The position numbers and the translations under genes are program-made. Below, one piece after another: positions 1-64,000 of a stretch of DNA of 64,000 bases. The stretch covers positions 1 to 64,000 of the forward strand of contig CACXMA010000005.1 in the NCBI GenBank assembly GCA_902768665.1, in the 5' to 3' direction. The DNA is from an uncultured Bacteroidia bacterium. GTDB taxonomy: Bacteria > Bacteroidota > Bacteroidia > Bacteroidales > UBA932. Below the pieces are notes generated by a model. That model saw only the letters and a program-made list of their open reading frames with translations, did not search any database and was not told the origin of the DNA. Position 1 is the first letter of the stretch, and each line of letters opens with the position of its first letter.

Positions 1-62
1 TGAGGCTAAAAGGAAAGAGCCCGGTGCAATACCGAGCTCTCTTCCAATCTAAGGCCTCGTAA
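1..62 (+). pseudogene. IS3-family transposase (OrfB), C-terminal end only
   Basis: Reading from base 3, the frame gives 19 residues and a TAA at 60-62. They include the core KGKSPVQYR, the typical C-terminal end of IS3-family OrfB transposases (K-G-x-S-P-V-x-Y-R). The rest of the element lies before the window, so it cannot be told whether the transposase is intact. The right end of the element follows, finishing at the GGGGGTCACATCA stretch near base 99. Confidence 0.72.
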
Positions 63-171
63 CTAATGTTAAACCGTCCAACTTTTGGGGGTCACATCAA
101 ATACCGAGCTCTCTTCCAATCTAAGGCCTCGTAACTAATGTTAAACCGTCCAACTTTTGGGGGTCACATCA
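29..171. repeat. 72-bp tandem duplication of the IS3 right end
   Basis: A 71-bp segment holding the last transposase codons and the terminal sequence ending GGGGGTCACATCA occurs twice with a period of 72 bp (29-100 and 101-171). The copies look identical. The second carries the end of the transposase frame again but has nothing upstream of it. This could be slippage, or a scar of a second insertion or an excision that left one end behind. Confidence 0.9.
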
Positions 172-191
172 GTTTTTGCGAGGCCTTAATG

Positions 192-1346
192 CTATCCGAT
201 AATCCATCGGCCGACCACGGGGATCCGGCGGATGGCTACGGACAGGGCGGCCGTGGTAAGGAACGTGCTGAGGGCCGTGGAGAGGATGATCGCGGGTGCG
301 GACCAGAAGCCCAGGCTGTCGCCGATCCACCCGCCGAACCAGCCCGCGAAGAGCACCAGGACGGCCATGTGGCCGAGGTACATGCCGTAGCTGGCCTGTG
401 AGACCGGCAGCAGCACGCGGCGGTAGAAGCCTCCGCCCGAGCGGATCTTCCGGAATAGGAGAATCAGGCCGACGGTCATCATGGCGACGCCGACAGTGTC
501 ATTGCACCAGGTCGTCTCCCACCATACCGCCGCATCGACCGGCGCCTCGAACGGGAAGCTGCCGCCCGTTGAGGTCCATACCCGCCGGAGGAAGCCGCCG
601 AGGGCGATGGCAAAGCCGCCGAGCCAAAGGGGAAGTGCCAGCGCCAGCGTCCTGCCCCAGCTCAGCGAGCCGACGAATCTCCGGAAATAGAGCCCCAGCA
701 GCAGATAGCCGAAGAAGCCGCTGATATAGTAGAAGGTGCCATAGCCGTTCCAGCTCGCCTCGCCCCAGAGCGGGAAAAGCGCCTGCCGCGGCAGACCGGA
801 GGGTCCATACACCACGGCGCTCGGCCCGAACAGCCAGTCCCGGATCAGCGGAATCAGCGTCGTGAAGAGCCAGAGGCCGATCCAGACCTGCAGCTCCCGT
901 TTGCCGACTTTCTCGGCCCAGGGGGAGAGCAGCGGCATGAGAAGGTACAGGCCGACGAGCATGTAGACGAACCACAGGTGTCCCGCCGCGTAATTGAAGT
1001 TCCACAGCAGGTCCTTGAAATTCTGCACCGGCTGGCCGAAATGGAAAGCATAGAAGATCGTCCAGATGGCGAACGGGACGAGTACCCGCACGGCGCGTCT
1101 GCGGAAGAACTCGCCCGTTGAATAGTGCAGCGGGAACTGCAGGAAGCTCGATGCCACGACAAACAGCGGCACGCAGCAGCGCACCAGGCAGTCCATGATG
1201 CCCGCCCAGACGGCGTTCGTCTCCGACAGCAGGAGCGAGCCTTCGCCGCCGAGGTAGAAAGGCTCCGTGCTGTGCACGACCATCACCATCAGGCACGCTG
1301 CGACCCGCATCCAGTCGATCCAGATTTCGCGTTCGGTATTGTTCAT
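192..1346 (-). CDS. Acyltransferase family 3 integral membrane protein
   Basis: The 384-residue protein is mostly hydrophobic, with about ten predicted membrane spans. It opens with the WIDWMRVAAC...MVVHS segment typical of acyltransferase family 3 (OafA/WecH type), where the early His belongs to the presumed active site. Family members transfer acetyl or other acyl groups to sugars of surface polysaccharide, peptidoglycan or other exported molecules; the substrate here cannot be read from the sequence. The start overlaps the stop of the upstream glycosylase gene by 4 bp (ATGA), so the two are probably cotranscribed. The stop lies about 20 bp from the duplicated IS end. Confidence 0.85.
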   Translation of the reverse strand: MNNTEREIWIDWMRVAACLMVMVVHSTEPFYLGGEGSLLLSETNAVWAGIMDCLVRCCVPLFVVASSFLQFPLHYSTGEFFRRRAVRVLVPFAIWTIFYAFHFGQPVQNFKDLLWNFNYAAGHLWFVYMLVGLYLLMPLLSPWAEKVGKRELQVWIGLWLFTTLIPLIRDWLFGPSAVVYGPSGLPRQALFPLWGEASWNGYGTFYYISGFFGYLLLGLYFRRFVGSLSWGRTLALALPLWLGGFAIALGGFLRRVWTSTGGSFPFEAPVDAAVWWETTWCNDTVGVAMMTVGLILLFRKIRSGGGFYRRVLLPVSQASYGMYLGHMAVLVLFAGWFGGWIGDSLGFWSAPAIILSTALSTFLTTAALSVAIRRIPVVGRWIIG

Positions 1347-1900
1347 AGGTCAAAAACTTTTCGATACTGCTGCGCCTTCTTCTCCAGGGCGAGGGGATAG
1401 GCGCGGGAGGTTGAGGGCATGCGCCAGACGGTCAGTCCGTCAGGGGTCACGGCGCAGTGCCCCACGGCCGGAATCTCGCACCGGAGCTGCCCGGAGAGGG
1501 TCTCCGCGGCCTTTTCGCCCGTCACGACAAGGGTCCTGCACTGCGGAATCTTTTCCAGCAGCGCGCGGATGTCCGTCGGCGTCACGACCTCCAGGAACTT
1601 GTCGGAGGCGTTGTCCCTCAGCCGCCGGACGGCCGAAGCCGTGTCGTACATCGCGATGCCCTCGCGGCGGCAGAAGGCGATGATCCGCTGCATGTCGAAG
1701 CGCTTCTCGCCCGGGACGGTGAAATGGTCTTTGTCACCGTAGAACAGCAGCCCCGCCACCCGCCAGAAATCATTCAGCCAGTTCGGGTAGTAGAACGGCA
1801 TGCTCCACCGCTTCTCCTGGGGCGGGAAGCTCCCCAGGAACAGAACTTTGGCGTTCTCCGGCAGGAACGGCTCAAACGGATGCTGCTCGACATGGCTCAT
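1343..1900 (-). CDS. Uracil-DNA glycosylase-like protein
   Basis: This 185-residue protein has the two family signatures of the uracil-DNA glycosylase superfamily: an early LFLGSFPP strand-loop (uracil-binding loop region) and a late MPSTSRAY segment matching the PS-T-S-P-A-like loop that contacts DNA. It likely removes uracil or a related damaged base in base-excision repair. I chose the ATG at 1900 because a TATCTTTG promoter box lies only four bases upstream; the longer frame to 1981 would place codons across that promoter. It is the first gene of a two-gene unit with the acyltransferase. Confidence 0.75.
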   Translation of the reverse strand: MSHVEQHPFEPFLPENAKVLFLGSFPPQEKRWSMPFYYPNWLNDFWRVAGLLFYGDKDHFTVPGEKRFDMQRIIAFCRREGIAMYDTASAVRRLRDNASDKFLEVVTPTDIRALLEKIPQCRTLVVTGEKAAETLSGQLRCEIPAVGHCAVTPDGLTVWRMPSTSRAYPLALEKKAQQYRKVFDL

Positions 1901-1904
1901 ACTG

Positions 1905-1912
1905 CAAAGATA
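1905..1912 (-). promoter_or_regulatory. -7 box TATCTTTG for the glycosylase-acyltransferase unit
   Basis: This is a perfect match to the Bacteroidota -7 element TAnnTTTG. Only four bases separate it from the ATG at 1900, so the transcript should be leaderless or nearly so. No clear -33 TTTG is seen. Confidence 0.6.
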
Positions 1913-2017
1913 GCATTTTCCGCGGTCTTTCCGCAGGAGATGTCTCCCCATTCGTCGCTTGATGTGGGCGATTTGTCGCAAATAACGCGCGCGGGCCGCT
2001 TTTTATTATTAAGGTGT

Positions 2018-2049
2018 TTTGGTTTCGAGAAAATTAATGTCTATCTTCG
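2018..2049 (+). promoter_or_regulatory. Promoter TTTG-N20-TATCTTCG of the first microprotein module
   Basis: TTTG at 2018-2021 is followed after 20 bp by TATCTTCG at 2042-2049, one base off the TAnnTTTG consensus. The inferred leader to the ATG at 2133 is about 80 nt and AT-rich. Confidence 0.6.
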
Positions 2050-2132
2050 CGCCCGCTTTTGGCTTCACGGGTGCTTTGACACCCTTTTTCGAAGGCACGC
2101 AACGTGATTATTAACGCAAATAAACGATAACA

Positions 2133-2285
2133 ATGAACAAAAAAATGACCTATGAAGCTCCGGTGACGGAGCAGATGAACATTCGGTTCGAGCAGAACTT
2201 CTTGGATTCGACAAAGTCTGCCAGTGGTGTTGCTAATATCACCGGAGGCAATATTCTTGGTGGAGAAGAGGGAGAAGATTGGTAA
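2133..2285 (+). CDS. Acidic-tailed microprotein (50 aa), module 1
   Basis: This 50-residue protein is of unknown function. It starts MNKKMTYEAP, has a central F-E-x-x-F-L-D-S segment and ends in a Gly/Glu-rich acidic tail with a final Trp. No signal peptide, membrane span or cysteine is visible. It is a clear paralogue of the 45-residue protein at 7063-7200: both fit M-x-x-K-M-x-Y-x-A-P-x-T-E-Q then F-E-x-x-F-L-D, and both end acidic/aromatic. It lies 17 bp upstream of the lipoprotein at 2303 and probably shares its mRNA. Conservation of the pair in the same position supports a real gene. Short proteins of this look are frequent in Bacteroidales genomes, to my knowledge without a known role. 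Confidence 0.72.
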   Translation: MNKKMTYEAPVTEQMNIRFEQNFLDSTKSASGVANITGGNILGGEEGEDW

Positions 2286-2302
2286 TCCAAATAGCAGTTA
2301 AA

Positions 2303-3706
2303 ATGAAAAAGCTTGCATATATTCTTGTCGCTGCTCTCGCTTTCGCAGCATGTCAGAAAGAGGAATCCCAGAAGGACATCCTTGTAGATGAAGGACTCAA
2401 CACATTCACTTTTACAGCCTCTGTTGACAATAACGTCGTAGATGCAGAAACGAAGGCTACGCTCAGCCGTGGTGGTGTTTTCTCTTGGGCAGAGTCAGAC
2501 GCACTCAAGTTTTATGATACTGACGGAAATGCGTACGATGCAGTTATTACTGCTGTTGACGGAGAGGGCGTTGCAACTATTGAAGTGACGGCTGCCGGTA
2601 ATCCGACTTTCTATTCAGCCATTTACCCCGCAGCAGTGGCGGTTGGGAAAAACAAAGTCAACATCGAAGCAGCTCTGGCCAAAGGCCCTGTTGTCGTTGC
2701 TGAGGTTGGAAGTGGTTCTTTGACTTTCCATCATATCGGTTCCATTATCAACATCAAGATCAACGACATCCCTGCTGAGACGACCAAGATGGAGATTGCT
2801 CCTGCTGCTCCTGCAGAATGGAATGCTGGTATTTTCAGCTTCACGGCGGGTGTTCCCGATTTTAGCGGTAATGGAGGTTTTTGCTATCCTGTTGTCCCTG
2901 TCACAAGCGCTGATAGCGGTGTGGACATTTCGGTGCCTATCTTTGCTGCCAACTATGCAGGCGGTTTTACCATCAAACTCCTGAATGACGCAGGTCGCAT
3001 CCTTTACAAGAAGACCACGACGAAAGATTATGATCTTTCCGGCACCAAACTTCTGAATATGAAAGCGCTGACGTATGAAGCACCGACCAAGTTCTATGTA
3101 AAAACCACTTCCGCTTCTGGCTATTGGGATAAAGAGTGTGTTCGAATGATTCAAACAGGTGCCAATACTTATTCTGTCCAGATGAATTGTGATGGTGGTT
3201 CTGACATCTTCATTTTTGACAATTACAACACCGACAATATTTCTGAAGGATACTTGAATAAGGGTCATGTTGACGGCGGTAATTTCTATGAGATCTCGTG
3301 GAATACTTCTACCAATTCTGGTGGTCCTAACTATATTTCTTCCACTAGAGATACACCCTTCTGGAACGGAGAGTACCCTGTTGAGGTAAATGGTATGTGC
3401 CTTTCCGGTACTTTCAACTCCTGGGGTATCGATAAGCCCTTTACTTATAATAACAATATGTCTTGGGTCCTTGAGGGGCTAGATATTGCATCGGCTGGTT
3501 CGTATGCATTTAAGATTAGGAAGACTCAAGACGCATGGTCCTATGGGGCTGGTGTTAATAGTGGACTCGGATCAGCCCTTTACGGCTCTTTGAAGGGAGA
3601 TAAAGATGCAGGCGATGCAAGTGTTACGCTCTCTGCAGGCACGTACAACGTGTATTTGAATGCGACTTCTGACTGGTACTACAACATAATGTTTGAGAAG
3701 CAGTAG
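2303..3706 (+). CDS. Fimbrillin-like surface lipoprotein with C-terminal carbohydrate-binding-like domain
   Basis: The 467-residue protein starts with a lipoprotein signal (MKKLAYIL...AFAAC, Cys about residue 18). Q-K-E-E follows the Cys, fitting the Bacteroidota signal for export to the cell surface. Residues about 30-270 resemble fimbrillin/Mfa-like folds of repeated beta strands, with the E-T-K-A-T-L region usual there. The C-terminal third holds an L-S-G-T-F-N-S-W-G motif like the glycogen/starch-binding domains of the AMPK/SusE type. I took the ATG at 2303 because it begins the signal peptide. It follows the 50-aa microprotein and ends before a hairpin terminator. Base composition is visibly more AT-rich than the core genes. 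Ligand unknown; a surface adhesin or glycan-binding role is an inference. Confidence 0.7.
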   Translation: MKKLAYILVAALAFAACQKEESQKDILVDEGLNTFTFTASVDNNVVDAETKATLSRGGVFSWAESDALKFYDTDGNAYDAVITAVDGEGVATIEVTAAGNPTFYSAIYPAAVAVGKNKVNIEAALAKGPVVVAEVGSGSLTFHHIGSIINIKINDIPAETTKMEIAPAAPAEWNAGIFSFTAGVPDFSGNGGFCYPVVPVTSADSGVDISVPIFAANYAGGFTIKLLNDAGRILYKKTTTKDYDLSGTKLLNMKALTYEAPTKFYVKTTSASGYWDKECVRMIQTGANTYSVQMNCDGGSDIFIFDNYNTDNISEGYLNKGHVDGGNFYEISWNTSTNSGGPNYISSTRDTPFWNGEYPVEVNGMCLSGTFNSWGIDKPFTYNNNMSWVLEGLDIASAGSYAFKIRKTQDAWSYGAGVNSGLGSALYGSLKGDKDAGDASVTLSAGTYNVYLNATSDWYYNIMFEKQ

Positions 3707-3729
3707 GAGTACTTGTATCTTTTCCATTC

Positions 3730-3756
3730 GGCCATCCTTCGGGGTGGTCGTTTTTT
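3730..3756 (+). terminator. Rho-independent terminator after the lipoprotein
   Basis: GGCCATCC, a TTCG loop and GGGTGGTC form an 8-bp stem with two G-T pairs, followed by T6 at 3751-3756. Confidence 0.85.
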
Positions 3757-3926
3757 GTCTTAAGGCAAGGGGGCGAGGGACGCTATTGCGGAGACTTGCC
3801 GTTGAGTATCAGCGAGTTCCTGGTTGTCCTTTCCTTAAAATTTGGGAAAGGACATTCGGTAATCAATTGATCTTCAACACGGAAGCTCCGCAGCGCTACG
3901 CCGAGGCGTGAGACAGACGCGAAGAA

Positions 3927-3995
3927 GAGAAGGAGAGAAGGAGAGAAGGAGAGAAGGAGAGAAGGAGAGAAGGAGAGAAGGAGAGAAGGAGAGAA
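3927..3995. repeat. Octamer minisatellite (GAGAAGGA)x8.6
   Basis: Eight perfect head-to-tail copies of GAGAAGGA (3927-3990) plus a partial copy end six bases after the antitoxin stop codon. The tract is pure purine on the + strand. The rest of the gap from 3757 holds nothing else I recognise. Confidence 0.95.
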
Positions 3996-4001
3996 TCAGT
4001 T

Positions 4002-5015
4002 CTAAACAGACATCAAACGTAGCTGGTACGCCTCCGAATACGGGATAATCTCCCGGTCCTGATAATGAGCCTGCCATGCGGGCTCTTCATGGCTACGGCT
4101 GACGATTTCCTTGACGGTCAGAGGCTGCAGGACCCTGGCGACTTCCTTTAAAGTGCCCCTTTCTTTCTCATTGAAGACAGAAAGATCACATGCATCGCAA
4201 GTGAAGGAGATTGATTCCATCCCATCGCGGAAAATGCTTTCACGTATCAGCCCGGGGATTCTGTCATAAATCGTTGAGTAGTGAACCGGTACAGGACCAT
4301 AGTGAATGGCCTGGTAGCGGAGCCCGCTGATAGATTGGCCGTATTTTCGGTAATGGAGAAAATCGGCATAGAACATTTCCTTGTTGAGTTTGGTAGGAAA
4401 AGAGGGCCCCAGGCTGACAAAATAGCGGACCATCTCCTCAACCTTTCGGTGATTGAATTCTCCGAAACCATTATATATAGAGCGCTGGGTGCCTTCATAA
4501 ATGATCCGATCCACGTCCGTGTCCATCGATTCCTCCCGGCTCTCAGCCACCCGCCTGTGAATCTTTTCATAATCGTCCGCATCAAAAAGATCTTTCAGGT
4601 TTTCGACCAGCTTTAGCATTACCGTCTTGTATCGCACGGCCCCAATCATTCGTCCGTTTGAGTCAGAGGGGAGCTGCCCATTCTCATACTTGGCATATTG
4701 GTTGGCCCCAAATCCCAGAATCCGCCCAATCTGTGCATAGCTCAGGCTATAATTCGTACGAATACGATGGATCTCGTCTGGGAACGGAATTCCGTGCTTT
4801 ATCCGATATTGAGAATAGAGGTCGTTGAGCGTCAACTCGTCCTGCTCCGTGGTCGTAAACTTTTCGCCGGTGTCGATGCACTGATAATACCGGGCATGAA
4901 TCCAATATTCTTCACCCTTGAACATCTGCCGTTCCAGGGTAAATACTTCCTTAACAGCTCCACCAGTATAGGGGCTCTTGATATCCGTTGACTGTTCGAT
5001 TCTACTTAAAGGCAT
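4002..5015 (-). CDS. Three-domain antitoxin: MqsA-like N-terminus, HTH, Panacea (DUF4065) domain
   Basis: The 337-residue protein has three parts. Residues 1-75 resemble the MqsA zinc-ribbon half, but only a single Cys (C46) is left where CxxC pairs are expected. Residues 77-115 form an XRE-type helix-turn-helix (YAQIGRILGFGANQYAKYENG). Residues about 190-330 match the Panacea/SocA domain (KEMFYADFLHYRKYGQSISG...YGPVP). Panacea domains neutralise many unrelated toxins; the HTH should bind the operon promoter. The ATG at 5015 overlaps the upstream toxin stop by 14 bp, so the genes are translationally coupled in the toxin-first order known from mqsRA. The zinc site is probably not functional. 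Confidence 0.82.
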   Translation of the reverse strand: MPLSRIEQSTDIKSPYTGGAVKEVFTLERQMFKGEEYWIHARYYQCIDTGEKFTTTEQDELTLNDLYSQYRIKHGIPFPDEIHRIRTNYSLSYAQIGRILGFGANQYAKYENGQLPSDSNGRMIGAVRYKTVMLKLVENLKDLFDADDYEKIHRRVAESREESMDTDVDRIIYEGTQRSIYNGFGEFNHRKVEEMVRYFVSLGPSFPTKLNKEMFYADFLHYRKYGQSISGLRYQAIHYGPVPVHYSTIYDRIPGLIRESIFRDGMESISFTCDACDLSVFNEKERGTLKEVARVLQPLTVKEIVSRSHEEPAWQAHYQDREIIPYSEAYQLRLMSV

Positions 5016-5343
5016 AATGGATCTTGTTTTCTGCTTTGTGGAATGAAATGCACAAGGTTTGGCTATTGGGCACCCCCATTGATAACTTGATATATAGCTG
5101 CGCTTTGTCGCGATCTTTTCCAAATACCCACATTTCTCCGAATTGAGAGATGGTATCTTTGATTGTCTCTACATAATCATCTACCACAATCGTCCGAATA
5201 ACAGCCTCGCGCTCCACAGGGGTTATGCCGAATTCCTTCAGTGCCTCCAGGTTCTTATCCCTCTCCAAAAAGAAGATACCCCATACCTCCATCTTTGGAA
5301 AAAACCGGTTCAAGAACTGTTGGACTTCTTCCCTCGCTTTCAT
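5002..5343 (-). CDS. MqsR-like toxin of a type II toxin-antitoxin pair
   Basis: This 113-residue basic/aromatic protein has a D-Y-x-E-T then W-V-F-G-x-D, Y-I-K-L and C-I-S-F-H-x-A-E run. That matches Bacteroidota proteins of the MqsR family, which are RelE-like mRNA endonucleases. The start at 5343 follows a purine-rich GAAAAGGAT stretch. The frame extends upstream to 5604, but that part crosses the promoter and the repeats. The gene comes first in the operon and overlaps the antitoxin. The assignment rests on motif layout and the partner; the exact family could be another member of the same superfamily. Confidence 0.75.
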   Translation of the reverse strand: MKAREEVQQFLNRFFPKMEVWGIFFLERDKNLEALKEFGITPVEREAVIRTIVVDDYVETIKDTISQFGEMWVFGKDRDKAQLYIKLSMGVPNSQTLCISFHKAENKIHYAFK

Positions 5344-5356
5344 ATCCTTTTCTTTT

Positions 5357-5404
5357 TGCAAATGTACGAAAAGGTGTGTGATTCTGCAAATATTGCACGA
5401 AAAG
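5357..5404 (-). promoter_or_regulatory. Toxin-antitoxin promoter with direct-repeat operator
   Basis: On the minus strand TTTG (5390-5387), 20 bp and TACATTTG (5366-5359) form a full Bacteroidota promoter. Two similar copies of TGCAAAT-(n)-ACGAAAAG, at 5357-5373 and 5385-5404 on the plus strand, cover the -7 and -33 boxes. This is a plausible operator for the antitoxin HTH and so for autorepression. Confidence 0.6.
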
Positions 5405-5462
5405 ATTTGATATGTCCGGTGATTAACAACTGCGCCACTGTTTCCTACAATATAGATTGCAG

Positions 5463-5493
5463 TTGCAGCGCAGCGATTTTTTCGCTTACTTTG
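5463..5493 (+). promoter_or_regulatory. Possible promoter TTG-N20-TTACTTTG of the MATE gene
   Basis: TTG at 5463-5465 and TTACTTTG at 5486-5493 approximate the -33/-7 pair, 19 bp before the ATG at 5513. Confidence 0.4.
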
Positions 5494-5512
5494 CCATGCG
5501 AACTGAAAAGTC

Positions 5513-6847
5513 ATGCGTCTCAGCAGGGAAGTACTCAGGCTGGCCGTGCCCAGCATCCTGGCGAACATCACCGTCCCGCTTGTCGGAATGGTGGATGTCG
5601 CCATCGCCGGGCATCTCAGCGCGGGCTATTCGTCGTCGGCGCTGATCGGGGGCATCTCCATCGGTACGATGCTCTTCGACCTGCTCTACTGGAACTTCGG
5701 CTTTCTCCGCACGGGGACCGGGGGACTGACGGCCCAGGCCTTCGGGCGGGGCGGGCAGGGCGTCGGGAGCATCCTCACGCGGGCGATGCGGATAGCCCTT
5801 CTCTCCGGCCTGGGGCTGATTGCCATCCAGCTGCTCGTCGTATGGCTGGCTTTCCTCCTCGTTCCCTGCTCGGCGGAGGTGCGGGAACTGGCGACCCGCT
5901 ATTTCTATATCCGTGTTTGGGCGGCGCCGGCGACCCTGTCGCTGTTTGCGCTCAAGGGCTGGTTTATCGGGATGCAGGATTCGGTGCGTCCGATGGCGGC
6001 GGACCTGATTGTGAACGGGGTGAATATCGCGGCTTCGGCGCTGCTGGCGCTCGGTCTTCCCGGGGTCTTCGACGGCATCGGTTTCCCGGGCATCGCGATC
6101 GGCACCGTCATCGCCCAGTGGACGGGCCTGGGCTATTGCATGATCGCCCTCCGGCGCCGTTATAGGGGCGTTTTCGGGCGGGATGAGCAGCCTGCGGTGG
6201 AGAGCCGCGGCTTCTTTGCGCTGAACCGGGACCTGTTCCTCCGCTCGCTCGGCATGATGGCAGTGTATATCGGTTTCACGGTCCTGAGCGCCCGTTTCGG
6301 CGACAGGGTTCTTGCGGTGAGTACGATCCTGATGAAGCTGCTGATGCTCTTCAGTTATTTCACGGACGGTTTTGCCTACGCGGCGGAGGCGCTGACCGGG
6401 CGTTTCATCGGGGAGCGGTCCCCGGACGGGCTTCGCTGTGCCATCCGCTGCAGCTTCCTCTGGAGCGGAGCGGTCGCCCTCGGGTTCCTTCTGCTCTATG
6501 GCCTCGGCGGCGGCTGGCTGTTCTCGCTGATGACTTCCTCCGCGGAAGTGGTCACGGCGGGACGGGCCTATATCCCGTGGCTGCTGCTGATGCCCGTGGT
6601 CGGCTGCGCGGCTTTCGTGTGGGACGGGGTCTTCATCGGCGCGACGGCATCCGCGCCGCTTCGGAACTCGACGCTGCTTTGCGCCGTCGGCTTTTTCGCC
6701 GTCTGGCTGGTCGGCCGGTATTCCTTCCCGTCTCCGGGGATGGCACTGCATATCCTCATGGCCGCCTATTTCGCCCATCTTCTCATCCGTGGCGTCTATC
6801 TCACGCTTCGGCAGGGCGTGGTGTACGGGGCGCTGCGGGGACGGTGA
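5513..6847 (+). CDS. MATE family efflux transporter (DinF type)
   Basis: The 444-residue integral membrane protein is of usual MATE length, with about twelve spans in two halves. The N-terminus (REVLRLAVPSILANITVPLVG-VDVAIAGHL) and the following GG-SIGTMLFDLLYW-F-FLRTGTGGLTAQAFG are characteristic of the DinF/NorM subfamily. Such proteins export cationic drugs or metabolites in exchange for Na+ or H+ across the inner membrane. It has its own weak promoter, points away from the toxin-antitoxin pair, and is as GC-rich as the core genes, unlike its neighbours on both sides. Confidence 0.88.
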   Translation: MRLSREVLRLAVPSILANITVPLVGMVDVAIAGHLSAGYSSSALIGGISIGTMLFDLLYWNFGFLRTGTGGLTAQAFGRGGQGVGSILTRAMRIALLSGLGLIAIQLLVVWLAFLLVPCSAEVRELATRYFYIRVWAAPATLSLFALKGWFIGMQDSVRPMAADLIVNGVNIAASALLALGLPGVFDGIGFPGIAIGTVIAQWTGLGYCMIALRRRYRGVFGRDEQPAVESRGFFALNRDLFLRSLGMMAVYIGFTVLSARFGDRVLAVSTILMKLLMLFSYFTDGFAYAAEALTGRFIGERSPDGLRCAIRCSFLWSGAVALGFLLLYGLGGGWLFSLMTSSAEVVTAGRAYIPWLLLMPVVGCAAFVWDGVFIGATASAPLRNSTLLCAVGFFAVWLVGRYSFPSPGMALHILMAAYFAHLLIRGVYLTLRQGVVYGALRGR

Positions 6848-6861
6848 TAGAGATGTCCATG

Positions 6862-6900
6862 CTCTTTCCTCGACGAGAGGAAGAGAGATACTCTATTTTT
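6862..6900 (+). terminator. Possible terminator after the MATE gene
   Basis: CTCTTTCCTC and GAGGAAGAG pair with one bulged base. The T-run comes about ten bases after the stem, so this is a weak candidate. Confidence 0.35.
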
Positions 6901-6935
6901 TGTTGTTACATACATGATAATCAAAGATTTTTTTG

Positions 6936-6943
6936 TAAGTTTG
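6936..6943 (+). promoter_or_regulatory. -7 box TAAGTTTG of the second microprotein module
   Basis: This is an exact TAnnTTTG match about 120 bp before the microprotein ATG at 7063. The nearest upstream TTG (6903-6905) is too far away for good spacing. The gap 6848-7062 shows nothing else. Confidence 0.45.
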
Positions 6944-7062
6944 CGGTTAAGTACATGTTTGATTATCGCAGAGCAAAACAGGAAATATAGCTTTCCTCCT
7001 CTGTAGAGCCTGTGATGAACGGAAGCAAGCAACATGGTTTTTTAACACAAAACACAATAACT

Positions 7063-7200
7063 ATGAAACAAAAAATGCTTTATGTCGCTCCGGAGACGGA
7101 GCAGACCAGACTCCAATTTGAGGAGCATTTTCTGGATGGTTCCATCACGGCATCCCGTGATAACTACACCATGGATGCAGAAGAAGATTGGGAATATTAA
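7063..7200 (+). CDS. Acidic-tailed microprotein (45 aa), module 2
   Basis: The 45-residue protein MKQKMLYVAPETEQ... has an F-E-E-H-F-L-D-G-S centre and the acidic aromatic tail E-E-D-W-E-Y. It shares its N-terminal pattern and the F-E-x-x-F-L-D motif with the protein at 2133-2285, and its gene stands in the same place, just before a lipoprotein gene (14-bp gap). I set the start at 7063 by that similarity; the frame is open to 7012 but those codons are not shared. It has no cysteine, signal peptide or membrane segment. Function unknown. Confidence 0.72.
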   Translation: MKQKMLYVAPETEQTRLQFEEHFLDGSITASRDNYTMDAEEDWEY

Positions 7201-7214
7201 TGGAGGACTGCCGT

Positions 7215-9791
7215 ATGAAAAAGACTTTATTGATCCTGGCCGCCATTGCCGGCGCAGCCTTCGTTTCCTGCCAGAAAGAGACCAATCCGGAGCCGACCGA
7301 GCCCGAACTTACCGGTAAGACTTATACGCTTACCGTGAACGCCACCAAGGCAGTTGGCACCAAAGCACTCGCCTTCGACGGCGCAAATCTGGTAACATCA
7401 TGGGCGGCAACCGATGAGGTAAAGGTGTGCAAGCACGGCTCCGCCACCGCTATCGGAACGCTTCTGCCCAAGACCACCGGCTCGGCCTCTACTTCCATCT
7501 CCGGCTCCATCACTCTCACCGATGTAAATGTGGGTGACAAACTGGACCTCATCTTCCCCGATACCAACTGGACCTACGAAGGCCAGGACGGAACGCTGGA
7601 AACGATTTCTTCCAGTTTTGACTTTGCCCGGGCTGAGGTTACCGTGAGCAACATCAGCGGCAGCGACCTCACGGCTTCCGCAGCCACCTTTACCAATGAG
7701 CAGAGCCTGGTGAAGTTTACCATCCTTGATGCGGCCACCAGTAGCCTCATGGATGTCCAGTCTCTTACAATCTCTGCTGCAAGCGGTAAGCTGGTAAAAT
7801 CCTATGCTGTTTCCGGAGATGCTTATACTCCCGTTTATGGAGACATCGTCGTCACCCCGTCTGCTGCTACCTCAGAGTTCTATGTGGCTCTCAGGAACAA
7901 CTCCGGTGCTGCTGACACCTATACCCTGACGGCTCAGCTGAATCAGTTCAAGAATTACACTTTCGTTAAGAGCGGAGTCACGTTCGCGAATGGCCATTAC
8001 AAGGCAGTCAATGTCAAGATGACCGAAGAGAATGATATCTATACGGTAGCCGCTTCTCCGGTGGAGGTGTTTGGTTCTTCATGGAATCCGGACGATGCTA
8101 ATAATGACATGGCCAAGCAGTCCGATGGAACATATCGCAAGACCTATCAGCTCAATGGAAATGAGCCGGGTCCGATTGCATTCAAGGTTGTCAAGAATCG
8201 TGACTGGACTTACGCATGGCCTTCTAGCAACTATGAAATTAATACTGTGACAAAAGGCACACTTGTCATTACGTTCGATCCTTCCAATCATGCAGTGAAC
8301 GGTTACATTGAGTCAGAAGGCACATACACAGTTGCTGGAAGTGATAGCGTATTCGGATCCAACTGGGATACTGATGATACCAACAATGATATGGTCAAGC
8401 AGGATGACGATACCTATCTGAAGACCTACACTATTTCCTCTGCTCTCGTGGGCACTACAATTGAGTTCAAGGTTGTCAAAAATCACAAATGGGGATCTGG
8501 AAGTGAGTGGCCTGCTTCTAACTATGAGTACAAGATACCTGCTGCAGGTACATTGAATATTTCATTCAATCCTGCAACGGGAACAGTCCAGGCCTGGATG
8601 TTTGAATATACCCTTGCTTGTTCTTCTAACGCTTGGAGCGTTACGGCTAATCCTATGACTAAGCAGGAAGACGGAACCTGGAAGTGTGTTGTTGAAAATA
8701 ACGTTGAAAATATAGTAGAGGAGTTCAAGGTTCTTCACAGAGAGAGCGAATGGATTGGCGATCCTAATAATAGCGGTGAAAACTACTCGAAGGACGTTCC
8801 TGTAAAATGCGACCTCATCTTCACCTATAATCCGGAAACCGGCTTGGTTAAGATGGATTTTAGAGTTGATAACACAGTAGATGATGTCCTCAGAAGGCTT
8901 TTGTTCGAAGTTGAGACTGGTACCACAATCGAAATGAAAGCTGGCACTTATGTCGAGTCCAACAGTAATTATATTGCTTTTGCCGGTAAGGAAGTTACCG
9001 TAAAGGCAGTAGAAGGAGCCACGGTTGTCCTTCAGCCTCAGGTGCCCATAACAATCTCTGGTGGAGGTCATGCAAAATTTGTTGACGTCGTATTTGATGC
9101 TTCACATTTGACAGATTTGGCAACCTGGTACGAGCACTTGATTTACGCATCAGATGCAGATGCAGATAACCGCTTGGTGCTTGAGAACTGTGAGATGAAG
9201 AACTTCAATCAAAACAAATCTGCAATCTATTGTTCATCATCCAACAAGTTTGCATCTGTCGAATTTGATAACTGCTATTTCCACGACATGATGAAGAGCG
9301 TCTTCTTCTCCGAAGGCACATCTGTTGACGCTTTCACATTGACTAATTCTACGATAGCAAATATCTCGACTGATAGCGGCAGCTATTATGCCGGCGTGAT
9401 TGATCCTCGTGGCGCCTCTGTAGCAGTAACTGTAGATCATTGCACCTTCTATAACTGCGAGACGATGAATACCGACTATGGCGCCATTAAGGTTAAGGAT
9501 TCTTCGAACGCTGTGGTGTCCAACTGTATCTTCATGATGCCCAGCTCTTATGCAGGTGGACGTGCTGTATACAACACCGCTGGTGAAGTAAAGAACTGTC
9601 TCACATTTAACTATACCAAGGACAGCACTCCTCACGGCATCCATTCCGGTCCCACTATTACGAATTGCGTTGAGGCAAATCCTCTCTTTGCAAATCCCGG
9701 TAGTGGTGATTTCACCCTCGGTACAGGATCTCCTGCCCTGACGGCTTCAGAGACCAATGGTCCTATCGGAGACCCTCGCTGGTATAACTAA
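7215..9791 (+). CDS. Multidomain surface lipoprotein: fimbrillin-like, three glycan-binding-like repeats, beta-helix
   Basis: This 858-residue lipoprotein starts MKKTLLILAAIAG...FVSC, with Cys about residue 19. Q-K-E follows the Cys, fitting surface export. Residues about 35-280 look fimbrillin-like. Then come two close repeats (F-G-S-x-W-x-x-D-D-x-N-N-D-M-x-K-Q-x-D...F-K-V-V-K-N-x-x-W) and a third, more divergent one, resembling the X25 domains of pullulanases and SusE/F. Residues about 555-858 form a parallel beta-helix of pectate-lyase-like folds (DUF4957/DUF5123 type), with short turns rich in N and C. No lyase active-site residues could be picked out. It is AT-rich like the 2303 gene and shares its microprotein partner. 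The role is probably binding, perhaps cleaving, of a polysaccharide at the cell surface. Confidence 0.72.
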   Translation: MKKTLLILAAIAGAAFVSCQKETNPEPTEPELTGKTYTLTVNATKAVGTKALAFDGANLVTSWAATDEVKVCKHGSATAIGTLLPKTTGSASTSISGSITLTDVNVGDKLDLIFPDTNWTYEGQDGTLETISSSFDFARAEVTVSNISGSDLTASAATFTNEQSLVKFTILDAATSSLMDVQSLTISAASGKLVKSYAVSGDAYTPVYGDIVVTPSAATSEFYVALRNNSGAADTYTLTAQLNQFKNYTFVKSGVTFANGHYKAVNVKMTEENDIYTVAASPVEVFGSSWNPDDANNDMAKQSDGTYRKTYQLNGNEPGPIAFKVVKNRDWTYAWPSSNYEINTVTKGTLVITFDPSNHAVNGYIESEGTYTVAGSDSVFGSNWDTDDTNNDMVKQDDDTYLKTYTISSALVGTTIEFKVVKNHKWGSGSEWPASNYEYKIPAAGTLNISFNPATGTVQAWMFEYTLACSSNAWSVTANPMTKQEDGTWKCVVENNVENIVEEFKVLHRESEWIGDPNNSGENYSKDVPVKCDLIFTYNPETGLVKMDFRVDNTVDDVLRRLLFEVETGTTIEMKAGTYVESNSNYIAFAGKEVTVKAVEGATVVLQPQVPITISGGGHAKFVDVVFDASHLTDLATWYEHLIYASDADADNRLVLENCEMKNFNQNKSAIYCSSSNKFASVEFDNCYFHDMMKSVFFSEGTSVDAFTLTNSTIANISTDSGSYYAGVIDPRGASVAVTVDHCTFYNCETMNTDYGAIKVKDSSNAVVSNCIFMMPSSYAGGRAVYNTAGEVKNCLTFNYTKDSTPHGIHSGPTITNCVEANPLFANPGSGDFTLGTGSPALTASETNGPIGDPRWYN

Positions 9792-9816
9792 TTCAAATTA
9801 ATTTAGTTCATCCTTT

Positions 9817-9843
9817 TTCGCCACTCCTTCCCGGGGTGGCGAA
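9817..9843 (+). terminator. Hairpin terminator after the beta-helix lipoprotein
   Basis: TTCGCCAC and GTGGCGAA form the base of an 8-11-bp stem, followed by the T-rich ATTGTTTT. Confidence 0.7.
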
Positions 9844-9977
9844 ATTGTTTTGAAGAGAGGTTCAATCTTCCGTAAGCCTCCGATAAAGTACCATTGACAA
9901 AGGATATAATTACAGGGGGGTGGTAAACTCAAGGCAAAACAGACACGGGACGGCGATCGGACATTCAAAAAAAAGCG

Positions 9978-9985
9978 TATCTTTG
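9978..9985 (+). promoter_or_regulatory. -7 box TATCTTTG of the plug-domain gene
   Basis: This is a perfect TAnnTTTG match, 17 bp before the ATG at 10003. No good -33 box is visible. Confidence 0.55.
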
Positions 9986-10002
9986 CAAAAAAGCGGCGCA
10001 TC

Positions 10003-10437
10003 ATGAAAAAGTTTCTATCCCTCATTCCCTTAGCCATGCTGCTGTCCTGCGGGACGAGCAACAATCTCGTCGATATTCTCGCCGAGCACAAAACGCATAA
10101 CCTCGGCTACGGTATCGTCGTGACGGACGGCTCCAAGACAGAGTCTGTCACTACGGTCGAGATGAGCGAGCTGGCTCCGTACCGGACCATCTATGAATTC
10201 CTTGCAGGGCGCGTTGCCGGGGTCATGGTGCAGGGCGAGAAGGTGACCATCCGCGGCATCAACTCCATCAACGCCTCGACGGATCCGCTCTTTATCGTGA
10301 ACGGAACGGCCTTTACGGACATCTCCTGGCTCAATCCCAGGGACGTCAAGACGGTGGATGTGCTGAAAGACGGCGCGGCCTGCTCGCTTTACGGCTCGAG
10401 GGGCGCCAACGGCGTGATCATCATTACGACAAAATAG
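10003..10437 (+). CDS. Stand-alone TonB-dependent receptor plug-domain lipoprotein
   Basis: This 144-residue protein has a lipoprotein signal (FLSLIPLAMLLSC, Cys 16) followed by a single plug domain: L-A-G-R-V-A-G-V-M-V, I-R-G-I-N-S-I-N...D-P-L-F-I-V-N-G and a closing D-V-K-T-V-D-V-L-K-D-G-A-x-x-S-L-Y-G-S-R-G-A-N-G. This is the SusC/RagA plug signature. No beta-barrel follows: the frame stops after the I-I-I-T-T-K end of the plug. It ends convergently with the phosphatase gene, overlapping by 14 bp. It may sit on the membrane as a decoy or interaction module, but that is a guess. Confidence 0.75.
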   Translation: MKKFLSLIPLAMLLSCGTSNNLVDILAEHKTHNLGYGIVVTDGSKTESVTTVEMSELAPYRTIYEFLAGRVAGVMVQGEKVTIRGINSINASTDPLFIVNGTAFTDISWLNPRDVKTVDVLKDGAACSLYGSRGANGVIIITTK

Positions 10438-11104
10438 TCCGCAGCTGTTCCACGGACCCTGCTACGACGGGATAGCCCGTCATATCCTGATATCCCCAAG
10501 CCACGGCAATGCCCGGTACGCCGGCGTTCGCCGCGGTTTTCATATCCGTCGCGGAGTCCCCGATGAGCGCGGCATCGGCTTTCGCCACGCCGGCCTGCTC
10601 CAGAACCGTCTCCACGATGGCTGGGTCGGGCTTCAGCGGGAATCCCTCCCGGTTGCCGAGGATGGCGACGAAGGGAATCCCCGGAAACAGCTTCCGGACG
10701 AGGTACTCGGCCCCGGACTGGAATTTGTTCGATGCCACGGCCAGGGCGACGCCGGCCGCGGACAGTTCCTGCAGCAGCTCGGGCATGCCGGCATAGGGCG
10801 CGGTATGGACGTCGATGTGGGACTCGTAGTAGGCCATGAAATCGGCGAGGCATTCGTCCAGCAGATTCCACGGACAAGCCGTGGAATGACGGCTGTCGCC
10901 CTGCCCGCCCGGACCTGGCATCTGCGGCAGGGCCCGCTCCACGAGCTTGCGGACGCCGTTTCCGACCATACCGCGGTATTCCGCCAGGGTATGCGGCGGG
11001 AATCCTCTTTTCTCCAGGGCATAATTGACGGCCTCGCCGAGATCCGCTATCGTGTCGAGCAGCGTCCCGTCGAGGTCGAAGACAAGGGCTTTGTACCTGG
11101 TCAT
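10424..11104 (-). CDS. gph: Phosphoglycolate phosphatase-like HAD hydrolase with repeat-derived insertion
   Basis: The 226-residue HAD-superfamily phosphatase has motif I FDLDGTLLDT (Asp 10/12), motif II S-N-K, and motif III/IV K-P-D-P then I-G-D-S-A-T-D. Order and cap type fit phosphoglycolate phosphatase, which clears 2-phosphoglycolate formed during DNA repair; other HAD substrates are possible. The ATG at 11104 is two bases after the phoH stop. Residues about 63-83 (including RHSTACPWNLL) have no counterpart in the family that I recall and are encoded by a palindromic dispersed repeat at 10860-10892. It is the last gene of a three-gene unit. Confidence 0.8.
   Translation of the reverse strand: MTRYKALVFDLDGTLLDTIADLGEAVNYALEKRGFPPHTLAEYRGMVGNGVRKLVERALPQMPGPGGQGDSRHSTACPWNLLDECLADFMAYYESHIDVHTAPYAGMPELLQELSAAGVALAVASNKFQSGAEYLVRKLFPGIPFVAILGNREGFPLKPDPAIVETVLEQAGVAKADAALIGDSATDMKTAANAGVPGIAVAWGYQDMTGYPVVAGSVEQLRTILS
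10860..10892 (-). repeat. REP-like palindrome inside gph
   Basis: On the minus strand GTCATTCCACGG-CTTG-TCCGTGGAATCTGC forms a near-perfect hairpin (TTCCACGG/CCGTGGAA). A related copy lies at 39736-39768 on the plus strand, with about five in six bases identical. Confidence 0.7.
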
Positions 11105-11106
11105 GG

Positions 11107-12480
11107 CTAGAGCAGTTTCGCGGCGAGGTCGCTCAGCGGCGAACGGACGCCCTGGCGGAGGAAGATGTGCTGGAAGAGCGTCTGCCCGGTCATTTTCTCG
11201 GTCAGGTGCGTCAGGCCGTTGGACCATTGGTCGAGATAGGGCTGGTCGATCTGGAAGATGTCGCCCGTGAAGACCATCTTGGTGTCCTCGCCGGCGCGGG
11301 TGATGATGGTCTTGACCTCGTGGGGCGTCAGGTTCTGGGCCTCGTCCACGATGAAATAGACCTTGCCGAGGGACCGGCCGCGGATATAGGCGAGCGGGGA
11401 GATGAGAAGCTTTTCCTCGCGGAGCATGGCGTCGATTTTCTGCGCCTGCTTGCTGCCGGGCTTGAAGCAGCGGCGGATGACGTCGAGGTTGTCCATCAGC
11501 GGCTGGATGTAGGGGCTCATCTTGGATTTCTGGTCGCCGGGGAGGAAACCGATGTCCTGGCCGCCGAGCACGACGGTCGGGCGGGAGAGGATGATCTGGT
11601 CGAAGTCGGCTTCCTGCTCGATGGCGGCCGCCAGGGCAAGCAGGGTCTTGCCGGTGCCCGCACCGCCGGTCAGGGCGACAAGTTTGGTGTCCGGGTTCAT
11701 GCAGGCGTCCAGGGCGAATTTCTGCTCGATGTTGCGGGGGCGGATGCCGGCCGCGTTGATGTCATGGACGAGGACGATCTGCTTGGAGGGGCTGTCGTAG
11801 CGGGCGCAGGTGTCGGGGCCGCCGGAACCGATGCGGATGCGGTAGAGCTGGTTCGGGACCGGCTCGCTCTTGACGACTTTCTTCCAGTGGACGCAGTTGG
11901 TCTGGCCGTAGGCGAGCGACTGGAGGGAAGGATTGTCGGCGCCGTCCATGTCCTTGACTTCTTTCTCGCGGCGCTCGATCTTCTCGTCCTCGACCTTGTC
12001 GGTCAGGTAGTCCTGGGCCTCCATGCCGGCGGCCTTGGCCTTGAGCCGGAGGTTGATATCCTTGGTCACCAGGGCGACGAAATGCTCGGGGTAGTTGTTG
12101 CGGAGCCAGATCGCCGTCGCAAGGATGCGGTGGTCCTGCGTGTCGTCGAGGAAGAGCTGCTGGAGACCGCCGGGGAAGGGATGGTTCGGCTCGATCTTGA
12201 GGTAGCCGTAGCGCTTGCCGATCGGGACGCCCCGGGGACCGAAAGTCTTGCCGTCGGTCAGGAGGTTGACCTCGCGCATGAAGCTTCGGGCGTTGAAGGC
12301 GAGGTTGTCGTTGCCTTTCTTGAATTTGTCGAGCTCTTCGAGCACGGCGACGGGAATGACGATGTCGTTGTCCGCGAACTGGCGGATGGCATTGAAATCG
12401 TGCAGGGGGATATTCGTGTCGAGTACGAAGATTTTAGGGAGTTTCTTCGACTTTTTGGTAGTTCTCTTTTCGGTGGCCAT
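11107..12480 (-). CDS. PhoH family ATPase with N-terminal PIN domain (PhoH2 type)
   Basis: The 457-residue protein begins with a PIN ribonuclease-like domain (FVLDTNIPLHD, acidic residues at about 20-160). It continues with a PhoH ATPase domain containing Walker A G-G-A-G-T-G-K-T and Walker B F-I-V-D-E-A-Q-N, then F-T-G-D-I-x-Q-I-D. PhoH2 proteins combine RNA cleavage with ATP-driven unwinding, as known for mycobacterial members. It follows the PurL-like gene by 13 bp and precedes gph by 2 bp, so the three form a unit. The gene symbol is left blank because several phoH-like paralogues usually exist. Confidence 0.9.
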   Translation of the reverse strand: MATEKRTTKKSKKLPKIFVLDTNIPLHDFNAIRQFADNDIVIPVAVLEELDKFKKGNDNLAFNARSFMREVNLLTDGKTFGPRGVPIGKRYGYLKIEPNHPFPGGLQQLFLDDTQDHRILATAIWLRNNYPEHFVALVTKDINLRLKAKAAGMEAQDYLTDKVEDEKIERREKEVKDMDGADNPSLQSLAYGQTNCVHWKKVVKSEPVPNQLYRIRIGSGGPDTCARYDSPSKQIVLVHDINAAGIRPRNIEQKFALDACMNPDTKLVALTGGAGTGKTLLALAAAIEQEADFDQIILSRPTVVLGGQDIGFLPGDQKSKMSPYIQPLMDNLDVIRRCFKPGSKQAQKIDAMLREEKLLISPLAYIRGRSLGKVYFIVDEAQNLTPHEVKTIITRAGEDTKMVFTGDIFQIDQPYLDQWSNGLTHLTEKMTGQTLFQHIFLRQGVRSPLSDLAAKLL

Positions 12481-12493
12481 AGTCTGTAGGTTA

Positions 12494-13636
12494 TCAGTCT
12501 TCGCCTTCGGAGGCGCTCAGGAGGGATTCGAGGATGGAGGAGATGCCGGGGGCGCCTTCCGCGGCGATGTGGATGCCGGTGGTTTCGGGGTTCGGGTGCC
12601 CCAGCGGGAAGTAGGCGACGTCCTGCAGCAGGAGCTCGGCGTCGAGGTAGTCGAAGTCGATGTCGGCGATGGTGATGAGCACGCCCGGGACTTCGCCGTA
12701 TAGGGCGCGGACGGGGAGGACGCCGTTCCAGGACTTGCGAAGGAGCGAAATGTCGATGTCGGCGCCGGTGCCTTCGGCGGTCATGGCGCTGAGGGCGGTC
12801 AGCAGGCCGCCGGGACCGACCGGAACGCCGGCCTTGACGATGCCGTCCTCGATCAGCTCGCGGACGACCTCATAGCAGTCGATGAAATAATCCGCGTCGC
12901 CGATGTCCGGGGCCGTCGCGGAGGGAGCCTGCATGGCCTCCGCCAGGACGGAACCGCCGAGCCGGGGCTCGCAGGAGTCGAAGGGAATGTAGACGATCCA
13001 GTCCGTGGGGCTGTCCTGGAGCACGGAGGGGCAGCGGCGCTTGCGGCCGAAACGGATCCGGCCGGAGGTCTCGTCCGCCAGTTCTTCGTCCTCGGGCTGG
13101 GGGTCGCCGCCGGCAAGACCGGCCTTCACGGTGATGGAACAATGCTCCGCCTCGCTGTATGCCCACCTCCGCAGCCGGATGCCGAGACCGTCGATGTACT
13201 CGCAGGCGGCCTGCACGCTGGCATAGAGGGCGGCCATGTTGCCCATCGGCGCGCCGTTCCAGTTCCATTCCAGGTCCGCCCCGAGGTCCTCGAGGTGGAA
13301 ATGCCCGCTGCGGAAAATCGTCTCCAGCAGGGCGCCGGCGATGCGGGAGCAGGCATAGGACTCCGGGAAGTTGACCGGGTATTTACGGGGATTGCCGATG
13401 GCGGAAAGGACGGCCGGCAAGTAGGATTCCGCCGGGGTGCCGTCGTCCGGGAAGGTCCCGGGGGCGAGGTCCAGCGTTTCGTCGGCCAGGGGCTCGGCCG
13501 GGGCGGGCGTGGTCGCATCCTTCCCGGCGCAGTCCAGAAGCATCATTTCCGGGGTCACGGCCTGCGGAACGCCGTCGATGATGAAGGGCCGCTTGAAGGG
13601 GGAGATCCGGATGCCAGAGGGCTTTTCGCTGCTCAT
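12494..13636 (-). CDS. PurL-derived protein lacking catalytic motifs
   Basis: This 380-residue protein aligns by eye with the second synthetase half of phosphoribosylformylglycinamidine synthase (PurL): W-x-W-N-G...L-Y-A-S-V-Q-A-A-C-x-Y-I-D-G-L-G-I, then F-D-S-C-E-P-R-L-G-G-S-V-L-A-E, D-A-D-Y-F, V-V-R-E-L-I-x-D-G-I-V-K-A-G and G-G-L-L-T-A-L-S-A-M. The G-K-D-S-L-S-M motif that follows L-G-I in active PurL is replaced by an unrelated R-R-W-A-Y stretch, and there is no glutaminase domain. It is therefore probably a non-catalytic relative, perhaps regulatory. The ATG at 13636 lies just before the folC promoter region. Head of the phoH-gph unit. Confidence 0.62.
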   Translation of the reverse strand: MSSEKPSGIRISPFKRPFIIDGVPQAVTPEMMLLDCAGKDATTPAPAEPLADETLDLAPGTFPDDGTPAESYLPAVLSAIGNPRKYPVNFPESYACSRIAGALLETIFRSGHFHLEDLGADLEWNWNGAPMGNMAALYASVQAACEYIDGLGIRLRRWAYSEAEHCSITVKAGLAGGDPQPEDEELADETSGRIRFGRKRRCPSVLQDSPTDWIVYIPFDSCEPRLGGSVLAEAMQAPSATAPDIGDADYFIDCYEVVRELIEDGIVKAGVPVGPGGLLTALSAMTAEGTGADIDISLLRKSWNGVLPVRALYGEVPGVLITIADIDFDYLDAELLLQDVAYFPLGHPNPETTGIHIAAEGAPGISSILESLLSASEGED

Positions 13637-13675
13637 CTTTCGCAAATAAAAAACAAAAACTCTCCCAAAAATAAG

Positions 13676-13683
13676 TAAATTTG
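13676..13683 (+). promoter_or_regulatory. -7 box TAAATTTG of folC
   Basis: This is an exact TAnnTTTG match, 13 bp before the ATG at 13697, in the short divergent gap shared with the PurL-like gene. Confidence 0.55.
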
Positions 13684-13696
13684 TGCTTAGTTCAAA

Positions 13697-15046
13697 ATGA
13701 TTCGTGAGATGGATTTCAATGAAAAGGCCTATGAGGCCCTGGTAGAAGCGGTTTTTCAGCGTTTTCCTTCCGTCCAGAAGGCCGGTTTTGACGGCGCATA
13801 CAAGCCCGGACTGGCCCATATGCGGGCCTTTGACGAGGCGCTCGGAAGCCCCTCGCGGGCCTTCCGCAGCATCCATGTCGCCGGCACCAACGGGAAGGGC
13901 TCCGTCTGCAGCATGCTCGCCAGCGTCCTCAGCGCCGGCGGCATCCGCACGGGACTCTATACCTCTCCGCACCTCGTTGATTTCCGGGAAAGGATCAAAA
14001 CCATTTCCGCTCCGGAGGGCTGGTCGATGGTGCCGAAGGAGTACGCCTATGATTTTCTGGCGGAGTGGGAGCCCTATTTCATCAAGCACGGACTCTCCTT
14101 CTTCGAGATAACGACGGGCCTGTGTTTCAAGTACTTCGCGGATTGCGGCGTGGAGGTGGCGGTCATCGAGACCGGGCTCGGCGGCCTGCTGGATTCGACG
14201 AATATCATCCAGCCGCTGCTGTCGGTGGTGACGAACATCGGGATGGACCATATGGCCTATCTCGGCGATACGCCGGCGGAAATCGCCGCGCAGAAGGCCG
14301 GCATCTTCAAGGAAGGGGTGCCCGCGCTGGTGGGGGAGAGCGCCCCGGAGACCGATCCGGTCTTTGCCGAGACGGCCTGGATGAAATGTCCGCTGACTTT
14401 CGCCGACAAGGTAAAACCCTCGCTTTGGGGCCGCCGCGGGGAGATGCTGGAGAAGATGGACCTTCGCGCCGTCAGTCAGCAGAAGAATCTCCGGACCGTG
14501 CTGGCCGCGCTGGACATCCTTCGGGACACGGCCGGGCTGCGTATCGATGAGGAAACGATCTTCCAGGCGATTGTCCATACCGCGGCCCGGACGGGTTTCC
14601 ATGGCCGCTGGGAGAAGCTTTCCGACGTGCCGTATGTGCTTTGCGACATCGGCCACAACGCCCATGCGCTCCGCTATAATTTCGCCCAGCTGCGGCGCGA
14701 GGTCTCCAGCGGACGTTTTTCCTCGCTCATCATCGTCTACGGCATCATGGCCGACAAGGATCTCGACCCGATCCTGCCGCTGATGCCGGAGGAGGCGACC
14801 TATATATTCTGCGCTCCCGATACCGCCCGCGCCCTGCCGGCGCAGCAGCTGCTGGACCGCTACAAGGCCTGGCGCAGCGGGCAGGGGCTCGGCAGCGGCA
14901 ATGCTTTCGCCGCCCCGTCCGTCAGGGAGGCCGTCCGTATGGCTACGGCCCGTGCCCAGGCCCTGACGGACAGCACGCCGCCGCTGATTTACATCGGTGG
15001 CTCGACATTTGTAGTTTCCGAAGCCGTTAATCTTTTCCGAAAATGA
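13697..15046 (+). CDS. folC: Bifunctional folylpolyglutamate/dihydrofolate synthase
   Basis: The 449-residue Mur-ligase family enzyme has the folate ligase signature H-V-A-G-T-N-G-K-G-S (ATP loop), the Y-T-S-P-H-L-V-D-F-R-E-R-I segment and E-T-G-L-G-G-x-L-D-S-T-N. Length and motifs fit FolC, which attaches glutamate to dihydropteroate and to folates in the cytoplasm. A second folate gene, folP, lies 7 kb downstream in opposite orientation. The stop overlaps the start of the alpha-2-macroglobulin gene by 4 bp (ATGA), so the two are cotranscribed. Confidence 0.93.
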   Translation: MIREMDFNEKAYEALVEAVFQRFPSVQKAGFDGAYKPGLAHMRAFDEALGSPSRAFRSIHVAGTNGKGSVCSMLASVLSAGGIRTGLYTSPHLVDFRERIKTISAPEGWSMVPKEYAYDFLAEWEPYFIKHGLSFFEITTGLCFKYFADCGVEVAVIETGLGGLLDSTNIIQPLLSVVTNIGMDHMAYLGDTPAEIAAQKAGIFKEGVPALVGESAPETDPVFAETAWMKCPLTFADKVKPSLWGRRGEMLEKMDLRAVSQQKNLRTVLAALDILRDTAGLRIDEETIFQAIVHTAARTGFHGRWEKLSDVPYVLCDIGHNAHALRYNFAQLRREVSSGRFSSLIIVYGIMADKDLDPILPLMPEEATYIFCAPDTARALPAQQLLDRYKAWRSGQGLGSGNAFAAPSVREAVRMATARAQALTDSTPPLIYIGGSTFVVSEAVNLFRK

Positions 15047-18000
15047 AAACGAAGCGTTCCCTCCTTTTCGCAGCCGCCGTCGTGAGCGGCTCCATCGCCT
15101 TTGCCCAGACGCCCGACTCCGACGGCCATGTCCTGACCGCCCTCTGGAAGGAGTACAAGGCCGCGGCCGACGCCGACCTCCCCAAGAAGGAGGCGGAAAT
15201 CCTCGACAAGATCAAGAAAGAGGCTGCCGGGAAGCACCTGGCGGTCGATTTTTATGATGCGGCGACGGCCTATGTCGAGGCGGTCGTCCGCCGCAACTGG
15301 AAGGAGCGCGAGAAGCAGCATGCCGCCCTGGCCGAGGACGTGAAGGCGTTCGGCGAGCCTATCGTGACCTTCCTCTGGATGGCCGATTACCAGCGTCCGG
15401 GGTACGATGCCCTCGTCGCATATATTACGGAGCATGCCTCTGAGCTGACCGGTCGTCACGAGGCGTTTTACGACCGCGGCATCCGTGGCCGCTATTTCGG
15501 CGGCGCACTGAAAAAGTTCTTTGCCAGCGACTATGAGTATGCGCTCTGGCGCCAGCTGAGTTCCCATGCGACCGGACCGGTCTATGAGCAGCTGGCCAAG
15601 ATTGTCCAGGGCCGTTATCCCAACGAATGCGCCCTGGCGTTCTATACGGCAGAAACGGGCGAAGGCCGGAAAGCTGCGCTCGACGCCCTCGTGGAGAAAT
15701 ACAAGGGAACGGCCGCATCGTTCTATCCGCTCGCCGAGAGCCTGCGCCTGGAGTTCGCCGCGTTGCACGAGAAAAAGGCCTCCGCGGCCGAATTCCGCGC
15801 TTTCTATGACCGCTGCGTTTCCATCGAGAAGCAGCGCGCCGCTTTCAAGGGCGAGGAGAAGCTCATCGCCGAGGGCTGCACCGGTATCCGGAATCTTTGC
15901 GAGACCCTCACCGACAAGAATCTTTCCGTCGTTTTCCGGGACGGCAAGGCCGTGGTGCGTTTCCGCAACCTTACCTCCGCGACGCTGACGCTCCACAATG
16001 CCGGCAAGACGCCGACCCTCAAAAGCTGGGAGGTCAAGAATCCTTCCGCATCCTTCTATGTCGAGGACGAGGTTTCCGTGGATGTCCCGACGCTGCGAGA
16101 CGGGGCCTACACCTTCGCCGTCAAAAACGGCAAGGTCGTCGCCGAGACGCGCTATTCCCAGTATACGCTGTCCATGGCCCTTCGCTGCGACGCTGCGGGC
16201 TGGGGCATCTATGTGACGGACTACCTCACGGGAAAGCCGCTCTCGGGGAATGTCACCGTGCTGATCAGCAAGAAAGGAAAGGAATATGCCAGGGGGGATG
16301 TGAAGCTCGGTGCCGGGTTCACCACGCTGCCGGCGAATCTCCGGAAAGCCATCAAGGATGCCGATACCTGGGTCTATGTCAGCGTCCAGTCCGGCTCCCG
16401 CCTGTCGAAGGAGACGGAACTCTGGGCTGAGGCCTATGAGCCGGATGTCGAAGAGGAGACCTCCGACCTTCTCAGCGGCCGCATTCTCCGCGACCAGGGC
16501 GCCTACCGCCCGGGCGAGACCGTCCGTTTCAAGGCGCTCCTGTGGGGCGGCAGCATCGCCCGGGGCTTCAAGGTCATGGAATCGAAGCCGCTCAAGGTCA
16601 CCTTCTATGACAGCGAGTCCAATGAAATCGAATCCAAGAGCCTCCGGACCAATGCCTTCGGCACCGTATCCGGGTCCTTCGCCATCCCGAAAGGCCTTCG
16701 CGGCGGCAGTTTCTCCATCCAGGTCCGCAGCGGCAAACGGCTTGTCGCGAGCGAATATTTCCGTGTCGACGAGTATGCCATCCCGACCTTCGACCTGACG
16801 TTCGAGCGGAGCGACAAACTCTTCCTCGTCGGCGATGAAGTTCCCGTTCTGGGCACGCTGAGGAGCTATTCCGGGCATCCGCTGTCCGGCTCGGCGCTTC
16901 GCCTCAAGGTCAGCCGCTGGGGTACGCAGGTGCTGGAAACGCCCGTTGATTTCGACCCCGCGACCGGCAAGTTCGAATTTGCCTTCAAGGCCCCGGATGT
17001 CGGCTATTATGAGATAACGGCCGAGGTCGTGGACCCGACGGGAGAGACGCTGAGCTTCGAGACCGGTGTGTGGGTCGGCGACGAGATCGGCCTCGGCATG
17101 GAGGTCAGGGGCGCGCTCGAAGGCCGTTTTGCGCTGAAGAATGAGCCCGCGTACTATCGCTGGGGCTGGAAACGTCCGGGACGTTCCATCCTTGCGGCGG
17201 ACACCGCCCGGGTGGAAGTGAGCGCCCGCAATTCCAACGGCGAGGTGATTCCGGAGCTTCCGCTTACCTATACCTTATTCAATATTTCGAAGCAGGATAC
17301 CGTGGAGGTCTGCCGGGGTACGGCCAAATCCGGCGAGGAACTTTCCCTGCCGCTGGGCCCTGAAAATGCGCTCTATACGCTCCGGCTCAGCTGCGTCCGG
17401 ACAAACGGCCTCGGCCGCACGGTCAAGGCGGAGCAGGACTGCCAGATCCTTCGCCTCGGTAGCGGCCTCCTGCCCGAGCGGCTCAGCTATGTCTTCGCGG
17501 AGCCGGAGAAGCAGGATGGCGGCCGTCTTCTCTTCGCGCTCGGCGCCAGCGACGGTGAGCAGTGGACCTCCGTGGCCGTTTACGACGCCAGGATGGCCCG
17601 GCACCACAACGAGGTCGTCCGGACGGCAAACCGCGAACTGAAGTGGGTGGAAATCAAGGCCCCCGCCGCGTGGCCGGAGGAAGTGAGCGTCAGCCTTCTG
17701 AGCTTCAAGAACGCCCGCTACGAGCAGTATGGCTTCAAACAGCTGCTCCCGAAGAAGAATGCGCAGTTGCCGCTGACCCTGTCCCGTTTCGAGGACCGCA
17801 GCCTGCCCGGCGCTGAGTACCGCTTCACGCTGCAGACAGATCCCGGAGCGGAAGTGCTCGTGGCGGCCTGGGACAAGGCCCTCGACGCTATCCAGCGCAA
17901 TCCTTGGAGTGCCGTTTCGCTGCCAAAGGCCTCCATGCCTTCGATCAACACCAACGTCGTCACCGGTTTCGTGGACGGAAAGAATACGCAGGATGATTTC

Positions 18001-20244
18001 GATCTCTTCGATGAGGAGGAGGGGATGATGATGGAATACGATCTCCAGGAGACGGCCGTGGTCGGCTACGGCGTGGCGAAAACGCGGAATGCGCCGGTGA
18101 TGATGGCCGCCAAGTCCTCTTCCGTCGAGGCTGCGGCCGAAATGGAGGAATCCGCCGATGAGGCGGGTGCTTCCGGTCCCGCCCCGGTCATCCGCAGCGA
18201 ATTCGCGACGGCGCTGACCTTCCAGCCGCATCTGCGTCCGGATGCCGACGGCAAACTCGAAGTCAGTTTCCGCACCTCCGACAAGCTCTCGACCTATTAT
18301 CTCGGCGTATTCGCCCACGACAAGAATGTCCGCAGCACGGTCCTCCAGCAGGAGATTCTCGTGACCATCCCCGTCAAGGTCTCCCTCCTCGAGCCGCGCT
18401 ATCTCTATGCCGGTGATGCCTATGAGGCCGCCGTGACGGTCTCCAGCAATGCCGACGTGCCTCTCGGCGGCACGGTCCGCCTGGTGGCCGAATGCCGCGG
18501 AAGCCAGCTCGGTAAGGAGCTTTCCGTCAAGGAGTTCTCCTCTCCGGTGACGCTCGCTGCCGGCGGTACGGAAGTCGTCCGCTTCCCGTTGGAGGCACTC
18601 GAAATGACACCGGCCTTTGTCGGGGACCACGGCACGCTGACGCTGACCGCGACCTTTGTTAGCGCGGGCTTCTCTGACGGCCTGAAGGTTGATCTTCCGG
18701 TCTATCCCGCCGCCCAGACCCTCACCGAGGCCCATTCCGCCGTCCTGCATGGCGGAGCCGACCGCGAGGCGCTGCTGTCCGAGCTGCTCGGCCGCTTCGT
18801 CAATGTGCCCGGCTCGCAGGCGACCCTTCGCGACATCTCCATCCTCGACATGGTCAAGGAGGCTATCCCGACAAAGGTCGAGCCCGCCGGCAACGACGTC
18901 CTGTCCCTCAGCGAGGCCTGGTATGTGCGCCTGCTCAGCGGCAAGCTGCTCGGCCAGTCCTTCGATACGGACGAGCTGCTCGGCAAGATCCTCGCCTGCC
19001 GCAACGCCGACGGCGGCTTCGGCTGGTTCGAGGGCATGGAATCCTCGCCGATGATGACCGCGGTCGTGCTTGAGCGCATGGCTAAAATCGCGGCCCAGGG
19101 CTTCTCTGTCCCTGAAATGGCTGCCTCGGTCCGCTATCTCGACAAGACGCATTTCGACAATTCCGCCCCGATTTGGCGCTGCGGCGTTTCGGATGCGCAG
19201 TATATGTATGTCCGTTCCTTCTATGCCGCCGTTCCGTTTGCCTATGAGCCGGTCGGGAAGGTCGCCGAAAAGGCTTTCGCGGAGTTCAAGAAGGGGGCAG
19301 CGGAGTATCTGACGCCGAAATCCAAACGCGGTCTCGTCGGCCAGATTCTCGCCAAGGCACGCCGCCTGCTGACCCTCCGCCAGCTCGCCGCTTCCGCCGA
19401 GGGAAAGGAACTTGCCAAGGCCTGGGGCGTGACGCCGTCCAAGCTGACAGCCTCGCTGAATGCCGACATCAAGTCCCTCGCCGAATATGCCGTGGAGCAC
19501 CGCGACGGCGGTCAGTATTTCCCGAACGCGGTGATGCCGTGGAGAGGTCTTCTCGAAGGCGAGGCCTATGCCCATGCGCTGCTGTGCGACCTCTTTGACG
19601 AGACCCATCCGGCGATTTCCGACGGCGTCCGCCTGTGGCTGATGCTGCAGAAGGAGACGCAGAAGTGGGATGAGGATCCGGCCTTCGTGGATGCGATCTC
19701 CTCCATCCTTCGCGGTTCGCAGCAGGTGCTGGACACCCGCGTCCTTGCCCTCAGCGCGACCTATACCGCTCCGTTCTCGGCCATCAAGGCCGCGGGCAAC
19801 GGCTTTACGGTCGAACGCCGCTTCTTCCGTGAAAACGGGGAAGAGATTGCCGAAGGGGATGAGGTCCGGATCGGGGAGCGCATCCGTGCCGAATATCGCA
19901 TCTGGAACGCCGAAAACCGCAGCTTTGTCCGCCTGAGCGCCGGCCGTGAGGCCAGTCTCCGCCCGGTCGAGCAGCTCTCCGGCTACATGCACCGCGGCTT
20001 CCTCCGTCCGTTCCGCGGCGGCATCGCCCTGGCCTTCAGCCCGTACGGCTACCGCCACGTCAAGGCCGAGCGCACGGATTTCTTCTTCGACGCCTATCCG
20101 GAAGAGTCCAGTGTCCTTTCCGAGGAATTCTTCGTCCAGCTCTCCGGCCGCTTCACGGCGCCTGTCGTCACCATCGAATCCCTCTACGCGCCCCACTACC
20201 GCGCCAACGACGCCTTCCGCGCCCCGCTTGTCGCCCTGCCCTAG
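15043..20244 (+). CDS. Alpha-2-macroglobulin family protein, thioester-free
   Basis: This is a 1733-residue exported protein (signal MKTKRSLLFAAAVVSGSIAFAQ). The middle shows the macroglobulin repeats typical of bacterial members (Y-R-P-G-E-T-V-R-F-K near residue 490, then R-G-G-S-F-S-I-Q-V). The all-helical end has G-G-F-G-W-F-E-G-M. Bacterial alpha-2-macroglobulins trap foreign proteases in the periplasm. I find no C-x-E-Q thioester motif, so trapping by covalent link is unlikely. Near residue 1005 an E-T-A-V-V-G-Y-G-V-A-K stretch recalls the start of SusC plug domains and sits where a bait region could be. The gene overlaps folC by 4 bp. Confidence 0.85.
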   Translation: MKTKRSLLFAAAVVSGSIAFAQTPDSDGHVLTALWKEYKAAADADLPKKEAEILDKIKKEAAGKHLAVDFYDAATAYVEAVVRRNWKEREKQHAALAEDVKAFGEPIVTFLWMADYQRPGYDALVAYITEHASELTGRHEAFYDRGIRGRYFGGALKKFFASDYEYALWRQLSSHATGPVYEQLAKIVQGRYPNECALAFYTAETGEGRKAALDALVEKYKGTAASFYPLAESLRLEFAALHEKKASAAEFRAFYDRCVSIEKQRAAFKGEEKLIAEGCTGIRNLCETLTDKNLSVVFRDGKAVVRFRNLTSATLTLHNAGKTPTLKSWEVKNPSASFYVEDEVSVDVPTLRDGAYTFAVKNGKVVAETRYSQYTLSMALRCDAAGWGIYVTDYLTGKPLSGNVTVLISKKGKEYARGDVKLGAGFTTLPANLRKAIKDADTWVYVSVQSGSRLSKETELWAEAYEPDVEEETSDLLSGRILRDQGAYRPGETVRFKALLWGGSIARGFKVMESKPLKVTFYDSESNEIESKSLRTNAFGTVSGSFAIPKGLRGGSFSIQVRSGKRLVASEYFRVDEYAIPTFDLTFERSDKLFLVGDEVPVLGTLRSYSGHPLSGSALRLKVSRWGTQVLETPVDFDPATGKFEFAFKAPDVGYYEITAEVVDPTGETLSFETGVWVGDEIGLGMEVRGALEGRFALKNEPAYYRWGWKRPGRSILAADTARVEVSARNSNGEVIPELPLTYTLFNISKQDTVEVCRGTAKSGEELSLPLGPENALYTLRLSCVRTNGLGRTVKAEQDCQILRLGSGLLPERLSYVFAEPEKQDGGRLLFALGASDGEQWTSVAVYDARMARHHNEVVRTANRELKWVEIKAPAAWPEEVSVSLLSFKNARYEQYGFKQLLPKKNAQLPLTLSRFEDRSLPGAEYRFTLQTDPGAEVLVAAWDKALDAIQRNPWSAVSLPKASMPSINTNVVTGFVDGKNTQDDFDLFDEEEGMMMEYDLQETAVVGYGVAKTRNAPVMMAAKSSSVEAAAEMEESADEAGASGPAPVIRSEFATALTFQPHLRPDADGKLEVSFRTSDKLSTYYLGVFAHDKNVRSTVLQQEILVTIPVKVSLLEPRYLYAGDAYEAAVTVSSNADVPLGGTVRLVAECRGSQLGKELSVKEFSSPVTLAAGGTEVVRFPLEALEMTPAFVGDHGTLTLTATFVSAGFSDGLKVDLPVYPAAQTLTEAHSAVLHGGADREALLSELLGRFVNVPGSQATLRDISILDMVKEAIPTKVEPAGNDVLSLSEAWYVRLLSGKLLGQSFDTDELLGKILACRNADGGFGWFEGMESSPMMTAVVLERMAKIAAQGFSVPEMAASVRYLDKTHFDNSAPIWRCGVSDAQYMYVRSFYAAVPFAYEPVGKVAEKAFAEFKKGAAEYLTPKSKRGLVGQILAKARRLLTLRQLAASAEGKELAKAWGVTPSKLTASLNADIKSLAEYAVEHRDGGQYFPNAVMPWRGLLEGEAYAHALLCDLFDETHPAISDGVRLWLMLQKETQKWDEDPAFVDAISSILRGSQQVLDTRVLALSATYTAPFSAIKAAGNGFTVERRFFRENGEEIAEGDEVRIGERIRAEYRIWNAENRSFVRLSAGREASLRPVEQLSGYMHRGFLRPFRGGIALAFSPYGYRHVKAERTDFFFDAYPEESSVLSEEFFVQLSGRFTAPVVTIESLYAPHYRANDAFRAPLVALP

Positions 20245-20312
20245 TGGCCCCGGCCCCTTCCTCCAAGGTTCTGTCTCTGGCGCCTTTCAGGTCCATCTCC
20301 AAACACCGAAAT

Positions 20313-20401
20313 GTGGCTACCCTCCTTTTTTTAGGGGAGGGTAGTGTCACTTTTGCCGGGTTTTCGTAGCCACCCTCCCTTTTCTATGGGAGGGTAGCCA
20401 C
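20313..20401. repeat. REPIN-like element, left of the RAYT gene
   Basis: This 89-bp element has two hairpins facing each other: GTGGCTACCCTCC...GGAGGGTAGTGTCAC and GTAGCCACCCTCCC...GGGAGGGTAGCCAC. Its outer ends are inverted repeats of each other. The whole element recurs in the same orientation at 21549-21637. The bases between the alpha-2-macroglobulin stop and this element show nothing else. Confidence 0.85.
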
Positions 20402-20520
20402 GTTTTATGAAAACAAGTGAAACTCGTATTGGGGAAGAATCATCAGGCAAGGGGTCAATACGTTGGCATTGAAACGTTTCCGAATGCTGGAAACGGCTCT
20501 TGATTGGGCATGAAAATTCC
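20402..20520. other. Intergenic stretch before the RAYT promoter
   Basis: No gene is seen here. The one visible structure is a small hairpin GTTTCC-gaatgct-GGAAAC near 20479-20497. Confidence 0.5.
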
Positions 20521-20551
20521 TTGTTCCCGCGGAATATAAGCGCTATATTTG
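20521..20551 (+). promoter_or_regulatory. Promoter TTG-N20-TATATTTG of the RAYT gene
   Basis: TTG at 20521-20523 and TATATTTG at 20544-20551 fit the Bacteroidota pair. The leader to the ATG is about 55 nt. Confidence 0.6.
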
Positions 20552-20606
20552 TGTCGGAAGGGCCGTGTAAATCAGCGCTCGGAAGGCGCTTAATACCTCT
20601 TGTGCG

Positions 20607-21476
20607 ATGCAGTTTTATTTCGTGACGACAGACCATTTGGAGGATTCTCTCTGGTTCCGGGATTCTGATGATTTCCGCGCCGGGATGAACCTCGTCGCTG
20701 TTCTGTCCCTTACGATGCACGTTCCGGTTCTGGCTTTTATCTTGATGTCCAATCATGTGCATTTCGTGTTACAGTGTTCCTATGACGATGCCTTCAGGTT
20801 TATCAATATGTATAAACAGTATCATTCCCGTTATTTGCGGGAAAAGTATGGCATTCCGGAGGCACTTCAAGGAGTCCGGGTAGATATCCAGGAGATTGGT
20901 TTCGGGGGAGAAGGTTTGGAGAAAGTCATCGCCTATACCCAAATGAACAGTGTCGCCGCGAACATCTGTTCCTTCCCGGCGGATTATCCCTGGGGAACCG
21001 GAGGCTGCTTTTTCAAAGTAAGACCGGTAAAAGGAACTCCCATTGGCAGTCTTACGGAGCGGGCGCGACGGCGTTTACTCCATACCAAGAAGAAACTGCC
21101 GGGCGGCCTGCTCTTGAGCGACGACGGTTACCTTCTGCCTGAGTCCTACATAGATGTCAGCTTTGTAGAGTCGCTTTTCCGGACCCCTAAACGGATGCAG
21201 TATTTCCTCCAGAACTCCTCCAAAGCCAAGAAGCGCCTGGCTCAATCGGAGGAGGGACTCCCTGCCTTTCGGGATCAAGTAATCGTTGCGGCGATTCCGG
21301 ACTTGTGCCGGTCTCTCTTTCAACACCCTTCCGTCGACGGTTTGAAAGAACCGCAGCTGGCTGAATTGTTCCGTCAACTGCGATTCAGATTCTCTGCGGA
21401 TGTCAATCAAATAGCCCGGGCGGCTGGCTTTTCCTATGAAAAAGTGGCGCGGCTGCTCGAGGATTTCCAGGCTTAG
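20607..21476 (+). CDS. REP-associated tyrosine transposase (RAYT, Y1/HUH family)
   Basis: The 289-residue protein has the HUH motif in M-S-N-H-V-H-F (His 50 and 52), where IS200/RAYT proteins have MpNHvHl. A downstream Y-K-Q-Y-H-S-R-Y-L-R helix (Tyr 69/72/76) supplies the candidate catalytic tyrosine. The C-terminal part has an added region with a helical ending (N-Q-I-A-R-A-A-G-F-S) like a small HTH. RAYTs nick single-stranded palindromic REP sequences and are thought to spread them. Here the gene is bracketed by two copies of an 89-bp double palindrome, its presumed substrate. The frame is intact. Confidence 0.85.
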   Translation: MQFYFVTTDHLEDSLWFRDSDDFRAGMNLVAVLSLTMHVPVLAFILMSNHVHFVLQCSYDDAFRFINMYKQYHSRYLREKYGIPEALQGVRVDIQEIGFGGEGLEKVIAYTQMNSVAANICSFPADYPWGTGGCFFKVRPVKGTPIGSLTERARRRLLHTKKKLPGGLLLSDDGYLLPESYIDVSFVESLFRTPKRMQYFLQNSSKAKKRLAQSEEGLPAFRDQVIVAAIPDLCRSLFQHPSVDGLKEPQLAELFRQLRFRFSADVNQIARAAGFSYEKVARLLEDFQA

Positions 21477-21548
21477 TGCCTCATCCCGAAGCGGAGGGAA
21501 ACGGTCAGTAGGGAAAGCGAGAGAATAAGGATTCTTTTTATTGTAGGT

Positions 21549-21637
21549 GTGGCTACCCTCCTTTTTCTATGGGAGGGTAGGATCACTTTTGCCGGGTTTT
21601 CGTAGCCACCCTCCTTGCTTTTTGGGAGAGTAGCCAC
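21549..21637. repeat. REPIN-like element, right of the RAYT gene
   Basis: This is the second 89-bp copy of the double palindrome at 20313-20401. It shares the spacer CACTTTTGCCGGGTTTTC and differs mainly in the hairpin loops. Confidence 0.85.
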
Positions 21638-21661
21638 GTTTTGGCCCCGGGGGGGGAGGGC

Positions 21662-21715
21662 GGATGGGCCTGGATGGGGCGTGGATGGGGCCTGAATGGG
21701 GCCTGAATGAAGCCC
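21662..21715. repeat. 11-bp minisatellite downstream of folP
   Basis: Five imperfect head-to-tail units are of the type GGATGGGGCCT (first unit 10 bp, the rest 11). They lie between the right REPIN and the folP stop codon. Confidence 0.8.
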
Positions 21716-21725
21716 GGACCAACGC

Positions 21726-22610
21726 CTACAGGCAGGCGCGGGCGGCGGCGACGTCGTGGACGCGGAGGATGGACGCTCCGCCGACGATGGCGAGGCGATG
21801 GAGACGCGCCATGGCGATGTCCATGGCGCCCGCCGCGGAGGCATTCGTCCCGGAAACGTCCGTCCCGGAAACGCCCACCCCGGAGGCATTCGGCCCGTAT
21901 GCGGAGGCCGGCAGCGGCAGTCCTTCCGATACGGCGCGGACGAGGCGCTTGCGGGAAAGGCCGATGAGGATGGGGCGGCCGAAGTCTGTGAAGGCGGGAA
22001 GATGCACCAGCAGCTCGAGGCACTGCTCAGGCGTCTTGGCGAAGCCGAGGCCGGGGTCGAGGATCCATTCGCGGATGCCCATGGCGTCGGCCAGTTCGGC
22101 AAAGCCCTCGAAATAGGCGTGCACCGCTCCGACGACATCCCCGCCGTAGTCGCAGAGGGAGTCCATCGTCGCCGGCGTTCCTCTCATGTGCATGGCTACA
22201 TACGGCAGACCTAGCTCGGAAACGGCCGGGAGCATGTCCTCGTCCAGCTGCCCCAGGGAGATGTCGTTGACAAGCACCGGTCCCACGGCATCGAAGACCC
22301 GCCGGACGATGCCGCCCCGGAACGTGTCCACGGACAGCCGCGGCAGCAGCTCCGGCGCCTCCTCCCGCAGGGCTTCCAGGGCGGGGGAGAGGCGGTCCCA
22401 TTCTTCCGTTTCGGACACGGGCTCGGAGCCCGGCCTTGTCGAGCAGGCGCCGAGATCGAGGAAGGAGGCCCCTTCCGAGGCCATCTGCCGGCAGCGCCCG
22501 AGAAAGAGAGCGCGGTCCAGCCGTCCGTCCGCCCCGAGCATGCGGCTCGGCGGATAGAACGAATCGCCGGTCAGGTTGACGATTCCCATGATGCGGACAG
22601 GCTGTTTCAT
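21726..22610 (-). CDS. folP: Dihydropteroate synthase with repeat insertion
   Basis: This 294-residue enzyme joins p-aminobenzoate to the pterin pyrophosphate in folate synthesis. Signatures are M-G-I-V-N-L-T-G-D-S-F-Y, D-L-G-A-C-S-T-R-P-G-S, V-N-D-I-S, M-H-M-R-G-T-P and D-P-G-L-G-F-A-K, then S-R-K. The usual loop after S-R-K is replaced by about 25 residues of a G-x-x-x-S pentapeptide repeat, encoded by four 15-bp tandem repeats at 21837-21896. The core TIM barrel continues afterwards (A-R-L-H-R...R-V-H-D-V). It is divergent from tmk. Confidence 0.92.
   Translation of the reverse strand: MKQPVRIMGIVNLTGDSFYPPSRMLGADGRLDRALFLGRCRQMASEGASFLDLGACSTRPGSEPVSETEEWDRLSPALEALREEAPELLPRLSVDTFRGGIVRRVFDAVGPVLVNDISLGQLDEDMLPAVSELGLPYVAMHMRGTPATMDSLCDYGGDVVGAVHAYFEGFAELADAMGIREWILDPGLGFAKTPEQCLELLVHLPAFTDFGRPILIGLSRKRLVRAVSEGLPLPASAYGPNASGVGVSGTDVSGTNASAAGAMDIAMARLHRLAIVGGASILRVHDVAAARACL
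21837..21896. repeat. 15-bp tandem repeat inside folP
   Basis: Four imperfect units of the type GGAGGCATTCGTCCC/GGAAACGTCCGTCCC, in frame, encode the repeated pentapeptide (GTDVS, GTNAS and similar). Confidence 0.85.
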
Positions 22611-22660
22611 CGCAAGGGCAAAGATGATACATTTTTTCGGAAAACCCGCGAAAAATGCCT

Positions 22661-22668
22661 ATCTTTGT
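22661..22668 (+). promoter_or_regulatory. -7 box TATCTTTG of tmk
   Basis: This is a perfect TAnnTTTG match with TTCG 20 bp upstream (22637-22640). It lies 21 bp before the tmk ATG. Confidence 0.6.
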
Positions 22669-22689
22669 TTACTTAATATGTGACCAAGC

Positions 22690-23367
22690 ATGTTCATTGT
22701 CGTTGAAGGCCTCGACGGGGCCGGAAAATCCACCCAGGTCTCCCGCCTGAAAGACTGGCTCCGCGAGCGCGGGGACCTCGAATACATCCATTTCCCGCGG
22801 TACGACGCCCCGGTCTACGGCGACCTCATCGGCCGTTTCCTCCAGGGCCGTTTCGGGGCCATCGACAAAGTCCACCCCCAGCTCGTCGCCCTCCTTTTCG
22901 CGGAGGACCGCCATGGCGCCGCGCCGCAGCTGCAGGAAGCCCTCGCCGCCGGCAAGACCGTCCTGCTGGACCGCTACGTCTATTCCAACATCGCCTACCA
23001 GTGCGCCAAGCTCTCCGATCCCGCGGAAAGGGAGGAGCTGCGCCAATGGATTTTCCGGACGGAATTCGGCCCCTTCGGCCTGCCGCATCCCGATGTCAAT
23101 CTCTTCCTCGACGTGCCGATTTCCTTCGTCGCATCCCGCCTTGTCGCGAACCGTACGGACGGTGACCGCAGCTACCTCGCCGGGGCGCAGGACATCCACG
23201 AGGCCGATATCCAGTTCCAGCAGACCGTCCGGGAGATGTATCTCGAGCAGGTCCGGCAGGACCCCCATTTCCTCCGGGTGGACTGCTCCGCCACGGACGG
23301 TTCCATGCTCCCGCCCGACGAAATCTTCGCCCGCGTCATCCAGAGAGTTGAAGCCTTTGCCCGATGA
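22690..23367 (+). CDS. tmk: Thymidylate kinase
   Basis: The 225-residue P-loop kinase starts F-I-V-V-E-G-L-D-G-A-G-K-S-T, has the D-R-Y-V-Y-S-N-I-A-Y-Q segment that contains the DR(Y/H) motif of the family, and matches in length. It phosphorylates dTMP to dTDP for DNA synthesis. Its stop overlaps the start of the DoxX-family gene by 4 bp, suggesting coupled translation. Confidence 0.93.
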   Translation: MFIVVEGLDGAGKSTQVSRLKDWLRERGDLEYIHFPRYDAPVYGDLIGRFLQGRFGAIDKVHPQLVALLFAEDRHGAAPQLQEALAAGKTVLLDRYVYSNIAYQCAKLSDPAEREELRQWIFRTEFGPFGLPHPDVNLFLDVPISFVASRLVANRTDGDRSYLAGAQDIHEADIQFQQTVREMYLEQVRQDPHFLRVDCSATDGSMLPPDEIFARVIQRVEAFAR

Positions 23368-24581
23368 CCGTCTATAACCGTCTGCAGAAAGTCGCCGCCG
23401 CCCTCGTGGGTACGACCCTTTTCGTCTCGGGATCCTTCAAACTGATGGATCCGGTCGGGACGGGCCTCATCGTGGACGAGTACTGGAAGCTGTTCCACCT
23501 TGGTTTCATGGCCCCGGCCTCGCAGGTTTTCGGCATCATCCTGTCGCTCACGGAAACGCTTCTCGGCGTCGCCCTCGTGACGGGCATTTTCCGGAAGACG
23601 GTCCGTCTCACCGCCGCCTCGCTGGTCGGTTTTTTCACCCTCGTGACCCTTGTTCTGCTGCTCGTCAACCCCGCCATGGACTGCGGCTGTTTCGGGGAAT
23701 GGATCCACCTCAGCCATACCGCTTCCTTCCTTAAAAACCTCGTCCTGCTGGCCCTCTGCGCCGTTTTCCTCTTCCCGAAGGTCGAGGATCCGTCCCGAAG
23801 GCCCCGCTATGTCGCGGCCGGCCTCATCGCCGCAGCCGTCCTGTTCGGGACCGTCTGGTCGATCCGCTATATTCCCGTCAACGACTATACCGAATTCGCT
23901 CCCGGCGTGGAGCTCGCCGCGGCGCAGGTTTTTGACGGGGAGGAAAGCGAGCCGACCTATCGCTATGCCCGGGGCGGGGAGGAGAAATCCTTCTCCCTCT
24001 CCGAAATCGATGCGGCGGAGGAAGCGGGCTGGACCTTTGTCGACGTGGATACGCCCGTGAATCCTTCCGCCGCTCCCCATGAGGATGTGGTGGCCCTGCC
24101 TTTCCTCGACCGGGACGACCGTCCGGCTGACACGCTGGCCGTGCAGGGACCGGTCATGATCGTGTCTGTCTATGACACGCCGCGGATGAAGGAAAAGCGG
24201 TGGAAACAGGCGGCGGCCTTCCTCCGGGAGGCTTCCGAGGCCGGATTCCGGCCTATCCTGCTGGTGGAGGCTCCGCTGCAGGAACTCGACATGCAGCTGG
24301 CGGGACTGCCCGCCGGAGACCGGACTCTGCTGCAATCGTGCAGCTACCAGGCCGACCGCCGCAAGCTTCTGGCGCTGAACCGGGACAACGGCGGTGCGAG
24401 CTATTTCGCCGACGGCATGCTCGTCCGGAAATGGGCCCGCAGGAACCTCCCGGACAAAAACAAACTCGACAGCGTCCTCCGGGAGAGTCCTGTCGAGTAT
24501 ATGATGGTGTCCAGTACGCAGGGACGGGTCGCCCTGCACGGCTATTTCCTCTATGCGCTGGCCATCGCGCTTCTGCTGTAA
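23364..24581 (+). CDS. DoxX/MauE-like membrane protein with C-terminal extracytoplasmic domain
   Basis: The 405-residue protein has four DoxX-type spans at the N-terminus (G-S-F-K-L-x-D-P-V-G is the usual start), including a C-G-C-F-G motif near residue 110, and a further span near 165. The 200-residue soluble part has no motif I recognise; it recalls a thioredoxin-like fold without a C-x-x-C. The last residues are again hydrophobic. DoxX/MauE proteins are linked to electron transfer or disulfide chemistry. Bacteroidota encode a conserved family of this layout, usually next to triosephosphate or nucleotide genes. Confidence 0.75.
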   Translation: MTVYNRLQKVAAALVGTTLFVSGSFKLMDPVGTGLIVDEYWKLFHLGFMAPASQVFGIILSLTETLLGVALVTGIFRKTVRLTAASLVGFFTLVTLVLLLVNPAMDCGCFGEWIHLSHTASFLKNLVLLALCAVFLFPKVEDPSRRPRYVAAGLIAAAVLFGTVWSIRYIPVNDYTEFAPGVELAAAQVFDGEESEPTYRYARGGEEKSFSLSEIDAAEEAGWTFVDVDTPVNPSAAPHEDVVALPFLDRDDRPADTLAVQGPVMIVSVYDTPRMKEKRWKQAAAFLREASEAGFRPILLVEAPLQELDMQLAGLPAGDRTLLQSCSYQADRRKLLALNRDNGGASYFADGMLVRKWARRNLPDKNKLDSVLRESPVEYMMVSSTQGRVALHGYFLYALAIALLL

Positions 24582-24584
24582 AGC

Positions 24585-24869
24585 CTATTCGTCAATCAGC
24601 CAGACTTCGTCTCCGTCCTCCACAAACAGGGCGGTCTCGCGGGCGTGTCTCTCGAGGGAGTCCTTCGAGGCGACGATGGCGTCGTAGCGGTGCTGCAGGA
24701 CCTCGTTCTCATGCCGGAGCGCGGCCTTGGTCTCTTCCTGGCGGTTGTACTCGCGGTTCGCCCTGAACCAGCGGAGGAGGTTGTCCCGGCTGATGAAGGT
24801 GATGAAAACGAGGAAGACGGCGCCGGCGATGAGCGCGTATCGGGTAAAGTTGTGGTGATTTTCTTCCAT
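24585..24869 (-). CDS. DivIC/FtsB-type septum protein
   Basis: This 94-residue single-pass membrane protein has a short cytoplasmic start, one membrane span (residues about 12-27), then a coiled coil (about 40-75) and a short acidic end E-D-G-D-E-V-W-L-I-D-E. This is the layout of FtsB/DivIC, which joins FtsL and FtsQ in the division complex. It has its own promoter in the divergent gap. Confidence 0.8.
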   Translation of the reverse strand: MEENHHNFTRYALIAGAVFLVFITFISRDNLLRWFRANREYNRQEETKAALRHENEVLQHRYDAIVASKDSLERHARETALFVEDGDEVWLIDE

Positions 24870-24886
24870 AAACGAGGATTTCTCTG

Positions 24887-24904
24887 CAAAAATAGCTAAT
24901 TTTG
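24887..24904. promoter_or_regulatory. Back-to-back -7 boxes of divIC and the nucleotidyltransferase
   Basis: TATTTTTG on the minus strand (24894-24887) and TAATTTTG on the plus strand (24897-24904) lie two bases apart. The two promoters must compete for the same stretch of DNA. Confidence 0.55.
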
Positions 24905-24939
24905 TGGACTGGACAATAAATTATAATACTATAGTGACT

Positions 24940-25875
24940 ATGAAACCTACACTTCTCGTTCTTGCTGCCGGTATGGGCAGCCGTTATGGCGGTTTGAAAC
25001 AGATGGACGGCGTCGGCCCTTCCGGCGAGACCATCATCGATTATTCCATCCACGATGCCGTGGAGGCCGGTTTCGGCAAGGTCGTCTACATCGTCCGCGA
25101 GTATTTCAAGGCCGATATGGAGAAGGCGGTCAAGGAAAAATACGCCGGCGTCAAGACCTGTGACGGGAAGCCCCTCGAGTTCGTTTTCGTGACCCAGGAG
25201 CTGGACAAGATCCCGGCCGGTTACGACATCAACCCCGATCGGCAGAAGCCCTGGGGCACCGCCCACGCCCTGCTGATGGCCAAGGATGTCATCCACGAGC
25301 CTTTTGCCGTCATCAACGGTGACGACTTCTACGGCAAGGAGTCCTTCAAGATCCTCGGCGACTGGTGCCGCCGGCATGAGAATACCGAGGGCCAGTACTG
25401 CATCATCGGCTTCGAGCTGGAGAACACCCTCTCCGAGAACGGTTCCGTCTCCCGCGGCATCTGCTACTATGACGAGAAGGGCATCCTGACCGGCGTCGCC
25501 GAGCACCTCGACATCGCCAAGGCCGAGGACGGCAAGGTCTACGGCGACAACTCCGTCACCGGCGAAAAGCACGTCGAACTCGCTGCCAAGGCTCTCTGCT
25601 CGATGAACATGTGGGGCTTTACCCCGGACTATTTCGCCAAGAGCGAGGCCAGCTTCCATACCTTCCTCAAGGAATTCGGCATGGAACTCAAGAAAGAGTA
25701 CTACATCCCTTACGCCGTCGACGTGATCGTCAAGGGCGGCGAGGCCTGCTGCGAGGTCCTCTCGACCCCGAGCAAGTGGTTCGGCGTGACCTATAAGGAA
25801 GACCGTCCGGGCGTCGTCGCGAAGTTCCAGGAACTCGCCGACAAGGGCGTCTACCCGACTCCTCTCTACAAGTAA
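24940..25875 (+). CDS. Sugar-phosphate nucleotidyltransferase
   Basis: The 311-residue protein begins P-T-L-L-V-L-A-A-G-M-G-S-R-Y-G-G-L-K, the G-x-G-x-R-x3-K nucleotide-binding signature, with G-T-A-H-A-L and N-G-D-D-F-Y-G for base and metal binding. It should transfer an NMP to a sugar 1-phosphate or similar compound in the cytoplasm. The substrate is not fixed by what I see; length and sequence fit a Bacteroidota family often placed beside an aminoglycoside-type kinase, which is absent here. I chose the ATG at 24940 because the frame before it crosses the promoter. Confidence 0.82.
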   Translation: MKPTLLVLAAGMGSRYGGLKQMDGVGPSGETIIDYSIHDAVEAGFGKVVYIVREYFKADMEKAVKEKYAGVKTCDGKPLEFVFVTQELDKIPAGYDINPDRQKPWGTAHALLMAKDVIHEPFAVINGDDFYGKESFKILGDWCRRHENTEGQYCIIGFELENTLSENGSVSRGICYYDEKGILTGVAEHLDIAKAEDGKVYGDNSVTGEKHVELAAKALCSMNMWGFTPDYFAKSEASFHTFLKEFGMELKKEYYIPYAVDVIVKGGEACCEVLSTPSKWFGVTYKEDRPGVVAKFQELADKGVYPTPLYK

Positions 25876-26780
25876 TGGCCCGCGACAGCAGAAAGCGCCC
25901 GCGCAGTTACGACATCTTCGGCCTCTTCCCCTTTTACCTTCCGGGTCTTGGGGGAAGTTGGCTGATGGTAGCCGTTTTCCTCGTCCTGCAGATTCTGGTC
26001 GGGATGATTTTCGGCATTCCCCTGGGCCTCGGTGTCCTGGGGATGGATTCCTATTTCCTCCTGACCTATGTCACGACCTTCGCCATCCTGCTGATGATCT
26101 GCTCGAACATCAGCCGTACGCGCGCCTTCACGGCCGAGTCGGGGCTGGCGGTGACGAGCCGGCATTTCGGCGGGCTCCATCCGCTGCTGATCGGTCTGCT
26201 GGCCGTGCTGGGCATGCTGGGGACCGTCGTGGCCGTCGATCCGGTTACGGCGCTGGTGCAGCGCATCTCGCCCGATGCCGGTGCCCTGGAGGACACCATG
26301 GCGAATCTCATGAGCGGCAACGGCGTGCTGATTTTCCTGAGTGTGGCGGTCTTCGCCCCGTTTTTCGAGGAACTCTTTGTCCGCGGCATCCTGCTGCGGG
26401 GCATGCTGACAAAGCTGCGCCCCGGCTGGGCGATCTTCTGGTCCGCCCTGATGTTCGCCGTCATGCACGCCAACATCGTCCAGGGCTTCTCCGCCCTGGT
26501 TCTGGGCCTGCTGCTCGGCTACACCTATTACCGGACCGGCTGTCTCTGGCTGACGATGCTGATGCACTTCGCCAACAACGCCCTGAGCTTCGCGCTGATG
26601 AAGATTCCTTCGGTCGAGGCGGAAGAGAGCATGGTCGGGCTGATGCCCGTGTGGGGCTATGTCCTTCTCATCCTTGCCGGCCTGGCCCTGGCGGGGCTTT
26701 TCCTCTGGGCGCTCGGCCGCATCCCGCTGCAGGATCGCCGCGGGAACATGGACACGGTCACGCTGGACGATCTCGTCTGA
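25875..26780 (+). CDS. CPBP family intramembrane metalloprotease
   Basis: The 301-residue membrane protein with about eight spans carries the CPBP motifs: F-F-E-E-L-F-V-R-G (EExxxR), the F-A-V-M-H-A-N segment and the H-F-A-N-N-A-L segment with its His and Asn. Members are related to Rce1/Abi peptidases and may process bacteriocins, lipoproteins or prenylated peptides. The ATG shares one base with the preceding stop codon (TAATG), so it is coupled to the nucleotidyltransferase. Confidence 0.85.
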   Translation: MARDSRKRPRSYDIFGLFPFYLPGLGGSWLMVAVFLVLQILVGMIFGIPLGLGVLGMDSYFLLTYVTTFAILLMICSNISRTRAFTAESGLAVTSRHFGGLHPLLIGLLAVLGMLGTVVAVDPVTALVQRISPDAGALEDTMANLMSGNGVLIFLSVAVFAPFFEELFVRGILLRGMLTKLRPGWAIFWSALMFAVMHANIVQGFSALVLGLLLGYTYYRTGCLWLTMLMHFANNALSFALMKIPSVEAEESMVGLMPVWGYVLLILAGLALAGLFLWALGRIPLQDRRGNMDTVTLDDLV

Positions 26781-26805
26781 TTAGATTGATAAACTAACTA
26801 TAACA

Positions 26806-29757
26806 ATGACAAACAAAAAACTGAATGTGAAGTATGCCATCCTGCTGCCGATCGTGCTGATCGTCACGGTGCTGCTTCTCGCACTCCCGACGACCGCCTT
26901 CGGCATAGACGGCCTCAATGTCATCCAGCAGCGGGTGATCGCCCTCTTTGTGTTCGCGGCGCTGATGTGGATGTTCGAAATCATTCCGAACTGGACGACC
27001 TCCCTGCTGGTGATCGTCATATCGCTTCTTACTGTTTCCAACAAGGGTATCGGCGCCCTCTGCGACCCGAAGCTCGGTCAGCTGGTCAACTTCAAGGACC
27101 TCATGGCCTCCTTCGCGGACCCGGTCGTCATGCTCTTCCTCGGCGGCTTCGTGCTCGCCATCATGGCCGAGAAATACGGCCTGGACGTGACCCTGGCCCG
27201 GGTGCTGCTCAAGCCTTTCGGCACAAAGCCCAGAATGGTGCTCCTCGGGTTCCTCATCGTTATCGCCATCTTCTCGATGTTCATGTCGAACACCGCTACG
27301 GCGGCGATGATGCTGGCCTTCCTGGCCCCGGTGCTCGCCGTCCTGCCCAAGGATGACAAGGGCAAGATCGGACTGGCGCTGGCCATACCGGTCGCCGCCA
27401 ACCTCGGCGGCATCGGCACCCCGATCGGCACCCCGCCGAACGCCACCGCCGTCAAGTTCCTCGGTGAGGCCGGCTATGAGGTCTCCTTCATGGACTGGAG
27501 CGTCAAGATGATTCCGTACGTGATCATCATGCTCCTGGTTGCCTGGGTGCTCCTCCAGATCTTCTTCCCCTTCAAGTCGAAGGAGGTCAAGCTGGAAATC
27601 CCTGAGAACAAGCGCAAGGCAGACTGGAAGACCTATGTGGTCTGGATTGTCTTTATCGGTACGATCCTCCTCTGGGCGACCGAACAGTGGACCAAGATCA
27701 ACTCCAACGTCGTGGCCCTGATTCCGCTCGGCGTGTTCTGCGCCCTCGGCATCTTCGGCAAGGAAGACATCAAGGAAATCAACTGGAGCGTCCTCTGGCT
27801 CGTCGCGGGAGGTTTCGCCCTCGGTACCTGCCTCCAGGGAACCGGCCTGGCCAAGGCCCTCATCGAGTCGATTCCGTTCGGCTCCATGTCCGTGGTCCTC
27901 GTCCTGGTGATCGCCGGCTTCGTCTGCTACTTCCTGTCGAACTTTATCTCCAACTCCGCTACGGCGGCCCTCCTGATCCCGATCCTGATCGTCGTCGCCG
28001 AGGGTATGGCCGACCCGGCTGCCGCCTCCAACGCGGATTTCGTGAGCCTCGGCGGCACGCACGCGATGATCGTTTTCATCGCCACCTGCGCCTCCATCGC
28101 CATGCTCTTCCCGATCTCGACCCCGCCGAACGCCATCGCCGCGTCCACGGGCCTTGTCGAGACCAAGGATATGACCAAGATCGGCATCATCATCGGTGCC
28201 GTCGGCTTCTTCCTCGGCTACTTCTGGCTGACCAGCTGGTTCCCGTTCAAGCAGGAAGCGCCGATCCGCAGCCATGCCGACCAGTACGCCTATGTCGAGC
28301 TGAAGACCCCGTCCAGCTGGACGACCCTTTCCCCGAACGGCAAGCGGGTCCTCGAGCTCTACAAGAAGGCCGCCGACCAGATCGATGAAATCTACTGGCA
28401 GCAGACCGGTGGTGCAGCCGTCCTCTCTGACACCACTCTCACTGCCGACCTCCGGTCCTATGCCGCCATCAATTACGGTCCTTGGGACCGCCTGACCGGT
28501 GAAACCTTCCTCGAAGGCTATCCCGAGCGCCCGCTGGGTGCCGGCTTCTATCCTGCCGACGTCACCCTTGACGAGCTCACGCCCGAGCAGACCGGCCACT
28601 ATACTGTCGTGACCCGCGACGCCTCCGGCGCCCTCGTTACGATGCCGTACACCGTGGCCTACAAACCGCAGCTCGACAGCATCGCCAATCTCCTGTCCGA
28701 GGCGGCCAATACGACCATTGTTCCTTCCGTCGCGGACTACCTCCGCGAGGTTGTCAGCGCCCTGCACAGCGGAGACTTCACCGCTGCCAACGAGGCCTGG
28801 TTCGCCACCTCCGACAGCCGCATGGATCTTGTGATCGGTCCGGTCACGACGGCCGACGACCATCTCACCGGCTCGAAGGCCTCCTACGGCGCCATGGTCC
28901 TTCTCAAGGATATGAACAAGACCGCCGACCTCCAGGCCCTCAACGCCAAGCTGCCCGAATTCCAGGCCTCCCTGCCCGTTGAGGACATCTACAAGACCTG
29001 GACGCCGACCGCTTCCGACATCATCTCCGCCGACGCCCTCGAGTATGCCGGCGCCCTGAATGCCGGTTACAAGGTCATCGCCCTGAACCTCCCGTTCGGC
29101 GAGTCTTCCGAGACCCGCACGATCCTCGTCCAGAACGTGCTGAACAGCAAGTATCTGCAGATCGTCTATCCGGCCGGCCAGCTCGTCATCGAGAAGGACC
29201 AGCGCGGCGAGCTCGACTACGACGCCTTCTACTGGAACACCGCCTTCCGTGAGATCGCCCACGGTCTGGGCGTCAAGCAGACGCTCGACGGAAAGGATGT
29301 CGAAGAGGCTCTCGGCAATGTCGCCCTCACGATCGAGAAGGTCAAGGACAACGTCGTCGGCCAGTATCTGGTCAGCGCCTCGCTCGAGAACCACAGCCTC
29401 GGCGGCCTCGTCCAGGAAAAGAACGCCGCGGTGACCTTTGTCGCCAGCACGATCCGCTCGACCCGCTTCGGCACGGCTGACGCAACGGGTCTCGCCAACG
29501 TTATCATCTACAATTATCTCCTTGAGAAAGAGGCGATTGCCGTCAATCCGAAGCACGAGTACAGTGTCGACTTCGGGAAGTATGCGACGGCCGTCAAGGA
29601 TCTCGCCACGCTCGTGCTGGACCTCCAGGCCAAGGGCGACGCCGCCGCTGCGGAAGCCTTCGTCGCGGCCTACAGCGAAATGGGTGAGGACCTCAACGGT
29701 GCCATCTCCACCCTCAAGCTCAAGAAGATTCCTGTGGACATCCGCTTTACGAAATAA
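26806..29757 (+). CDS. SLC13/DASS transporter fused to an M49-like (DPP III) pseudopeptidase domain
   Basis: This 983-residue protein has two parts. Residues 1-480 form a divalent-anion:Na+ symporter of the DASS family with both S-N-x-A-T motifs (M-S-N-T-A-T-A-A-M-M near 160; I-S-N-S-A-T-A-A-L-L later) and G-T-P-I-G-T-P-P-N. Residues about 485-983 match bacterial M49 dipeptidyl-peptidase III relatives: D-E-I-Y-W-Q-Q, N-Y-G-P-W-D-R-L, P-L-G-A-G-F-Y-P-A-D, a late R-S-T-R-F-G and the ending I-P-V-D-I-R-F. The zinc site is damaged. H-E-x-x-H is R-E-I-A-H (residues 815-819), and the third ligand in E-E-x-x-A-D is Lys 845 in E-K-V-K-D-N. The domain is therefore probably a binding or sensing module on a carboxylate transporter. 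The frame is open throughout. Confidence 0.8.
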   Translation: MTNKKLNVKYAILLPIVLIVTVLLLALPTTAFGIDGLNVIQQRVIALFVFAALMWMFEIIPNWTTSLLVIVISLLTVSNKGIGALCDPKLGQLVNFKDLMASFADPVVMLFLGGFVLAIMAEKYGLDVTLARVLLKPFGTKPRMVLLGFLIVIAIFSMFMSNTATAAMMLAFLAPVLAVLPKDDKGKIGLALAIPVAANLGGIGTPIGTPPNATAVKFLGEAGYEVSFMDWSVKMIPYVIIMLLVAWVLLQIFFPFKSKEVKLEIPENKRKADWKTYVVWIVFIGTILLWATEQWTKINSNVVALIPLGVFCALGIFGKEDIKEINWSVLWLVAGGFALGTCLQGTGLAKALIESIPFGSMSVVLVLVIAGFVCYFLSNFISNSATAALLIPILIVVAEGMADPAAASNADFVSLGGTHAMIVFIATCASIAMLFPISTPPNAIAASTGLVETKDMTKIGIIIGAVGFFLGYFWLTSWFPFKQEAPIRSHADQYAYVELKTPSSWTTLSPNGKRVLELYKKAADQIDEIYWQQTGGAAVLSDTTLTADLRSYAAINYGPWDRLTGETFLEGYPERPLGAGFYPADVTLDELTPEQTGHYTVVTRDASGALVTMPYTVAYKPQLDSIANLLSEAANTTIVPSVADYLREVVSALHSGDFTAANEAWFATSDSRMDLVIGPVTTADDHLTGSKASYGAMVLLKDMNKTADLQALNAKLPEFQASLPVEDIYKTWTPTASDIISADALEYAGALNAGYKVIALNLPFGESSETRTILVQNVLNSKYLQIVYPAGQLVIEKDQRGELDYDAFYWNTAFREIAHGLGVKQTLDGKDVEEALGNVALTIEKVKDNVVGQYLVSASLENHSLGGLVQEKNAAVTFVASTIRSTRFGTADATGLANVIIYNYLLEKEAIAVNPKHEYSVDFGKYATAVKDLATLVLDLQAKGDAAAAEAFVAAYSEMGEDLNGAISTLKLKKIPVDIRFTK

Positions 29758-29772
29758 TCATTGCAACCGAAT

Positions 29773-30813
29773 ATGAAAAGATTCTTTACAACGCTGGCGA
29801 CGCTGGCCCTGATCGGGGCCGGCTTCGCCGCTTCCGCCCAGGAAAGCGAGACGCCCGAATACGGTTACAAGCAGACCGGATTCATGAGCACGCCCAAGGT
29901 GGGAGGCTACATCATCGGCTCCTACAAGTACAGCGACCTTGAGGGCGCCCACGGCGGCCCCGGTTTCAACTGCCGGCTCATCCGTCTGTATGTCGACGGC
30001 AGCATCTTCAATGACTTCAAGTACCGCATCCAGCTCCAGATGAACGGGCAGAATCCGCACGTCAAGGACTTCTACATCGAGTGGGCCAAGTACAAGGAGT
30101 TCTCCGTCAAGGTCGGTCAGTTCAAGCGCGCCTTTACCTTCGAGAATCCCATGAATCCCTGGGATGTGGGTGTGGGTGACTTCTCCATCCTCGTCCAGAA
30201 ATTCGCCGGTATGGGCGACCGTCTCGGCGAAGCCAACATGGGCGGCCGTGACCAGGGCATCCAGGTCCAGGGCGACCTCTTCCCCATCGGGGAGCAGCAG
30301 TATCGCCTGATCCACTATCAGCTCGGCCTCTACAACGGCCAGGGCATCAACCTCGCCGATGCCAACGGACACAAGGATATCATCGGAACCCTCCAGATCC
30401 AGCCCCTCCAGGGCCTGTATCTGGGTGCATTCGCTTGGAAGGGCGATTGGGTGAACGGCGCCGGTGAGACCCTCAAGCGCCAGCGCATCAGCGCCGGTAT
30501 GAAGTACGACAAGGACAACTGGACGGTCCGTGCGGAGTATGCCACCAATATCCGTGGTGAAAGGTCCCAGAGCGGCGCCGCCGATGCTTTCTATGCGACG
30601 GTCGGCGTCCCTGTGATGGACTGGCTGAAGATTTACGCCAAGTGGGATGAGCTGCGCGACAACGACGTCCGCCACGACATGTACTCCGCCTGCGCGAACT
30701 TCCGCCTCCACAAGAACCTCAACTTCCAGCTTGAGTACCGCTATCACAACAATAAGTTCCTCGCCTCTCCGAAGTACAACGAGATCTGGGCGATGGCTTA
30801 CATCCGCTTCTAA
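29773..30813 (+). CDS. Porin of the OprO/OprP family
   Basis: This 346-residue outer-membrane protein has a cleavable signal (MKRFFTTLATLALIGAGFAASAQ) and an alternating strand pattern ending in Phe (A-M-A-Y-I-R-F). The segment D-G-S-I-F-N-D-F-K-Y-R-I-Q-L-Q-M with F-Y-I-E-W and V-G-Q-F-K-R-A-F is typical for phosphate-selective porins O/P. The gene lies 15 bp after the SLC13 fusion and likely shares its mRNA, which would give an outer- and inner-membrane pair for anion uptake. I chose the ATG at 29773 because it starts the signal peptide. Confidence 0.82.
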   Translation: MKRFFTTLATLALIGAGFAASAQESETPEYGYKQTGFMSTPKVGGYIIGSYKYSDLEGAHGGPGFNCRLIRLYVDGSIFNDFKYRIQLQMNGQNPHVKDFYIEWAKYKEFSVKVGQFKRAFTFENPMNPWDVGVGDFSILVQKFAGMGDRLGEANMGGRDQGIQVQGDLFPIGEQQYRLIHYQLGLYNGQGINLADANGHKDIIGTLQIQPLQGLYLGAFAWKGDWVNGAGETLKRQRISAGMKYDKDNWTVRAEYATNIRGERSQSGAADAFYATVGVPVMDWLKIYAKWDELRDNDVRHDMYSACANFRLHKNLNFQLEYRYHNNKFLASPKYNEIWAMAYIRF

Positions 30814-30822
30814 TTCTAATAA

Positions 30823-30849
30823 AAAAGCTCGCCACACCGGCGAGCTTTT
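30823..30849 (+). terminator. Rho-independent terminator after the porin
   Basis: AAAAGCTCGCC, a 5-base loop and GGCGAGCTTTT form an 11-bp perfect stem followed by CTTTTG. It ends the SLC13-porin transcript. Confidence 0.9.
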
Positions 30850-30854
30850 CTTTT

Positions 30855-30880
30855 GTCATTTCGAGCCTGTCGAGAAATCT
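30855..30880. repeat. Short dispersed palindrome GTCATTTCGAG...GAGAAATCT
   Basis: This imperfect inverted repeat between porin terminator and peptidase stop has the same frame (GTCATT...AATCT) as the palindromes at 10860 and 39736. This sequence type is scattered widely in many Bacteroidota genomes. Confidence 0.55.
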
Positions 30881-30882
30881 CT

Positions 30883-31905
30883 TTACCGCACGCGGATGTT
30901 CTTTCCGAGCTGCAGGGTGCTCTTGGGCGTCAGGCCTTTGTTAAGCTTGCAGATGGCACTGACCGTCGTGTGATATTTCTTGGCGAGACCCGAGAGGGTG
31001 TCGCCTTTTTTAATCTTGTGCCACTGCTGCTGGGCCGCCTCGGCCTTCTTGCGTTCCTGCTCGGCTTTCTTGTAGTCCTCGGCGTCGCTCAGGGCGATGG
31101 CTTCCTCGTCGTCGTCCGTCTGGGCGAACTTGCTGTTGTCGTTGAAATAGCGCTTCCTGAGCAGGAAGAGACGGTGGCGGAGGTTGCCGGTCTTGAAGTC
31201 GATCAGGCGCTGGGGGTCGAAGGAATAGCCCTGCCAGCGGGTCTCGAAGTGGAGGTGGGGACCCGAGGAACGGCCTGTCGAGCCGCCCTGGCCGATGACC
31301 TGCCCGGCATGGACCCAGTCGCCGACATTCACGTTGCTGCGGGAAAGGTGGCCGTAGAAGGTCTCCAGTCCGTTGGCGTGGCGCAGGACGACGAGGTTTC
31401 CGTAGCCGCCGGTGTACTTGCTGATGCGCACCTTGCCGTCAAAGGCGGCATAGACCGGGTCTCCGGTCTTCAGGGGCAGGTCCACGCCCTGGTGCCGGCG
31501 CCCGTGTCGCACACCGTAGGGGGAATAGACGTCGACATGGTTCGGGCAGTGGTAGGATCCGAGCGAATCCACCACCCAGATGCTCCAGGAGTAGGGAAGG
31601 GACTCGAGCGAGGTATGGTAAGGGTCCACGCTGACATTGTCCCAGTTCCGGGAGAAAAGTTCATCTTCTTGCACGACCGCCGGGTCCTTGATGTAGCGCC
31701 AGGTATAATCCGGGTACATCACGATGCGGATGGAGGGATCGGACGTCAGGAGCGTGTCGCCCTGCTGGTTGAGACGGCAGGAGACGACGGCCTCGCGTTC
31801 ATAGTCGTGCCGCGCCTTTGCGACGGCGGCGCTGTCCGGCGCTTCCTGAGCGGTGGCAGGAAGCGTCAGCAGCGTAGTCAGTGCTAAACCGTATAGTCTT
31901 TTCAT
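30883..31905 (-). CDS. Exported M23 peptidoglycan endopeptidase with LysM domain
   Basis: The 340-residue protein has a signal peptide (MKRLYGLALTTLLTLPATAQ). An M23/LytM domain follows with complete metal-site motifs (R-R-H-Q-G-V-D-L, then H-L-H-F-E-T). A charged coiled region comes next, and a C-terminal LysM repeat (K-I-K-K-G-D-T-L-S-G-L-A-K-K-Y-H). It should cut peptide cross-links in peptidoglycan while held by LysM. LysM usually precedes the peptidase in such proteins; here it follows. The ATG at 31905 is preceded in frame by a TTG at 31908; I prefer the ATG. It is 3 bp after the phosphohexomutase. Confidence 0.9.
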   Translation of the reverse strand: MKRLYGLALTTLLTLPATAQEAPDSAAVAKARHDYEREAVVSCRLNQQGDTLLTSDPSIRIVMYPDYTWRYIKDPAVVQEDELFSRNWDNVSVDPYHTSLESLPYSWSIWVVDSLGSYHCPNHVDVYSPYGVRHGRRHQGVDLPLKTGDPVYAAFDGKVRISKYTGGYGNLVVLRHANGLETFYGHLSRSNVNVGDWVHAGQVIGQGGSTGRSSGPHLHFETRWQGYSFDPQRLIDFKTGNLRHRLFLLRKRYFNDNSKFAQTDDDEEAIALSDAEDYKKAEQERKKAEAAQQQWHKIKKGDTLSGLAKKYHTTVSAICKLNKGLTPKSTLQLGKNIRVR

Positions 31906-31908
31906 CAA

Positions 31909-33276
31909 TTACATTTTCGCGCCGAAGCGGGTGACGAGGAGGTTCTTGACCTCTTCGATCTTCTCGTTCAGGAGCTCCTTGGATGTCGCTTCGCAGATGA
32001 AGCGGAGATAGGGTTCGGTGTTGGAAGGACGGATGTTGAACCACCACTGCGGGAATTCGAGGCGGTAGCCGTCGAAGTCCATCACCTTGGTCGGGGTCTC
32101 CTTCTGCTCATAGTAGGCCTTGACGGCGTCCATGGCCTCCTTCTTGGCCTCGAGCTTGAAGTTGATCTCGCCGGAGTTCTCGTAGCCGGTCAGGCGGTCG
32201 ATCTCCTCGCTGAGCCGGATGCCCTGCTTTTTCAGGGCGGACACGATGCGGAGGACGATGATGCTCGAGAGCATGCCGCTGTCGCTGTAGAAGAAGTCCT
32301 TGAAGTAGTAGTGGCCGGCCAGCTCACCGCCCCACAGACCGTCGATCTCGCGGAGCTTCGGGGCCGCGAAAGCACGGCCGACGCGCCAGGTGTGGACCTC
32401 GGCGTTGTAATTCTTGACGAGGTATTCGCCCACGGCCTTGCTGGAGCGGATTTCCTGGAGCACGCGGGGATTCTTTTCGCCGCGCTCGTCGCAGAAGTAG
32501 CGGGCCATCATCGCGATAACGAGGTCGGGGGCCACGAAACGGGCCTTGTCGTCGACGAACATGACGCGGTCCGCGTCGCCGTCATAGATGACGCCGATGT
32601 CGGCCTTGATCTCCGACACGAGCTTTTTCAGCGGCTCGACATTCTTGGCGACCAGCGGGTTCGGCTCATGGTTCGGGAAGCTGCCGTCCATCTCGTCGAA
32701 GAGGAAGGTGGCGTCTTCCGTGTTGTAGATCTCCTTGGCGAAGAGGGTGGCCATGCCGTTGGAGAGGTCGAAAGCGATCTTGAGGTTGGAGTAGTCGCCC
32801 TTGAACCCCCGGAGGAACTTGATATAATCCGGCTTGATGTCGATCTCCCTGACGACGCCCTTTTTCGCGGCGACGGGGGTCGGACGGCCTTCGTCGATCC
32901 ACTGCTTGATCTGGCCGAGACCGGTGTCCAGGCCGACGGGCAGGGCGTTCTCGCGGCTGACCTTCATGCCGTTGTACTCGCGCGGATTGTGCGAGGCGGT
33001 AATCTGGACGGAAGCCTTGTAGCCATAGTTGGCGGTGCCGAAATACACCAGCGGGGTGCTGCTGAGGCCGATGTCGTCCACGTCGGCGCCGGCGTCGGTG
33101 ATGCCCTTGATGAGGTAATCGTGGATTTCCTGGCCGGAGAGGCGGCAGTCGCGGCCCACCAGGACCTTGTTGGCTTTAAGCAGTTCGGGGAGGAAGTAAC
33201 CGACCTTGTAGGCGGTTTCCTTGTCGAAGTCTACATTGTAGATACCCCGGATGTCATAGGCATGAAATGCTCCCAT
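31909..33276 (-). CDS. Phosphomannomutase/phosphoglucomutase
   Basis: This 455-residue alpha-D-phosphohexomutase starts A-F-H-A-Y-D-I-R-G-I-Y. It has the phosphoserine loop T-A-S-H-N-P-x-E-Y-N-G, the metal loop D-G-D-A-D-R, the sugar-binding G-G-E-L-A-G-H-Y and the phosphate-binding R-P-S-N-T-E-P. It converts hexose 6- and 1-phosphates for surface polysaccharide and glycogen synthesis. The ATG at 33276 begins the conserved N-terminus. It forms a dense run on the minus strand with the M23 gene, def and ruvX. Confidence 0.9.
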   Translation of the reverse strand: MGAFHAYDIRGIYNVDFDKETAYKVGYFLPELLKANKVLVGRDCRLSGQEIHDYLIKGITDAGADVDDIGLSSTPLVYFGTANYGYKASVQITASHNPREYNGMKVSRENALPVGLDTGLGQIKQWIDEGRPTPVAAKKGVVREIDIKPDYIKFLRGFKGDYSNLKIAFDLSNGMATLFAKEIYNTEDATFLFDEMDGSFPNHEPNPLVAKNVEPLKKLVSEIKADIGVIYDGDADRVMFVDDKARFVAPDLVIAMMARYFCDERGEKNPRVLQEIRSSKAVGEYLVKNYNAEVHTWRVGRAFAAPKLREIDGLWGGELAGHYYFKDFFYSDSGMLSSIIVLRIVSALKKQGIRLSEEIDRLTGYENSGEINFKLEAKKEAMDAVKAYYEQKETPTKVMDFDGYRLEFPQWWFNIRPSNTEPYLRFICEATSKELLNEKIEEVKNLLVTRFGAKM

Positions 33277-33286
33277 AGTAACAGTG

Positions 33287-33841
33287 TTATTTAATTTTGG
33301 TGTTGTAGCGTGCGGAAACCCGGCCGTGGGAAATGTTCTGCAGTTTCTTGGCGATGATTTTCCGGCGGATCGGGGTGACATGGTCGGTGAAGAGGTCGCC
33401 GTCGAGGTGCGACAGCTCGTGCTGGACCATCCGGGCGGCGAAATTGTCGAAGGTCTCGGTGACCTTCTCCAGCTGCTCGTTATAATACGCGACCGTGATT
33501 CTTTTCGGGCGGACGACGTCGCAGTAGATGCCGGGAATGCTGAGACAGCCTTCCTGGTAGGTGACCTTCTCGGCGCTCTCCTCCGTGACGACGGGGTTGA
33601 TGAGCGTGCGGGTGAAGTCCTTGAGGTAGGGGTAAGTCTCGGCGAGCTCGCGGCCGTCCACGATGACGGCTCGCCGGGAAACGCCGATCTGCGGCGCTGC
33701 GAGGCCGCATCCGTCGGCGACCGTAAGGGTGTCCTTGAGATCCTGGATCAGGGTTTTGACCCCTTCCTTGTCGCTGAGGTCGAGCGGTTCGGCTTCCTGG
33801 CGGAGCACTTCGGATCCATAGAGATAAATGGGCTGTACCAT
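33287..33841 (-). CDS. def: Peptide deformylase
   Basis: This 184-residue metalloenzyme removes the formyl group from nascent proteins. All three motifs are present: G-C-G-L-A-A-P-Q-I-G, E-G-C-L-S-I-P-G and Q-H-E-L-S-H-L-D-G. It lies 4 bp after ruvX and 10 bp before the phosphohexomutase. Length is normal for the family. Confidence 0.95.
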   Translation of the reverse strand: MVQPIYLYGSEVLRQEAEPLDLSDKEGVKTLIQDLKDTLTVADGCGLAAPQIGVSRRAVIVDGRELAETYPYLKDFTRTLINPVVTEESAEKVTYQEGCLSIPGIYCDVVRPKRITVAYYNEQLEKVTETFDNFAARMVQHELSHLDGDLFTDHVTPIRRKIIAKKLQNISHGRVSARYNTKIK

Positions 33842-33845
33842 GTCG

Positions 33846-34331
33846 TTATCTTCTCTTTTTTCCGCCGAAACGGGCGCTCTGGACCACGGGGACGTCGAGG
33901 GGCATCGCAGCGGGCGACCCGCTCCGGCGGTCGAGGAAGCCCTGGAGGATGATCTGCGCGCTGATGCGGTCCACGGAGGCCTTGTCGCGGCGGTCCTTTG
34001 CCTTCATCCCGCCGTCGATCATCACCCGGTGCGCCATCACGGAGGTGAAGCGCTCGTCCTCGACGGTCACGGGGATGCCGGGGAAGGCCTTCCGCAGCGC
34101 GGGTAGGAAGGCGTCCACATCCCTGGCCGCTTCGGCCGGCTCGCCGTTGAGGTTGCGGGGATATCCGACGACAAAGCCCGAAATCGTCTCGTTTTCGGCG
34201 TAATTTTTGATATAATCTATTATCTTTGCAGAATGGACAGTGTCAAGAGCGGACGCGAAAATGCCGAGCGGGTCACTGACTGCCAGCCCCGTCCTTTTCC
34301 TTCCGTAATCTATGCCGATATATCTGTCCAT
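33846..34331 (-). CDS. ruvX: Putative pre-16S rRNA nuclease / Holliday junction resolvase-like YqgF
   Basis: This 161-residue RNase H-fold protein has Y-I-G-I-D-Y-G-R-K-R-T-G-L-A-V-S-D at the start, then E-D-E-R-F-T-S and D-R-I-S-A-Q-I-I-L-Q, which carry the conserved acidic residues of the YqgF family. These proteins finish the 5' end of 16S rRNA. The ATG at 34331 lies six bases after a TATCTTTG box. The upstream TTG at 34340 would overlap that box. It leads the def-phosphohexomutase-M23 unit. Confidence 0.9.
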   Translation of the reverse strand: MDRYIGIDYGRKRTGLAVSDPLGIFASALDTVHSAKIIDYIKNYAENETISGFVVGYPRNLNGEPAEAARDVDAFLPALRKAFPGIPVTVEDERFTSVMAHRVMIDGGMKAKDRRDKASVDRISAQIILQGFLDRRSGSPAAMPLDVPVVQSARFGGKKRR

Positions 34332-34337
34332 AGCATA

Positions 34338-34345
34338 CAAAGATA
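34338..34345 (-). promoter_or_regulatory. -7 box TATCTTTG of ruvX
   Basis: This is a perfect TAnnTTTG match, with only six bases between it and the ruvX ATG. Confidence 0.6.
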
Positions 34346-34360
34346 ATACTTTTAATTGAT

Positions 34361-35221
34361 ATGTCGAAATCGAGTTCCGAATCCGGAGGTGGGAAGAAGC
34401 GGAAATTCCGCCTCGCGCTGGTCGACGACCTGACGCAGGACCACATCTGGAAGGTCCATTTTACCAAGCTCGGCCTCGGTGTGATCATCGCCTCGCTGGT
34501 CATCCTGCTGTTCATCCTTTTCTGGTGCCTCGTGGCCTTCACGCCCGTGCGGACCCTGGTCCCCGGCTACCCGGACGAGCAGACCCGCGCCGCTGCGGCG
34601 ACCAATGCCGCGAAGATCGACTCCCTCGAGTACGAGATTACGAAATGGAACCTCTATTCGGAGAACCTGCGCCGCGTCCTGTCCGGAGAGGAGACACTCC
34701 CGCTGGACAGTCTCTTCACCCGCATCCGCGAGGAGAGCACCGCTCCGGTGGCGACTCCGGCCCTGAAAAAGAGCGAGGAATCCCTCCGCGACGACATCCT
34801 GGCGGCGGAAGCGAAGCCGGCGGCTCAGGAAGATGCGCCCCGCCCGCTGGAGGGCCTGAATTTCTTCACGCCGGCCCCGGGTGTGGTCACGCGCGGATTC
34901 GAACGCAATTTCCATCCCGGCCTCGACATTACGGTCCCCGCCGGCTCTCCGGTGCATGCCGTCCTCGACGGTACGGTGCTTCTCGCCCAGTGGGATGACG
35001 AATTCGGCTATACCCTTGTCCTTCAGCACGAAGGAGACCTCGTATCGGTCTATCGCCGCTGCGCTGCGGTGACCCGCCACGGCGGAGACACCGTCAAGGC
35101 CGGCACTCCGATCGCCCTGACCGGCAGCGCCTCCGACTCCGGCGAGCCGCAGGATATCCTCCGTTTCGAACTCTGGCATCGCGGCGCTCCCGTCGACCCT
35201 GCCCTTTATATCCATTTCTAG
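34361..35221 (+). CDS. Membrane-anchored M23 (LytM) protein with damaged metal site
   Basis: The 286-residue protein has a basic cytoplasmic start, one membrane span (about residues 40-62), a linker, and a C-terminal LytM domain. The first ligand motif is kept (N-F-H-P-G-L-D-I), but the H-L-H-F-E-L-W motif reads I-L-R-F-E-L-W, losing the H-x-H pair. It is therefore likely a non-enzymatic LytM factor that binds or activates amidases or septal proteins, as known for EnvC. It is divergent from ruvX and only 1 bp before dxr. Confidence 0.82.
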   Translation: MSKSSSESGGGKKRKFRLALVDDLTQDHIWKVHFTKLGLGVIIASLVILLFILFWCLVAFTPVRTLVPGYPDEQTRAAAATNAAKIDSLEYEITKWNLYSENLRRVLSGEETLPLDSLFTRIREESTAPVATPALKKSEESLRDDILAAEAKPAAQEDAPRPLEGLNFFTPAPGVVTRGFERNFHPGLDITVPAGSPVHAVLDGTVLLAQWDDEFGYTLVLQHEGDLVSVYRRCAAVTRHGGDTVKAGTPIALTGSASDSGEPQDILRFELWHRGAPVDPALYIHF

Positions 35222-35222
35222 C

Positions 35223-36383
35223 ATGTCCGACAAACGCCATATCGCCATCCTCGGCTCGACCGGCTCGATCGGTACCCAGACGCTCGACGTGATCCGTCAG
35301 CATCCGGACCGCTTCGAGGTGGAGCTCCTGACGGCGAACACCAGTGCCGCCCTGCTGATTGCGCAGGCCCGGGAGTTCAGCCCCAATGCCGTCGTCATCC
35401 GCGATGAGAAATGCTACCGGGAAGTAGCTGACGCTCTGGCCGATACCGATGTTAAGGTCTTCTGCGGCATGGACTCGATATGCTCGCTGGTGGCAGCGGA
35501 CGGGGTCGACATCGTCGTCGCCGCCATGGTCGGATTCAGCGGCCTTCGCCCGACGCTGGCCGCCATCCGCGCCGGGAAGACGATCGCCCTGGCGAACAAG
35601 GAGACCCTCGTCGCCGCCGGATCGCTCGTGACGGCGCTGGCCGCCGAGCACCGCGTGGCGATCCTTCCGGTCGATTCCGAGCATTCCGCCATTTTCCAGT
35701 GCCTGATGGCGGCGGGGCCGAACCGTCCCGTGAAGCTCCACCTGACGGCCTCCGGCGGTCCTTTCCGGACATGGCCCCGCGAGCGCATCGCGACGGCTAC
35801 CAAGGCCGAGGCCCTGAAGCATCCGAACTGGGACATGGGCGCGAAAATCACCATCGACTCCGCGACGATGATGAACAAGGGCTTCGAGGTCATCGAGGCG
35901 AAGTGGCTTTTCAGCGTTGATGTCGGGCAGATTAACGTCCTGGTGCACCCCGAGTCGGTCATCCACTCGATGATCGAGTTCGCCGACGGTGCCGTCCTGG
36001 CGCAGCTGGGCTGCCCGGATATGCGCGTGCCGATCGAAGTCGCGATTTCTTACCCCGAGCGCCTGCCGCTCGACGGGCCGCGGCTGGATCTCGCCGCCGC
36101 CGGCGCGCTGACCTTCGACCGGGCCGATACGGACCGCTTCCCTTGCCTCGGACTGGCTTTCGAGGCGATCCGCCGCGGCGGAAACGTTCCCTGCGCCATG
36201 AACGCCGCCAACGAGGCCGCCGTCAAGGCCTACCTCCGGGACCGGATCGGCTTCTACGACATCGCCGCCCTCGTCGGCGAAGCCATGTCCGACGTCCACT
36301 ACATCGAGCGCCCCGGCCTCGACGACATCTTTGACACCAACCGCGAGACCTACGACCGTCTCGCCGCACGCCTCGGCCTATGA
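35223..36383 (+). CDS. dxr: 1-Deoxy-D-xylulose 5-phosphate reductoisomerase
   Basis: The 386-residue enzyme of the MEP isoprenoid pathway has an N-terminal NADPH motif I-L-G-S-T-G-S-I-G-T-Q-T-L, A-N-K-E-T-L-V-A-A-G, P-V-D-S-E-H-S-A-I, T-A-S-G-G-P-F and M-N-K-G-F-E-V-I-E-A, all diagnostic. Length is normal. It overlaps rseP by 4 bp; the dxr-rseP pairing is common in bacteria. Confidence 0.96.
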   Translation: MSDKRHIAILGSTGSIGTQTLDVIRQHPDRFEVELLTANTSAALLIAQAREFSPNAVVIRDEKCYREVADALADTDVKVFCGMDSICSLVAADGVDIVVAAMVGFSGLRPTLAAIRAGKTIALANKETLVAAGSLVTALAAEHRVAILPVDSEHSAIFQCLMAAGPNRPVKLHLTASGGPFRTWPRERIATATKAEALKHPNWDMGAKITIDSATMMNKGFEVIEAKWLFSVDVGQINVLVHPESVIHSMIEFADGAVLAQLGCPDMRVPIEVAISYPERLPLDGPRLDLAAAGALTFDRADTDRFPCLGLAFEAIRRGGNVPCAMNAANEAAVKAYLRDRIGFYDIAALVGEAMSDVHYIERPGLDDIFDTNRETYDRLAARLGL

Positions 36384-37726
36384 TTACGCTTATCAAAGTC
36401 CTCCAGCTGATCCTGGCCCTGTCGGTCATCGTCGGATTTCACGAGTTCGGCCACTTCATCTTCGCGCGCCTCTGCGGCACGCGGGTAGACAAGTTCTATC
36501 TCTTTTTCGACGTCGGCGGCAAGCGCCTCTTCTCGACCCGCCACAACAAACTGTTCAACAAGCTGTTTCCGAATGCCTCGAAGTGGCAGACGGACTACGG
36601 CATCGGCTGGCTGCCCCTCGGCGGCTACTGCAAGATCGTCGGCATGATCGACGAGTCGATGGACACCTCCCTCATCGGGAAGGAGCCGCAGCCGTGGGAA
36701 CTTCGCGCCAAGAAGCCCTGGCAGCGCCTTCTCGTGATGTCCGGCGGCGTGCTCTTCAATTTCCTGCTCGCCGTCCTCCTCTATGTCCATATCCTGGCGA
36801 TCTGGGGAGACTGGCATCTCGACAACGCCGAGACGCGGATGTATGCCCCCGAGGGCACCCTGGCCTATGAACTGGGCTTCCGCAGCGGCGACCGCGTCCT
36901 GGCGCTTGATGGCGATGAGCCCGTCTGGTTCGAGGAGATCCAGGCAAGCGTCGCCCGTCACCGGATTGCCGTCGTGACCGTTCTCCGCGGGGAGGACACC
37001 CTCGACATCTACATGGACGGGAACCGCATCGGCGACCTGCTGAAGAATCCCGTCTTCATGCCCAGTCCGCCCTTTACGATCAGCGAAGTCGCGGACAGCG
37101 CCAACGCCGGCCGGCTCCTCCCCGGGGACCATATCCTCGCCTTTGAGGATACGCCGATCGGCTATCTCCACGAGGGCCAGGACTGGCTGCGGGCGCACCC
37201 GGACACCGTCGTGACGGCCAGCGTCCTGCGCGGCGGTGATACCCTCTCCCTGCCGCTTCTGGTCAATGCCGAAGGCCGCATCGGGGTGATTCCCGCCTCC
37301 GGTCCGGTGCCTTCCGCCCGCCACCTCGAATACTCCTATCTCGGTTCCTATCCCGCCGGCATCGCCAAGGTCTGGCACACGGTATCCGGCTATGTCCTCG
37401 ACCTCGGCCTCATCTTCGCCCCGAAGACCAAGGCCTACAAGTCCGTGGGCAGTCTCGGGACCATGGCCACCATCATGCCCGCCGTGTGGGACTGGGAGTA
37501 CTTCCTGACCATCGTCGCCCTGCTCTCCGTGATGCTCGGCGTGATGAACCTCCTCCCGATACCCGCCCTCGACGGCGGTCATATCGTCTTCACGCTCTAC
37601 GAGATGATTACCCGCCGCAAGCCTTCCGACCGCTTCATGCTGGTCGCCCAGATGATCGGCATGGGCCTGTTGCTGCTGCTGATTCTCGTAGCGCTTGGCA
37701 ATGATTTCGTGAACCTGACATCTTAA
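36380..37726 (+). CDS. rseP: RIP metalloprotease RseP
   Basis: The 448-residue site-2 protease has the active site V-G-F-H-E-F-G-H-F near residue 20, PDZ-like regions in the middle, and the late motif N-L-L-P-I-P-A-L-D-G-G-H that supplies the third zinc ligand. It cleaves membrane-bound anti-sigma factors or signal peptides inside the membrane. It is translationally coupled to dxr (ATGA overlap). A DUF4837 lipoprotein gene follows after 4 bp. Confidence 0.94.
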   Translation: MITLIKVLQLILALSVIVGFHEFGHFIFARLCGTRVDKFYLFFDVGGKRLFSTRHNKLFNKLFPNASKWQTDYGIGWLPLGGYCKIVGMIDESMDTSLIGKEPQPWELRAKKPWQRLLVMSGGVLFNFLLAVLLYVHILAIWGDWHLDNAETRMYAPEGTLAYELGFRSGDRVLALDGDEPVWFEEIQASVARHRIAVVTVLRGEDTLDIYMDGNRIGDLLKNPVFMPSPPFTISEVADSANAGRLLPGDHILAFEDTPIGYLHEGQDWLRAHPDTVVTASVLRGGDTLSLPLLVNAEGRIGVIPASGPVPSARHLEYSYLGSYPAGIAKVWHTVSGYVLDLGLIFAPKTKAYKSVGSLGTMATIMPAVWDWEYFLTIVALLSVMLGVMNLLPIPALDGGHIVFTLYEMITRRKPSDRFMLVAQMIGMGLLLLLILVALGNDFVNLTS

Positions 37727-37730
37727 TGAC

Positions 37731-38750
37731 ATGATCAAAAGAAGAATCCTTACCGCTGCGGCCGCAGCCGTCCTTCTCCTTGCCGCCGGCCTGTCCACCA
37801 CGGGCTGCAAGCAGATCAAGGAACTCGCCAAGTTCGATACCACCACCGTCCTCGGCATGTCCGGCGAGGTGATCGTCATCATGGACAAGGCCGACTGGGA
37901 GGGCGCTCCCGGCGCCGCCGTCCGTGCCGCCCTCGAGTCGCCCGTCGACTTTCTCGACCCGGCCGAGAACAAATTCAAGCTCTATTTCGTGCAGAAGGGG
38001 AACCTCTCCCGCCAGCTGCAGATGAACCGCAACCTCTTCATGTTCGAGATCGGGGAGGACTGCGAGAATGCCGGCGTCTCCTACATCGACGACATGTATG
38101 CCCATCCGCAGATAACCGTCAAGGTCAAGGCCCATGACGCCGACGAGGCCGCCCGGCTCGTCACCGAGAACGCCGACGCCATCTACCACAAGATCGAGCT
38201 CGCCGAGATCAACCGCAACGTCCTGAGCTGCTACCGCTATGAGCTCAAGGATATTACGGAGAAGATCGAAGCTTTTGCCGGCGGCTCTCCGCGCATCCCG
38301 AACACGGGCTATACCGTCGCCGCCCAGGCGCCCGGCTTCATCTGGCTCAACAACGCCACGACCTATGTCACCTCCGGCGTCATCGTGACCGCCTATCCGG
38401 CTACCGGCGAGAACGATCTCGACCCGGCCGAGCTGACGCGCCGCCTCCGGGAGCAGATCAATGCCAATGTCCCCGGCGGTCCGGAAGGCTCCTACATGGA
38501 TATCGTCGAAACGATCTCCCCGATAGTCTCCGACATCCGCGTCAACGGCCGTCCGATCAAGCAGATACGAAGCCGCTGGACCATCAACGGCGACACCATG
38601 GGCGGGCCTTATGTCAGCCATTCCTTCCTTACCCCCGACGGCAAAAAGGTCGTCACGATGATGGCTTTCCTCTTCTGCCAGCGCTACGACAACCGCATCT
38701 ATTTCCGCAAGGTGGAATCCATCCTTTATTCCTTCAAGTGGAAGGAGTAA
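37731..38750 (+). CDS. DUF4837 family lipoprotein
   Basis: The 339-residue lipoprotein has a long signal and lipobox (G-L-S-T-T-G-C, Cys 26). The body contains paired segments such as G-E-V-I-V-I-M-D-K-A-D-W and R-S-R-W-T-I-N-G-D-T-M-G-G-P-Y-V-S-H, which I associate with the Bacteroidota DUF4837 family of unknown function. It is the last gene of the dxr-rseP unit. Confidence 0.78.
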   Translation: MIKRRILTAAAAAVLLLAAGLSTTGCKQIKELAKFDTTTVLGMSGEVIVIMDKADWEGAPGAAVRAALESPVDFLDPAENKFKLYFVQKGNLSRQLQMNRNLFMFEIGEDCENAGVSYIDDMYAHPQITVKVKAHDADEAARLVTENADAIYHKIELAEINRNVLSCYRYELKDITEKIEAFAGGSPRIPNTGYTVAAQAPGFIWLNNATTYVTSGVIVTAYPATGENDLDPAELTRRLREQINANVPGGPEGSYMDIVETISPIVSDIRVNGRPIKQIRSRWTINGDTMGGPYVSHSFLTPDGKKVVTMMAFLFCQRYDNRIYFRKVESILYSFKWKE

Positions 38751-38778
38751 AAAAAGTTCCCGAAGGAGGGAAAAATAT

Positions 38779-38809
38779 TTTGCAGGAAGAAAATTTATTC
38801 TTACCTTTG
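38779..38809 (+). promoter_or_regulatory. Promoter TTTG-N19-TACCTTTG of the tRNA-Glu/rpsT unit
   Basis: TTTG at 38779-38782 and TACCTTTG at 38802-38809 fully match the Bacteroidota consensus at 19-bp spacing, 38 bp before the tRNA. Confidence 0.8.
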
Positions 38810-38847
38810 CAGTCCCTTTCGGCATTATGTCGTGTGGGGCCACAGTT

Positions 38848-38922
38848 GGTGGGTTCGTATAACGGTTAGTACTCGGGATTTTCATTCCCGCAATAGGAGT
38901 TCGATTCTCCTACCCACTACCA
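38848..38922 (+). tRNA. tRNA-Glu (anticodon TTC)
   Basis: Acceptor GGTGGGT pairs with ACCCACT (first pair G-T). The anticodon stem CGGGA/TCCCG encloses TTTTCAT with anticodon TTC. The T arm is GGAG-TTCGATT-CTCC, and CCA is encoded. Confidence 0.93.
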
Positions 38923-38940
38923 AATATAAAAAATAAAGTA

Positions 38941-39195
38941 ATGGCAAACACGAAATCTGCACAGAAAGCCGTTCGCCAGAGCGAAAGGCACAGATTGCAT
39001 AACAAGTATTATGCAAAGACGACGAGGAACGCGATCCGCGACCTCCGCAACACTACTGACAAGAAGGCCGCTGAGGAGTCCGCTCCGAAGGTCTATGCGA
39101 TGATCGACAAGCTCGCAAAGATCGGCGTTATCCACAAGAACAAGGCTTCGAACCTCAAGAGCGGTCTCGCCGTCTACATCAACAAGCTTTCCTAA
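38941..39195 (+). CDS. rpsT: 30S ribosomal protein S20
   Basis: The 84-residue basic protein [20 protein letters not shown] has the N-terminal pattern and length of S20, which binds 16S rRNA early in 30S assembly. It lies between tRNA-Glu (18 bp upstream) and tRNA-Pro and likely shares their promoter. Confidence 0.96.
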
Positions 39196-39225
39196 GGGAA
39201 ACGTAGAGAAATAGCCGAAAGGCAT

Positions 39226-39298
39226 CGGGATGTAGCGCAGTTGGTAGCGCACTACGTTCGGGACGTAGGGGTCGCTCGTTCGAGTCGAGTCATCCCGA
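39226..39298 (+). tRNA. tRNA-Pro (anticodon CGG)
   Basis: Acceptor CGGGATG/CATCCCG, D arm GCGC...GCGC, anticodon stem CTACG/CGTAG with loop TTCGGGA (CGG), and T arm CTCG-TTCGAGT-CGAG. CCA is not encoded. Confidence 0.92.
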
Positions 39299-39303
39299 CA
39301 CAG

Positions 39304-39331
39304 AAAAAGCAGGGCAAACGCCCTGCTTTTT
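39304..39331 (+). terminator. Rho-independent terminator after tRNA-Pro
   Basis: AAAAAGCAGGGC-aaac-GCCCTGCTTTTT is a 12-bp perfect stem that contains its own T-run. Confidence 0.92.
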
Positions 39332-39362
39332 CTATACCGGTTTGAGGATAGAGACAAAACAA

Positions 39363-39390
39363 AAGAAGCGAACCTTGCGGCTCGCTTCTT
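39363..39390 (-). terminator. Terminator of tRNA-Asn
   Basis: On the minus strand AAGAAGCGA...TCGCTTCTT is a 9-bp stem followed by TTGTTTTG. Confidence 0.75.
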
Positions 39391-39394
39391 TCTG

Positions 39395-39468
39395 CTCCTC
39401 AAGTAGGACTTGAACCTACGACCCTCTGATTAACAGTCAGATGCTCTAACCAACTGAGCTATTGAGGA
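39395..39468 (-). tRNA. tRNA-Asn (anticodon GTT)
   Basis: Minus-strand acceptor TCCTCAA/TTGAGGA, D arm AGCTCAGTTGGTTAGAGC, anticodon stem TCTGA/TCAGA with loop CTGTTAA (GTT), T arm GTAGG-TTCAAGT-CCTAC. CCA is not encoded. Confidence 0.94.
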
Positions 39469-39493
39469 ATTTTCCGTTGTCGAAACGGGATTG

Positions 39494-39524
39494 CAAAGGT
39501 ACAACTTATTTTTGAATCTCCAAA
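39494..39524 (-). promoter_or_regulatory. Promoter TTTG-N19-TACCTTTG of tRNA-Asn
   Basis: Read on the minus strand, TTTG (39524-39521) and TACCTTTG (39501-39494) match the consensus exactly. The boxes and spacing equal those of the tRNA-Glu promoter. Confidence 0.8.
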
Positions 39525-39550
39525 TAAAAAGATAAAAAAATTGCGGGTCG

Positions 39551-40384
39551 TCAGGCCCGCAGGATTTCCAGCTCTTCCGCGCTATATAATATGGTATCGA
39601 GCCAGTCGGGGGCGAAGTGCGCGGCGAGGAAGAAGGCGCCGAAGAAAAGGGCGGCCAGAGCCACCAGGATCAGCAGAATCCGAAGCGTCCGCTTCCAGCC
39701 CCTCGACATCGGCCTCCTTTGCTTTGCCGCTTTCTCCGTCACTGCACGGCTTGTCCCTGGAATCTGCTCCCCGGCCATCATCTGCTTTACCTGTTCGGCA
39801 ACCATAGCCTGGATGTCCTCCCTGGTGACGGCAGCGGCGGGCTTCTCCTCCGCTTCCTGTCCTTCAACGGGCTCTGCGACGGCTTCTTCAGCCTCTTCTG
39901 CTTTCCCATCCAGGATGGAAGCGAGCCCGGCCACGGCGGCGCTTACCTGCTCCGGAGTCTCCTCGTGGGTCTTCAGGGAGATGGGCTCGAGGCCGAAGCC
40001 GTCGGGGTAGATGTCGAGATCCTCGTCGGCGATGAAGAAGAAATTGTTCTCGCGGGTCGCGCGGAGGCGTCCCAGCCCCGGGAACTGGACGGACTTTTTC
40101 GTCATCAGCTCGGTCTTCAGCGTGCCGAGGAATTCGGTCAGGATCTGCAGCGCGGATTCGTAGGGGACGTCGTTGGACGAGGCGTAGATGTCGGCCAGCA
40201 GCGTGTCCGCGCCCTCCCGCTGGGTGAAACTCAGCCTCCGGTAGGGGGGATTGATGGTATAGCCCTTGTCGGAGAAGGAGGCACCGACCAGCTCGGCCAC
40301 GAAAGTGCCGATGCCGGGCAGTGTCACGGCATCGTTCTCAAGGATCAGCTCCCTGACCATCTTTGCTAGCAGCGGGGTATCCAT
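39551..40384 (-). CDS. HU-CCDC81-type DNA-binding-like membrane protein
   Basis: This 277-residue protein has two HU-like halves at the N-terminus: V-T-L-P-G-I-G-T-F-V-A near residue 20 and K-S-V-Q-F-P-G-L-G-R-L near 100. They match the bacterial CCDC81-like HU domains. An acidic, low-complexity linker (about 140-200) and one membrane span near residues 238-258 follow. Relatives often end in a SPOR domain, which is absent here. It may link the nucleoid or a protein partner to the envelope. Around residue 205-217 (G-E-Q-I-P-G-T-S-R-A-V-T-E) the frame runs through a palindromic repeat. Confidence 0.78.
   Translation of the reverse strand: MDTPLLAKMVRELILENDAVTLPGIGTFVAELVGASFSDKGYTINPPYRRLSFTQREGADTLLADIYASSNDVPYESALQILTEFLGTLKTELMTKKSVQFPGLGRLRATRENNFFFIADEDLDIYPDGFGLEPISLKTHEETPEQVSAAVAGLASILDGKAEEAEEAVAEPVEGQEAEEKPAAAVTREDIQAMVAEQVKQMMAGEQIPGTSRAVTEKAAKQRRPMSRGWKRTLRILLILVALAALFFGAFFLAAHFAPDWLDTILYSAEELEILRA
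39736..39768. repeat. REP-like palindrome inside the HU-like gene
   Basis: CCGTCACTGCACGGCTTGTCCCTGGAATCTGCT matches the minus-strand repeat at 10860-10892 at most positions, but its stem carries mismatches. It is read by the host gene in the opposite sense to the gph copy. Confidence 0.65.
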
Positions 40385-40391
40385 ATCGAGG

Positions 40392-40440
40392 CAAAGTTAC
40401 GAAATATTTTTTGTCAATCCTTGGGGATTGCGTAAATTTG
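40392..40440. promoter_or_regulatory. Divergent promoters of the HU-like gene and the thioesterase
   Basis: On the plus strand TTTG (40410-40413), 19 bp and TAAATTTG (40433-40440) fit the consensus exactly, six bases before the thioesterase ATG. On the minus strand TAACTTTG (40399-40392) lies seven bases before the HU-like ATG. Confidence 0.75.
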
Positions 40441-40446
40441 CATACT

Positions 40447-41214
40447 ATGATCAGTGAAGTATACAACGAAGGTTACAAGTTCTGTCAGGACATGCGCATC
40501 CCGTGCTACGAAACGGATGCGGCCTTCTGCCTCAAGCCGGCCTCTTTCATGGATATGGCGCAGGAAATTGCCTACTGGGCGGCTCAGGCGCTGGGTTTCG
40601 GCTATGACGACCTGCAGCGGCACCATACCGCCTGGGTCCTTTCCCGGATGCATTTCCACTGCGAGACCCTGCCGATGTGGCGGGACCCGGTGGTCTTGAA
40701 GACCTGGCACAAGGGTGCCGACGGCCTGTTCTTCCTCCGTGACTTCCAGCTTCTGACCCCGGGCGGCGGGAGCCTGGTCCGTGCGACGAGCTCCTGGCTC
40801 GTCATGGACATGGAGACGCGCCGGCTGGTCCGCGGCGGCGACGTGCTCCAACTGGTGGACTCCGACACCCGCGTCGAGGAAGACGCCATCGCCGAGCCCG
40901 CCCCGAAGATCGTCATCCCGAAGGACCTCCCGCTGGAGGAGAAGGGCTTCCGGACGGTGTCCTATTCCGATGTCGACATCATCGGCCACACCAACAACGC
41001 CCGTTATATCGTCTGGGCGTTCGACTGTCTGGATTACGACCTGACTTCCCGCAGCCGCGTCCGGGATATCTACATCAATTTCAACAAGGAGACCCGTCCC
41101 GGCGAAAAGGTGCAGCTTTTTGTCGCCGCCGCCGAGGAGGACGGCCATCCTGTTCGCTACGTCGAAGGCCTCGCCGACGGCAAGTCCGCCTTCGTCACCA
41201 AAATCGTCTTCTAA
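40447..41214 (+). CDS. Acyl-ACP thioesterase
   Basis: The 255-residue double hot-dog protein has F-M-D-M-A-Q-E-I-A near residue 35 and a second-domain segment S-D-V-D-I-I-G-H-T-N-N-A-R-Y, the active region of FatA/FatB-type thioesterases with N and H. It releases fatty acids from acyl carrier protein in the cytoplasm. I chose the ATG at 40447 since a promoter sits immediately upstream. The AspT-type transporter follows after 3 bp. Confidence 0.88.
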   Translation: MISEVYNEGYKFCQDMRIPCYETDAAFCLKPASFMDMAQEIAYWAAQALGFGYDDLQRHHTAWVLSRMHFHCETLPMWRDPVVLKTWHKGADGLFFLRDFQLLTPGGGSLVRATSSWLVMDMETRRLVRGGDVLQLVDSDTRVEEDAIAEPAPKIVIPKDLPLEEKGFRTVSYSDVDIIGHTNNARYIVWAFDCLDYDLTSRSRVRDIYINFNKETRPGEKVQLFVAAAEEDGHPVRYVEGLADGKSAFVTKIVF

Positions 41215-41217
41215 CCT

Positions 41218-42900
41218 ATGCACAACCTGTTTTTCGGCACCGGCGTCGCCCATTCGATTCTGCTTCTCGCCTTTGTCATCGGCGTCGGTCTCTATCTCGG
41301 CCGCTTCAAGGTCAAGGGCGTGTCCCTGGGCTCGACCTGGATTCTTTTCATGGGCATCCTCATGGGCCATCTCGGCTTCCGGGCCGACGGCGAGGTGCTG
41401 CATTTCGTCAAGGAATTCGGCCTGATCCTGTTCGTCTTCTCGATCGGTCTGCAGGTCGGTCCCGGCTTTTTCCACAGCTTCCGCAGCGGCGGCGTCAAGA
41501 TGAACCTTTTTGCTGCGATGAACGTCCTGCTTGCGGTCGTGATGACCTGGGGCATCGCGGAAATGACCGATACGGACCTCGGGACCATGACCGGCGTCAT
41601 GTCCGGTGCCGTGACGAACACCCCCGGGCTCGGTGCCGCCCAGCAGACCTATGTCGACGTCGCCACCTCAGCCGGCGGAGATCCCGTCCTGGCGAGTCAG
41701 GAGGCCGGTTCGCTGGCTTCCGGTTATGCCGTCGCCTATCCGATCGGCGTACTCGGCGTGATCCTCGCCATCCTGCTCCTGCGGCCCCTTTTCCGGATCA
41801 ACCCCAAGAAAGAACTGGAAACGCTCAAGGCTGCGGAAGATGCCGTCGGAAAGGCCCGCCGGATGCATGTTGCCGTGGAGAATCCCGCCATTTTCGGGCG
41901 CAAGCTCTTCGACGTGTCCCGCGAGTTCGGCGGTGACTTTGTCGTTTCCCGCGTCATGAAGGGCGAAAAGATCCTCTTCCCGGCTTCGGATACCGTGCTG
42001 GAAGAGGGCGACAAGCTCCTTGTCGTCACGAGCCAGGAGGAGGTGGACCGCATCCGCATCCTCTTCGGGCAGGAGGTGCCGATGCACGTGCAGGACTGGG
42101 TCGAGAAGGACCACAATCTCGTGACGCGCCGCATCGTCGTCACCAAATCTTCCCTGACCGGCAAGCGGCTCAAGCAGCTGCAGTTCCGCGGCGCTTACGG
42201 CGTCAGCGTGACCCGTGTCGTCCGCGCCGGCGTCGAGCTGGTCGCGAGCCCGGACCTCTACCTCCAGATGGGCGACGGCCTCGTCTGCGTCGGTACGGAG
42301 AAGAACATCGACCATCTCGCCGAACGCGTGGGCAATTCCGCCGACGCGCTGAACAAGCCGAACCTCGTCCCGATCTTCCTCGGCATCGTGGTCGGTATCA
42401 TCTTCGGTTCGATCCCCATCCATTTCCCCGGCATTCCGCAGGCCATCAAGCTCGGCCTGGCCGGCGGTCCGCTGATCATCGCCATCCTTCTCGGCCACTT
42501 CGGCCCCAAGTATAAGATTACGACCTACACCACCGCCTCAGCCAACCTCATGGTCCGCGAAATCGGCATCTCGCTCTTCCTCGCGGCTGTCGGTATCGGC
42601 GCGGGCGGCAACTTCTGGTCTTCCATCACCGGCGGCGGTTACTGGTGGATTCTCTACGGCGCCCTGATCACGCTGGTGCCGGTGTCGCTGACCTTCATCC
42701 TGGCCCGGACCCTCGGGAAACTCAATTTCTACCAGATCTGCGGTCTCATCTCCGGTTCCTGCACCAACCCGCCCGTGCTCGCTTTCGCCCAGGGCATGTA
42801 CGGCAGCGATTACGCCAGCGTCAATTACGCCACGGTCTATCCGCTGTCGATGTTCCTCCGCGTGCTGGCGGCCCAGGTCCTCATTCTGATCGCCCTCTGA
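41218..42900 (+). CDS. AspT/YidE-YbjL family transporter with two TrkA-C domains
   Basis: This 560-residue protein has two membrane halves (about 1-190 and 375-560), each with the duplication typical of aspartate:alanine exchanger-like proteins (G-A-V-T-N-T-P-G-L-G-A-A and S-G-S-C-T-N-P-P-V-L-A-F). They flank two TrkA-C ligand-binding domains. Family members exchange or export small anions, for example aspartate, alanine or succinate. Substrate unknown. The stop codon shares a base with the start of the Nudix gene (TGATG). Confidence 0.87.
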   Translation: MHNLFFGTGVAHSILLLAFVIGVGLYLGRFKVKGVSLGSTWILFMGILMGHLGFRADGEVLHFVKEFGLILFVFSIGLQVGPGFFHSFRSGGVKMNLFAAMNVLLAVVMTWGIAEMTDTDLGTMTGVMSGAVTNTPGLGAAQQTYVDVATSAGGDPVLASQEAGSLASGYAVAYPIGVLGVILAILLLRPLFRINPKKELETLKAAEDAVGKARRMHVAVENPAIFGRKLFDVSREFGGDFVVSRVMKGEKILFPASDTVLEEGDKLLVVTSQEEVDRIRILFGQEVPMHVQDWVEKDHNLVTRRIVVTKSSLTGKRLKQLQFRGAYGVSVTRVVRAGVELVASPDLYLQMGDGLVCVGTEKNIDHLAERVGNSADALNKPNLVPIFLGIVVGIIFGSIPIHFPGIPQAIKLGLAGGPLIIAILLGHFGPKYKITTYTTASANLMVREIGISLFLAAVGIGAGGNFWSSITGGGYWWILYGALITLVPVSLTFILARTLGKLNFYQICGLISGSCTNPPVLAFAQGMYGSDYASVNYATVYPLSMFLRVLAAQVLILIAL

Positions 42901-43496
42901 TGTTCGACCTGGTCTATCCTTCCGAGCCGGCCCCGATCCTGCCGCGGCCGACCGTCGACGCCCCCGGCGAATTCCGTCCCCGCCCCGGGGATGAGATGCT
43001 TCCTGTCGTGGAGCCGAGCGGCCTTGTCATCGGCCAGGCTACCCGCCACGCCTGCCACAGCGGCACGCACCTGCTGCATCCCGTCGTCCATCTCCACATC
43101 ATCGACCGCGAGGGCAGGATCTGGCTCCAGAAAAGGTCCATGACCAAGGATCTCTGGCCCGGTCGCTGGGACACGGCCGTCGGCGGCCATATTTCCTACG
43201 GCGAGCAGGTCCGCGACGCCCTCGCCCGCGAGGCTGCCGAGGAGACCGGCCTGACGGATTTCAACCCCGAATTCATCGAAGCCTATACCTGGGAGACCGA
43301 GCGCGACAGCGAGTTTGTCGTCGTCTTCGCCATGGTCGGGCACCCGGATCTCCGTCCCGACAACACCGAGGTGACGGAAGGGAAGTGGTGGACACAGGAA
43401 GAAATCCTCCACGCCTGCAAGGCCCACCGTCTCCTGACGCCGAATTTCGAAAGTGAGTTCCTCCGCGTGCGGAGTGCGCTGCAGTCTTTGTTATAA
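42900..43496 (+). CDS. Nudix hydrolase
   Basis: The 198-residue protein has a perfect Nudix box G-H-I-S-Y-G-E-(x7)-R-E-A-A-E-E-T-G-L near residue 100, after H-P-V-V-H-L-H-I-I-D-R-E-G and W-L-Q-K-R-S. This layout resembles isopentenyl-diphosphate isomerase-like or YfcD-type Nudix enzymes rather than MutT. The substrate is probably a nucleoside or isoprenoid diphosphate. It is translationally coupled to the transporter. Confidence 0.85.
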   Translation: MFDLVYPSEPAPILPRPTVDAPGEFRPRPGDEMLPVVEPSGLVIGQATRHACHSGTHLLHPVVHLHIIDREGRIWLQKRSMTKDLWPGRWDTAVGGHISYGEQVRDALAREAAEETGLTDFNPEFIEAYTWETERDSEFVVVFAMVGHPDLRPDNTEVTEGKWWTQEEILHACKAHRLLTPNFESEFLRVRSALQSLL

Positions 43497-43510
43497 ACGG
43501 TTTTTTTTCT

Positions 43511-43518
43511 TATCTTTA
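43511..43518 (+). promoter_or_regulatory. -7 box TATCTTTA of the DUF4922-SpoIID gene
   Basis: It is one base off the TAnnTTTG consensus and seven bases before the ATG at 43526. Confidence 0.45.
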
Positions 43519-43525
43519 CGGAGTT

Positions 43526-45811
43526 ATGGCCACGCAGCAGGAAATAGACAAGTTCGTACATGACCAGCTCTCCGTCTGGCCCGAGATGGCGGCGTCCTTC
43601 CGAACGCTCAAGGGCGTGCGGGTGCGCCAGATGCCCCTCGGCGGCCTGCTGGTGAATGTCCAGTGCAATCCGGAACGCATCAGCAGCACCACGGCCGATG
43701 TTTCCCCCGAGGTCATCGCCGCCCGTCCCTGTCCGATCTGCGCGGACCATCGCCCCGAAAATCAGCACTTCATCAAGCTGGAAGGCCGAAAAGGCCGTAA
43801 ATACGACCTCATCGTCAACCGTTTCCCGATCTTTCCGCAGCATTTTGTCATCGTGCGGGAGGTCCACGAGCCGCAGTCGATATGGAACCGCTACGTCGAT
43901 ATGCTCGACATGACCGGGCACCTTCCCGGCTGCGTCATTTTCTATAACGGCCCCGAGTCCGGCGCATCGATTCCGGACCACCTCCACTTCCAGGCCGCCC
44001 GCAAGGGATATATGCCCCTTGAGCGCTCGGTGGACCGTCTGCTGAGCCTCGTCTCGCAGGCTGAGGGCCATACCGTCCCGGAGAGCATTGCGGCGGACCT
44101 CGAGTATGTCGCGTCGGTCCAGGACGCCCAGCTCTTCCATTACAAGCACTTTACGCGCGGCGTGTTCGCCCTTCGCGCCACGACATCCAAGTCGATGGCC
44201 AAGATGTTCTACCGTCTGCTGGACTGCGCGCCCTTCCTGCCCGGGGAGGGGGAGCCGCGATTCAACGCCCTTTCCTGGCGCACGGACAGCGAGTACAGGG
44301 CCGTCGTGGTCCTTCGCAGCGAGAGCCGTTCGCGCCACTATTTCGCGACCGGCGAGGAGCATTTTACCATCGGCCCCGGCTGCGCCGACATGGCCGGCTG
44401 CTTCATCCTGCCGGACCCGGCCGATTTCGACCGCCTGACCCCGGAAATCCTGCGTGAAGTGGTCGACGAGGTGTCCATCTCCGAGGAGACGGAAAAGCTG
44501 ATCCTGTGGCGCCTCGTGCGGCAGCAGCCTAAGATTGAGGTCGGCATCCTGTCCGGCCCCGAGATCACTTTCGAGATCATCTCCGATGGCGCCGGGCCGC
44601 AGAAGGTCAGCTACCGCGAGGGCAAGATCGACTACGGCGGGACGCTCTACGATGAGCTCTATTTCGAGGCCCAGACGATCTCCACCCTTTTTGCCGAGCC
44701 GTCGTTCAAGCTCCACGGCGTCCGCATCGGCAAGGACTTCCACTGGGAGCGCCTGCAGGAGCAGACTTTTGCCGGCACCCTCAAGTTCATCGTCGACAAC
44801 GGCGCCGTGACGGCCGTCAATATCATCGGCTTGGAGGATTACCTGCTCAGCGTCATTTCTTCCGAGATGCGCGCCAGCGCGAGTCTCGAGTTCCTCAAGG
44901 CGCACGCCGTCATCTCTCGTTCCTGGGCCGTCGCCCAGCTCCGCTCCCGCCACGCCCATCCCGGCGAGATCCCCTTCGCCGCCCCCGATACCCCCTCGCT
45001 GGTCACCTGGCTTGAGAATGCTGCCTCCAGCCTCCGGGCAGGGCTTTTGGGTACCTCTGCCACTACGGCTTGCGGCAGCAAGCGGATTGTCAAGTGGTTC
45101 GACCACGATGACCACAAGCGCTACGATTTCTGCGCGGACGACCATTGCCAGCGGTATCAGGGCCTGACGCTCGCGATCGGCGAGAATGTCCGGACGGCCA
45201 TCGACGCGACCTGGGGCGAGGTGCTCAGCTTCGGGGGAGAGGTCTGCGACACGCGCTTCTCCAAGTGCTGCGGCGGCCTGACGGAGCGCTTCTCGACCTG
45301 CTGGGAGGACAAGGACCTCCCGTACCTTCCCGTCAAGGAGGATCCCTGGTGCAATACCGACGACAAGGCCGTCCTGTCGCAGGTGCTGAACGATTACGAC
45401 CTCGAGACGACGGACTTCTACCGCTGGACGGAAGAATACACCGTCCAGGAGCTGTCGGACCTCGTCCGGGAGCGCAGCGGCATCGATATCGGCACGCTGA
45501 CGGGCCTCGTCCCGCTCGAGCGGGGCGGTTCCGGCCGCATCAAACTCCTCCGTTTCGAGGGCACGAAAGGCTCTTTCGAGGCTGGTAAGGAGCTGATTAT
45601 CCGCCGTTTCCTGTCAAAGAGCCACCTCAAGTCCTCCGCATTTGACGCGGAGTTCACCGCCGACGGGCGGGTCATCCTCCATGGCTCCGGCTGGGGCCAC
45701 GGCGTGGGCCTTTGCCAGATCGGCGCCGCCAACATGGCCGCCCACGGCCACTCCTACAGGGAAATCCTTTCTTTCTATTATCCCGGATCCGAGCTGACTC
45801 ATGGAGAATAA
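43526..45811 (+). CDS. DUF4922 (HIT/GalT-like) - SpoIID fusion protein
   Basis: This 761-residue protein combines two domains. Residues about 20-330 (DUF4922) carry C-P-I-C-A-D-H and I-P-D-H-L-H-F-Q (His 152, His 154, Gln 156), the H-x-H-x-Q motif of GalT/Apa phosphorylases and nucleotidyltransferases. Residues about 340-760 form a SpoIID/LytB domain: L-E-D-Y-L-L-S-V-I-S-S-E-M near 435, A-H-A-V-I-S-R-S-W-A, and a closing H-G-S-G-W-G-H-G-V-G-L-C-Q-I-G-A-A-N-M-A. SpoIID cuts peptidoglycan glycan strands lacking stem peptides. No signal peptide is visible, which is odd for a wall enzyme. It overlaps the AmpG-like gene by 11 bp. Confidence 0.8.
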   Translation: MATQQEIDKFVHDQLSVWPEMAASFRTLKGVRVRQMPLGGLLVNVQCNPERISSTTADVSPEVIAARPCPICADHRPENQHFIKLEGRKGRKYDLIVNRFPIFPQHFVIVREVHEPQSIWNRYVDMLDMTGHLPGCVIFYNGPESGASIPDHLHFQAARKGYMPLERSVDRLLSLVSQAEGHTVPESIAADLEYVASVQDAQLFHYKHFTRGVFALRATTSKSMAKMFYRLLDCAPFLPGEGEPRFNALSWRTDSEYRAVVVLRSESRSRHYFATGEEHFTIGPGCADMAGCFILPDPADFDRLTPEILREVVDEVSISEETEKLILWRLVRQQPKIEVGILSGPEITFEIISDGAGPQKVSYREGKIDYGGTLYDELYFEAQTISTLFAEPSFKLHGVRIGKDFHWERLQEQTFAGTLKFIVDNGAVTAVNIIGLEDYLLSVISSEMRASASLEFLKAHAVISRSWAVAQLRSRHAHPGEIPFAAPDTPSLVTWLENAASSLRAGLLGTSATTACGSKRIVKWFDHDDHKRYDFCADDHCQRYQGLTLAIGENVRTAIDATWGEVLSFGGEVCDTRFSKCCGGLTERFSTCWEDKDLPYLPVKEDPWCNTDDKAVLSQVLNDYDLETTDFYRWTEEYTVQELSDLVRERSGIDIGTLTGLVPLERGGSGRIKLLRFEGTKGSFEAGKELIIRRFLSKSHLKSSAFDAEFTADGRVILHGSGWGHGVGLCQIGAANMAAHGHSYREILSFYYPGSELTHGE

Positions 45812-47084
45812 ACGTCACATATCGCCCTGGGCATGGGTCCCGACCCTGTATTTCGCGGAGGGACTGCCGTATTTCATCGTCAACACGATTTCCGTGATCA
45901 TCCTCAAGGATCTCGGGATGGACAACGGCTCTCTCGCCCTTGTGACCAGTCTCATCGGGCTGCCCTGGCTGATCAAGCCGCTGTGGAGCCCGCTCGTGGA
46001 TATCTTCAAGAGCAAGCGCTGGTGGATTGTGACCATGCAGCTGCTGATGACCCTTACCGTCGCCCTGCTGGCCTTTACGCTCCCCGATTCTTCTCCCTTT
46101 ACCTGGACGCTGCTGTTTTTCGTCATCACGGGATTTGCGTCCGCGTCCCATGACATCGCGGCGGACGGCTTCTACATGATTGCCCTGGATCCCGGAAAGC
46201 AGTCGGTGTTTATCGGCATCCGCAATACCTTCTACCGGATCGCCATGGTTTTCGGGCAGGGAGTGCTCGTCGTCCTGGCAGGCTGGCTGGAAAGGCACAC
46301 CGGGAGCGTGTCGCGCGCCTGGTCCCTGACCCTCGCGATTACCTCCCTGATCCTGGCCCTCGTATCCCTCTGGCACCTGCTTCTTCTCCCGCGCACCGAC
46401 GATGACCGGGTGGCCGGGAAGAAAGACCTCCGGACCGTCCTGGTTGAGTTCTCAGAGGCTTTCGTGAGTTTTTTTAGGAAGCCCGGAATCTGGATTCTGA
46501 TGCTTTTCCTGCTGCTGTACCGTCTTCCCGAGGCGTTCTCTGTCAAGCTGCTCTATCCTTTCTTCAGTGACCCGAGCGGCGTCGGCGGTCTGGGTCTCGG
46601 CAAGGAAGAGTTCGGCATGGTCTACGGCACGGCGGGTGTGATCGCCCTCCTCGCCGGAGGCATTCTCGGCGGCTGGCATATCTCGCGGCAGGGACTGAGG
46701 AAGTGCCTGCTCCCGATGGCGCTCAGCCTGGCCCTGCCCTGCGCCGTGTATCTCTATCTCGCCCTCGCGCAGCCCTCTTCGGTCTGGGTTGTCGGCGGCT
46801 GTGTCGTGTTCGACCAGTTCGGCTATGGCTATGGCTTCACGGCCTATACCATGTATATGATGTATTTCGCGGACGGTCCGCTCAAGACCTCCCATTACGC
46901 CATCTGCACGGGCTTCATGGCCATGTCCATGCTGCTGCCGGGTGCCGTCGCCGGCTATCTCCAGCAGTGGCTGGGGTATTCGGGCTTCTTCGTCCTGGTG
47001 ATGATCTGCTGCCTGGCCACGGTCGCCGTGACCCTCAGTGTCCGTCCACGGATCCCCGCTTCCTATGGCCGCGCCCTTAAATAA
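45801..47084 (+). CDS. AmpG-like MFS muropeptide permease
   Basis: The 427-residue protein of the major facilitator type has twelve spans and an AmpG-like start: F-A-E-G-L-P-Y, then D-L-G-M-x-x-G and P-W-L-I-K-P-L-W-S-P-L-V-D. A-S-x-D-I-A-A-D-G-F fits the PAT/AmpG subfamily. AmpG imports GlcNAc-anhydroMurNAc muropeptides for wall recycling. It lies between SpoIID and NamZ genes, supporting that role. Confidence 0.82.
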   Translation: MENKRHISPWAWVPTLYFAEGLPYFIVNTISVIILKDLGMDNGSLALVTSLIGLPWLIKPLWSPLVDIFKSKRWWIVTMQLLMTLTVALLAFTLPDSSPFTWTLLFFVITGFASASHDIAADGFYMIALDPGKQSVFIGIRNTFYRIAMVFGQGVLVVLAGWLERHTGSVSRAWSLTLAITSLILALVSLWHLLLLPRTDDDRVAGKKDLRTVLVEFSEAFVSFFRKPGIWILMLFLLLYRLPEAFSVKLLYPFFSDPSGVGGLGLGKEEFGMVYGTAGVIALLAGGILGGWHISRQGLRKCLLPMALSLALPCAVYLYLALAQPSSVWVVGGCVVFDQFGYGYGFTAYTMYMMYFADGPLKTSHYAICTGFMAMSMLLPGAVAGYLQQWLGYSGFFVLVMICCLATVAVTLSVRPRIPASYGRALK

Positions 47085-47099
47085 AACCGATCCGCTACG

Positions 47100-48392
47100 A
47101 TGTCCCTTCGATTCATATCCACGCTGACAGCCGTCCTGACGCTGCTTTCCTGCTCTTCCAAGGCTCCGGCCCGGGCGGTGCAGGAAGAACGCCCTGCGCC
47201 CGCTACCGTCAAGCCCGGCATCGAGGTGCTGGCTGAGCGCTGCTTCGAGGGGCTGCAGGGCAAGCGCGTGGGGCTGGTGACCAACCCGAGCGGCGTGGAC
47301 CATCTTCTTCGCGCGACCATCGACATCCTCTTCGAGGCCCCCGAGGTCAAGCTGGTAGCCCTTTTCGCCCCGGAGCACGGCGTCCGCGGTGATGTCTATG
47401 CCGGCGGTAAGGTCGAGGACTACACCGACCCGGCAACCGGCCTGCCGGTCCATTCCCTCTACGGCTCCCAGCGTGAACCGACCGACGCCATGCTCCAGGG
47501 CATCGACGTCATGGTCTATGATATCCAGGATGTCGGCACCCGCAGCTATACCTTCATCAGTACCCTCGGCCTCGTGATGCGCGCCTGTGCCCGGAACGGC
47601 ATCGAAGTCATGGTCCTCGACCGTCCGAACCCTCTCGGCGGCCGCAAGGTAGAGGGCCCGCTTGTCGAGCCCGGCTTCTTCTCCTTCGTCAGCCAGTATG
47701 CGATCCCGTATGTCTACGGCCTGACGGTAGGGGAGTTGGCGCGGCTGATCAACGAAGAGGGCCTGAACAGGGGGCAGAAAGGCGATCTTCCGCCCGTAAA
47801 ATGCCGCCTGAGCGTCGTCCCGATGGAGGGATGGAACCGCGACATGCTCTATACGGATACCGGTCTTCCCTGGATCCTTCCGTCCCCGAACATTCCGTCG
47901 CCGCGCTCTGCCGTCTGCTATCCTTCCGCAGGAATAGCCGGCGAGCTGAGCGGCTATCTCAATATCGGCATCGGCTATAACATCCCCTTCGAGACCTTCG
48001 CGGCCGAATGGATAGACGCCAAGGCCCTCAAGGCGCGTCTCGACAGCTACGGCCTTCCCGGGGTCGCCTTCCGCACCATCCACTACAAACCCTTCTACGG
48101 CGCGGCGAAGGACGTCCTTCTCCACGGGGTCCAGTTCTTCTTTACCGACTATGCCGCCGCATCCCTTTCCCTGACCCAGTTTTACGTCATGCAGGCCATC
48201 CAGGAGCTGTTTCCGGACCACAATCCCTTCCTCACTAAGGACCGTCTCCGGATGTTCGATCTGGTGTGTGGCACGGATTATGTTAGAAAGGAGTTCGGAA
48301 AGCGCCTCGAAGTCGAGGACATTCTCGGACGCTGGACCAGGGATGTGGACGGATTTAAGACGCTTTCTCAAAAATACTATTTATACGATTAA
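47100..48392 (+). CDS. namZ: Exo-beta-N-acetylmuramidase NamZ family (DUF1343) lipoprotein
   Basis: The 430-residue lipoprotein (T-L-L-S-C, Cys 18) has the DUF1343 pattern: G-L-V-T-N-P-S-G-V-D near residue 60, F-A-P-E-H-G-V-R-G, Y-D-I-Q-D-V-G-T-R-S-Y-T-F, V-L-D-R-P-N-P-L-G-G and P-S-P-N-I-P-S. NamZ removes MurNAc from the non-reducing end of peptidoglycan fragments, as known from Bacillus YbbC and Tannerella. It follows the AmpG-like gene by 15 bp, forming a recycling run with SpoIID and AmpG. Confidence 0.88.
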   Translation: MSLRFISTLTAVLTLLSCSSKAPARAVQEERPAPATVKPGIEVLAERCFEGLQGKRVGLVTNPSGVDHLLRATIDILFEAPEVKLVALFAPEHGVRGDVYAGGKVEDYTDPATGLPVHSLYGSQREPTDAMLQGIDVMVYDIQDVGTRSYTFISTLGLVMRACARNGIEVMVLDRPNPLGGRKVEGPLVEPGFFSFVSQYAIPYVYGLTVGELARLINEEGLNRGQKGDLPPVKCRLSVVPMEGWNRDMLYTDTGLPWILPSPNIPSPRSAVCYPSAGIAGELSGYLNIGIGYNIPFETFAAEWIDAKALKARLDSYGLPGVAFRTIHYKPFYGAAKDVLLHGVQFFFTDYAAASLSLTQFYVMQAIQELFPDHNPFLTKDRLRMFDLVCGTDYVRKEFGKRLEVEDILGRWTRDVDGFKTLSQKYYLYD

Positions 48393-48410
48393 CTTAAAAA
48401 TGCTTCTATC

Positions 48411-50084
48411 ATGAGACGGATTCTTCAACTCTCGGCGGCCGGCGCAGTAGCCCTGATGCTCCTGCTCAGTGTCGATGCAATGGCACAGAGCCGCAATTCA
48501 GGAAGCAGTCGCCGCTCGACGACAACTTCTTCCTCATCATCAACCCGTTCCTCCGGAAGCACCTCCACGAGCAGTGCAACCCGGAGCAGCAGTAGCAGCA
48601 ACAAGCAGTCGGGCAGCACTTCATCGTCCTCGACCCGCAGCAGCCAGAACGGCGGTACCAGCGCATCCAGCTCCACCCGCAGCAGTGGCAGCAGCTCCCG
48701 CAGCAGTGGCAGCAGCTCCCGAAGCAGCGGCAGCAGCTCTTCCAGCAGCTCCAGCAGCGTACGGAGCGGCAGCTCCTCCAGCCAGAGCGGCAGCACCTCC
48801 CGTAGCAGCGGCAGCAGCTCTTCCAGCAGCTCCAGCAGTGTAAGGAGTGGCAGCTCCTCCAGCCAGAGTGGAAGCACCAGCGCGACCCGCAGCAGCCAGA
48901 GCGGCAGTACCCAGAGCGGCAGCACCCGCAATAGCGGTACCTCCAGCAGCTCTTCCAGCAGCGTTCGCAGCGGAAGCTCGAGCAGCCAGAGCGGCAGCAG
49001 CAGCTCCACCCGGAGCAGCAGCACCAGCACCCGCAGCGGCTCTTCCAGCTCCAGCGCGGTCCGGTCCGGCAGTTCTTCCAGCAGCGCGGCCCAGAGCGGC
49101 AGCAGCTCCACTGTTTCCCGCAGCTCTTCGGCAGACCGCAACAAAGCAGGTGTTTCCGTGGTTTCTTCCGGTGACGGCACCGTCCGTTCGAACAGCAACG
49201 TGACCAAAGCCGGCCTTGGATCCTCCAACGGCAAGGATATCGAGCCTGCCGACGGCGGATACAAGAAGGACCAGTACGGCAACTATCGCGACCAGTACGG
49301 CAACTACCGCTACGGTGACGGCTGGGGATACAGGATGGACGATCGCGGACGTGACCTTTACAGGATCCATCCGAGAGAGCGTGACTTCATGCCTTACCAC
49401 CGTCCGGGCAGCTTCTACGCCGCCGCGCCGCACTACTTCGGCTACCGCGTGAGCTATCTGCCTTCCTCCAGATATGTAACCGTCTACACCCGCTTCGGTG
49501 TGACCTACTATATCTACAACGGCGTTTACTACAGGCCTTGGCATGACTGCTACGTCGTCTGCCGTCCTCCGTTCGGCATCGTGCTCGACCGGGCCGTCAG
49601 CTACTACGACTTCAGGCCGATCCGCTTCTCCTACTACACCAACTATTACAGGACCTATGATGCCATCTATGACAACATTTCCTATATAGCGGAACAGAAC
49701 CGGATCATCGCCCAGAACAACGCCACCATCGCTGCACAGAACGCGGCTATCGCCCTGAACAGCGCCCGCGCCCTGGATGCATACACCCTGGCGAACCGCC
49801 TCGGTCTCGTACAGAGCTATGCATACTCGGACCGCAACTACTACTATCAGGACGGCGTGTTCTACATCATCAACGGCAACGGCCGCTATGAGGTCATCAT
49901 CCCTCCGGCAGGCGCCCTGGTGAGCTCCCTCCCGGATGACTACGAGACCATCACCATCGGTGACCTCGAAGTCTACAGAGTGGATGATACCGTTTACCGC
50001 CTCGTCCTCGTGGAAGGACAGCCTTGCCTCGAGGTCCTCGGACAGATGTACGGCAGCCTGGCCAGCCGGTACAGTATTTACTAA
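48411..50084 (+). CDS. Ser-rich low-complexity secreted protein with C-terminal Tyr-rich domain
   Basis: The 557-residue protein starts with a signal (ILQLSAAGAVALMLLLSVDAMAQ). Residues about 27-245 are almost only Ser, Arg, Gly, Thr and Gln, built from repeats of R-S-G-S-S-S-S-Q-S-G-S; the DNA is also repetitive. Then a D-Q-Y-G-N-Y-R doublet (near 290) and a Tyr/Phe-rich domain (about 330-555, with V-T-Y-Y-I-Y-N-G-V-Y-Y-R-P) resembling the Bacteroidota DUF6515 type. The Ser-rich part may be O-glycosylated or disordered. The function is unknown. It ends convergently with murI, overlapping by 4 bp. Confidence 0.72.
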   Translation: MRRILQLSAAGAVALMLLLSVDAMAQSRNSGSSRRSTTTSSSSSTRSSGSTSTSSATRSSSSSNKQSGSTSSSSTRSSQNGGTSASSSTRSSGSSSRSSGSSSRSSGSSSSSSSSSVRSGSSSSQSGSTSRSSGSSSSSSSSSVRSGSSSSQSGSTSATRSSQSGSTQSGSTRNSGTSSSSSSSVRSGSSSSQSGSSSSTRSSSTSTRSGSSSSSAVRSGSSSSSAAQSGSSSTVSRSSSADRNKAGVSVVSSGDGTVRSNSNVTKAGLGSSNGKDIEPADGGYKKDQYGNYRDQYGNYRYGDGWGYRMDDRGRDLYRIHPRERDFMPYHRPGSFYAAAPHYFGYRVSYLPSSRYVTVYTRFGVTYYIYNGVYYRPWHDCYVVCRPPFGIVLDRAVSYYDFRPIRFSYYTNYYRTYDAIYDNISYIAEQNRIIAQNNATIAAQNAAIALNSARALDAYTLANRLGLVQSYAYSDRNYYYQDGVFYIINGNGRYEVIIPPAGALVSSLPDDYETITIGDLEVYRVDDTVYRLVLVEGQPCLEVLGQMYGSLASRYSIY

Positions 50085-50857
50085 TGAATCAATAACGTCT
50101 GGAAGAGACGTTCCAGATTGGCGGATGCGCCGGAGGACAGCAACTTGACCTTCGGCGCTTCTTTTGTGCCGGCGGGCTCGGGAAGAGGGGCCGGCAGCAG
50201 GCCGCGCTGCTGCATCACGTTGACGGTCTGGCGGGCGACGGCGGGGGCCGGGTCGATGACCGTGACGTCGTCGCCGGCGATGCGCTGGATGACGGGCGCG
50301 AGGAAAGGATAGTGCGTGCAGCCGAGGACGATCGTGTCGGCGCATTCGGCGAGAAGGGGAGTGACGCTCTCACGGACAATCTCCTCGGCCTTCGGTGAAT
50401 CGAGGTCACAGGCCTCGACGAGCTCGACGAAGCCCTGGCCGACATGCTCGACGATCTTGACGTCGTCCTCGTATTTTCCTTTGGTATTCAGGTACTTCGA
50501 ACCCTTGAGGGTGCCGGCGGTGGCGAGGACGCCGATGACGCCGGTGCGGGTGCCGATAGCGGCGGGCTTGACAGCCGGTTCCATGCCGATGAAGGGGATG
50601 TCGGGATAGCTCTCGCGTAGGTCGGCGATCGCCGCGGCCGTGGCTGTGTTGCAGGCGACGACGATGATCCCGGCGCCCTCGGCGAGCAGGCGGTCCGTGA
50701 TGACATGGGCACGGGAGCGGATCTCGGCGGCTGTCTTCTCGCCGTAGGGGCAGAAGGCGTTGTCAGCAAAGTATACATACTGCTCGTCCGGCAGGAGCCG
50801 GATGATTTCCTTCAGGACCGACAGCCCGCCGCTGCCGCTGTCAAAAACGCCGATCAT
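50081..50857 (-). CDS. murI: Glutamate racemase
   Basis: The 258-residue racemase has both catalytic cysteines: V-A-C-N-T-A-T-A and L-G-C-T-H-Y-P-F. The start G-V-F-D-S-G-S-G-G-L-S-V is diagnostic, as is Y-F-A-D-N-A-F-C-P-Y-G. It makes D-glutamate for peptidoglycan. It is 4 bp downstream of prfB on the minus strand. Confidence 0.95.
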   Translation of the reverse strand: MIGVFDSGSGGLSVLKEIIRLLPDEQYVYFADNAFCPYGEKTAAEIRSRAHVITDRLLAEGAGIIVVACNTATAAAIADLRESYPDIPFIGMEPAVKPAAIGTRTGVIGVLATAGTLKGSKYLNTKGKYEDDVKIVEHVGQGFVELVEACDLDSPKAEEIVRESVTPLLAECADTIVLGCTHYPFLAPVIQRIAGDDVTVIDPAPAVARQTVNVMQQRGLLPAPLPEPAGTKEAPKVKLLSSGASANLERLFQTLLIH

Positions 50858-50861
50858 CCGT

Positions 50862-52004
50862 CTAAATGTCTTCGTCGTCGGTGACGGCCGCTCCTTTCCC
50901 CATCAGGAAGGTTTTCATGAACTCATTGATATCGCCGTCGAGGACGCCCTGCGTGTCGGCGGTGCTGTAGCCTGTGCGGAGGTCCTTGACCAGCTTATAG
51001 GGGTGCAGGACGTAGTTGCGGATCTGGGAGCCCCACTCGATCCGCTTTTTCTGGCCCTCGAGCTCGGCCTGCTTCTCCTGGCGTTTCTTCAGCTCGATGT
51101 CGTAGAGGCGGGATTTGAGGATGCGTAGGGCATTCTGGCGGTTGTCCTGCTGGGAGCGGGTTTCCGTATTCTCGACCATGATGCCGGAGGGGATGTGGCG
51201 CACACGGACGCCGGTCTCGACCTTATTGACGTTCTGGCCGCCGTGGCCGCCGGAGCGGAAGGTGTCCCACTCGAGGTCGCCGGGGTTGATCTCGATATTG
51301 ATGCTGTCGTCGACGAGCGGATAGACAAAGACCGACGAGAAGGTCGTCTGGCGCTTTCCCTGGGCGTTGAACGGGGAGATGCGCACGAGTCTATGGACGC
51401 CGTTCTCGGCCTTGAGGTAGCCGTAGGCGTAGTCGCCCTCCACCTCGATGGTGCAGGACTTGATGCCGGCCTCTTCCCCTTCCAGAAGGGCCGTAACATT
51501 CGTCTTGAATCCGTTTCGTTCCGCCCAGCGGAGATACATGCGCATCAGCATAGCCGACCAGTCATTGGCCTCCGTTCCGCCGGCGCCCGAGTTGATGGTC
51601 AGCACGGCACCGAGGTTGTCGCCCTCGTTTCCGAGCATATTCTTCAGCTCAAGGGCCTCCACGGCGCTCTCCGCCGCATGGAAGGACGCTTCCAGCTCCC
51701 GGGTCTCGTCCGTTTCGACGGCTTCGGCGTCGTCAGTCCCGGAAATGCTTTCCTTGGCGAACTCGTAGAGCACGTCGAGGTCGTCGGCGAGGGAGGCGGC
51801 CTTGTCGTAGTCGCTGACCCAGGCCTTGAGGCCGGAGAGTTTTTTGAGGAAGGCTTCGGCTGCCTTGGGGTCGCCCCAGAAATCCGGCGCGAGGGTCTGC
51901 TCCTGACGGGCGGCCACATCGCGCCGTTTTCCGGCGATGTCCAGGCATTTCTCGAGGACCGAAAGCCGTCCCCGGAGGTCTTTGATCTGTTCGGCTGTAA
52001 TCAT
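50862..52004 (-). CDS. prfB: Peptide chain release factor 2
   Basis: The 380-residue protein has the catalytic G-G-Q (R-S-G-G-H-G-G-Q-N-V-N-K) and the S-P-F tripeptide of RF2 (R-I-S-P-F-N-A-Q) that reads UGA/UAA stops. In many bacteria the start region has a programmed +1 frameshift at CTT-TGA-C. Here the corresponding codons are TGC-CTG-GAC in a single frame, so autoregulation by frameshift is absent. The start shares one base with the glnA stop. Confidence 0.95.
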   Translation of the reverse strand: MITAEQIKDLRGRLSVLEKCLDIAGKRRDVAARQEQTLAPDFWGDPKAAEAFLKKLSGLKAWVSDYDKAASLADDLDVLYEFAKESISGTDDAEAVETDETRELEASFHAAESAVEALELKNMLGNEGDNLGAVLTINSGAGGTEANDWSAMLMRMYLRWAERNGFKTNVTALLEGEEAGIKSCTIEVEGDYAYGYLKAENGVHRLVRISPFNAQGKRQTTFSSVFVYPLVDDSINIEINPGDLEWDTFRSGGHGGQNVNKVETGVRVRHIPSGIMVENTETRSQQDNRQNALRILKSRLYDIELKKRQEKQAELEGQKKRIEWGSQIRNYVLHPYKLVKDLRTGYSTADTQGVLDGDINEFMKTFLMGKGAAVTDDEDI

Positions 52005-53518
52005 TATCCGCAGTAGAAGTATTCGTCAACAAGGCGGCGCATCAGGTCGGGATCCTTGCGGGCGGCCTCGTGGAGGTCGCTGTCTCCGTATTTGCGGAGT
52101 CCCTTGAGGATACCGTCGATCATGCGCGGCTGGAAGACACCGGCAGCCTCGTAAATCGCGCGCTGCTTTTCGAGGCAGTCGGCGGACTCGGCGCAGCAGG
52201 CCGGGAGGCAGTCGAGCGTCGCGAGTTTCGCGGCGGACTCGGCGCGGTGGATATCCATGTTGACATATTTGTCGGCGGCCAGCTTCAGCGCCTCATCCTC
52301 AGGCATATTGAGGCCATATCGGGCGGCGACGCAAAGGCCGGCCATGAGCTGATAGATGTCGGCGGAGCAGTCCGGAGAGCGCATCTCGAAGGTCTGCTTG
52401 CCGCGGGTGTCGTGTTCGGTGGAGGCCATCTGCGGGTTCGCCGCATGGCACATGTCGGTACCGCTGGACCAGCCGAGCGGAACGCGGACGAGGGCGCTGC
52501 GGTTGCAGTCTCCCCAGCAGACGTTCGTCGGGGCTTCCTGGTGCGGTACGAGACGGAAGTAGGAGGTAGGATTCTTGTTGCCGAAAGCGGTGATGGACGG
52601 AGCGAGGACCATCATGCCGGCGATGGCGCGGCGGGCGATGTCGCTGAGTTTGTTGTCCGTGCCGAGGGTGACATTCGTGCCGTCCTTCATCAGACGCATG
52701 TGGATGTGCATGCCGCTGCCGGCCTTGCCCACGGTGATCTTCGGGGCGAAGGAGACGTCGAGACCCCACTGCCAGGCGAGGTTGCGGATGACCCATTTGG
52801 CCAGCAGGAGCTGGTCCGCGGCGGTATCGACCGGGTTGGGCAGGAACTCGATCTCGTTCTGCTCGTAGATCTTGCCGTCGAGGGTGAAGTTGCCGACCTC
52901 GGAGTGGCCGTACTTGATCTGACCGCCCGTCTTGGCGACATGGTCCATGCAGGCGCGGCGGAAGTCGTTCAGCTTGGCGAACGGCTCGCTCTCGTGGTAG
53001 CCGCGCTGGTCCGTGGCCGGGAAGAGCGGGTCGGCGTCGGTGATGACGTAATACTCGAGCTCGCCCATTGCCTCGAAGGTCATGCCGGTCTCCTTATAGA
53101 AAGCGTCCTCGGCGCGCATCAGCGTGGCATAGGGAGCGCAGTCGAAGGGCTCGCCGCTCTTGGTGAAGAAGCTGCAGAGGAAGCACAGGGTCGGAATCTC
53201 GGTGAAAGGATCCACGAAGGCCGTGCGGTAGCGCGGGATGACATAAAGGTCGCTGTTGCCGGCCTCGATGAAGGACGGGAAGAGGCTGGAGCCGTCCACG
53301 CGCTCGCCCTCGGTGAGGATGGTCTCGGCATAGGCGAGGGAGTTGACGGTGAAGTTCAGCGTCTTGACGCGGCCGTCCTCGGCAGGGTACATGAAGTCGA
53401 TCATGCGGATGCCGTTGTTGATGATGAAGTCCAGCAGGTCCTCGCGGGTAAAGTTCTTCGGATCTTTCTCCAGATAAGCCACGACTTGGTTCGGGCTCAG
53501 TTCCAATTCTTTTTTCAT
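52004..53518 (-). CDS. glnA: Glutamine synthetase (type I-like)
   Basis: The 504-residue protein has metal/glutamate motifs (M-G-E-L-E-Y-Y, E-V-G-N-F-T-L-D-G-K...Q-N-E-I-E-F), the ATP region P-K-I-T-V-G-K-A-G-S-G-M-H-I-H and R-S-P-D-C-S-A-D in the C-terminal part. It should form glutamine from glutamate and ammonia. The N-terminus G-R-V-K-T-L-N-F is that of the glutamine-synthetase beta-grasp domain. A closely related amide ligase cannot be excluded. It heads the glnA-prfB-murI run. Confidence 0.88.
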   Translation of the reverse strand: MKKELELSPNQVVAYLEKDPKNFTREDLLDFIINNGIRMIDFMYPAEDGRVKTLNFTVNSLAYAETILTEGERVDGSSLFPSFIEAGNSDLYVIPRYRTAFVDPFTEIPTLCFLCSFFTKSGEPFDCAPYATLMRAEDAFYKETGMTFEAMGELEYYVITDADPLFPATDQRGYHESEPFAKLNDFRRACMDHVAKTGGQIKYGHSEVGNFTLDGKIYEQNEIEFLPNPVDTAADQLLLAKWVIRNLAWQWGLDVSFAPKITVGKAGSGMHIHMRLMKDGTNVTLGTDNKLSDIARRAIAGMMVLAPSITAFGNKNPTSYFRLVPHQEAPTNVCWGDCNRSALVRVPLGWSSGTDMCHAANPQMASTEHDTRGKQTFEMRSPDCSADIYQLMAGLCVAARYGLNMPEDEALKLAADKYVNMDIHRAESAAKLATLDCLPACCAESADCLEKQRAIYEAAGVFQPRMIDGILKGLRKYGDSDLHEAARKDPDLMRRLVDEYFYCG

Positions 53519-53532
53519 GTGATTATGTGTAG

Positions 53533-54072
53533 TTAGTTCTTTTGGTTTGCAAGCCAGTCCGCCCAGATGTCCGCCAGGCCGGGGACGACCTTGACCTTCA
53601 TGCCGGCATGGGCATAGGGCAGGACGACCATCAGGTCCTCGTTGTGGAGGCGGATGCAGCCCTTGCTGTCGCGGGAGCCGATGCGGTCGTCGCGCTCCGG
53701 GCAGGTGCCGTGGACACCGATATACTTGAATCCGGGCGTATCGAAATAAATGAAGTAGGGACCATAGGCCTCGACGGGGCCGAGTCCGTCGTGGTAGTCA
53801 TACTTGACGCCCTTGACGTTCTTGATGTTCGTGACGGGGAAAACGCCCTCCGGGGTCTTGCAGTCGCCGCTTTTGGTCTTCTGGCCGAAGTTCTCGCCGA
53901 TGGCGACGGGAAAGGTGTGAACGGCCTTTCCTTCGGCATCGAGGACGCTGAGGCTGAAGGTGCCTTTGCAGATCAGGAAGCTGTATCCCTCATAGGGGCT
54001 TTTCGCCTTCTGGGCGAGCGCCGCTCCGGCGAAAGAGAGCAGAAGGGCGAGTATGACGGTCCATCTTTTCAT
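53533..54072 (-). CDS. L,D-transpeptidase (YkuD domain)
   Basis: The 179-residue exported protein (signal MKRWTVILALLLSFAGAALAQ) has the YkuD signature: G-V-H-G-T near residue 118 and the active S-K-G-C-I-R-L-H with its Cys. It forms 3-3 cross-links in peptidoglycan or attaches proteins to it. The ATG at 54072 starts the signal peptide and lies eight bases after a TATCTTTG box. Confidence 0.9.
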   Translation of the reverse strand: MKRWTVILALLLSFAGAALAQKAKSPYEGYSFLICKGTFSLSVLDAEGKAVHTFPVAIGENFGQKTKSGDCKTPEGVFPVTNIKNVKGVKYDYHDGLGPVEAYGPYFIYFDTPGFKYIGVHGTCPERDDRIGSRDSKGCIRLHNEDLMVVLPYAHAGMKVKVVPGLADIWADWLANQKN

Positions 54073-54080
54073 AGTAACCT

Positions 54081-54088
54081 CAAAGATA
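54081..54088 (-). promoter_or_regulatory. -7 box TATCTTTG of the L,D-transpeptidase
   Basis: This is a perfect match with eight bases to the ATG. Confidence 0.6.
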
Positions 54089-54173
54089 CGATTTTTCTGC
54101 GGACTATCAACAAAGTTCGGGAGCAAAAAGAGGGTCTTTCTACTCCCGAACAGGGATGGCTGTCGAAAACGGC

Positions 54174-56333
54174 TTAATGCAGCATGATGGCCCGCAGGTC
54201 ATCAATGTCCTGCTGCGGGACACCGATATCCAGCAGATACCTTGCGATGCACTCCTGGTAGGTGCCGGTGCGGCCTGTGGTGATGGTCTTCTTCAGGGAT
54301 GTGTAGCTATAGCTGGTCCGGACGTGTTTGTAGACATAATTGCCGTCGTCATCCTTGGACATGCCCCAGTCGGTCGGGGTGAAATAGGTCAGCTCGTAAT
54401 CCTTGGCCATGTCACTTTCGCTCACGCCCAGGACGCCTTCCAGCAGGACGGCCAGGGTGGCGGTGCGGTCGCGTCCGGCGGCGCAGTGGAAGTAAACGGG
54501 CTTGTTCTCCCGCAGGCGGGCCACTACCCAGCAGAAGGTATCCTTGACCTTGGTCGGATTGTCCCGGACCATGGTGTTGTAGCCACTGTCGAAGCCCGGC
54601 GCATAGAAGGCGATGTTGTCACCGAGCGGGGATTTGGACGGGACATCGCTTTCTTCGCGTAGGTCGACTTCGGCGAGGATGCCTTCCGCGAGCATTTCCT
54701 TCCGGCCGTTCTCGTTGCAGTATTTCTTGTCGATGCGGCCGCCGCGGTAAAGCTTATGGTAGGCGACGGTCTTGCCTCCCAAGCCCTTGTAACCGCCGAG
54801 GTCGCGGCCGTTACGGACGTTGGGCTCGTAATAGACCTGGTGAAGATGACCGCGGGTGGCGAATTGGCCGCTTGCCACGGTGGCATGGTCGGAGGTGGTG
54901 GTCACCTGCCAGTGGTAGGTGGTGTTGGGCACTAGGTTGGTGATGTCCTGCTGGCCGACACCTCCCGCCAGTTCATATTCGCGACTCCAGTCGTTCTTCC
55001 AGACTTGCAGCAGCTGACTGCCGGAAGCAGCCGTCCAGGTGATGGAATAGACCGGAGGCAGCTCTTCGTTGTTGTCGCTGGGACCGCCGCCCGGGTATCC
55101 GATGATGCTGGAATAGGTGTATTCGGAAGAGCCGTAGTCGACTTCTTCCAGGAACTTTTCGATATACTGGTTCGTGGCGAGGAAGGCGTTCTCGTCGGGG
55201 GTTCCCGCGGAGGACAGCAGCCGGGAGGCGACGGCCTTGCCGAGGGTCCATTCGGCGTCATCGGCCTCGATATCCCAGTACATTGCTCCCAAAAGGCCTT
55301 TTTCCTTTACGTAGTCAGCCTTCAGTCCGATAGAGGTTTCGTCATCATAGCTCAAGACCATTGTTCCGGAAGCGTCGGTCAGGTAAGGGACCTTGGCTTG
55401 GTCGTCCCAGTTTCGGTTGTATCCTGTCAGGCGGATGATTTCGTTGTAGTCGAGCTCGTCACCCTGGAGGATATTGCGGTCTACGCGGCCGAAAAAGGCC
55501 ATACCGAGGGTCATCTTATCATAGGGAACCCCCTTTGCGAAGTGCTTGGCTACAGCTTCATCGCAGCTCATTTTGGTCTTGGAGGACGGGTAGAGAGCGG
55601 CGTTGTGGGTCGGCGGGCGGCCCATATCGTAGCTCATTACGTTCACGAAGTCGAGATATTCGAGGGCACTGCTCCAGTCGACATAATGGGCACTTGCCTC
55701 GGATGCCATGGTGATGAGTTTCTCCGGCCCCAACACTTCCCGCAGGTCCTTCAGAAGGAGGGTGAAGTTGCGGGTGTCGTTCGGAGAGGAACTGATGCCG
55801 GCCGAACTGCTGGTCGGGTACTCCCAGTCGAGGTCGATGCCGTCGAGACCGTACTCGTTGACGGCATTGAGGCAGCTCTGGCAGAAATTCTTGCGGTGGG
55901 TCTCATCTGCGGCCATTTCCGAGAAATTGCCCGCGCCCCATCCGCCGACGGAGAGCATCACCTTCAGTGAGGGCTTCTGTTCCTTGAGTCCGACGATCTG
56001 TTTGAGGCGTTTCTGCTTCGAGCTTCGGATATAGATGGTCTCGAAGTCGTCGTTGATCTTGGCGAAGGAGAAGTTGATGTGGGTCAGCAGGGACGGGTCC
56101 GGCAGCGGGCCGCTGTCGGCGTAGGCGTAGCCCACGATGATGTAGCCGCCTTCCGGCTCCGGCGTCGGCGTCGGGGTTGGGTCGGGAGGAGTCGGCCCCG
56201 GGGGTGTAGGGGTCGGAGTTTCCTTCCCGTCCGGCGGCGGGGGCAGGGTAGAGTCGTTCTCCGTTTTATCACAGGAGAGCATGATCAGCGGCAGTGCCAG
56301 CAGGCTGAACAGGGTAAGGATGAAGCGTTTCAT
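54174..56333 (-). CDS. GH18 chitinase-like - tyrosine phosphatase fusion lipoprotein
   Basis: The 719-residue lipoprotein (Cys 21, then D-K-T-E, consistent with surface export) has a Pro/Thr linker (about 30-61). A GH18 barrel (about 63-400) follows with S-V-G-G-W-G and the catalytic D-G-I-D-L-D-W-E (Glu 171). Next come a fibronectin-like stretch (about 440-500) and a tyrosine phosphatase domain of the Y_phosphatase3 type: N-V-R-N-G-R-D-L-G-G-Y near 510 and H-C-A-A-G-R-D-R with Cys 617. Both active sites look complete. GH18 enzymes cut beta-1,4-GlcNAc links; the phosphatase would act outside the cytoplasm on phospho-sugars or phosphoproteins. I know of no standard pairing of these two. Confidence 0.83.
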   Translation of the reverse strand: MKRFILTLFSLLALPLIMLSCDKTENDSTLPPPPDGKETPTPTPPGPTPPDPTPTPTPEPEGGYIIVGYAYADSGPLPDPSLLTHINFSFAKINDDFETIYIRSSKQKRLKQIVGLKEQKPSLKVMLSVGGWGAGNFSEMAADETHRKNFCQSCLNAVNEYGLDGIDLDWEYPTSSSAGISSSPNDTRNFTLLLKDLREVLGPEKLITMASEASAHYVDWSSALEYLDFVNVMSYDMGRPPTHNAALYPSSKTKMSCDEAVAKHFAKGVPYDKMTLGMAFFGRVDRNILQGDELDYNEIIRLTGYNRNWDDQAKVPYLTDASGTMVLSYDDETSIGLKADYVKEKGLLGAMYWDIEADDAEWTLGKAVASRLLSSAGTPDENAFLATNQYIEKFLEEVDYGSSEYTYSSIIGYPGGGPSDNNEELPPVYSITWTAASGSQLLQVWKNDWSREYELAGGVGQQDITNLVPNTTYHWQVTTTSDHATVASGQFATRGHLHQVYYEPNVRNGRDLGGYKGLGGKTVAYHKLYRGGRIDKKYCNENGRKEMLAEGILAEVDLREESDVPSKSPLGDNIAFYAPGFDSGYNTMVRDNPTKVKDTFCWVVARLRENKPVYFHCAAGRDRTATLAVLLEGVLGVSESDMAKDYELTYFTPTDWGMSKDDDGNYVYKHVRTSYSYTSLKKTITTGRTGTYQECIARYLLDIGVPQQDIDDLRAIMLH

Positions 56334-56421
56334 GGCGGCAAGATACGCAATAATCTTTATTATTGGATGCGCATTCTGCGAAAATATCCCCACAATTGTC
56401 GCGGAAGGTCAAAAAATGCTG

Positions 56422-56429
56422 TATCTTTG
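56422..56429 (+). promoter_or_regulatory. -7 box TATCTTTG of the LOG-family gene
   Basis: This is a perfect match 17 bp before the ATG at 56447. Confidence 0.6.
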
Positions 56430-56446
56430 TGGAGAAAACAACGGGA

Positions 56447-56971
56447 ATGAAAAAGATTGTCATATTCTGCTCTTCCAGCGAAGGAATCGATCCTCGCTAC
56501 ACCGCCGCGGCCGGGGAACTCGTCGAGGGACTCTGCCGGAAAGGATATGGCATCGTCTCCGGCGGGTCTTTCCGCGGAACGATGGGTGTGGTCGCCGATA
56601 CGGTAAAGGCCTGCGGCGGGTACCACAAGGGCGTACTGCCCGCCTTCATGACCGGCTTGGTCTATGACGGACTCAGCGAAACGGTCTGGACGCCTACCAT
56701 GTCAGAGCGCAAGCAGGAAATGCGAAGGGACACCGTGGCTTCCATCGCCCTTCCCGGTGGCATCGGCACGCTCGACGAGCTCATCGAGACGCATGTCCTC
56801 ATCAAGCTCAAGCAGTACCACGGCCGGTTGATCCTGTTGAATACCGCCGGCTTCTATAAGCCGTTCAAGGCGCTTCTCGACCACTATGTCGCCACGAAGA
56901 TGCTGACCCCGGCCGACCGTTCCCTCATCGAATTCTTCGACTCTCCGGAGCAGCTTCTGGCAACGTTTTAG
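56447..56971 (+). CDS. LOG family protein (nucleoside-monophosphate phosphoribohydrolase-like)
   Basis: The 174-residue Rossmann-fold protein has an I-F-C-S-S-S-E-G start, S-G-G-S-F-R-G-T-M-G and the LOG signature L-P-G-G-I-G-T-L-D-E. LOG enzymes release the base from nucleotide 5'-monophosphates (cytokinin ribotides in plants, AMP in bacteria). The ATG at 56447 starts the conserved beta strand. The YbaK-like gene begins 7 bp after it. Confidence 0.88.
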   Translation: MKKIVIFCSSSEGIDPRYTAAAGELVEGLCRKGYGIVSGGSFRGTMGVVADTVKACGGYHKGVLPAFMTGLVYDGLSETVWTPTMSERKQEMRRDTVASIALPGGIGTLDELIETHVLIKLKQYHGRLILLNTAGFYKPFKALLDHYVATKMLTPADRSLIEFFDSPEQLLATF

Positions 56972-56978
56972 GAAGCCC

Positions 56979-57512
56979 ATGTTTAAAGTAAGCGATATCC
57001 TCACTGCGCCGCCGGCAACGTTCTCTTCACCGCTGCAGCGGAAGGTCTATGAGACGTTTTCCGCACTCGGCATCAAATACGGCCGGGTCGATACCGATCC
57101 GGGCCTGACGATGGAGGACTGTCAGCACATCGATGCGAGAATCGGCGTGCGGATCGTCAAGACCGTTTTTCTCTGCAACCGGCAGCAGACGGAGTTTTAC
57201 CTGTATGTCACGACGGATGACAAGCCTTTCGTTACCCGTGATTTCTGCGGTGCGCTGGGCATTCCCCGCGTGTCCTTCGCCCCGGCGGAAAAGCTGCAGG
57301 AGCTGACCGGCGTACGGGTTGGTGCCACGACCATCCTCTCCTCCATCCTGTCATCCTGCGCCGGAGTCCACCTGGTGATGGACCGGCGTGTTGCCGAAAG
57401 CGAATGGTTTGCCTGTACGGACGGTACCGCCACCTGCTTTGTCAAACTACGTACGGAGGACCTGCTGAACAAATACCTGCCCGCTTCCGGGCACCGTATC
57501 GTTTTTATCTAG
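56979..57512 (+). CDS. Prolyl-tRNA editing protein (YbaK/ProX-like)
   Basis: This 177-residue protein matches the free-standing aminoacyl-tRNA deacylases of the YbaK/ProXp class: V-K-T-V-F-L-C-N near residue 60 (the essential Lys), F-Y-L-Y-V-T-T-D, and G-V-R-V-G-A-T-T with later V-M-D-R-R-V. Such proteins hydrolyse Ala- or Cys-tRNA-Pro. It likely forms a two-gene unit with the LOG protein. Confidence 0.85.
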   Translation: MFKVSDILTAPPATFSSPLQRKVYETFSALGIKYGRVDTDPGLTMEDCQHIDARIGVRIVKTVFLCNRQQTEFYLYVTTDDKPFVTRDFCGALGIPRVSFAPAEKLQELTGVRVGATTILSSILSSCAGVHLVMDRRVAESEWFACTDGTATCFVKLRTEDLLNKYLPASGHRIVFI

Positions 57513-57515
57513 AAA

Positions 57516-57926
57516 TCAGAAGAAGAAAAACCAGGCGGCCCAGGCCCTGGGAATGCCCGGGGCGTGTCCGATCGTCCGGTAATTGGCGTCCTGCACGGTG
57601 CCGTCATCGCGGATGTGGCCTACGGTGCGGTAATTGGCGTCCTGGATGGTCCCGTCGTTACGGATGTGGCCGATGGTGGAATAATTGGCATTCTGCACGG
57701 TGCCGTCACTGCGAAGATGGCCGACCGTCCGGTAATTGGCGTCCTGCACGGTTCCGTCGTCGCGGATGTGGCCGATGGTCCGATAACCAGCGTCCTGGAT
57801 GGTCCCGTCGCTACGGATGTTGGCGACCGTCGCATAATTGCCGTCCGTCACGCGCTGGGCATAGGCGTTTCCGCCTGCCATCCCAAGCAGGAGCACGAAC
57901 AGCAGGAAAAGGAATAAACGTTTCAT
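57516..57926 (-). CDS. Secreted solenoid of 17-residue repeats
   Basis: The 136-residue protein has a signal (MKRLFLFLLFVLLLGMAGGNAYAQ) and five near-identical 17-residue repeats of the type N-Y-R-T-V-G-H-I-R-D-D-G-T-V-Q-D-A, from about residue 30 to 120. Each is encoded by a 51-bp DNA repeat (57564-57839). The regular pattern suggests a small beta-solenoid. It ends with an odd W-A-A-W-F-F-F-F tail. No family is recognised. It overlaps the upstream PAS gene by 4 bp. Confidence 0.7.
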   Translation of the reverse strand: MKRLFLFLLFVLLLGMAGGNAYAQRVTDGNYATVANIRSDGTIQDAGYRTIGHIRDDGTVQDANYRTVGHLRSDGTVQNANYSTIGHIRNDGTIQDANYRTVGHIRDDGTVQDANYRTIGHAPGIPRAWAAWFFFF

Positions 57927-58261
57927 TTTCTGACTCTGTGCGGCATGTTTTCCGGGAGTACCATGGACAACTCCATGAATCCGGCGTACTCTTCCCCGTC
58001 ATACCACGGACACTGGAAAATGAGTTTCTTCAGTCCCTCCTTTTCGACGGTGTAGACATTGGTGCGGGGATTCTCGAGCATATCTGCCAGCATAGACCGT
58101 GCCGGCTCGGGATGGCAGTCCAGCACATTCTGGCCGATGAGTTCCGGGCGGCCGGGCTTCAGGAAGGTCTTGCGGGATTTTTGGTTCATGTCGAGGATGG
58201 TTCCATCCTTTGCGCAGACGGTCACGGCGACATCCGCGCCTTCAAAATAGTCTCGTTTCAT
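57923..58261 (-). CDS. PAS-domain protein
   Basis: The 112-residue protein is little more than one PAS domain (D-V-A-V-T-V-C-A-K-D-G-T-I-L-D-M-N-Q-K-S near residue 10, L-I-G-Q-N-V-L-D-C-H-P near 45). It has no kinase or DNA-binding partner. It might bind a ligand or haem and act on another protein. The ATG at 58261 begins the domain. It is coupled to the repeat protein downstream. Confidence 0.75.
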   Translation of the reverse strand: MKRDYFEGADVAVTVCAKDGTILDMNQKSRKTFLKPGRPELIGQNVLDCHPEPARSMLADMLENPRTNVYTVEKEGLKKLIFQCPWYDGEEYAGFMELSMVLPENMPHRVRK

Positions 58262-58277
58262 TCGGTTCGCTTTTTCG

Positions 58278-58330
58278 CAAAGATAATCCAAATGCCCCGC
58301 TAAAGCAAATGGAAAAAATGCTTATCTTTG
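58278..58330. promoter_or_regulatory. Divergent -7 boxes of the PAS gene and the macro-like gene
   Basis: TATCTTTG occurs on the minus strand at 58285-58278 and on the plus strand at 58323-58330. Confidence 0.6.
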
Positions 58331-58341
58331 AAAAAAAGACG

Positions 58342-58956
58342 ATGACTATGGAAAGAGACGCTCGGCCGGTCTATACCCCGGAATACATTACGCAGCTGCG
58401 GCCGGATGAGGTTTTTGTCTTCGGCTCGAACCTCGCCGGGATGCACGGCGGCGGTGCGGCATATATTGCCTGGCGCCGGTTCGGCGCGGTTATGGGGCAG
58501 GGCGTCGGCCTTCAGGGGCAGAGCTACGCCATTCCGACCATGCAGGGAGGGGTGGAGACCATCCGTCCCTATGTAGACGAGTTCATCGCTTTCGCCGGGG
58601 AGCACCCCGAAAAGTTCTTCTATGTGACACGCATCGGCTGCGGCATCGCCGGATTCCGGGACGACGAGATTGCGCCGCTCTTTGCCGGCGCGCTGGATAT
58701 GGACAATGTCTGCCTGCCCGAAAGTTTCAGCCGCATCGCGAGGATTTGCCGCGTGCAGGAAATGGAGGAGCGATTCGATCGGGCGGACAGCGAGGATCTG
58801 GCCGTGCTGCGCGAGTATATGGATTCAGGCCGGTGGAAGGCCGATTTCGAGGCGGACGAACGGGGTGAAATCCCCTCTGGCCTCAAGCGCGGCGTGCTGT
58901 CTGAAGACGGCTTGTATGATTTGCTGCAGGAACATAATCCCGAGAACCCATGCTGA
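58342..58956 (+). CDS. Conserved protein, possibly macro-domain-related (A1S_2505-like)
   Basis: The 204-residue protein shows F-V-F-G-S-N-L-A-G-M-H-G-G-G-A-A near residue 25, then G-Q-S-Y-A-I-P-T and F-Y-V-T-R-I-G-C-G-I-A-G-F. This pattern recalls small bacterial proteins with a macro-like ADP-ribose-binding fold; the family name is from memory and uncertain. The start could be the ATG at 58342 or the one at 58348. It overlaps the lactonase by 7 bp. Confidence 0.65.
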   Translation: MTMERDARPVYTPEYITQLRPDEVFVFGSNLAGMHGGGAAYIAWRRFGAVMGQGVGLQGQSYAIPTMQGGVETIRPYVDEFIAFAGEHPEKFFYVTRIGCGIAGFRDDEIAPLFAGALDMDNVCLPESFSRIARICRVQEMEERFDRADSEDLAVLREYMDSGRWKADFEADERGEIPSGLKRGVLSEDGLYDLLQEHNPENPC

Positions 58957-60050
58957 ACCTCAAAAGCACCCTTTTTTCCGTCACCCTGTCTCTCGCCCTG
59001 GCCGCTTCGGCCCAGGGGCAGGCGCTGCGTCTTCTGGTCGGAACCTATACGGAAGGTACGCCGGCAGAAGGCGTTTACCTCTATTCCTTTGACGGGGCTA
59101 CGGCCGAAACGGCCCTTCTCGGCGTTGCCCCAAGCGGCAATCCTTCCTTTGTTATCCCGGATCCCCGCGGCGGCATCGCCTATGCCGTCAACGAGTACAG
59201 CGACGGTCGGGAGGCGGTCAGCTCCTATGAGGTCCGGGGGGATAGTATTCAGCTCCTCAGCAGCGTTCCCATCCCCGGTGCGGAAGTGGACGGCGCGGAC
59301 CCTTGCAACCTCCTTTTTACCGGCGGGGCTCTCGTCACCGCCAATTATACGGGCGGCAGCGTCACGGCTTTCCCCATTGCCGGGGACGGCCAGGTCGGCG
59401 CCATGTCGCAGTCTTTCTCGAGTGCGGCGGGGATTTCCCATATGCACTGCGCGGTCCTGTCGCCGGACGGGCGGTATATCTTTGTCACCGACCTCGGCAG
59501 GGACAATATTCTTCGTTTTGTGCGTGAGGAGGGGGAGAAGCCCCTCGGTGAAAGTTCCGTCGCCTGGCAGTCGACAGCGGAGGAGCCTTTCGGGCCCCGG
59601 CATATGGTCTTCAGCGCCGACGGCCGCTATGCCTATCTCCTGTGCGAACTCGGTGACAAACTCGTCGTCTTTTCCTACGCCGACGGTCTTTTGAGCCCGA
59701 TCCAGACGCTGACGGCCTATGACGGAGAAGGCCATGGCAGTGCCGACATCCACCTCTCTCCGGACGGCCGTTTCCTTTATACGAGCCATCGCCTGAAGGA
59801 GGACGGGATCGCCATCTTCTGCGTCGATCCGGTAAGCGGTGTGGTCCGTCGGATCGGCTACCAGCCCACCGGAAGGCATCCGCGTAACTTCGCGGTTTCT
59901 CCCGGCGGAAAGTTCCTTCTCTGTGCCTGCCGGGACGAGAATGCCATAGAGATTTATGCCATCGATCCCGACACAGGCCTGCTGAGCCTTACCGGCAAAA
60001 CCATTTCCGTAGGTGCACCGGTTTGTGTCCAGTTCGTTAGCGCCAGGTAA
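58950..60050 (+). CDS. Exported lactonase-family beta-propeller
   Basis: The 366-residue protein has a signal peptide (S-V-T-L-S-L-A-L-A-A-S-A-Q-G) and the seven-bladed propeller of the YbhE/Pgl type: G-T-Y-T-E-G-T-P-A-E-G-V-Y-L-Y, N-P-S-F, H-M-H-C-A-V-L-S-P-D-G-R-Y and G-R-H-P-R-N-F-A-V-S-P-G-G-K. 6-Phosphogluconolactonases of this fold are cytoplasmic. The signal peptide here means that another lactone or glycan is the likely substrate. It ends convergently with the ABC gene, 14-bp overlap. Confidence 0.85.
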   Translation: MLNLKSTLFSVTLSLALAASAQGQALRLLVGTYTEGTPAEGVYLYSFDGATAETALLGVAPSGNPSFVIPDPRGGIAYAVNEYSDGREAVSSYEVRGDSIQLLSSVPIPGAEVDGADPCNLLFTGGALVTANYTGGSVTAFPIAGDGQVGAMSQSFSSAAGISHMHCAVLSPDGRYIFVTDLGRDNILRFVREEGEKPLGESSVAWQSTAEEPFGPRHMVFSADGRYAYLLCELGDKLVVFSYADGLLSPIQTLTAYDGEGHGSADIHLSPDGRFLYTSHRLKEDGIAIFCVDPVSGVVRRIGYQPTGRHPRNFAVSPGGKFLLCACRDENAIEIYAIDPDTGLLSLTGKTISVGAPVCVQFVSAR

Positions 60051-60672
60051 AGAGGCGGTCGAGGACGGCTTCGCGGTCGGAGGTGCCGGAGAGGAGGAAT
60101 TGACCTTCCTTCGTGATGCCGGCGACGCGGTCGGCGATTTCCAGGGCCTCGCGCAGGTCATGGGATGAGAAGAGGACGGGAAGGCCGCTCCGGCGGCTCA
60201 TTTCCCGGATTGTCCGAAGTGTCGCCCGGCGGCCTTCCGCATCGAGGAAGGCGGTCGGTTCGTCCAGGAGCAGGAGGTCGGCCCGGCGGGTCAGGGCGAT
60301 GGCGAGGCAGGCTTTCTGGAACTGCCCGTCGCTGAGGGTGCTGAGGTCGCGGCCGTCCAGATCGGCGATGCCGAGGGCGGTCAGCGCTTCGGCGATGCGG
60401 CCTTCCAGGCCCTCCGAACGCTTCCAGCGGCTCTCGCGGAAGCAGCCGGTACGGATGAATTCCCGGACCGTAAATCCCTTTACTTTCGGAATGCCGGTCG
60501 GCAGGAAAAGGGCCTCCGGGTGCTGCCGGGAGAGGGCTCTCAGCAGCGTTGTCTTGCCGCAGCCGTTGGCGCCGGCGAGGAGAATGCACTCGCCCCCGGC
60601 GATGTCCAGACGGATATCGCGGGCCAGCTCGTGACTGCCGTAGCCGATGGAGGAGAGAGCAATCCGGATCAT
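60037..60672 (-). CDS. ABC transporter ATP-binding protein, FecE/BtuD type
   Basis: The 211-residue ATPase has Walker A G-A-N-G-C-G-K-T-T, signature L-S-D-G-Q (reads T-L-S-D-G-Q-F-Q-K-A) and Walker B L-L-L-L-D-E-P-T. It overlaps the FecCD-type permease by 4 bp and powers uptake of an iron chelate, haem or B12-like compound. It is short compared with usual FecE/BtuD proteins. Confidence 0.88.
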   Translation of the reverse strand: MIRIALSSIGYGSHELARDIRLDIAGGECILLAGANGCGKTTLLRALSRQHPEALFLPTGIPKVKGFTVREFIRTGCFRESRWKRSEGLEGRIAEALTALGIADLDGRDLSTLSDGQFQKACLAIALTRRADLLLLDEPTAFLDAEGRRATLRTIREMSRRSGLPVLFSSHDLREALEIADRVAGITKEGQFLLSGTSDREAVLDRLFTWR

Positions 60673-61607
60673 TTCTTCAGCAGGATATAGAGGATGACGG
60701 GTATGCCGACAAGGGCCATCGTGCTGCCGACGGGAAGCGGGACAGGCCCCAGGAAGGAGAGGATGTCGGCCAAAAGGGCGATGGCGGCCCCGCAGAGGGC
60801 GCCGAGGGAGAGAACAGAACGGGCGGAAGAGCTGCGGCCGATCCAGCGGGCGACATGCGGTGCGGCTATGCCGACAAAGCCGACGGGACCGCAGAAGGCT
60901 GTCGCGGCGCCGGTCATCAGGCAGACGCCGAGGATGGAAACGGTCCGGATGCGACGGATCTGCCCGCCCGCTGCCTGTGCGAAATCATCCCCGAAAAGGA
61001 GAAGGTCCAGCCCGCGGGCGTTGAGGCCGGCAAGCAGAGCGCCGATGCCCAGAGAGGCCGCCAGTACCCACAGCTCCTGTGTCCCGTTACCGACAAAACT
61101 GCCCGCTGCCCAGCTGTAGAAGCGCTTGAGGCTTTCCTCGTCGGCCGTATACTGCAGCGTGGCGCTGACGGCGCTGAGGATGAATCCGAGCATGATGCCA
61201 AGCAGCAGCAGCGTGGCGGTACTGCGGGTCTTTCCGGCGGCGGCTATGACCACGAGCGAGGTCAGCAGGGCGCCGAGGACCGCTCCGGCGGGAATGCCCA
61301 GGGCTGCGGACGGAATGGCAAGCACGGCGACGGCCGCTCCGAGGCCCGCACCGGAGGAAATGCCCATGATGTGGGGGTCGGCGAGGGGATTGCGGAAAAC
61401 GGCCTGCATCTCGGTGCCGCCAAGGCCGAGTGCCGCGCCGACGAGAAGGGCCGTCAGCACGCGCGGCAGGCGGATCTGCCTCAGCAGTACGCCGTCGGCG
61501 GGGCCGAAACCGCTGTCCCCGCTGAGAAGATCCAGCACAAGCAGACCTGCCGTCACCGCTGTGACCAGCAGTAACGGCAGAATCGCTTTATGCGGCTTTG
61601 CGGCCAA
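60669..61607 (-). CDS. FecCD/BtuC-type ABC permease
   Basis: The 312-residue permease with about nine to ten spans has the family motif R-L-P-R-V-L-T-A-L-L-V-G-A-A-L-G near residue 46, and I-G-I-S-S-G-A-G-L-G style (M-G-I-S-S-G-A) near 80. No periplasmic binding protein or TonB receptor is adjacent, so its substrate is open. It starts 3 bp after the aminopeptidase C stop. Confidence 0.9.
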   Translation of the reverse strand: MAAKPHKAILPLLLVTAVTAGLLVLDLLSGDSGFGPADGVLLRQIRLPRVLTALLVGAALGLGGTEMQAVFRNPLADPHIMGISSGAGLGAAVAVLAIPSAALGIPAGAVLGALLTSLVVIAAAGKTRSTATLLLLGIMLGFILSAVSATLQYTADEESLKRFYSWAAGSFVGNGTQELWVLAASLGIGALLAGLNARGLDLLLFGDDFAQAAGGQIRRIRTVSILGVCLMTGAATAFCGPVGFVGIAAPHVARWIGRSSSARSVLSLGALCGAAIALLADILSFLGPVPLPVGSTMALVGIPVILYILLKK

Positions 61608-61610
61608 GGT

Positions 61611-63050
61611 CTATTCTTCCGGAAGGAACATCGGGTCCCAGGACGGCAGGAGGGTCGGTTCCTGGTCCATCAGCGACAGGATGCGGCCGGGGACGTATTT
61701 CTTCTCGACGACGAGGCGGAACATATATTCGTCGAACCACTCGTCGGTCATGATGATGTTGCCTTTGTAGCCGCTCGTGGCGCCCCAGCTGTTCTCCACC
61801 ATCCACTTGACCGGCTTTCCGTCCCTGATGTCGACGGCGATGAGGGTCATGGCGTGGGAGGAACCGCTGGCGTGGGTGCGGATGCGCTCCTCCTTGTTCA
61901 TGCCGAAGGTGACGCCCATCAAGGAGTCGTAGTCGAAGTTCGCGAGGTCGGCGACGCCCGTCTTGCGGTTGAGGAACTTGCCGACGTCGCAGGAGAAATA
62001 CAGGGCGGTGTTGTCCTTGATGGAGGCGATGGCCATCTCCTTGATATCCTCGATCGGGAGGTTGAGGTAGAGCCAGTTCTCGCCGTCATAGACGTGGCGG
62101 TCGTACTGGATCTCGTAGGTTTTGTAGAATTCGCGGGTGGGGTCGTTCATGACCATGATATAGCCGCCCTCGAGGTCCTTGCCGACGTATTTGTCGTAGA
62201 AGGACTTGGGGGTATAGGTCTCCGTGCTGACGGCTTTCCCTTCCTTGTCATAACGGGTCCACTCGAACTCCTGCGGCGGCACGCCGAGGCAGAGGGCGAG
62301 GATGTGGTAGACCTCGGCGAGATAGTCCGCCTTCATCTTCATCAGCTGCGGCAGTACGGCGGCATCGGCCTTTTCGGCCTTCTTGCCCTTGGCCTCACCG
62401 ACGGCCTTGGCGTAGGCGTCGCGAAGGCGCAGGCCGTCCTCGCGGAGCTTGGTGGCGATCTGCGTGCGCATGGCGGCGGTATTGTTGGCGGCAAGGGTTT
62501 CGGGCATGACCTCGGAGGGGACCAGGCCGTACTTCGTGACGAGGTTCGATACACCGGTGAACTGGCCGCCGTCACCGATCGGGTTCGAGAAGAGCCAGTC
62601 GACCTGCCGGTCGTCGTCGGGTAGGGCGCGGGTGTCGATGATGCCCTGGAGGAAGAGGTTCGACTTCTCGAGCTGGTCATAGAAGAAGATGTAGTTCTGC
62701 GAGAAGGTGAAGCTTCCGAGGTTGTGCTCGGCGATCATCTTGCTGCGGAGAACGTTCAGCCCGGTGAAAAGCCAGCAGCGGCCGGAGGACTGCTGATCCG
62801 TGCGGCCATAGGTCTTGACCTCGTCGGAGAAATGGGTGTCGATCATCGCGAGGTTCTCCGCGGAGGCGGCGAGCGTCGTGATGGAGGCGGCGTTCAGGGC
62901 GTTGCGAAGGGCCTTGTCGGCCGCATCGCCCTTGTAGCCCTTCCGGCTGATCTGCTGCAGGAGTTCGGGGGAAATGCCGCCCTGGGGATCCTGGGCGGAG
63001 AGCTGCAGGCCGGTCAGCGCGGCTGCGAGGAGAATGGCGATACGTTTCAT
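61611..63050 (-). CDS. Exported aminopeptidase C (bleomycin hydrolase-like)
   Basis: This 479-residue C1-family peptidase has a signal peptide (MKRIAILLAAALTGLQLSAQ). Its active-site motifs are Q-S-S-G-R-C-W (Cys nucleophile), S-H-A-M-T-L-I (His) and V-E-N-S-W-G (Asn). Unlike the cytoplasmic PepC/Blh enzymes it is exported, as is common in Bacteroidota. The ATG at 63050 overlaps the upstream gene by 4 bp. Confidence 0.9.
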   Translation of the reverse strand: MKRIAILLAAALTGLQLSAQDPQGGISPELLQQISRKGYKGDAADKALRNALNAASITTLAASAENLAMIDTHFSDEVKTYGRTDQQSSGRCWLFTGLNVLRSKMIAEHNLGSFTFSQNYIFFYDQLEKSNLFLQGIIDTRALPDDDRQVDWLFSNPIGDGGQFTGVSNLVTKYGLVPSEVMPETLAANNTAAMRTQIATKLREDGLRLRDAYAKAVGEAKGKKAEKADAAVLPQLMKMKADYLAEVYHILALCLGVPPQEFEWTRYDKEGKAVSTETYTPKSFYDKYVGKDLEGGYIMVMNDPTREFYKTYEIQYDRHVYDGENWLYLNLPIEDIKEMAIASIKDNTALYFSCDVGKFLNRKTGVADLANFDYDSLMGVTFGMNKEERIRTHASGSSHAMTLIAVDIRDGKPVKWMVENSWGATSGYKGNIIMTDEWFDEYMFRLVVEKKYVPGRILSLMDQEPTLLPSWDPMFLPEE

Positions 63051-63313
63051 TGGCGGTCGATTTTGTCTTTGAGGTTCTTGATGGGTTCGAGCTTCTTCTC
63101 GATGATCTGGTTGAACTCCTCCTTCATGCGGAGGTTGTCCTTCTGCCACTGCACCTTGGCTTCCTGGAGCTCCTGCTCGAAGCGCTCGTTCTTCTGGCTC
63201 TCGTAGTAGCGGATGAGCTCCTCCCTCTTGTGGGAGGCGAAGAACACGTGAAGCAGCAGGGCGACAAGGCTGAGTGCCGTGGTGATGATGAAGATGATGG
63301 TCAGCGTAGTCAT
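63047..63313 (-). CDS. Small membrane protein with coiled coil
   Basis: This 88-residue protein has one N-terminal membrane span (about residues 3-26), then a highly charged helix (K-R-E-E-L-I-R-Y-Y...K-K-L-E-P-I-K-N-L) likely to be a coiled coil facing the cytoplasm. No family is recognised. It is coupled by a 4-bp overlap to aminopeptidase C and lies 4 bp after the permease gene. Confidence 0.65.
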   Translation of the reverse strand: MTTLTIIFIITTALSLVALLLHVFFASHKREELIRYYESQKNERFEQELQEAKVQWQKDNLRMKEEFNQIIEKKLEPIKNLKDKIDRQ

Positions 63314-63317
63314 ACGG

Positions 63318-64000
63318 CTATCGTGTTAGGGGATGGATGGATCGGGAGGAAAGGAAGGCGATGAGAAGGCCGACGGCGGCCACTCCGCCCGTAACGGCGG
63401 CGAGGTCCCCCCAGCGGAGGACGACGGGGTAGTATTCGATGGCGAAGTTGCCGGGCATGCGGACAAGCCCCACATATTGCTGCAGGAGCGTCACGCCGAC
63501 CCCGAGCAGCAGACCGATGACAAGGCCGGTGCCGCTGACGAGCACTCCTTCCGTGAAGAAGATGCGGCGGACGAGGCTGCGGTCGGCGCCGAGGCTGCCG
63601 AGCGTGGCAATATCGGGCTGTTTCTCGAGGATGAGCATCGACAGCGAGCCGAAGATGTTGAAGGCGACGATAATGACGACAAAGAGCAGGATCAGGAAGA
63701 TGGCGCCCTTTTCGTAGTTCAGCATCTTGAAGAGGGAACGGTTTTGCGCGACGCGGTCCCGGACGGTGTAGTCGCCGCCGAGGCGCTCCGTGAGTTCTTT
63801 CTCAATGCGGGCCTTCTCGGCGTCGGAAACGCCGGAAGCGAACCTGAGTTCGTAAGCGGAGCAGGCGGTCTCATAATCAAGCAGTTCCTGCATGGCGGAC
63901 AGCGGAACGATGACGAGGCGGCCGTCATAGTCGCTGCCGGTAGAGAAGACGGCGCCCGGCCTGAGCGTGACGCTTTCCAGCGAGGCGGCGGGGTTCTGGA
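63318..64000 (-). CDS. LolC/LolE-like ABC permease (FtsX/MacB fold), C-terminal part
   Basis: The C-terminal part of an FtsX-type permease is visible: a soluble segment followed by F-N-I-F-G-S-L-S-M-L-I-L-E-K-Q-P-D-I-A-T-L-G-S-L-G-A, the hallmark of lipoprotein-releasing LolC/E, and three membrane spans. The frame stays open to the window edge (reading ...Q-N-P-A-A-S-L-E-S-V-T before the Met at 63893), so the gene starts outside. It moves lipoproteins from the inner membrane to the carrier or drives a related export step. Confidence 0.85.
   Translation of the reverse strand, partial: QNPAASLESVTLRPGAVFSTGSDYDGRLVIVPLSAMQELLDYETACSAYELRFASGVSDAEKARIEKELTERLGGDYTVRDRVAQNRSLFKMLNYEKGAIFLILLFVVIIVAFNIFGSLSMLILEKQPDIATLGSLGADRSLVRRIFFTEGVLVSGTGLVIGLLLGVGVTLLQQYVGLVRMPGNFAIEYYPVVLRWGDLAAVTGGVAAVGLLIAFLSSRSIHPLTR

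Follow-up and report, generated by a model that had tools for sequence, protein, structure and literature searches.

The window, that is, the whole stretch of 64,000 nucleotides analysed here, contains on its plus strand a single open frame of 983 codons (26806-29757 in the ORF listing) that encodes both a carrier and an M49 domain. In its product, residues 1-482 form a DASS/SLC13 carrier and approximately residues 494-983 an M49/DPP III fold (Table 1). A porin gene begins 3 bp downstream of the fusion stop, and the two genes probably form one operon. The source genome is an incomplete draft of 26 contigs, and a search of it (completeness 88) with the whole fusion protein returns a single match, the protein itself.

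Table 1. Positions in the window of the parts of the fusion gene and of its downstream neighbour.
Feature	Position	Strand	Basis
DASS/SLC13 carrier part, residues 1-482	26806..28251	+	TIGR00785; PF03600 and PF00939; VcINDY-like model
First carboxylate-binding motif, SNTATA at residue 161	27286..27303	+	Sequence
Second motif, SNSATA at residue 382	27949..27966	+	Sequence
Linker, approximately residues 483-493	28252..28284	+	Junction comparison of 10 fused proteins; pLDDT <50 at 483-488
Zinc-dead M49 (DPP III) domain, approximately residues 494-983, plus stop	28285..29757	+	6eom sequence match; Foldseek
Former HExxH zinc motif, R815-E-I-A-H819	29248..29262	+	Alignment
Former EExKAD motif, E844-K-V-K-D-N849; zinc ligand Glu replaced by K845	29335..29352	+	Alignment
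T894 at the oxyanion-stabilising His position	29485..29487	+	Alignment
Outer-membrane porin gene, start perhaps at 29773	29761..30813	+	PF13609

The two halves of the fusion protein

Residues 37-475 score 248.1 bits against the DASS model TIGR00785 of NCBIfam (curated cut-off 198.6), the carrier half matches PF03600 and PF00939 of Pfam, and the carrier part of the structure model matches VcINDY (5ul7) with a TM of 0.78 of target (Foldseek). The original prediction, made from the sequence alone, had recognised a DASS transporter with two motifs, and both are in place: the first is a true SNT (161-163) and the second is SNS (382-384), a one-residue variant of it. SNT motifs have a role in carboxylate binding in DASS carriers (PMC7553777).

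The kinship of the C-terminal half with M49, also claimed from the start, is confirmed by a structure model as well as by sequence. Sequence searches match residues 492-980 to the Caldithrix enzyme CaDPP III (6eom; E 5.7e-60 to 2.2e-60) and residues 494-980 to CoDPP III (5zum; E 1.1e-50 to 4e-51), and the Pfam M49 family scores slightly below its gathering score of 21 (18 with the whole protein, 20.2 with the second half alone). An AlphaFold2 model of the fusion, made from an alignment of 103 rows, has a mean pLDDT of 84.3 and a pTM of 0.56; because M49-only rows of that alignment place about 66-80 N-terminal residues in carrier columns, and given this pTM, the model is unreliable at residues ~490-560 and for the mutual placement of the two halves. 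Its M49 part superposes on 6eom with a TM of 0.88 of target and an rmsd of 2.2 (Foldseek), and shares 28-30% identity with 6eom and 5zum in the structural alignment. A model of the M49 part predicted without an alignment, from its own sequence only, is unusable (pLDDT 38.6). Among the 50 Foldseek matches listed, all are of DPP III or of SLC13 fold, and no known solute-binding-protein fold occurs.

Loss of the zinc site among the relatives

Residues of the M49 part are numbered here as in CaDPP III (PMC5805324), and their roles, including that of the oxyanion-stabilising His568 of human DPP III (hHis568), follow PMC4824452. The census comprises 117 distinct M49 proteins, 17 intact and 100 dead, frames matching 400 residues or fewer being left out. 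In the fusion, two zinc ligands are altered (H379 to R815 and E412 to K845), exactly at the positions where their loss had been noticed. Where a two-His zinc site would read HExxH or HExxGH, the fusion has R815-E-I-A-H819, and in place of EExR/KAE/D around the third ligand it has E844-K-V-K-D-N849. The oxyanion His is missing as well: T894, which from the alignment and the human sequence we take to be the equivalent of hHis568, occupies its position.

The loss of the zinc site holds for the whole M49 group to which the fusion belongs, and not for the fusion alone. The first zinc His (H379) is Arg in all 100 dead proteins and His in all 17 intact ones, which extends to the relatives one of the two substitutions first seen in the fusion; the other, Lys at the third ligand, is found in 41 of the 100, the remainder having Glu (54), Asp (3), Arg (1), or Thr (1). 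The second ligand (H383) is His in 66, Lys in 30, and Gln in 4, and at the hHis568 position there is Leu in 51, Thr in 44, other residues in the rest, and His in none. The general base, Glu380, is retained in 100/100, as is Glu411, and R815, E816, E844, and K847 of the fusion are conserved throughout the dead proteins (100/100). As to peptide-binding residues, all 100 lack Y242 and D310, 99 lack N324, and 57 lack E254, and N321 is retained in 100 and E240 in 93; the fusion itself keeps N321 and has Thr for E240.

The mean side-chain charge over 13 functional sites, with the pocket located through the alignment and residue numbers from the literature rather than through geometry, is -6.9 in intact proteins (n = 27; -4.9 with Zn2+ counted). 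Among dead proteins it is -1.9 in the fused (10), -0.03 in the REK type (30), -1 in the REQ type (2), and -3.1 in the REH type (59), where the shift is only small. The charge of the whole domain stays flat, between -16.5 and -19.7, with no shift matching that of the 13 sites.

Recurrence of the fusion and gene neighbourhoods

Among 400 genomes sampled evenly from the genus, with the best two candidates per genome scored, the fusion is present in at least 10: the source genome, eight others at full length, and one in which the gene is truncated where the contig ends. The copies in the other genomes are 61-68% identical, and the domain order seen in the window thus recurs elsewhere. In all 10 the join has the same build, with the natural end of the carrier (FPF), a linker of variable length, and the mature M49 domain; the linker stands in place of the signal sequence found in the separate relatives, and no leftover signal peptide occurs at the join in any of the 10. 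The possibility that an assembly or sequencing error joined two genes, which the incomplete 26-contig source draft (completeness 88) might have raised, is negligible: an identical join in at least nine other genomes and 0/10 joins with a signal peptide remnant rule it out, and the fusion is real, as had been supposed. Two frames of 1039 and 1072 codons (in genomes G016 and G003) were considered as further fusions and set aside, the ORF listing showing separate genes. Relatives that carry names belong to drafts of uncultured Bacteroidales or Bacteroidia, many titled as coming from the rumen or other ruminant gut, and one intact M49 protein (L154) lies in a record of Candidatus Cryptobacteroides merdigallinarum.

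In a quick tree, 128 distinct M49 proteins (again without frames matching 400 residues or fewer) are split by one branch, with an SH-aLRT of 100, into 101 dead and 27 intact ones. Ten of the 101 zinc-dead proteins are fused and the rest are separate proteins, of which 76/90 have lipoprotein-like starts by a simple pattern. The fused set falls at two places on the quick tree; when it is forced together, the likelihood is better by 27 log units, and a single origin of the ten is compatible with the data and not rejected (AU p 0.787). Over 11 fused pairs with more than 75% M49 identity, dN/dS is 0.07-0.16 in the M49 part and 0.02-0.09 in the carrier part, and the fused dead M49 domain is hence under purifying selection. 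Among the fused proteins, the copy of the source genome has the M49 part that has diverged most: its dN/dS against the others is 0.26-0.62, and its end branch on the quick tree has a length of 0.89. Because of this long branch and these ratios it has evolved faster than its kin, which could mean relaxed constraint in the source species.

Beyond what the window itself could reveal, most dead domains are proteins in their own right, encoded beside a carrier, and AspT-family carriers are among the partners too. DASS proteins are dicarboxylate carriers and those of the AspT family are aspartate carriers; the AspT-family query used here scores 274.1 bits against Asp-Al_Ex. The scan of named genomes anchored on M49 kept the best 80 loci, 67 with a separate dead gene, 7 with an intact one, and 6 with a fusion, both flanks exceeding 1.7 kb in 51, 6, and 5 of these, respectively. 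Among the 51 separate dead genes, 45 have a carrier gene on the same strand within 250 bp (30 DASS and 15 AspT-family). Neither carrier is found so placed for any of the six intact genes with such flanks, or, in the stretch fetched, near any of a further 20 intact ones sampled in other genera of the order. The six exceptions include one with AspT on the opposite strand (L110) and one with a DASS gene 1,658 bp away and one gene between (L126); the other four have neither carrier in view. A wider table of 91 separate dead genes has 55 with DASS and 20 with AspT on the same strand, 3 in another orientation, and 13 with none, and none of 27 intact genes (11 with both flanks above 1.7 kb) beside either carrier; this table is biased towards adjacency, because it includes loci fetched through carrier hits. 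Same-strand gaps between M49 and DASS genes (n = 54) are of 3-45 bp in 46 cases and overlaps in 8. Six of 34 DASS2 genes (flanks of at least 1.4 kb) have an M49 gene on each side, and one dead M49 with AspT lies in a genome of another family of the order (L188, G627). The intact DPP III genes L026, L028, and L030, from other genera, are followed by genes of one cluster, and the one scanned encodes an S46 peptidase.

The association is looser when it is viewed from the carrier. At loci reached through a carrier match there are 35 genes for close DASS relatives of the fusion's carrier (DASS1), of which 26 lack an M49 gene within 300 bp and 9 have one; with M49-anchored loci added, those without number 29 of 55. 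The M49 partner is therefore optional for many DASS genes. As close DASS relatives mostly have no M49 neighbour, the carrier need not depend on M49, which speaks against a strictly required subunit, and the carrier-anchored count weighs harder against a dedicated subunit than the mixed one. Linkage of the binding protein-carrier kind is seen from the M49 side (45/51, and at least 10 fused), and on the carrier side in 9/35 DASS1 genes. A porin gene follows within 10 bp on the same strand in 7 of the 10 fused genes, so that the link to a porin suspected from the window extends to other genomes; a porin gene is also next after 23/29 DASS1 genes without an M49 neighbour. A glutamate dehydrogenase gene lies upstream on the same strand in 5 of the 10 fused genes.

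Possible roles and known systems

The reading that we prefer, with nearly an even chance of being right, is that the periplasmic C-terminal DPP III fold of this DASS carrier is a ligand-binding domain that hands over an anionic substrate. The substrate would reach the periplasm through the neighbouring porin, would be captured in the interlobe cleft of the zinc-less domain, and would then be passed on to a dicarboxylate-type DASS carrier, presumably coupled to sodium. The fused domain is expected on the periplasmic side, because its separate relatives mostly have lipoprotein-like starts and the C-terminus of VcINDY is described at the extracellular surface (PMC7553777). It would hang from the last helix, which in LaINDY and VcINDY belongs to the moving transport domain (PMC7553777). 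In the separate relatives, the same kind of domain would act as a mostly lipoprotein-like partner encoded tightly beside a DASS or AspT carrier.

DPP III consists of two domains with a cleft between them (PMC9820243), and a zinc-less DPP III is for this reason shaped like a binding protein. This shape, the anion carriers as partners, the charge shift at the 13 sites, and the probable periplasmic location favour a binding subunit, and we infer binding of a small anion by the domain and its delivery to the carrier. Four observations count against this, besides the optional nature of the M49 partner. N321 and mostly E240, which hold the amino end of a peptide, are retained, which leaves room for peptide binding; the charge shift of the REH type is small; six of 51 dead M49 genes have no same-strand carrier within 250 bp; and the source copy is strongly diverged (end branch 0.89). 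The occurrence of separate dead peptidases beside carriers in related gut bacteria suggests that an enzyme was recruited for substrate capture. It is possible, if still doubtful, that these proteins form a new class, in which a zinc-stripped metallopeptidase fold serves DASS and AspT carriers as periplasmic substrate-binding subunit. Such a subunit would be encoded on its own, as a pair flanking a single carrier, or in fusion with the carrier, and Arg and Lys in place of zinc ligands would make an anion site of the metal site. The original prediction had offered an anchor for substrate, which comes near to such a binding domain, or a gate that senses a peptide or metabolite. A peptide-sensing gate is weakened by the loss of Y242, D310, N324, and the hHis568 equivalent, although N321 is always and E240 mostly kept.

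A regulatory role is less likely: the dead DPP III would sense a periplasmic ligand and open, close, or stabilise the carrier, without delivering substrate. The attachment of the tail to the last helix, part of the transport domain in LaINDY and VcINDY (PMC7553777), would suit this, as would the 26/35 close DASS genes without M49 if the regulator is optional, but a separate partner to two carrier families suits a binding protein better than a gate, and so do two M49 genes flanking one DASS gene (6/34 DASS2). It is rather improbable that the domain docks uncleaved peptides, keeping acidic peptides of two or three residues ready for import or for other peptidases. Such docking would agree with N321 in 100/100 and E240 in 93/100, and with the S46 peptidase gene in the cluster that follows intact DPP III; it is at odds with the disappearance of Y242, D310, and the hHis568 equivalent from all dead proteins, of N324 from 99/100, and of E254 from 57/100, and with partner carriers of dicarboxylate-type and aspartate-type families.

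We give a low probability to a structural role, in which the domain, with no ligand, would tie the carrier to the porin or the cell envelope or help assembly. The porin genes within 10 bp of 7/10 fused genes would agree with it, but porins also follow DASS1 genes without M49 (23/29), and a mere spacer would have no need of R815, E816, E844, and K847, kept in 100/100. A hydrolase with a new metal site, or none, is very improbable. The general base Glu380 and Glu411 persist in every dead protein, H383 in 66/100, and the third-ligand Glu in 54/100; against this, the first zinc His is always Arg, the second is Lys or Gln in 34/100, the third ligand is Lys in 41/100, and the oxyanion His is lost from all 100.

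According to PMC12344293, dependence on a soluble binding protein was known from TRAP and TT transporters alone until TAXI-GltS was described, and additional classes could show if it is the elevator mechanism that permits the use of binding proteins. A substrate-binding role for the zinc-dead domain, if true, would add a class of this kind whose binding fold arose independently, and would show an enzyme becoming a receptor through metal loss. The carriers of this class would come from a family whose other members act by themselves; DASS carriers are not known to need a binding protein.

In the open-licence literature searched, we found no description of the carrier-M49 layout, of an inactive DPP III homologue or M49 pseudopeptidase, of a peptidase-derived pseudoenzyme acting as a transporter's solute-binding protein, or of a periplasmic accessory part at the C-terminus of VcINDY, in line with the initial impression that no family of this layout had been described. 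Residues 1-482 resemble the DASS/SLC13 carriers VcINDY, LaINDY, and NaCT in family model, motifs, and fold, but no described member in that literature has a large M49 tail. The M49 half resembles the pentapeptide-motif group (CaDPP III 6eom, CoDPP III 5zum) in fold and with 28-30% identity, and differs from it in its link to a carrier and in having substitutions at the zinc ligands, at the oxyanion His, and at several positions that bind the peptide. In TRAP transporters, a periplasmic binding protein supplies an elevator carrier whose architecture resembles that of DASS (PMC12344293); the fold of this binding protein is different from that of DPP III.

The nearest known system is TAXI-GltS. 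In BP0403-GltS of Bordetella pertussis, the binding protein is a lipoprotein for which L-glutamate binding has been measured; its gene is translationally coupled to that of a carrier modelled as elevator-type, in some Lachnospiraceae the two are fused into single proteins, and for TAXI-GltS too the coupling to transport awaits experiment (PMC12344293). Both systems have a lipoprotein, or here a mostly lipoprotein-like protein, encoded tightly with a secondary carrier, and fusions in some bacteria. They differ in that the binding part of TAXI-GltS is a TAXI solute-binding protein, N-terminal in the fusions, whereas here it would be a C-terminal zinc-dead DPP III fold, and in that glutamate binding is measured there, whereas ligand binding is inferred here, beside a carrier of DASS or AspT type.

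Genes flanking the fused gene

A glutamate dehydrogenase gene upstream and a porin gene downstream flank the fused gene in half of the 10 fused loci (L080, L152, L204, L205, and L207), and because of these neighbors 2-oxoglutarate or glutamate is hinted at as the substrate. In the window, the gene immediately 5′ of the fusion codes for an Rce1-like CPBP intramembrane protease.

Carrier partners of zinc-dead M49 genes

The gene order M49-DASS2-M49 is found in six of the loci fetched from related genomes (L032, L035, L091, L103, L118, and L151), and in each of these triple clusters the two M49 genes differ in pocket type, one being REK and the other REH. At L032, DASS2 shares its reading frame with the M49 gene that follows, and the two are separated by a stop and a single further codon (7942-7948), an arrangement close to a natural fusion; at L033 the corresponding gap is 9 bp. 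Genes of a second carrier family, AspT (Asp-Al_Ex), also adjoin zinc-dead M49 genes (L142, L087, L092, L105, L139, and others). Within the stretch in view, the zinc-dead M49 genes of L041, L086, L046, L148, L135, and L095 have neither a DASS nor an AspT neighbor.

Regulators and the surroundings of zinc-intact M49

Of 128 distinct M49 genes, 19 have a LysR-type regulator gene within 2 kb (the scanned ORF matches PF03466); nine of these 19 M49 genes are associated with DASS2, five with AspT, three with DASS1, and two with no carrier.

Coordinates of the features discussed
Feature	Location	Remarks
Rce1-like CPBP intramembrane protease gene	window 25875-26780	same strand as fusion, directly upstream
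M49-DASS2-M49 cluster	L032:6338-11079	
M49-DASS2-M49 cluster	L035:6576-11328	contig shared with L131
M49 and AspT-family gene pair	L142:4078-5904 and 5932-7527	example locus
LysR-type regulator gene	L126:1692-2669	related ORFs elsewhere
Zinc-intact M49 locus	L026:3027-4496	likewise L028, L030

In three loci of other genera (L026, L028, and L030), the genes that come after zinc-intact M49 belong to a single cluster, whose scanned member (L026) is an S46 peptidase. The surroundings of zinc-intact M49 at these loci are peptide-degrading and differ from those of zinc-dead M49.
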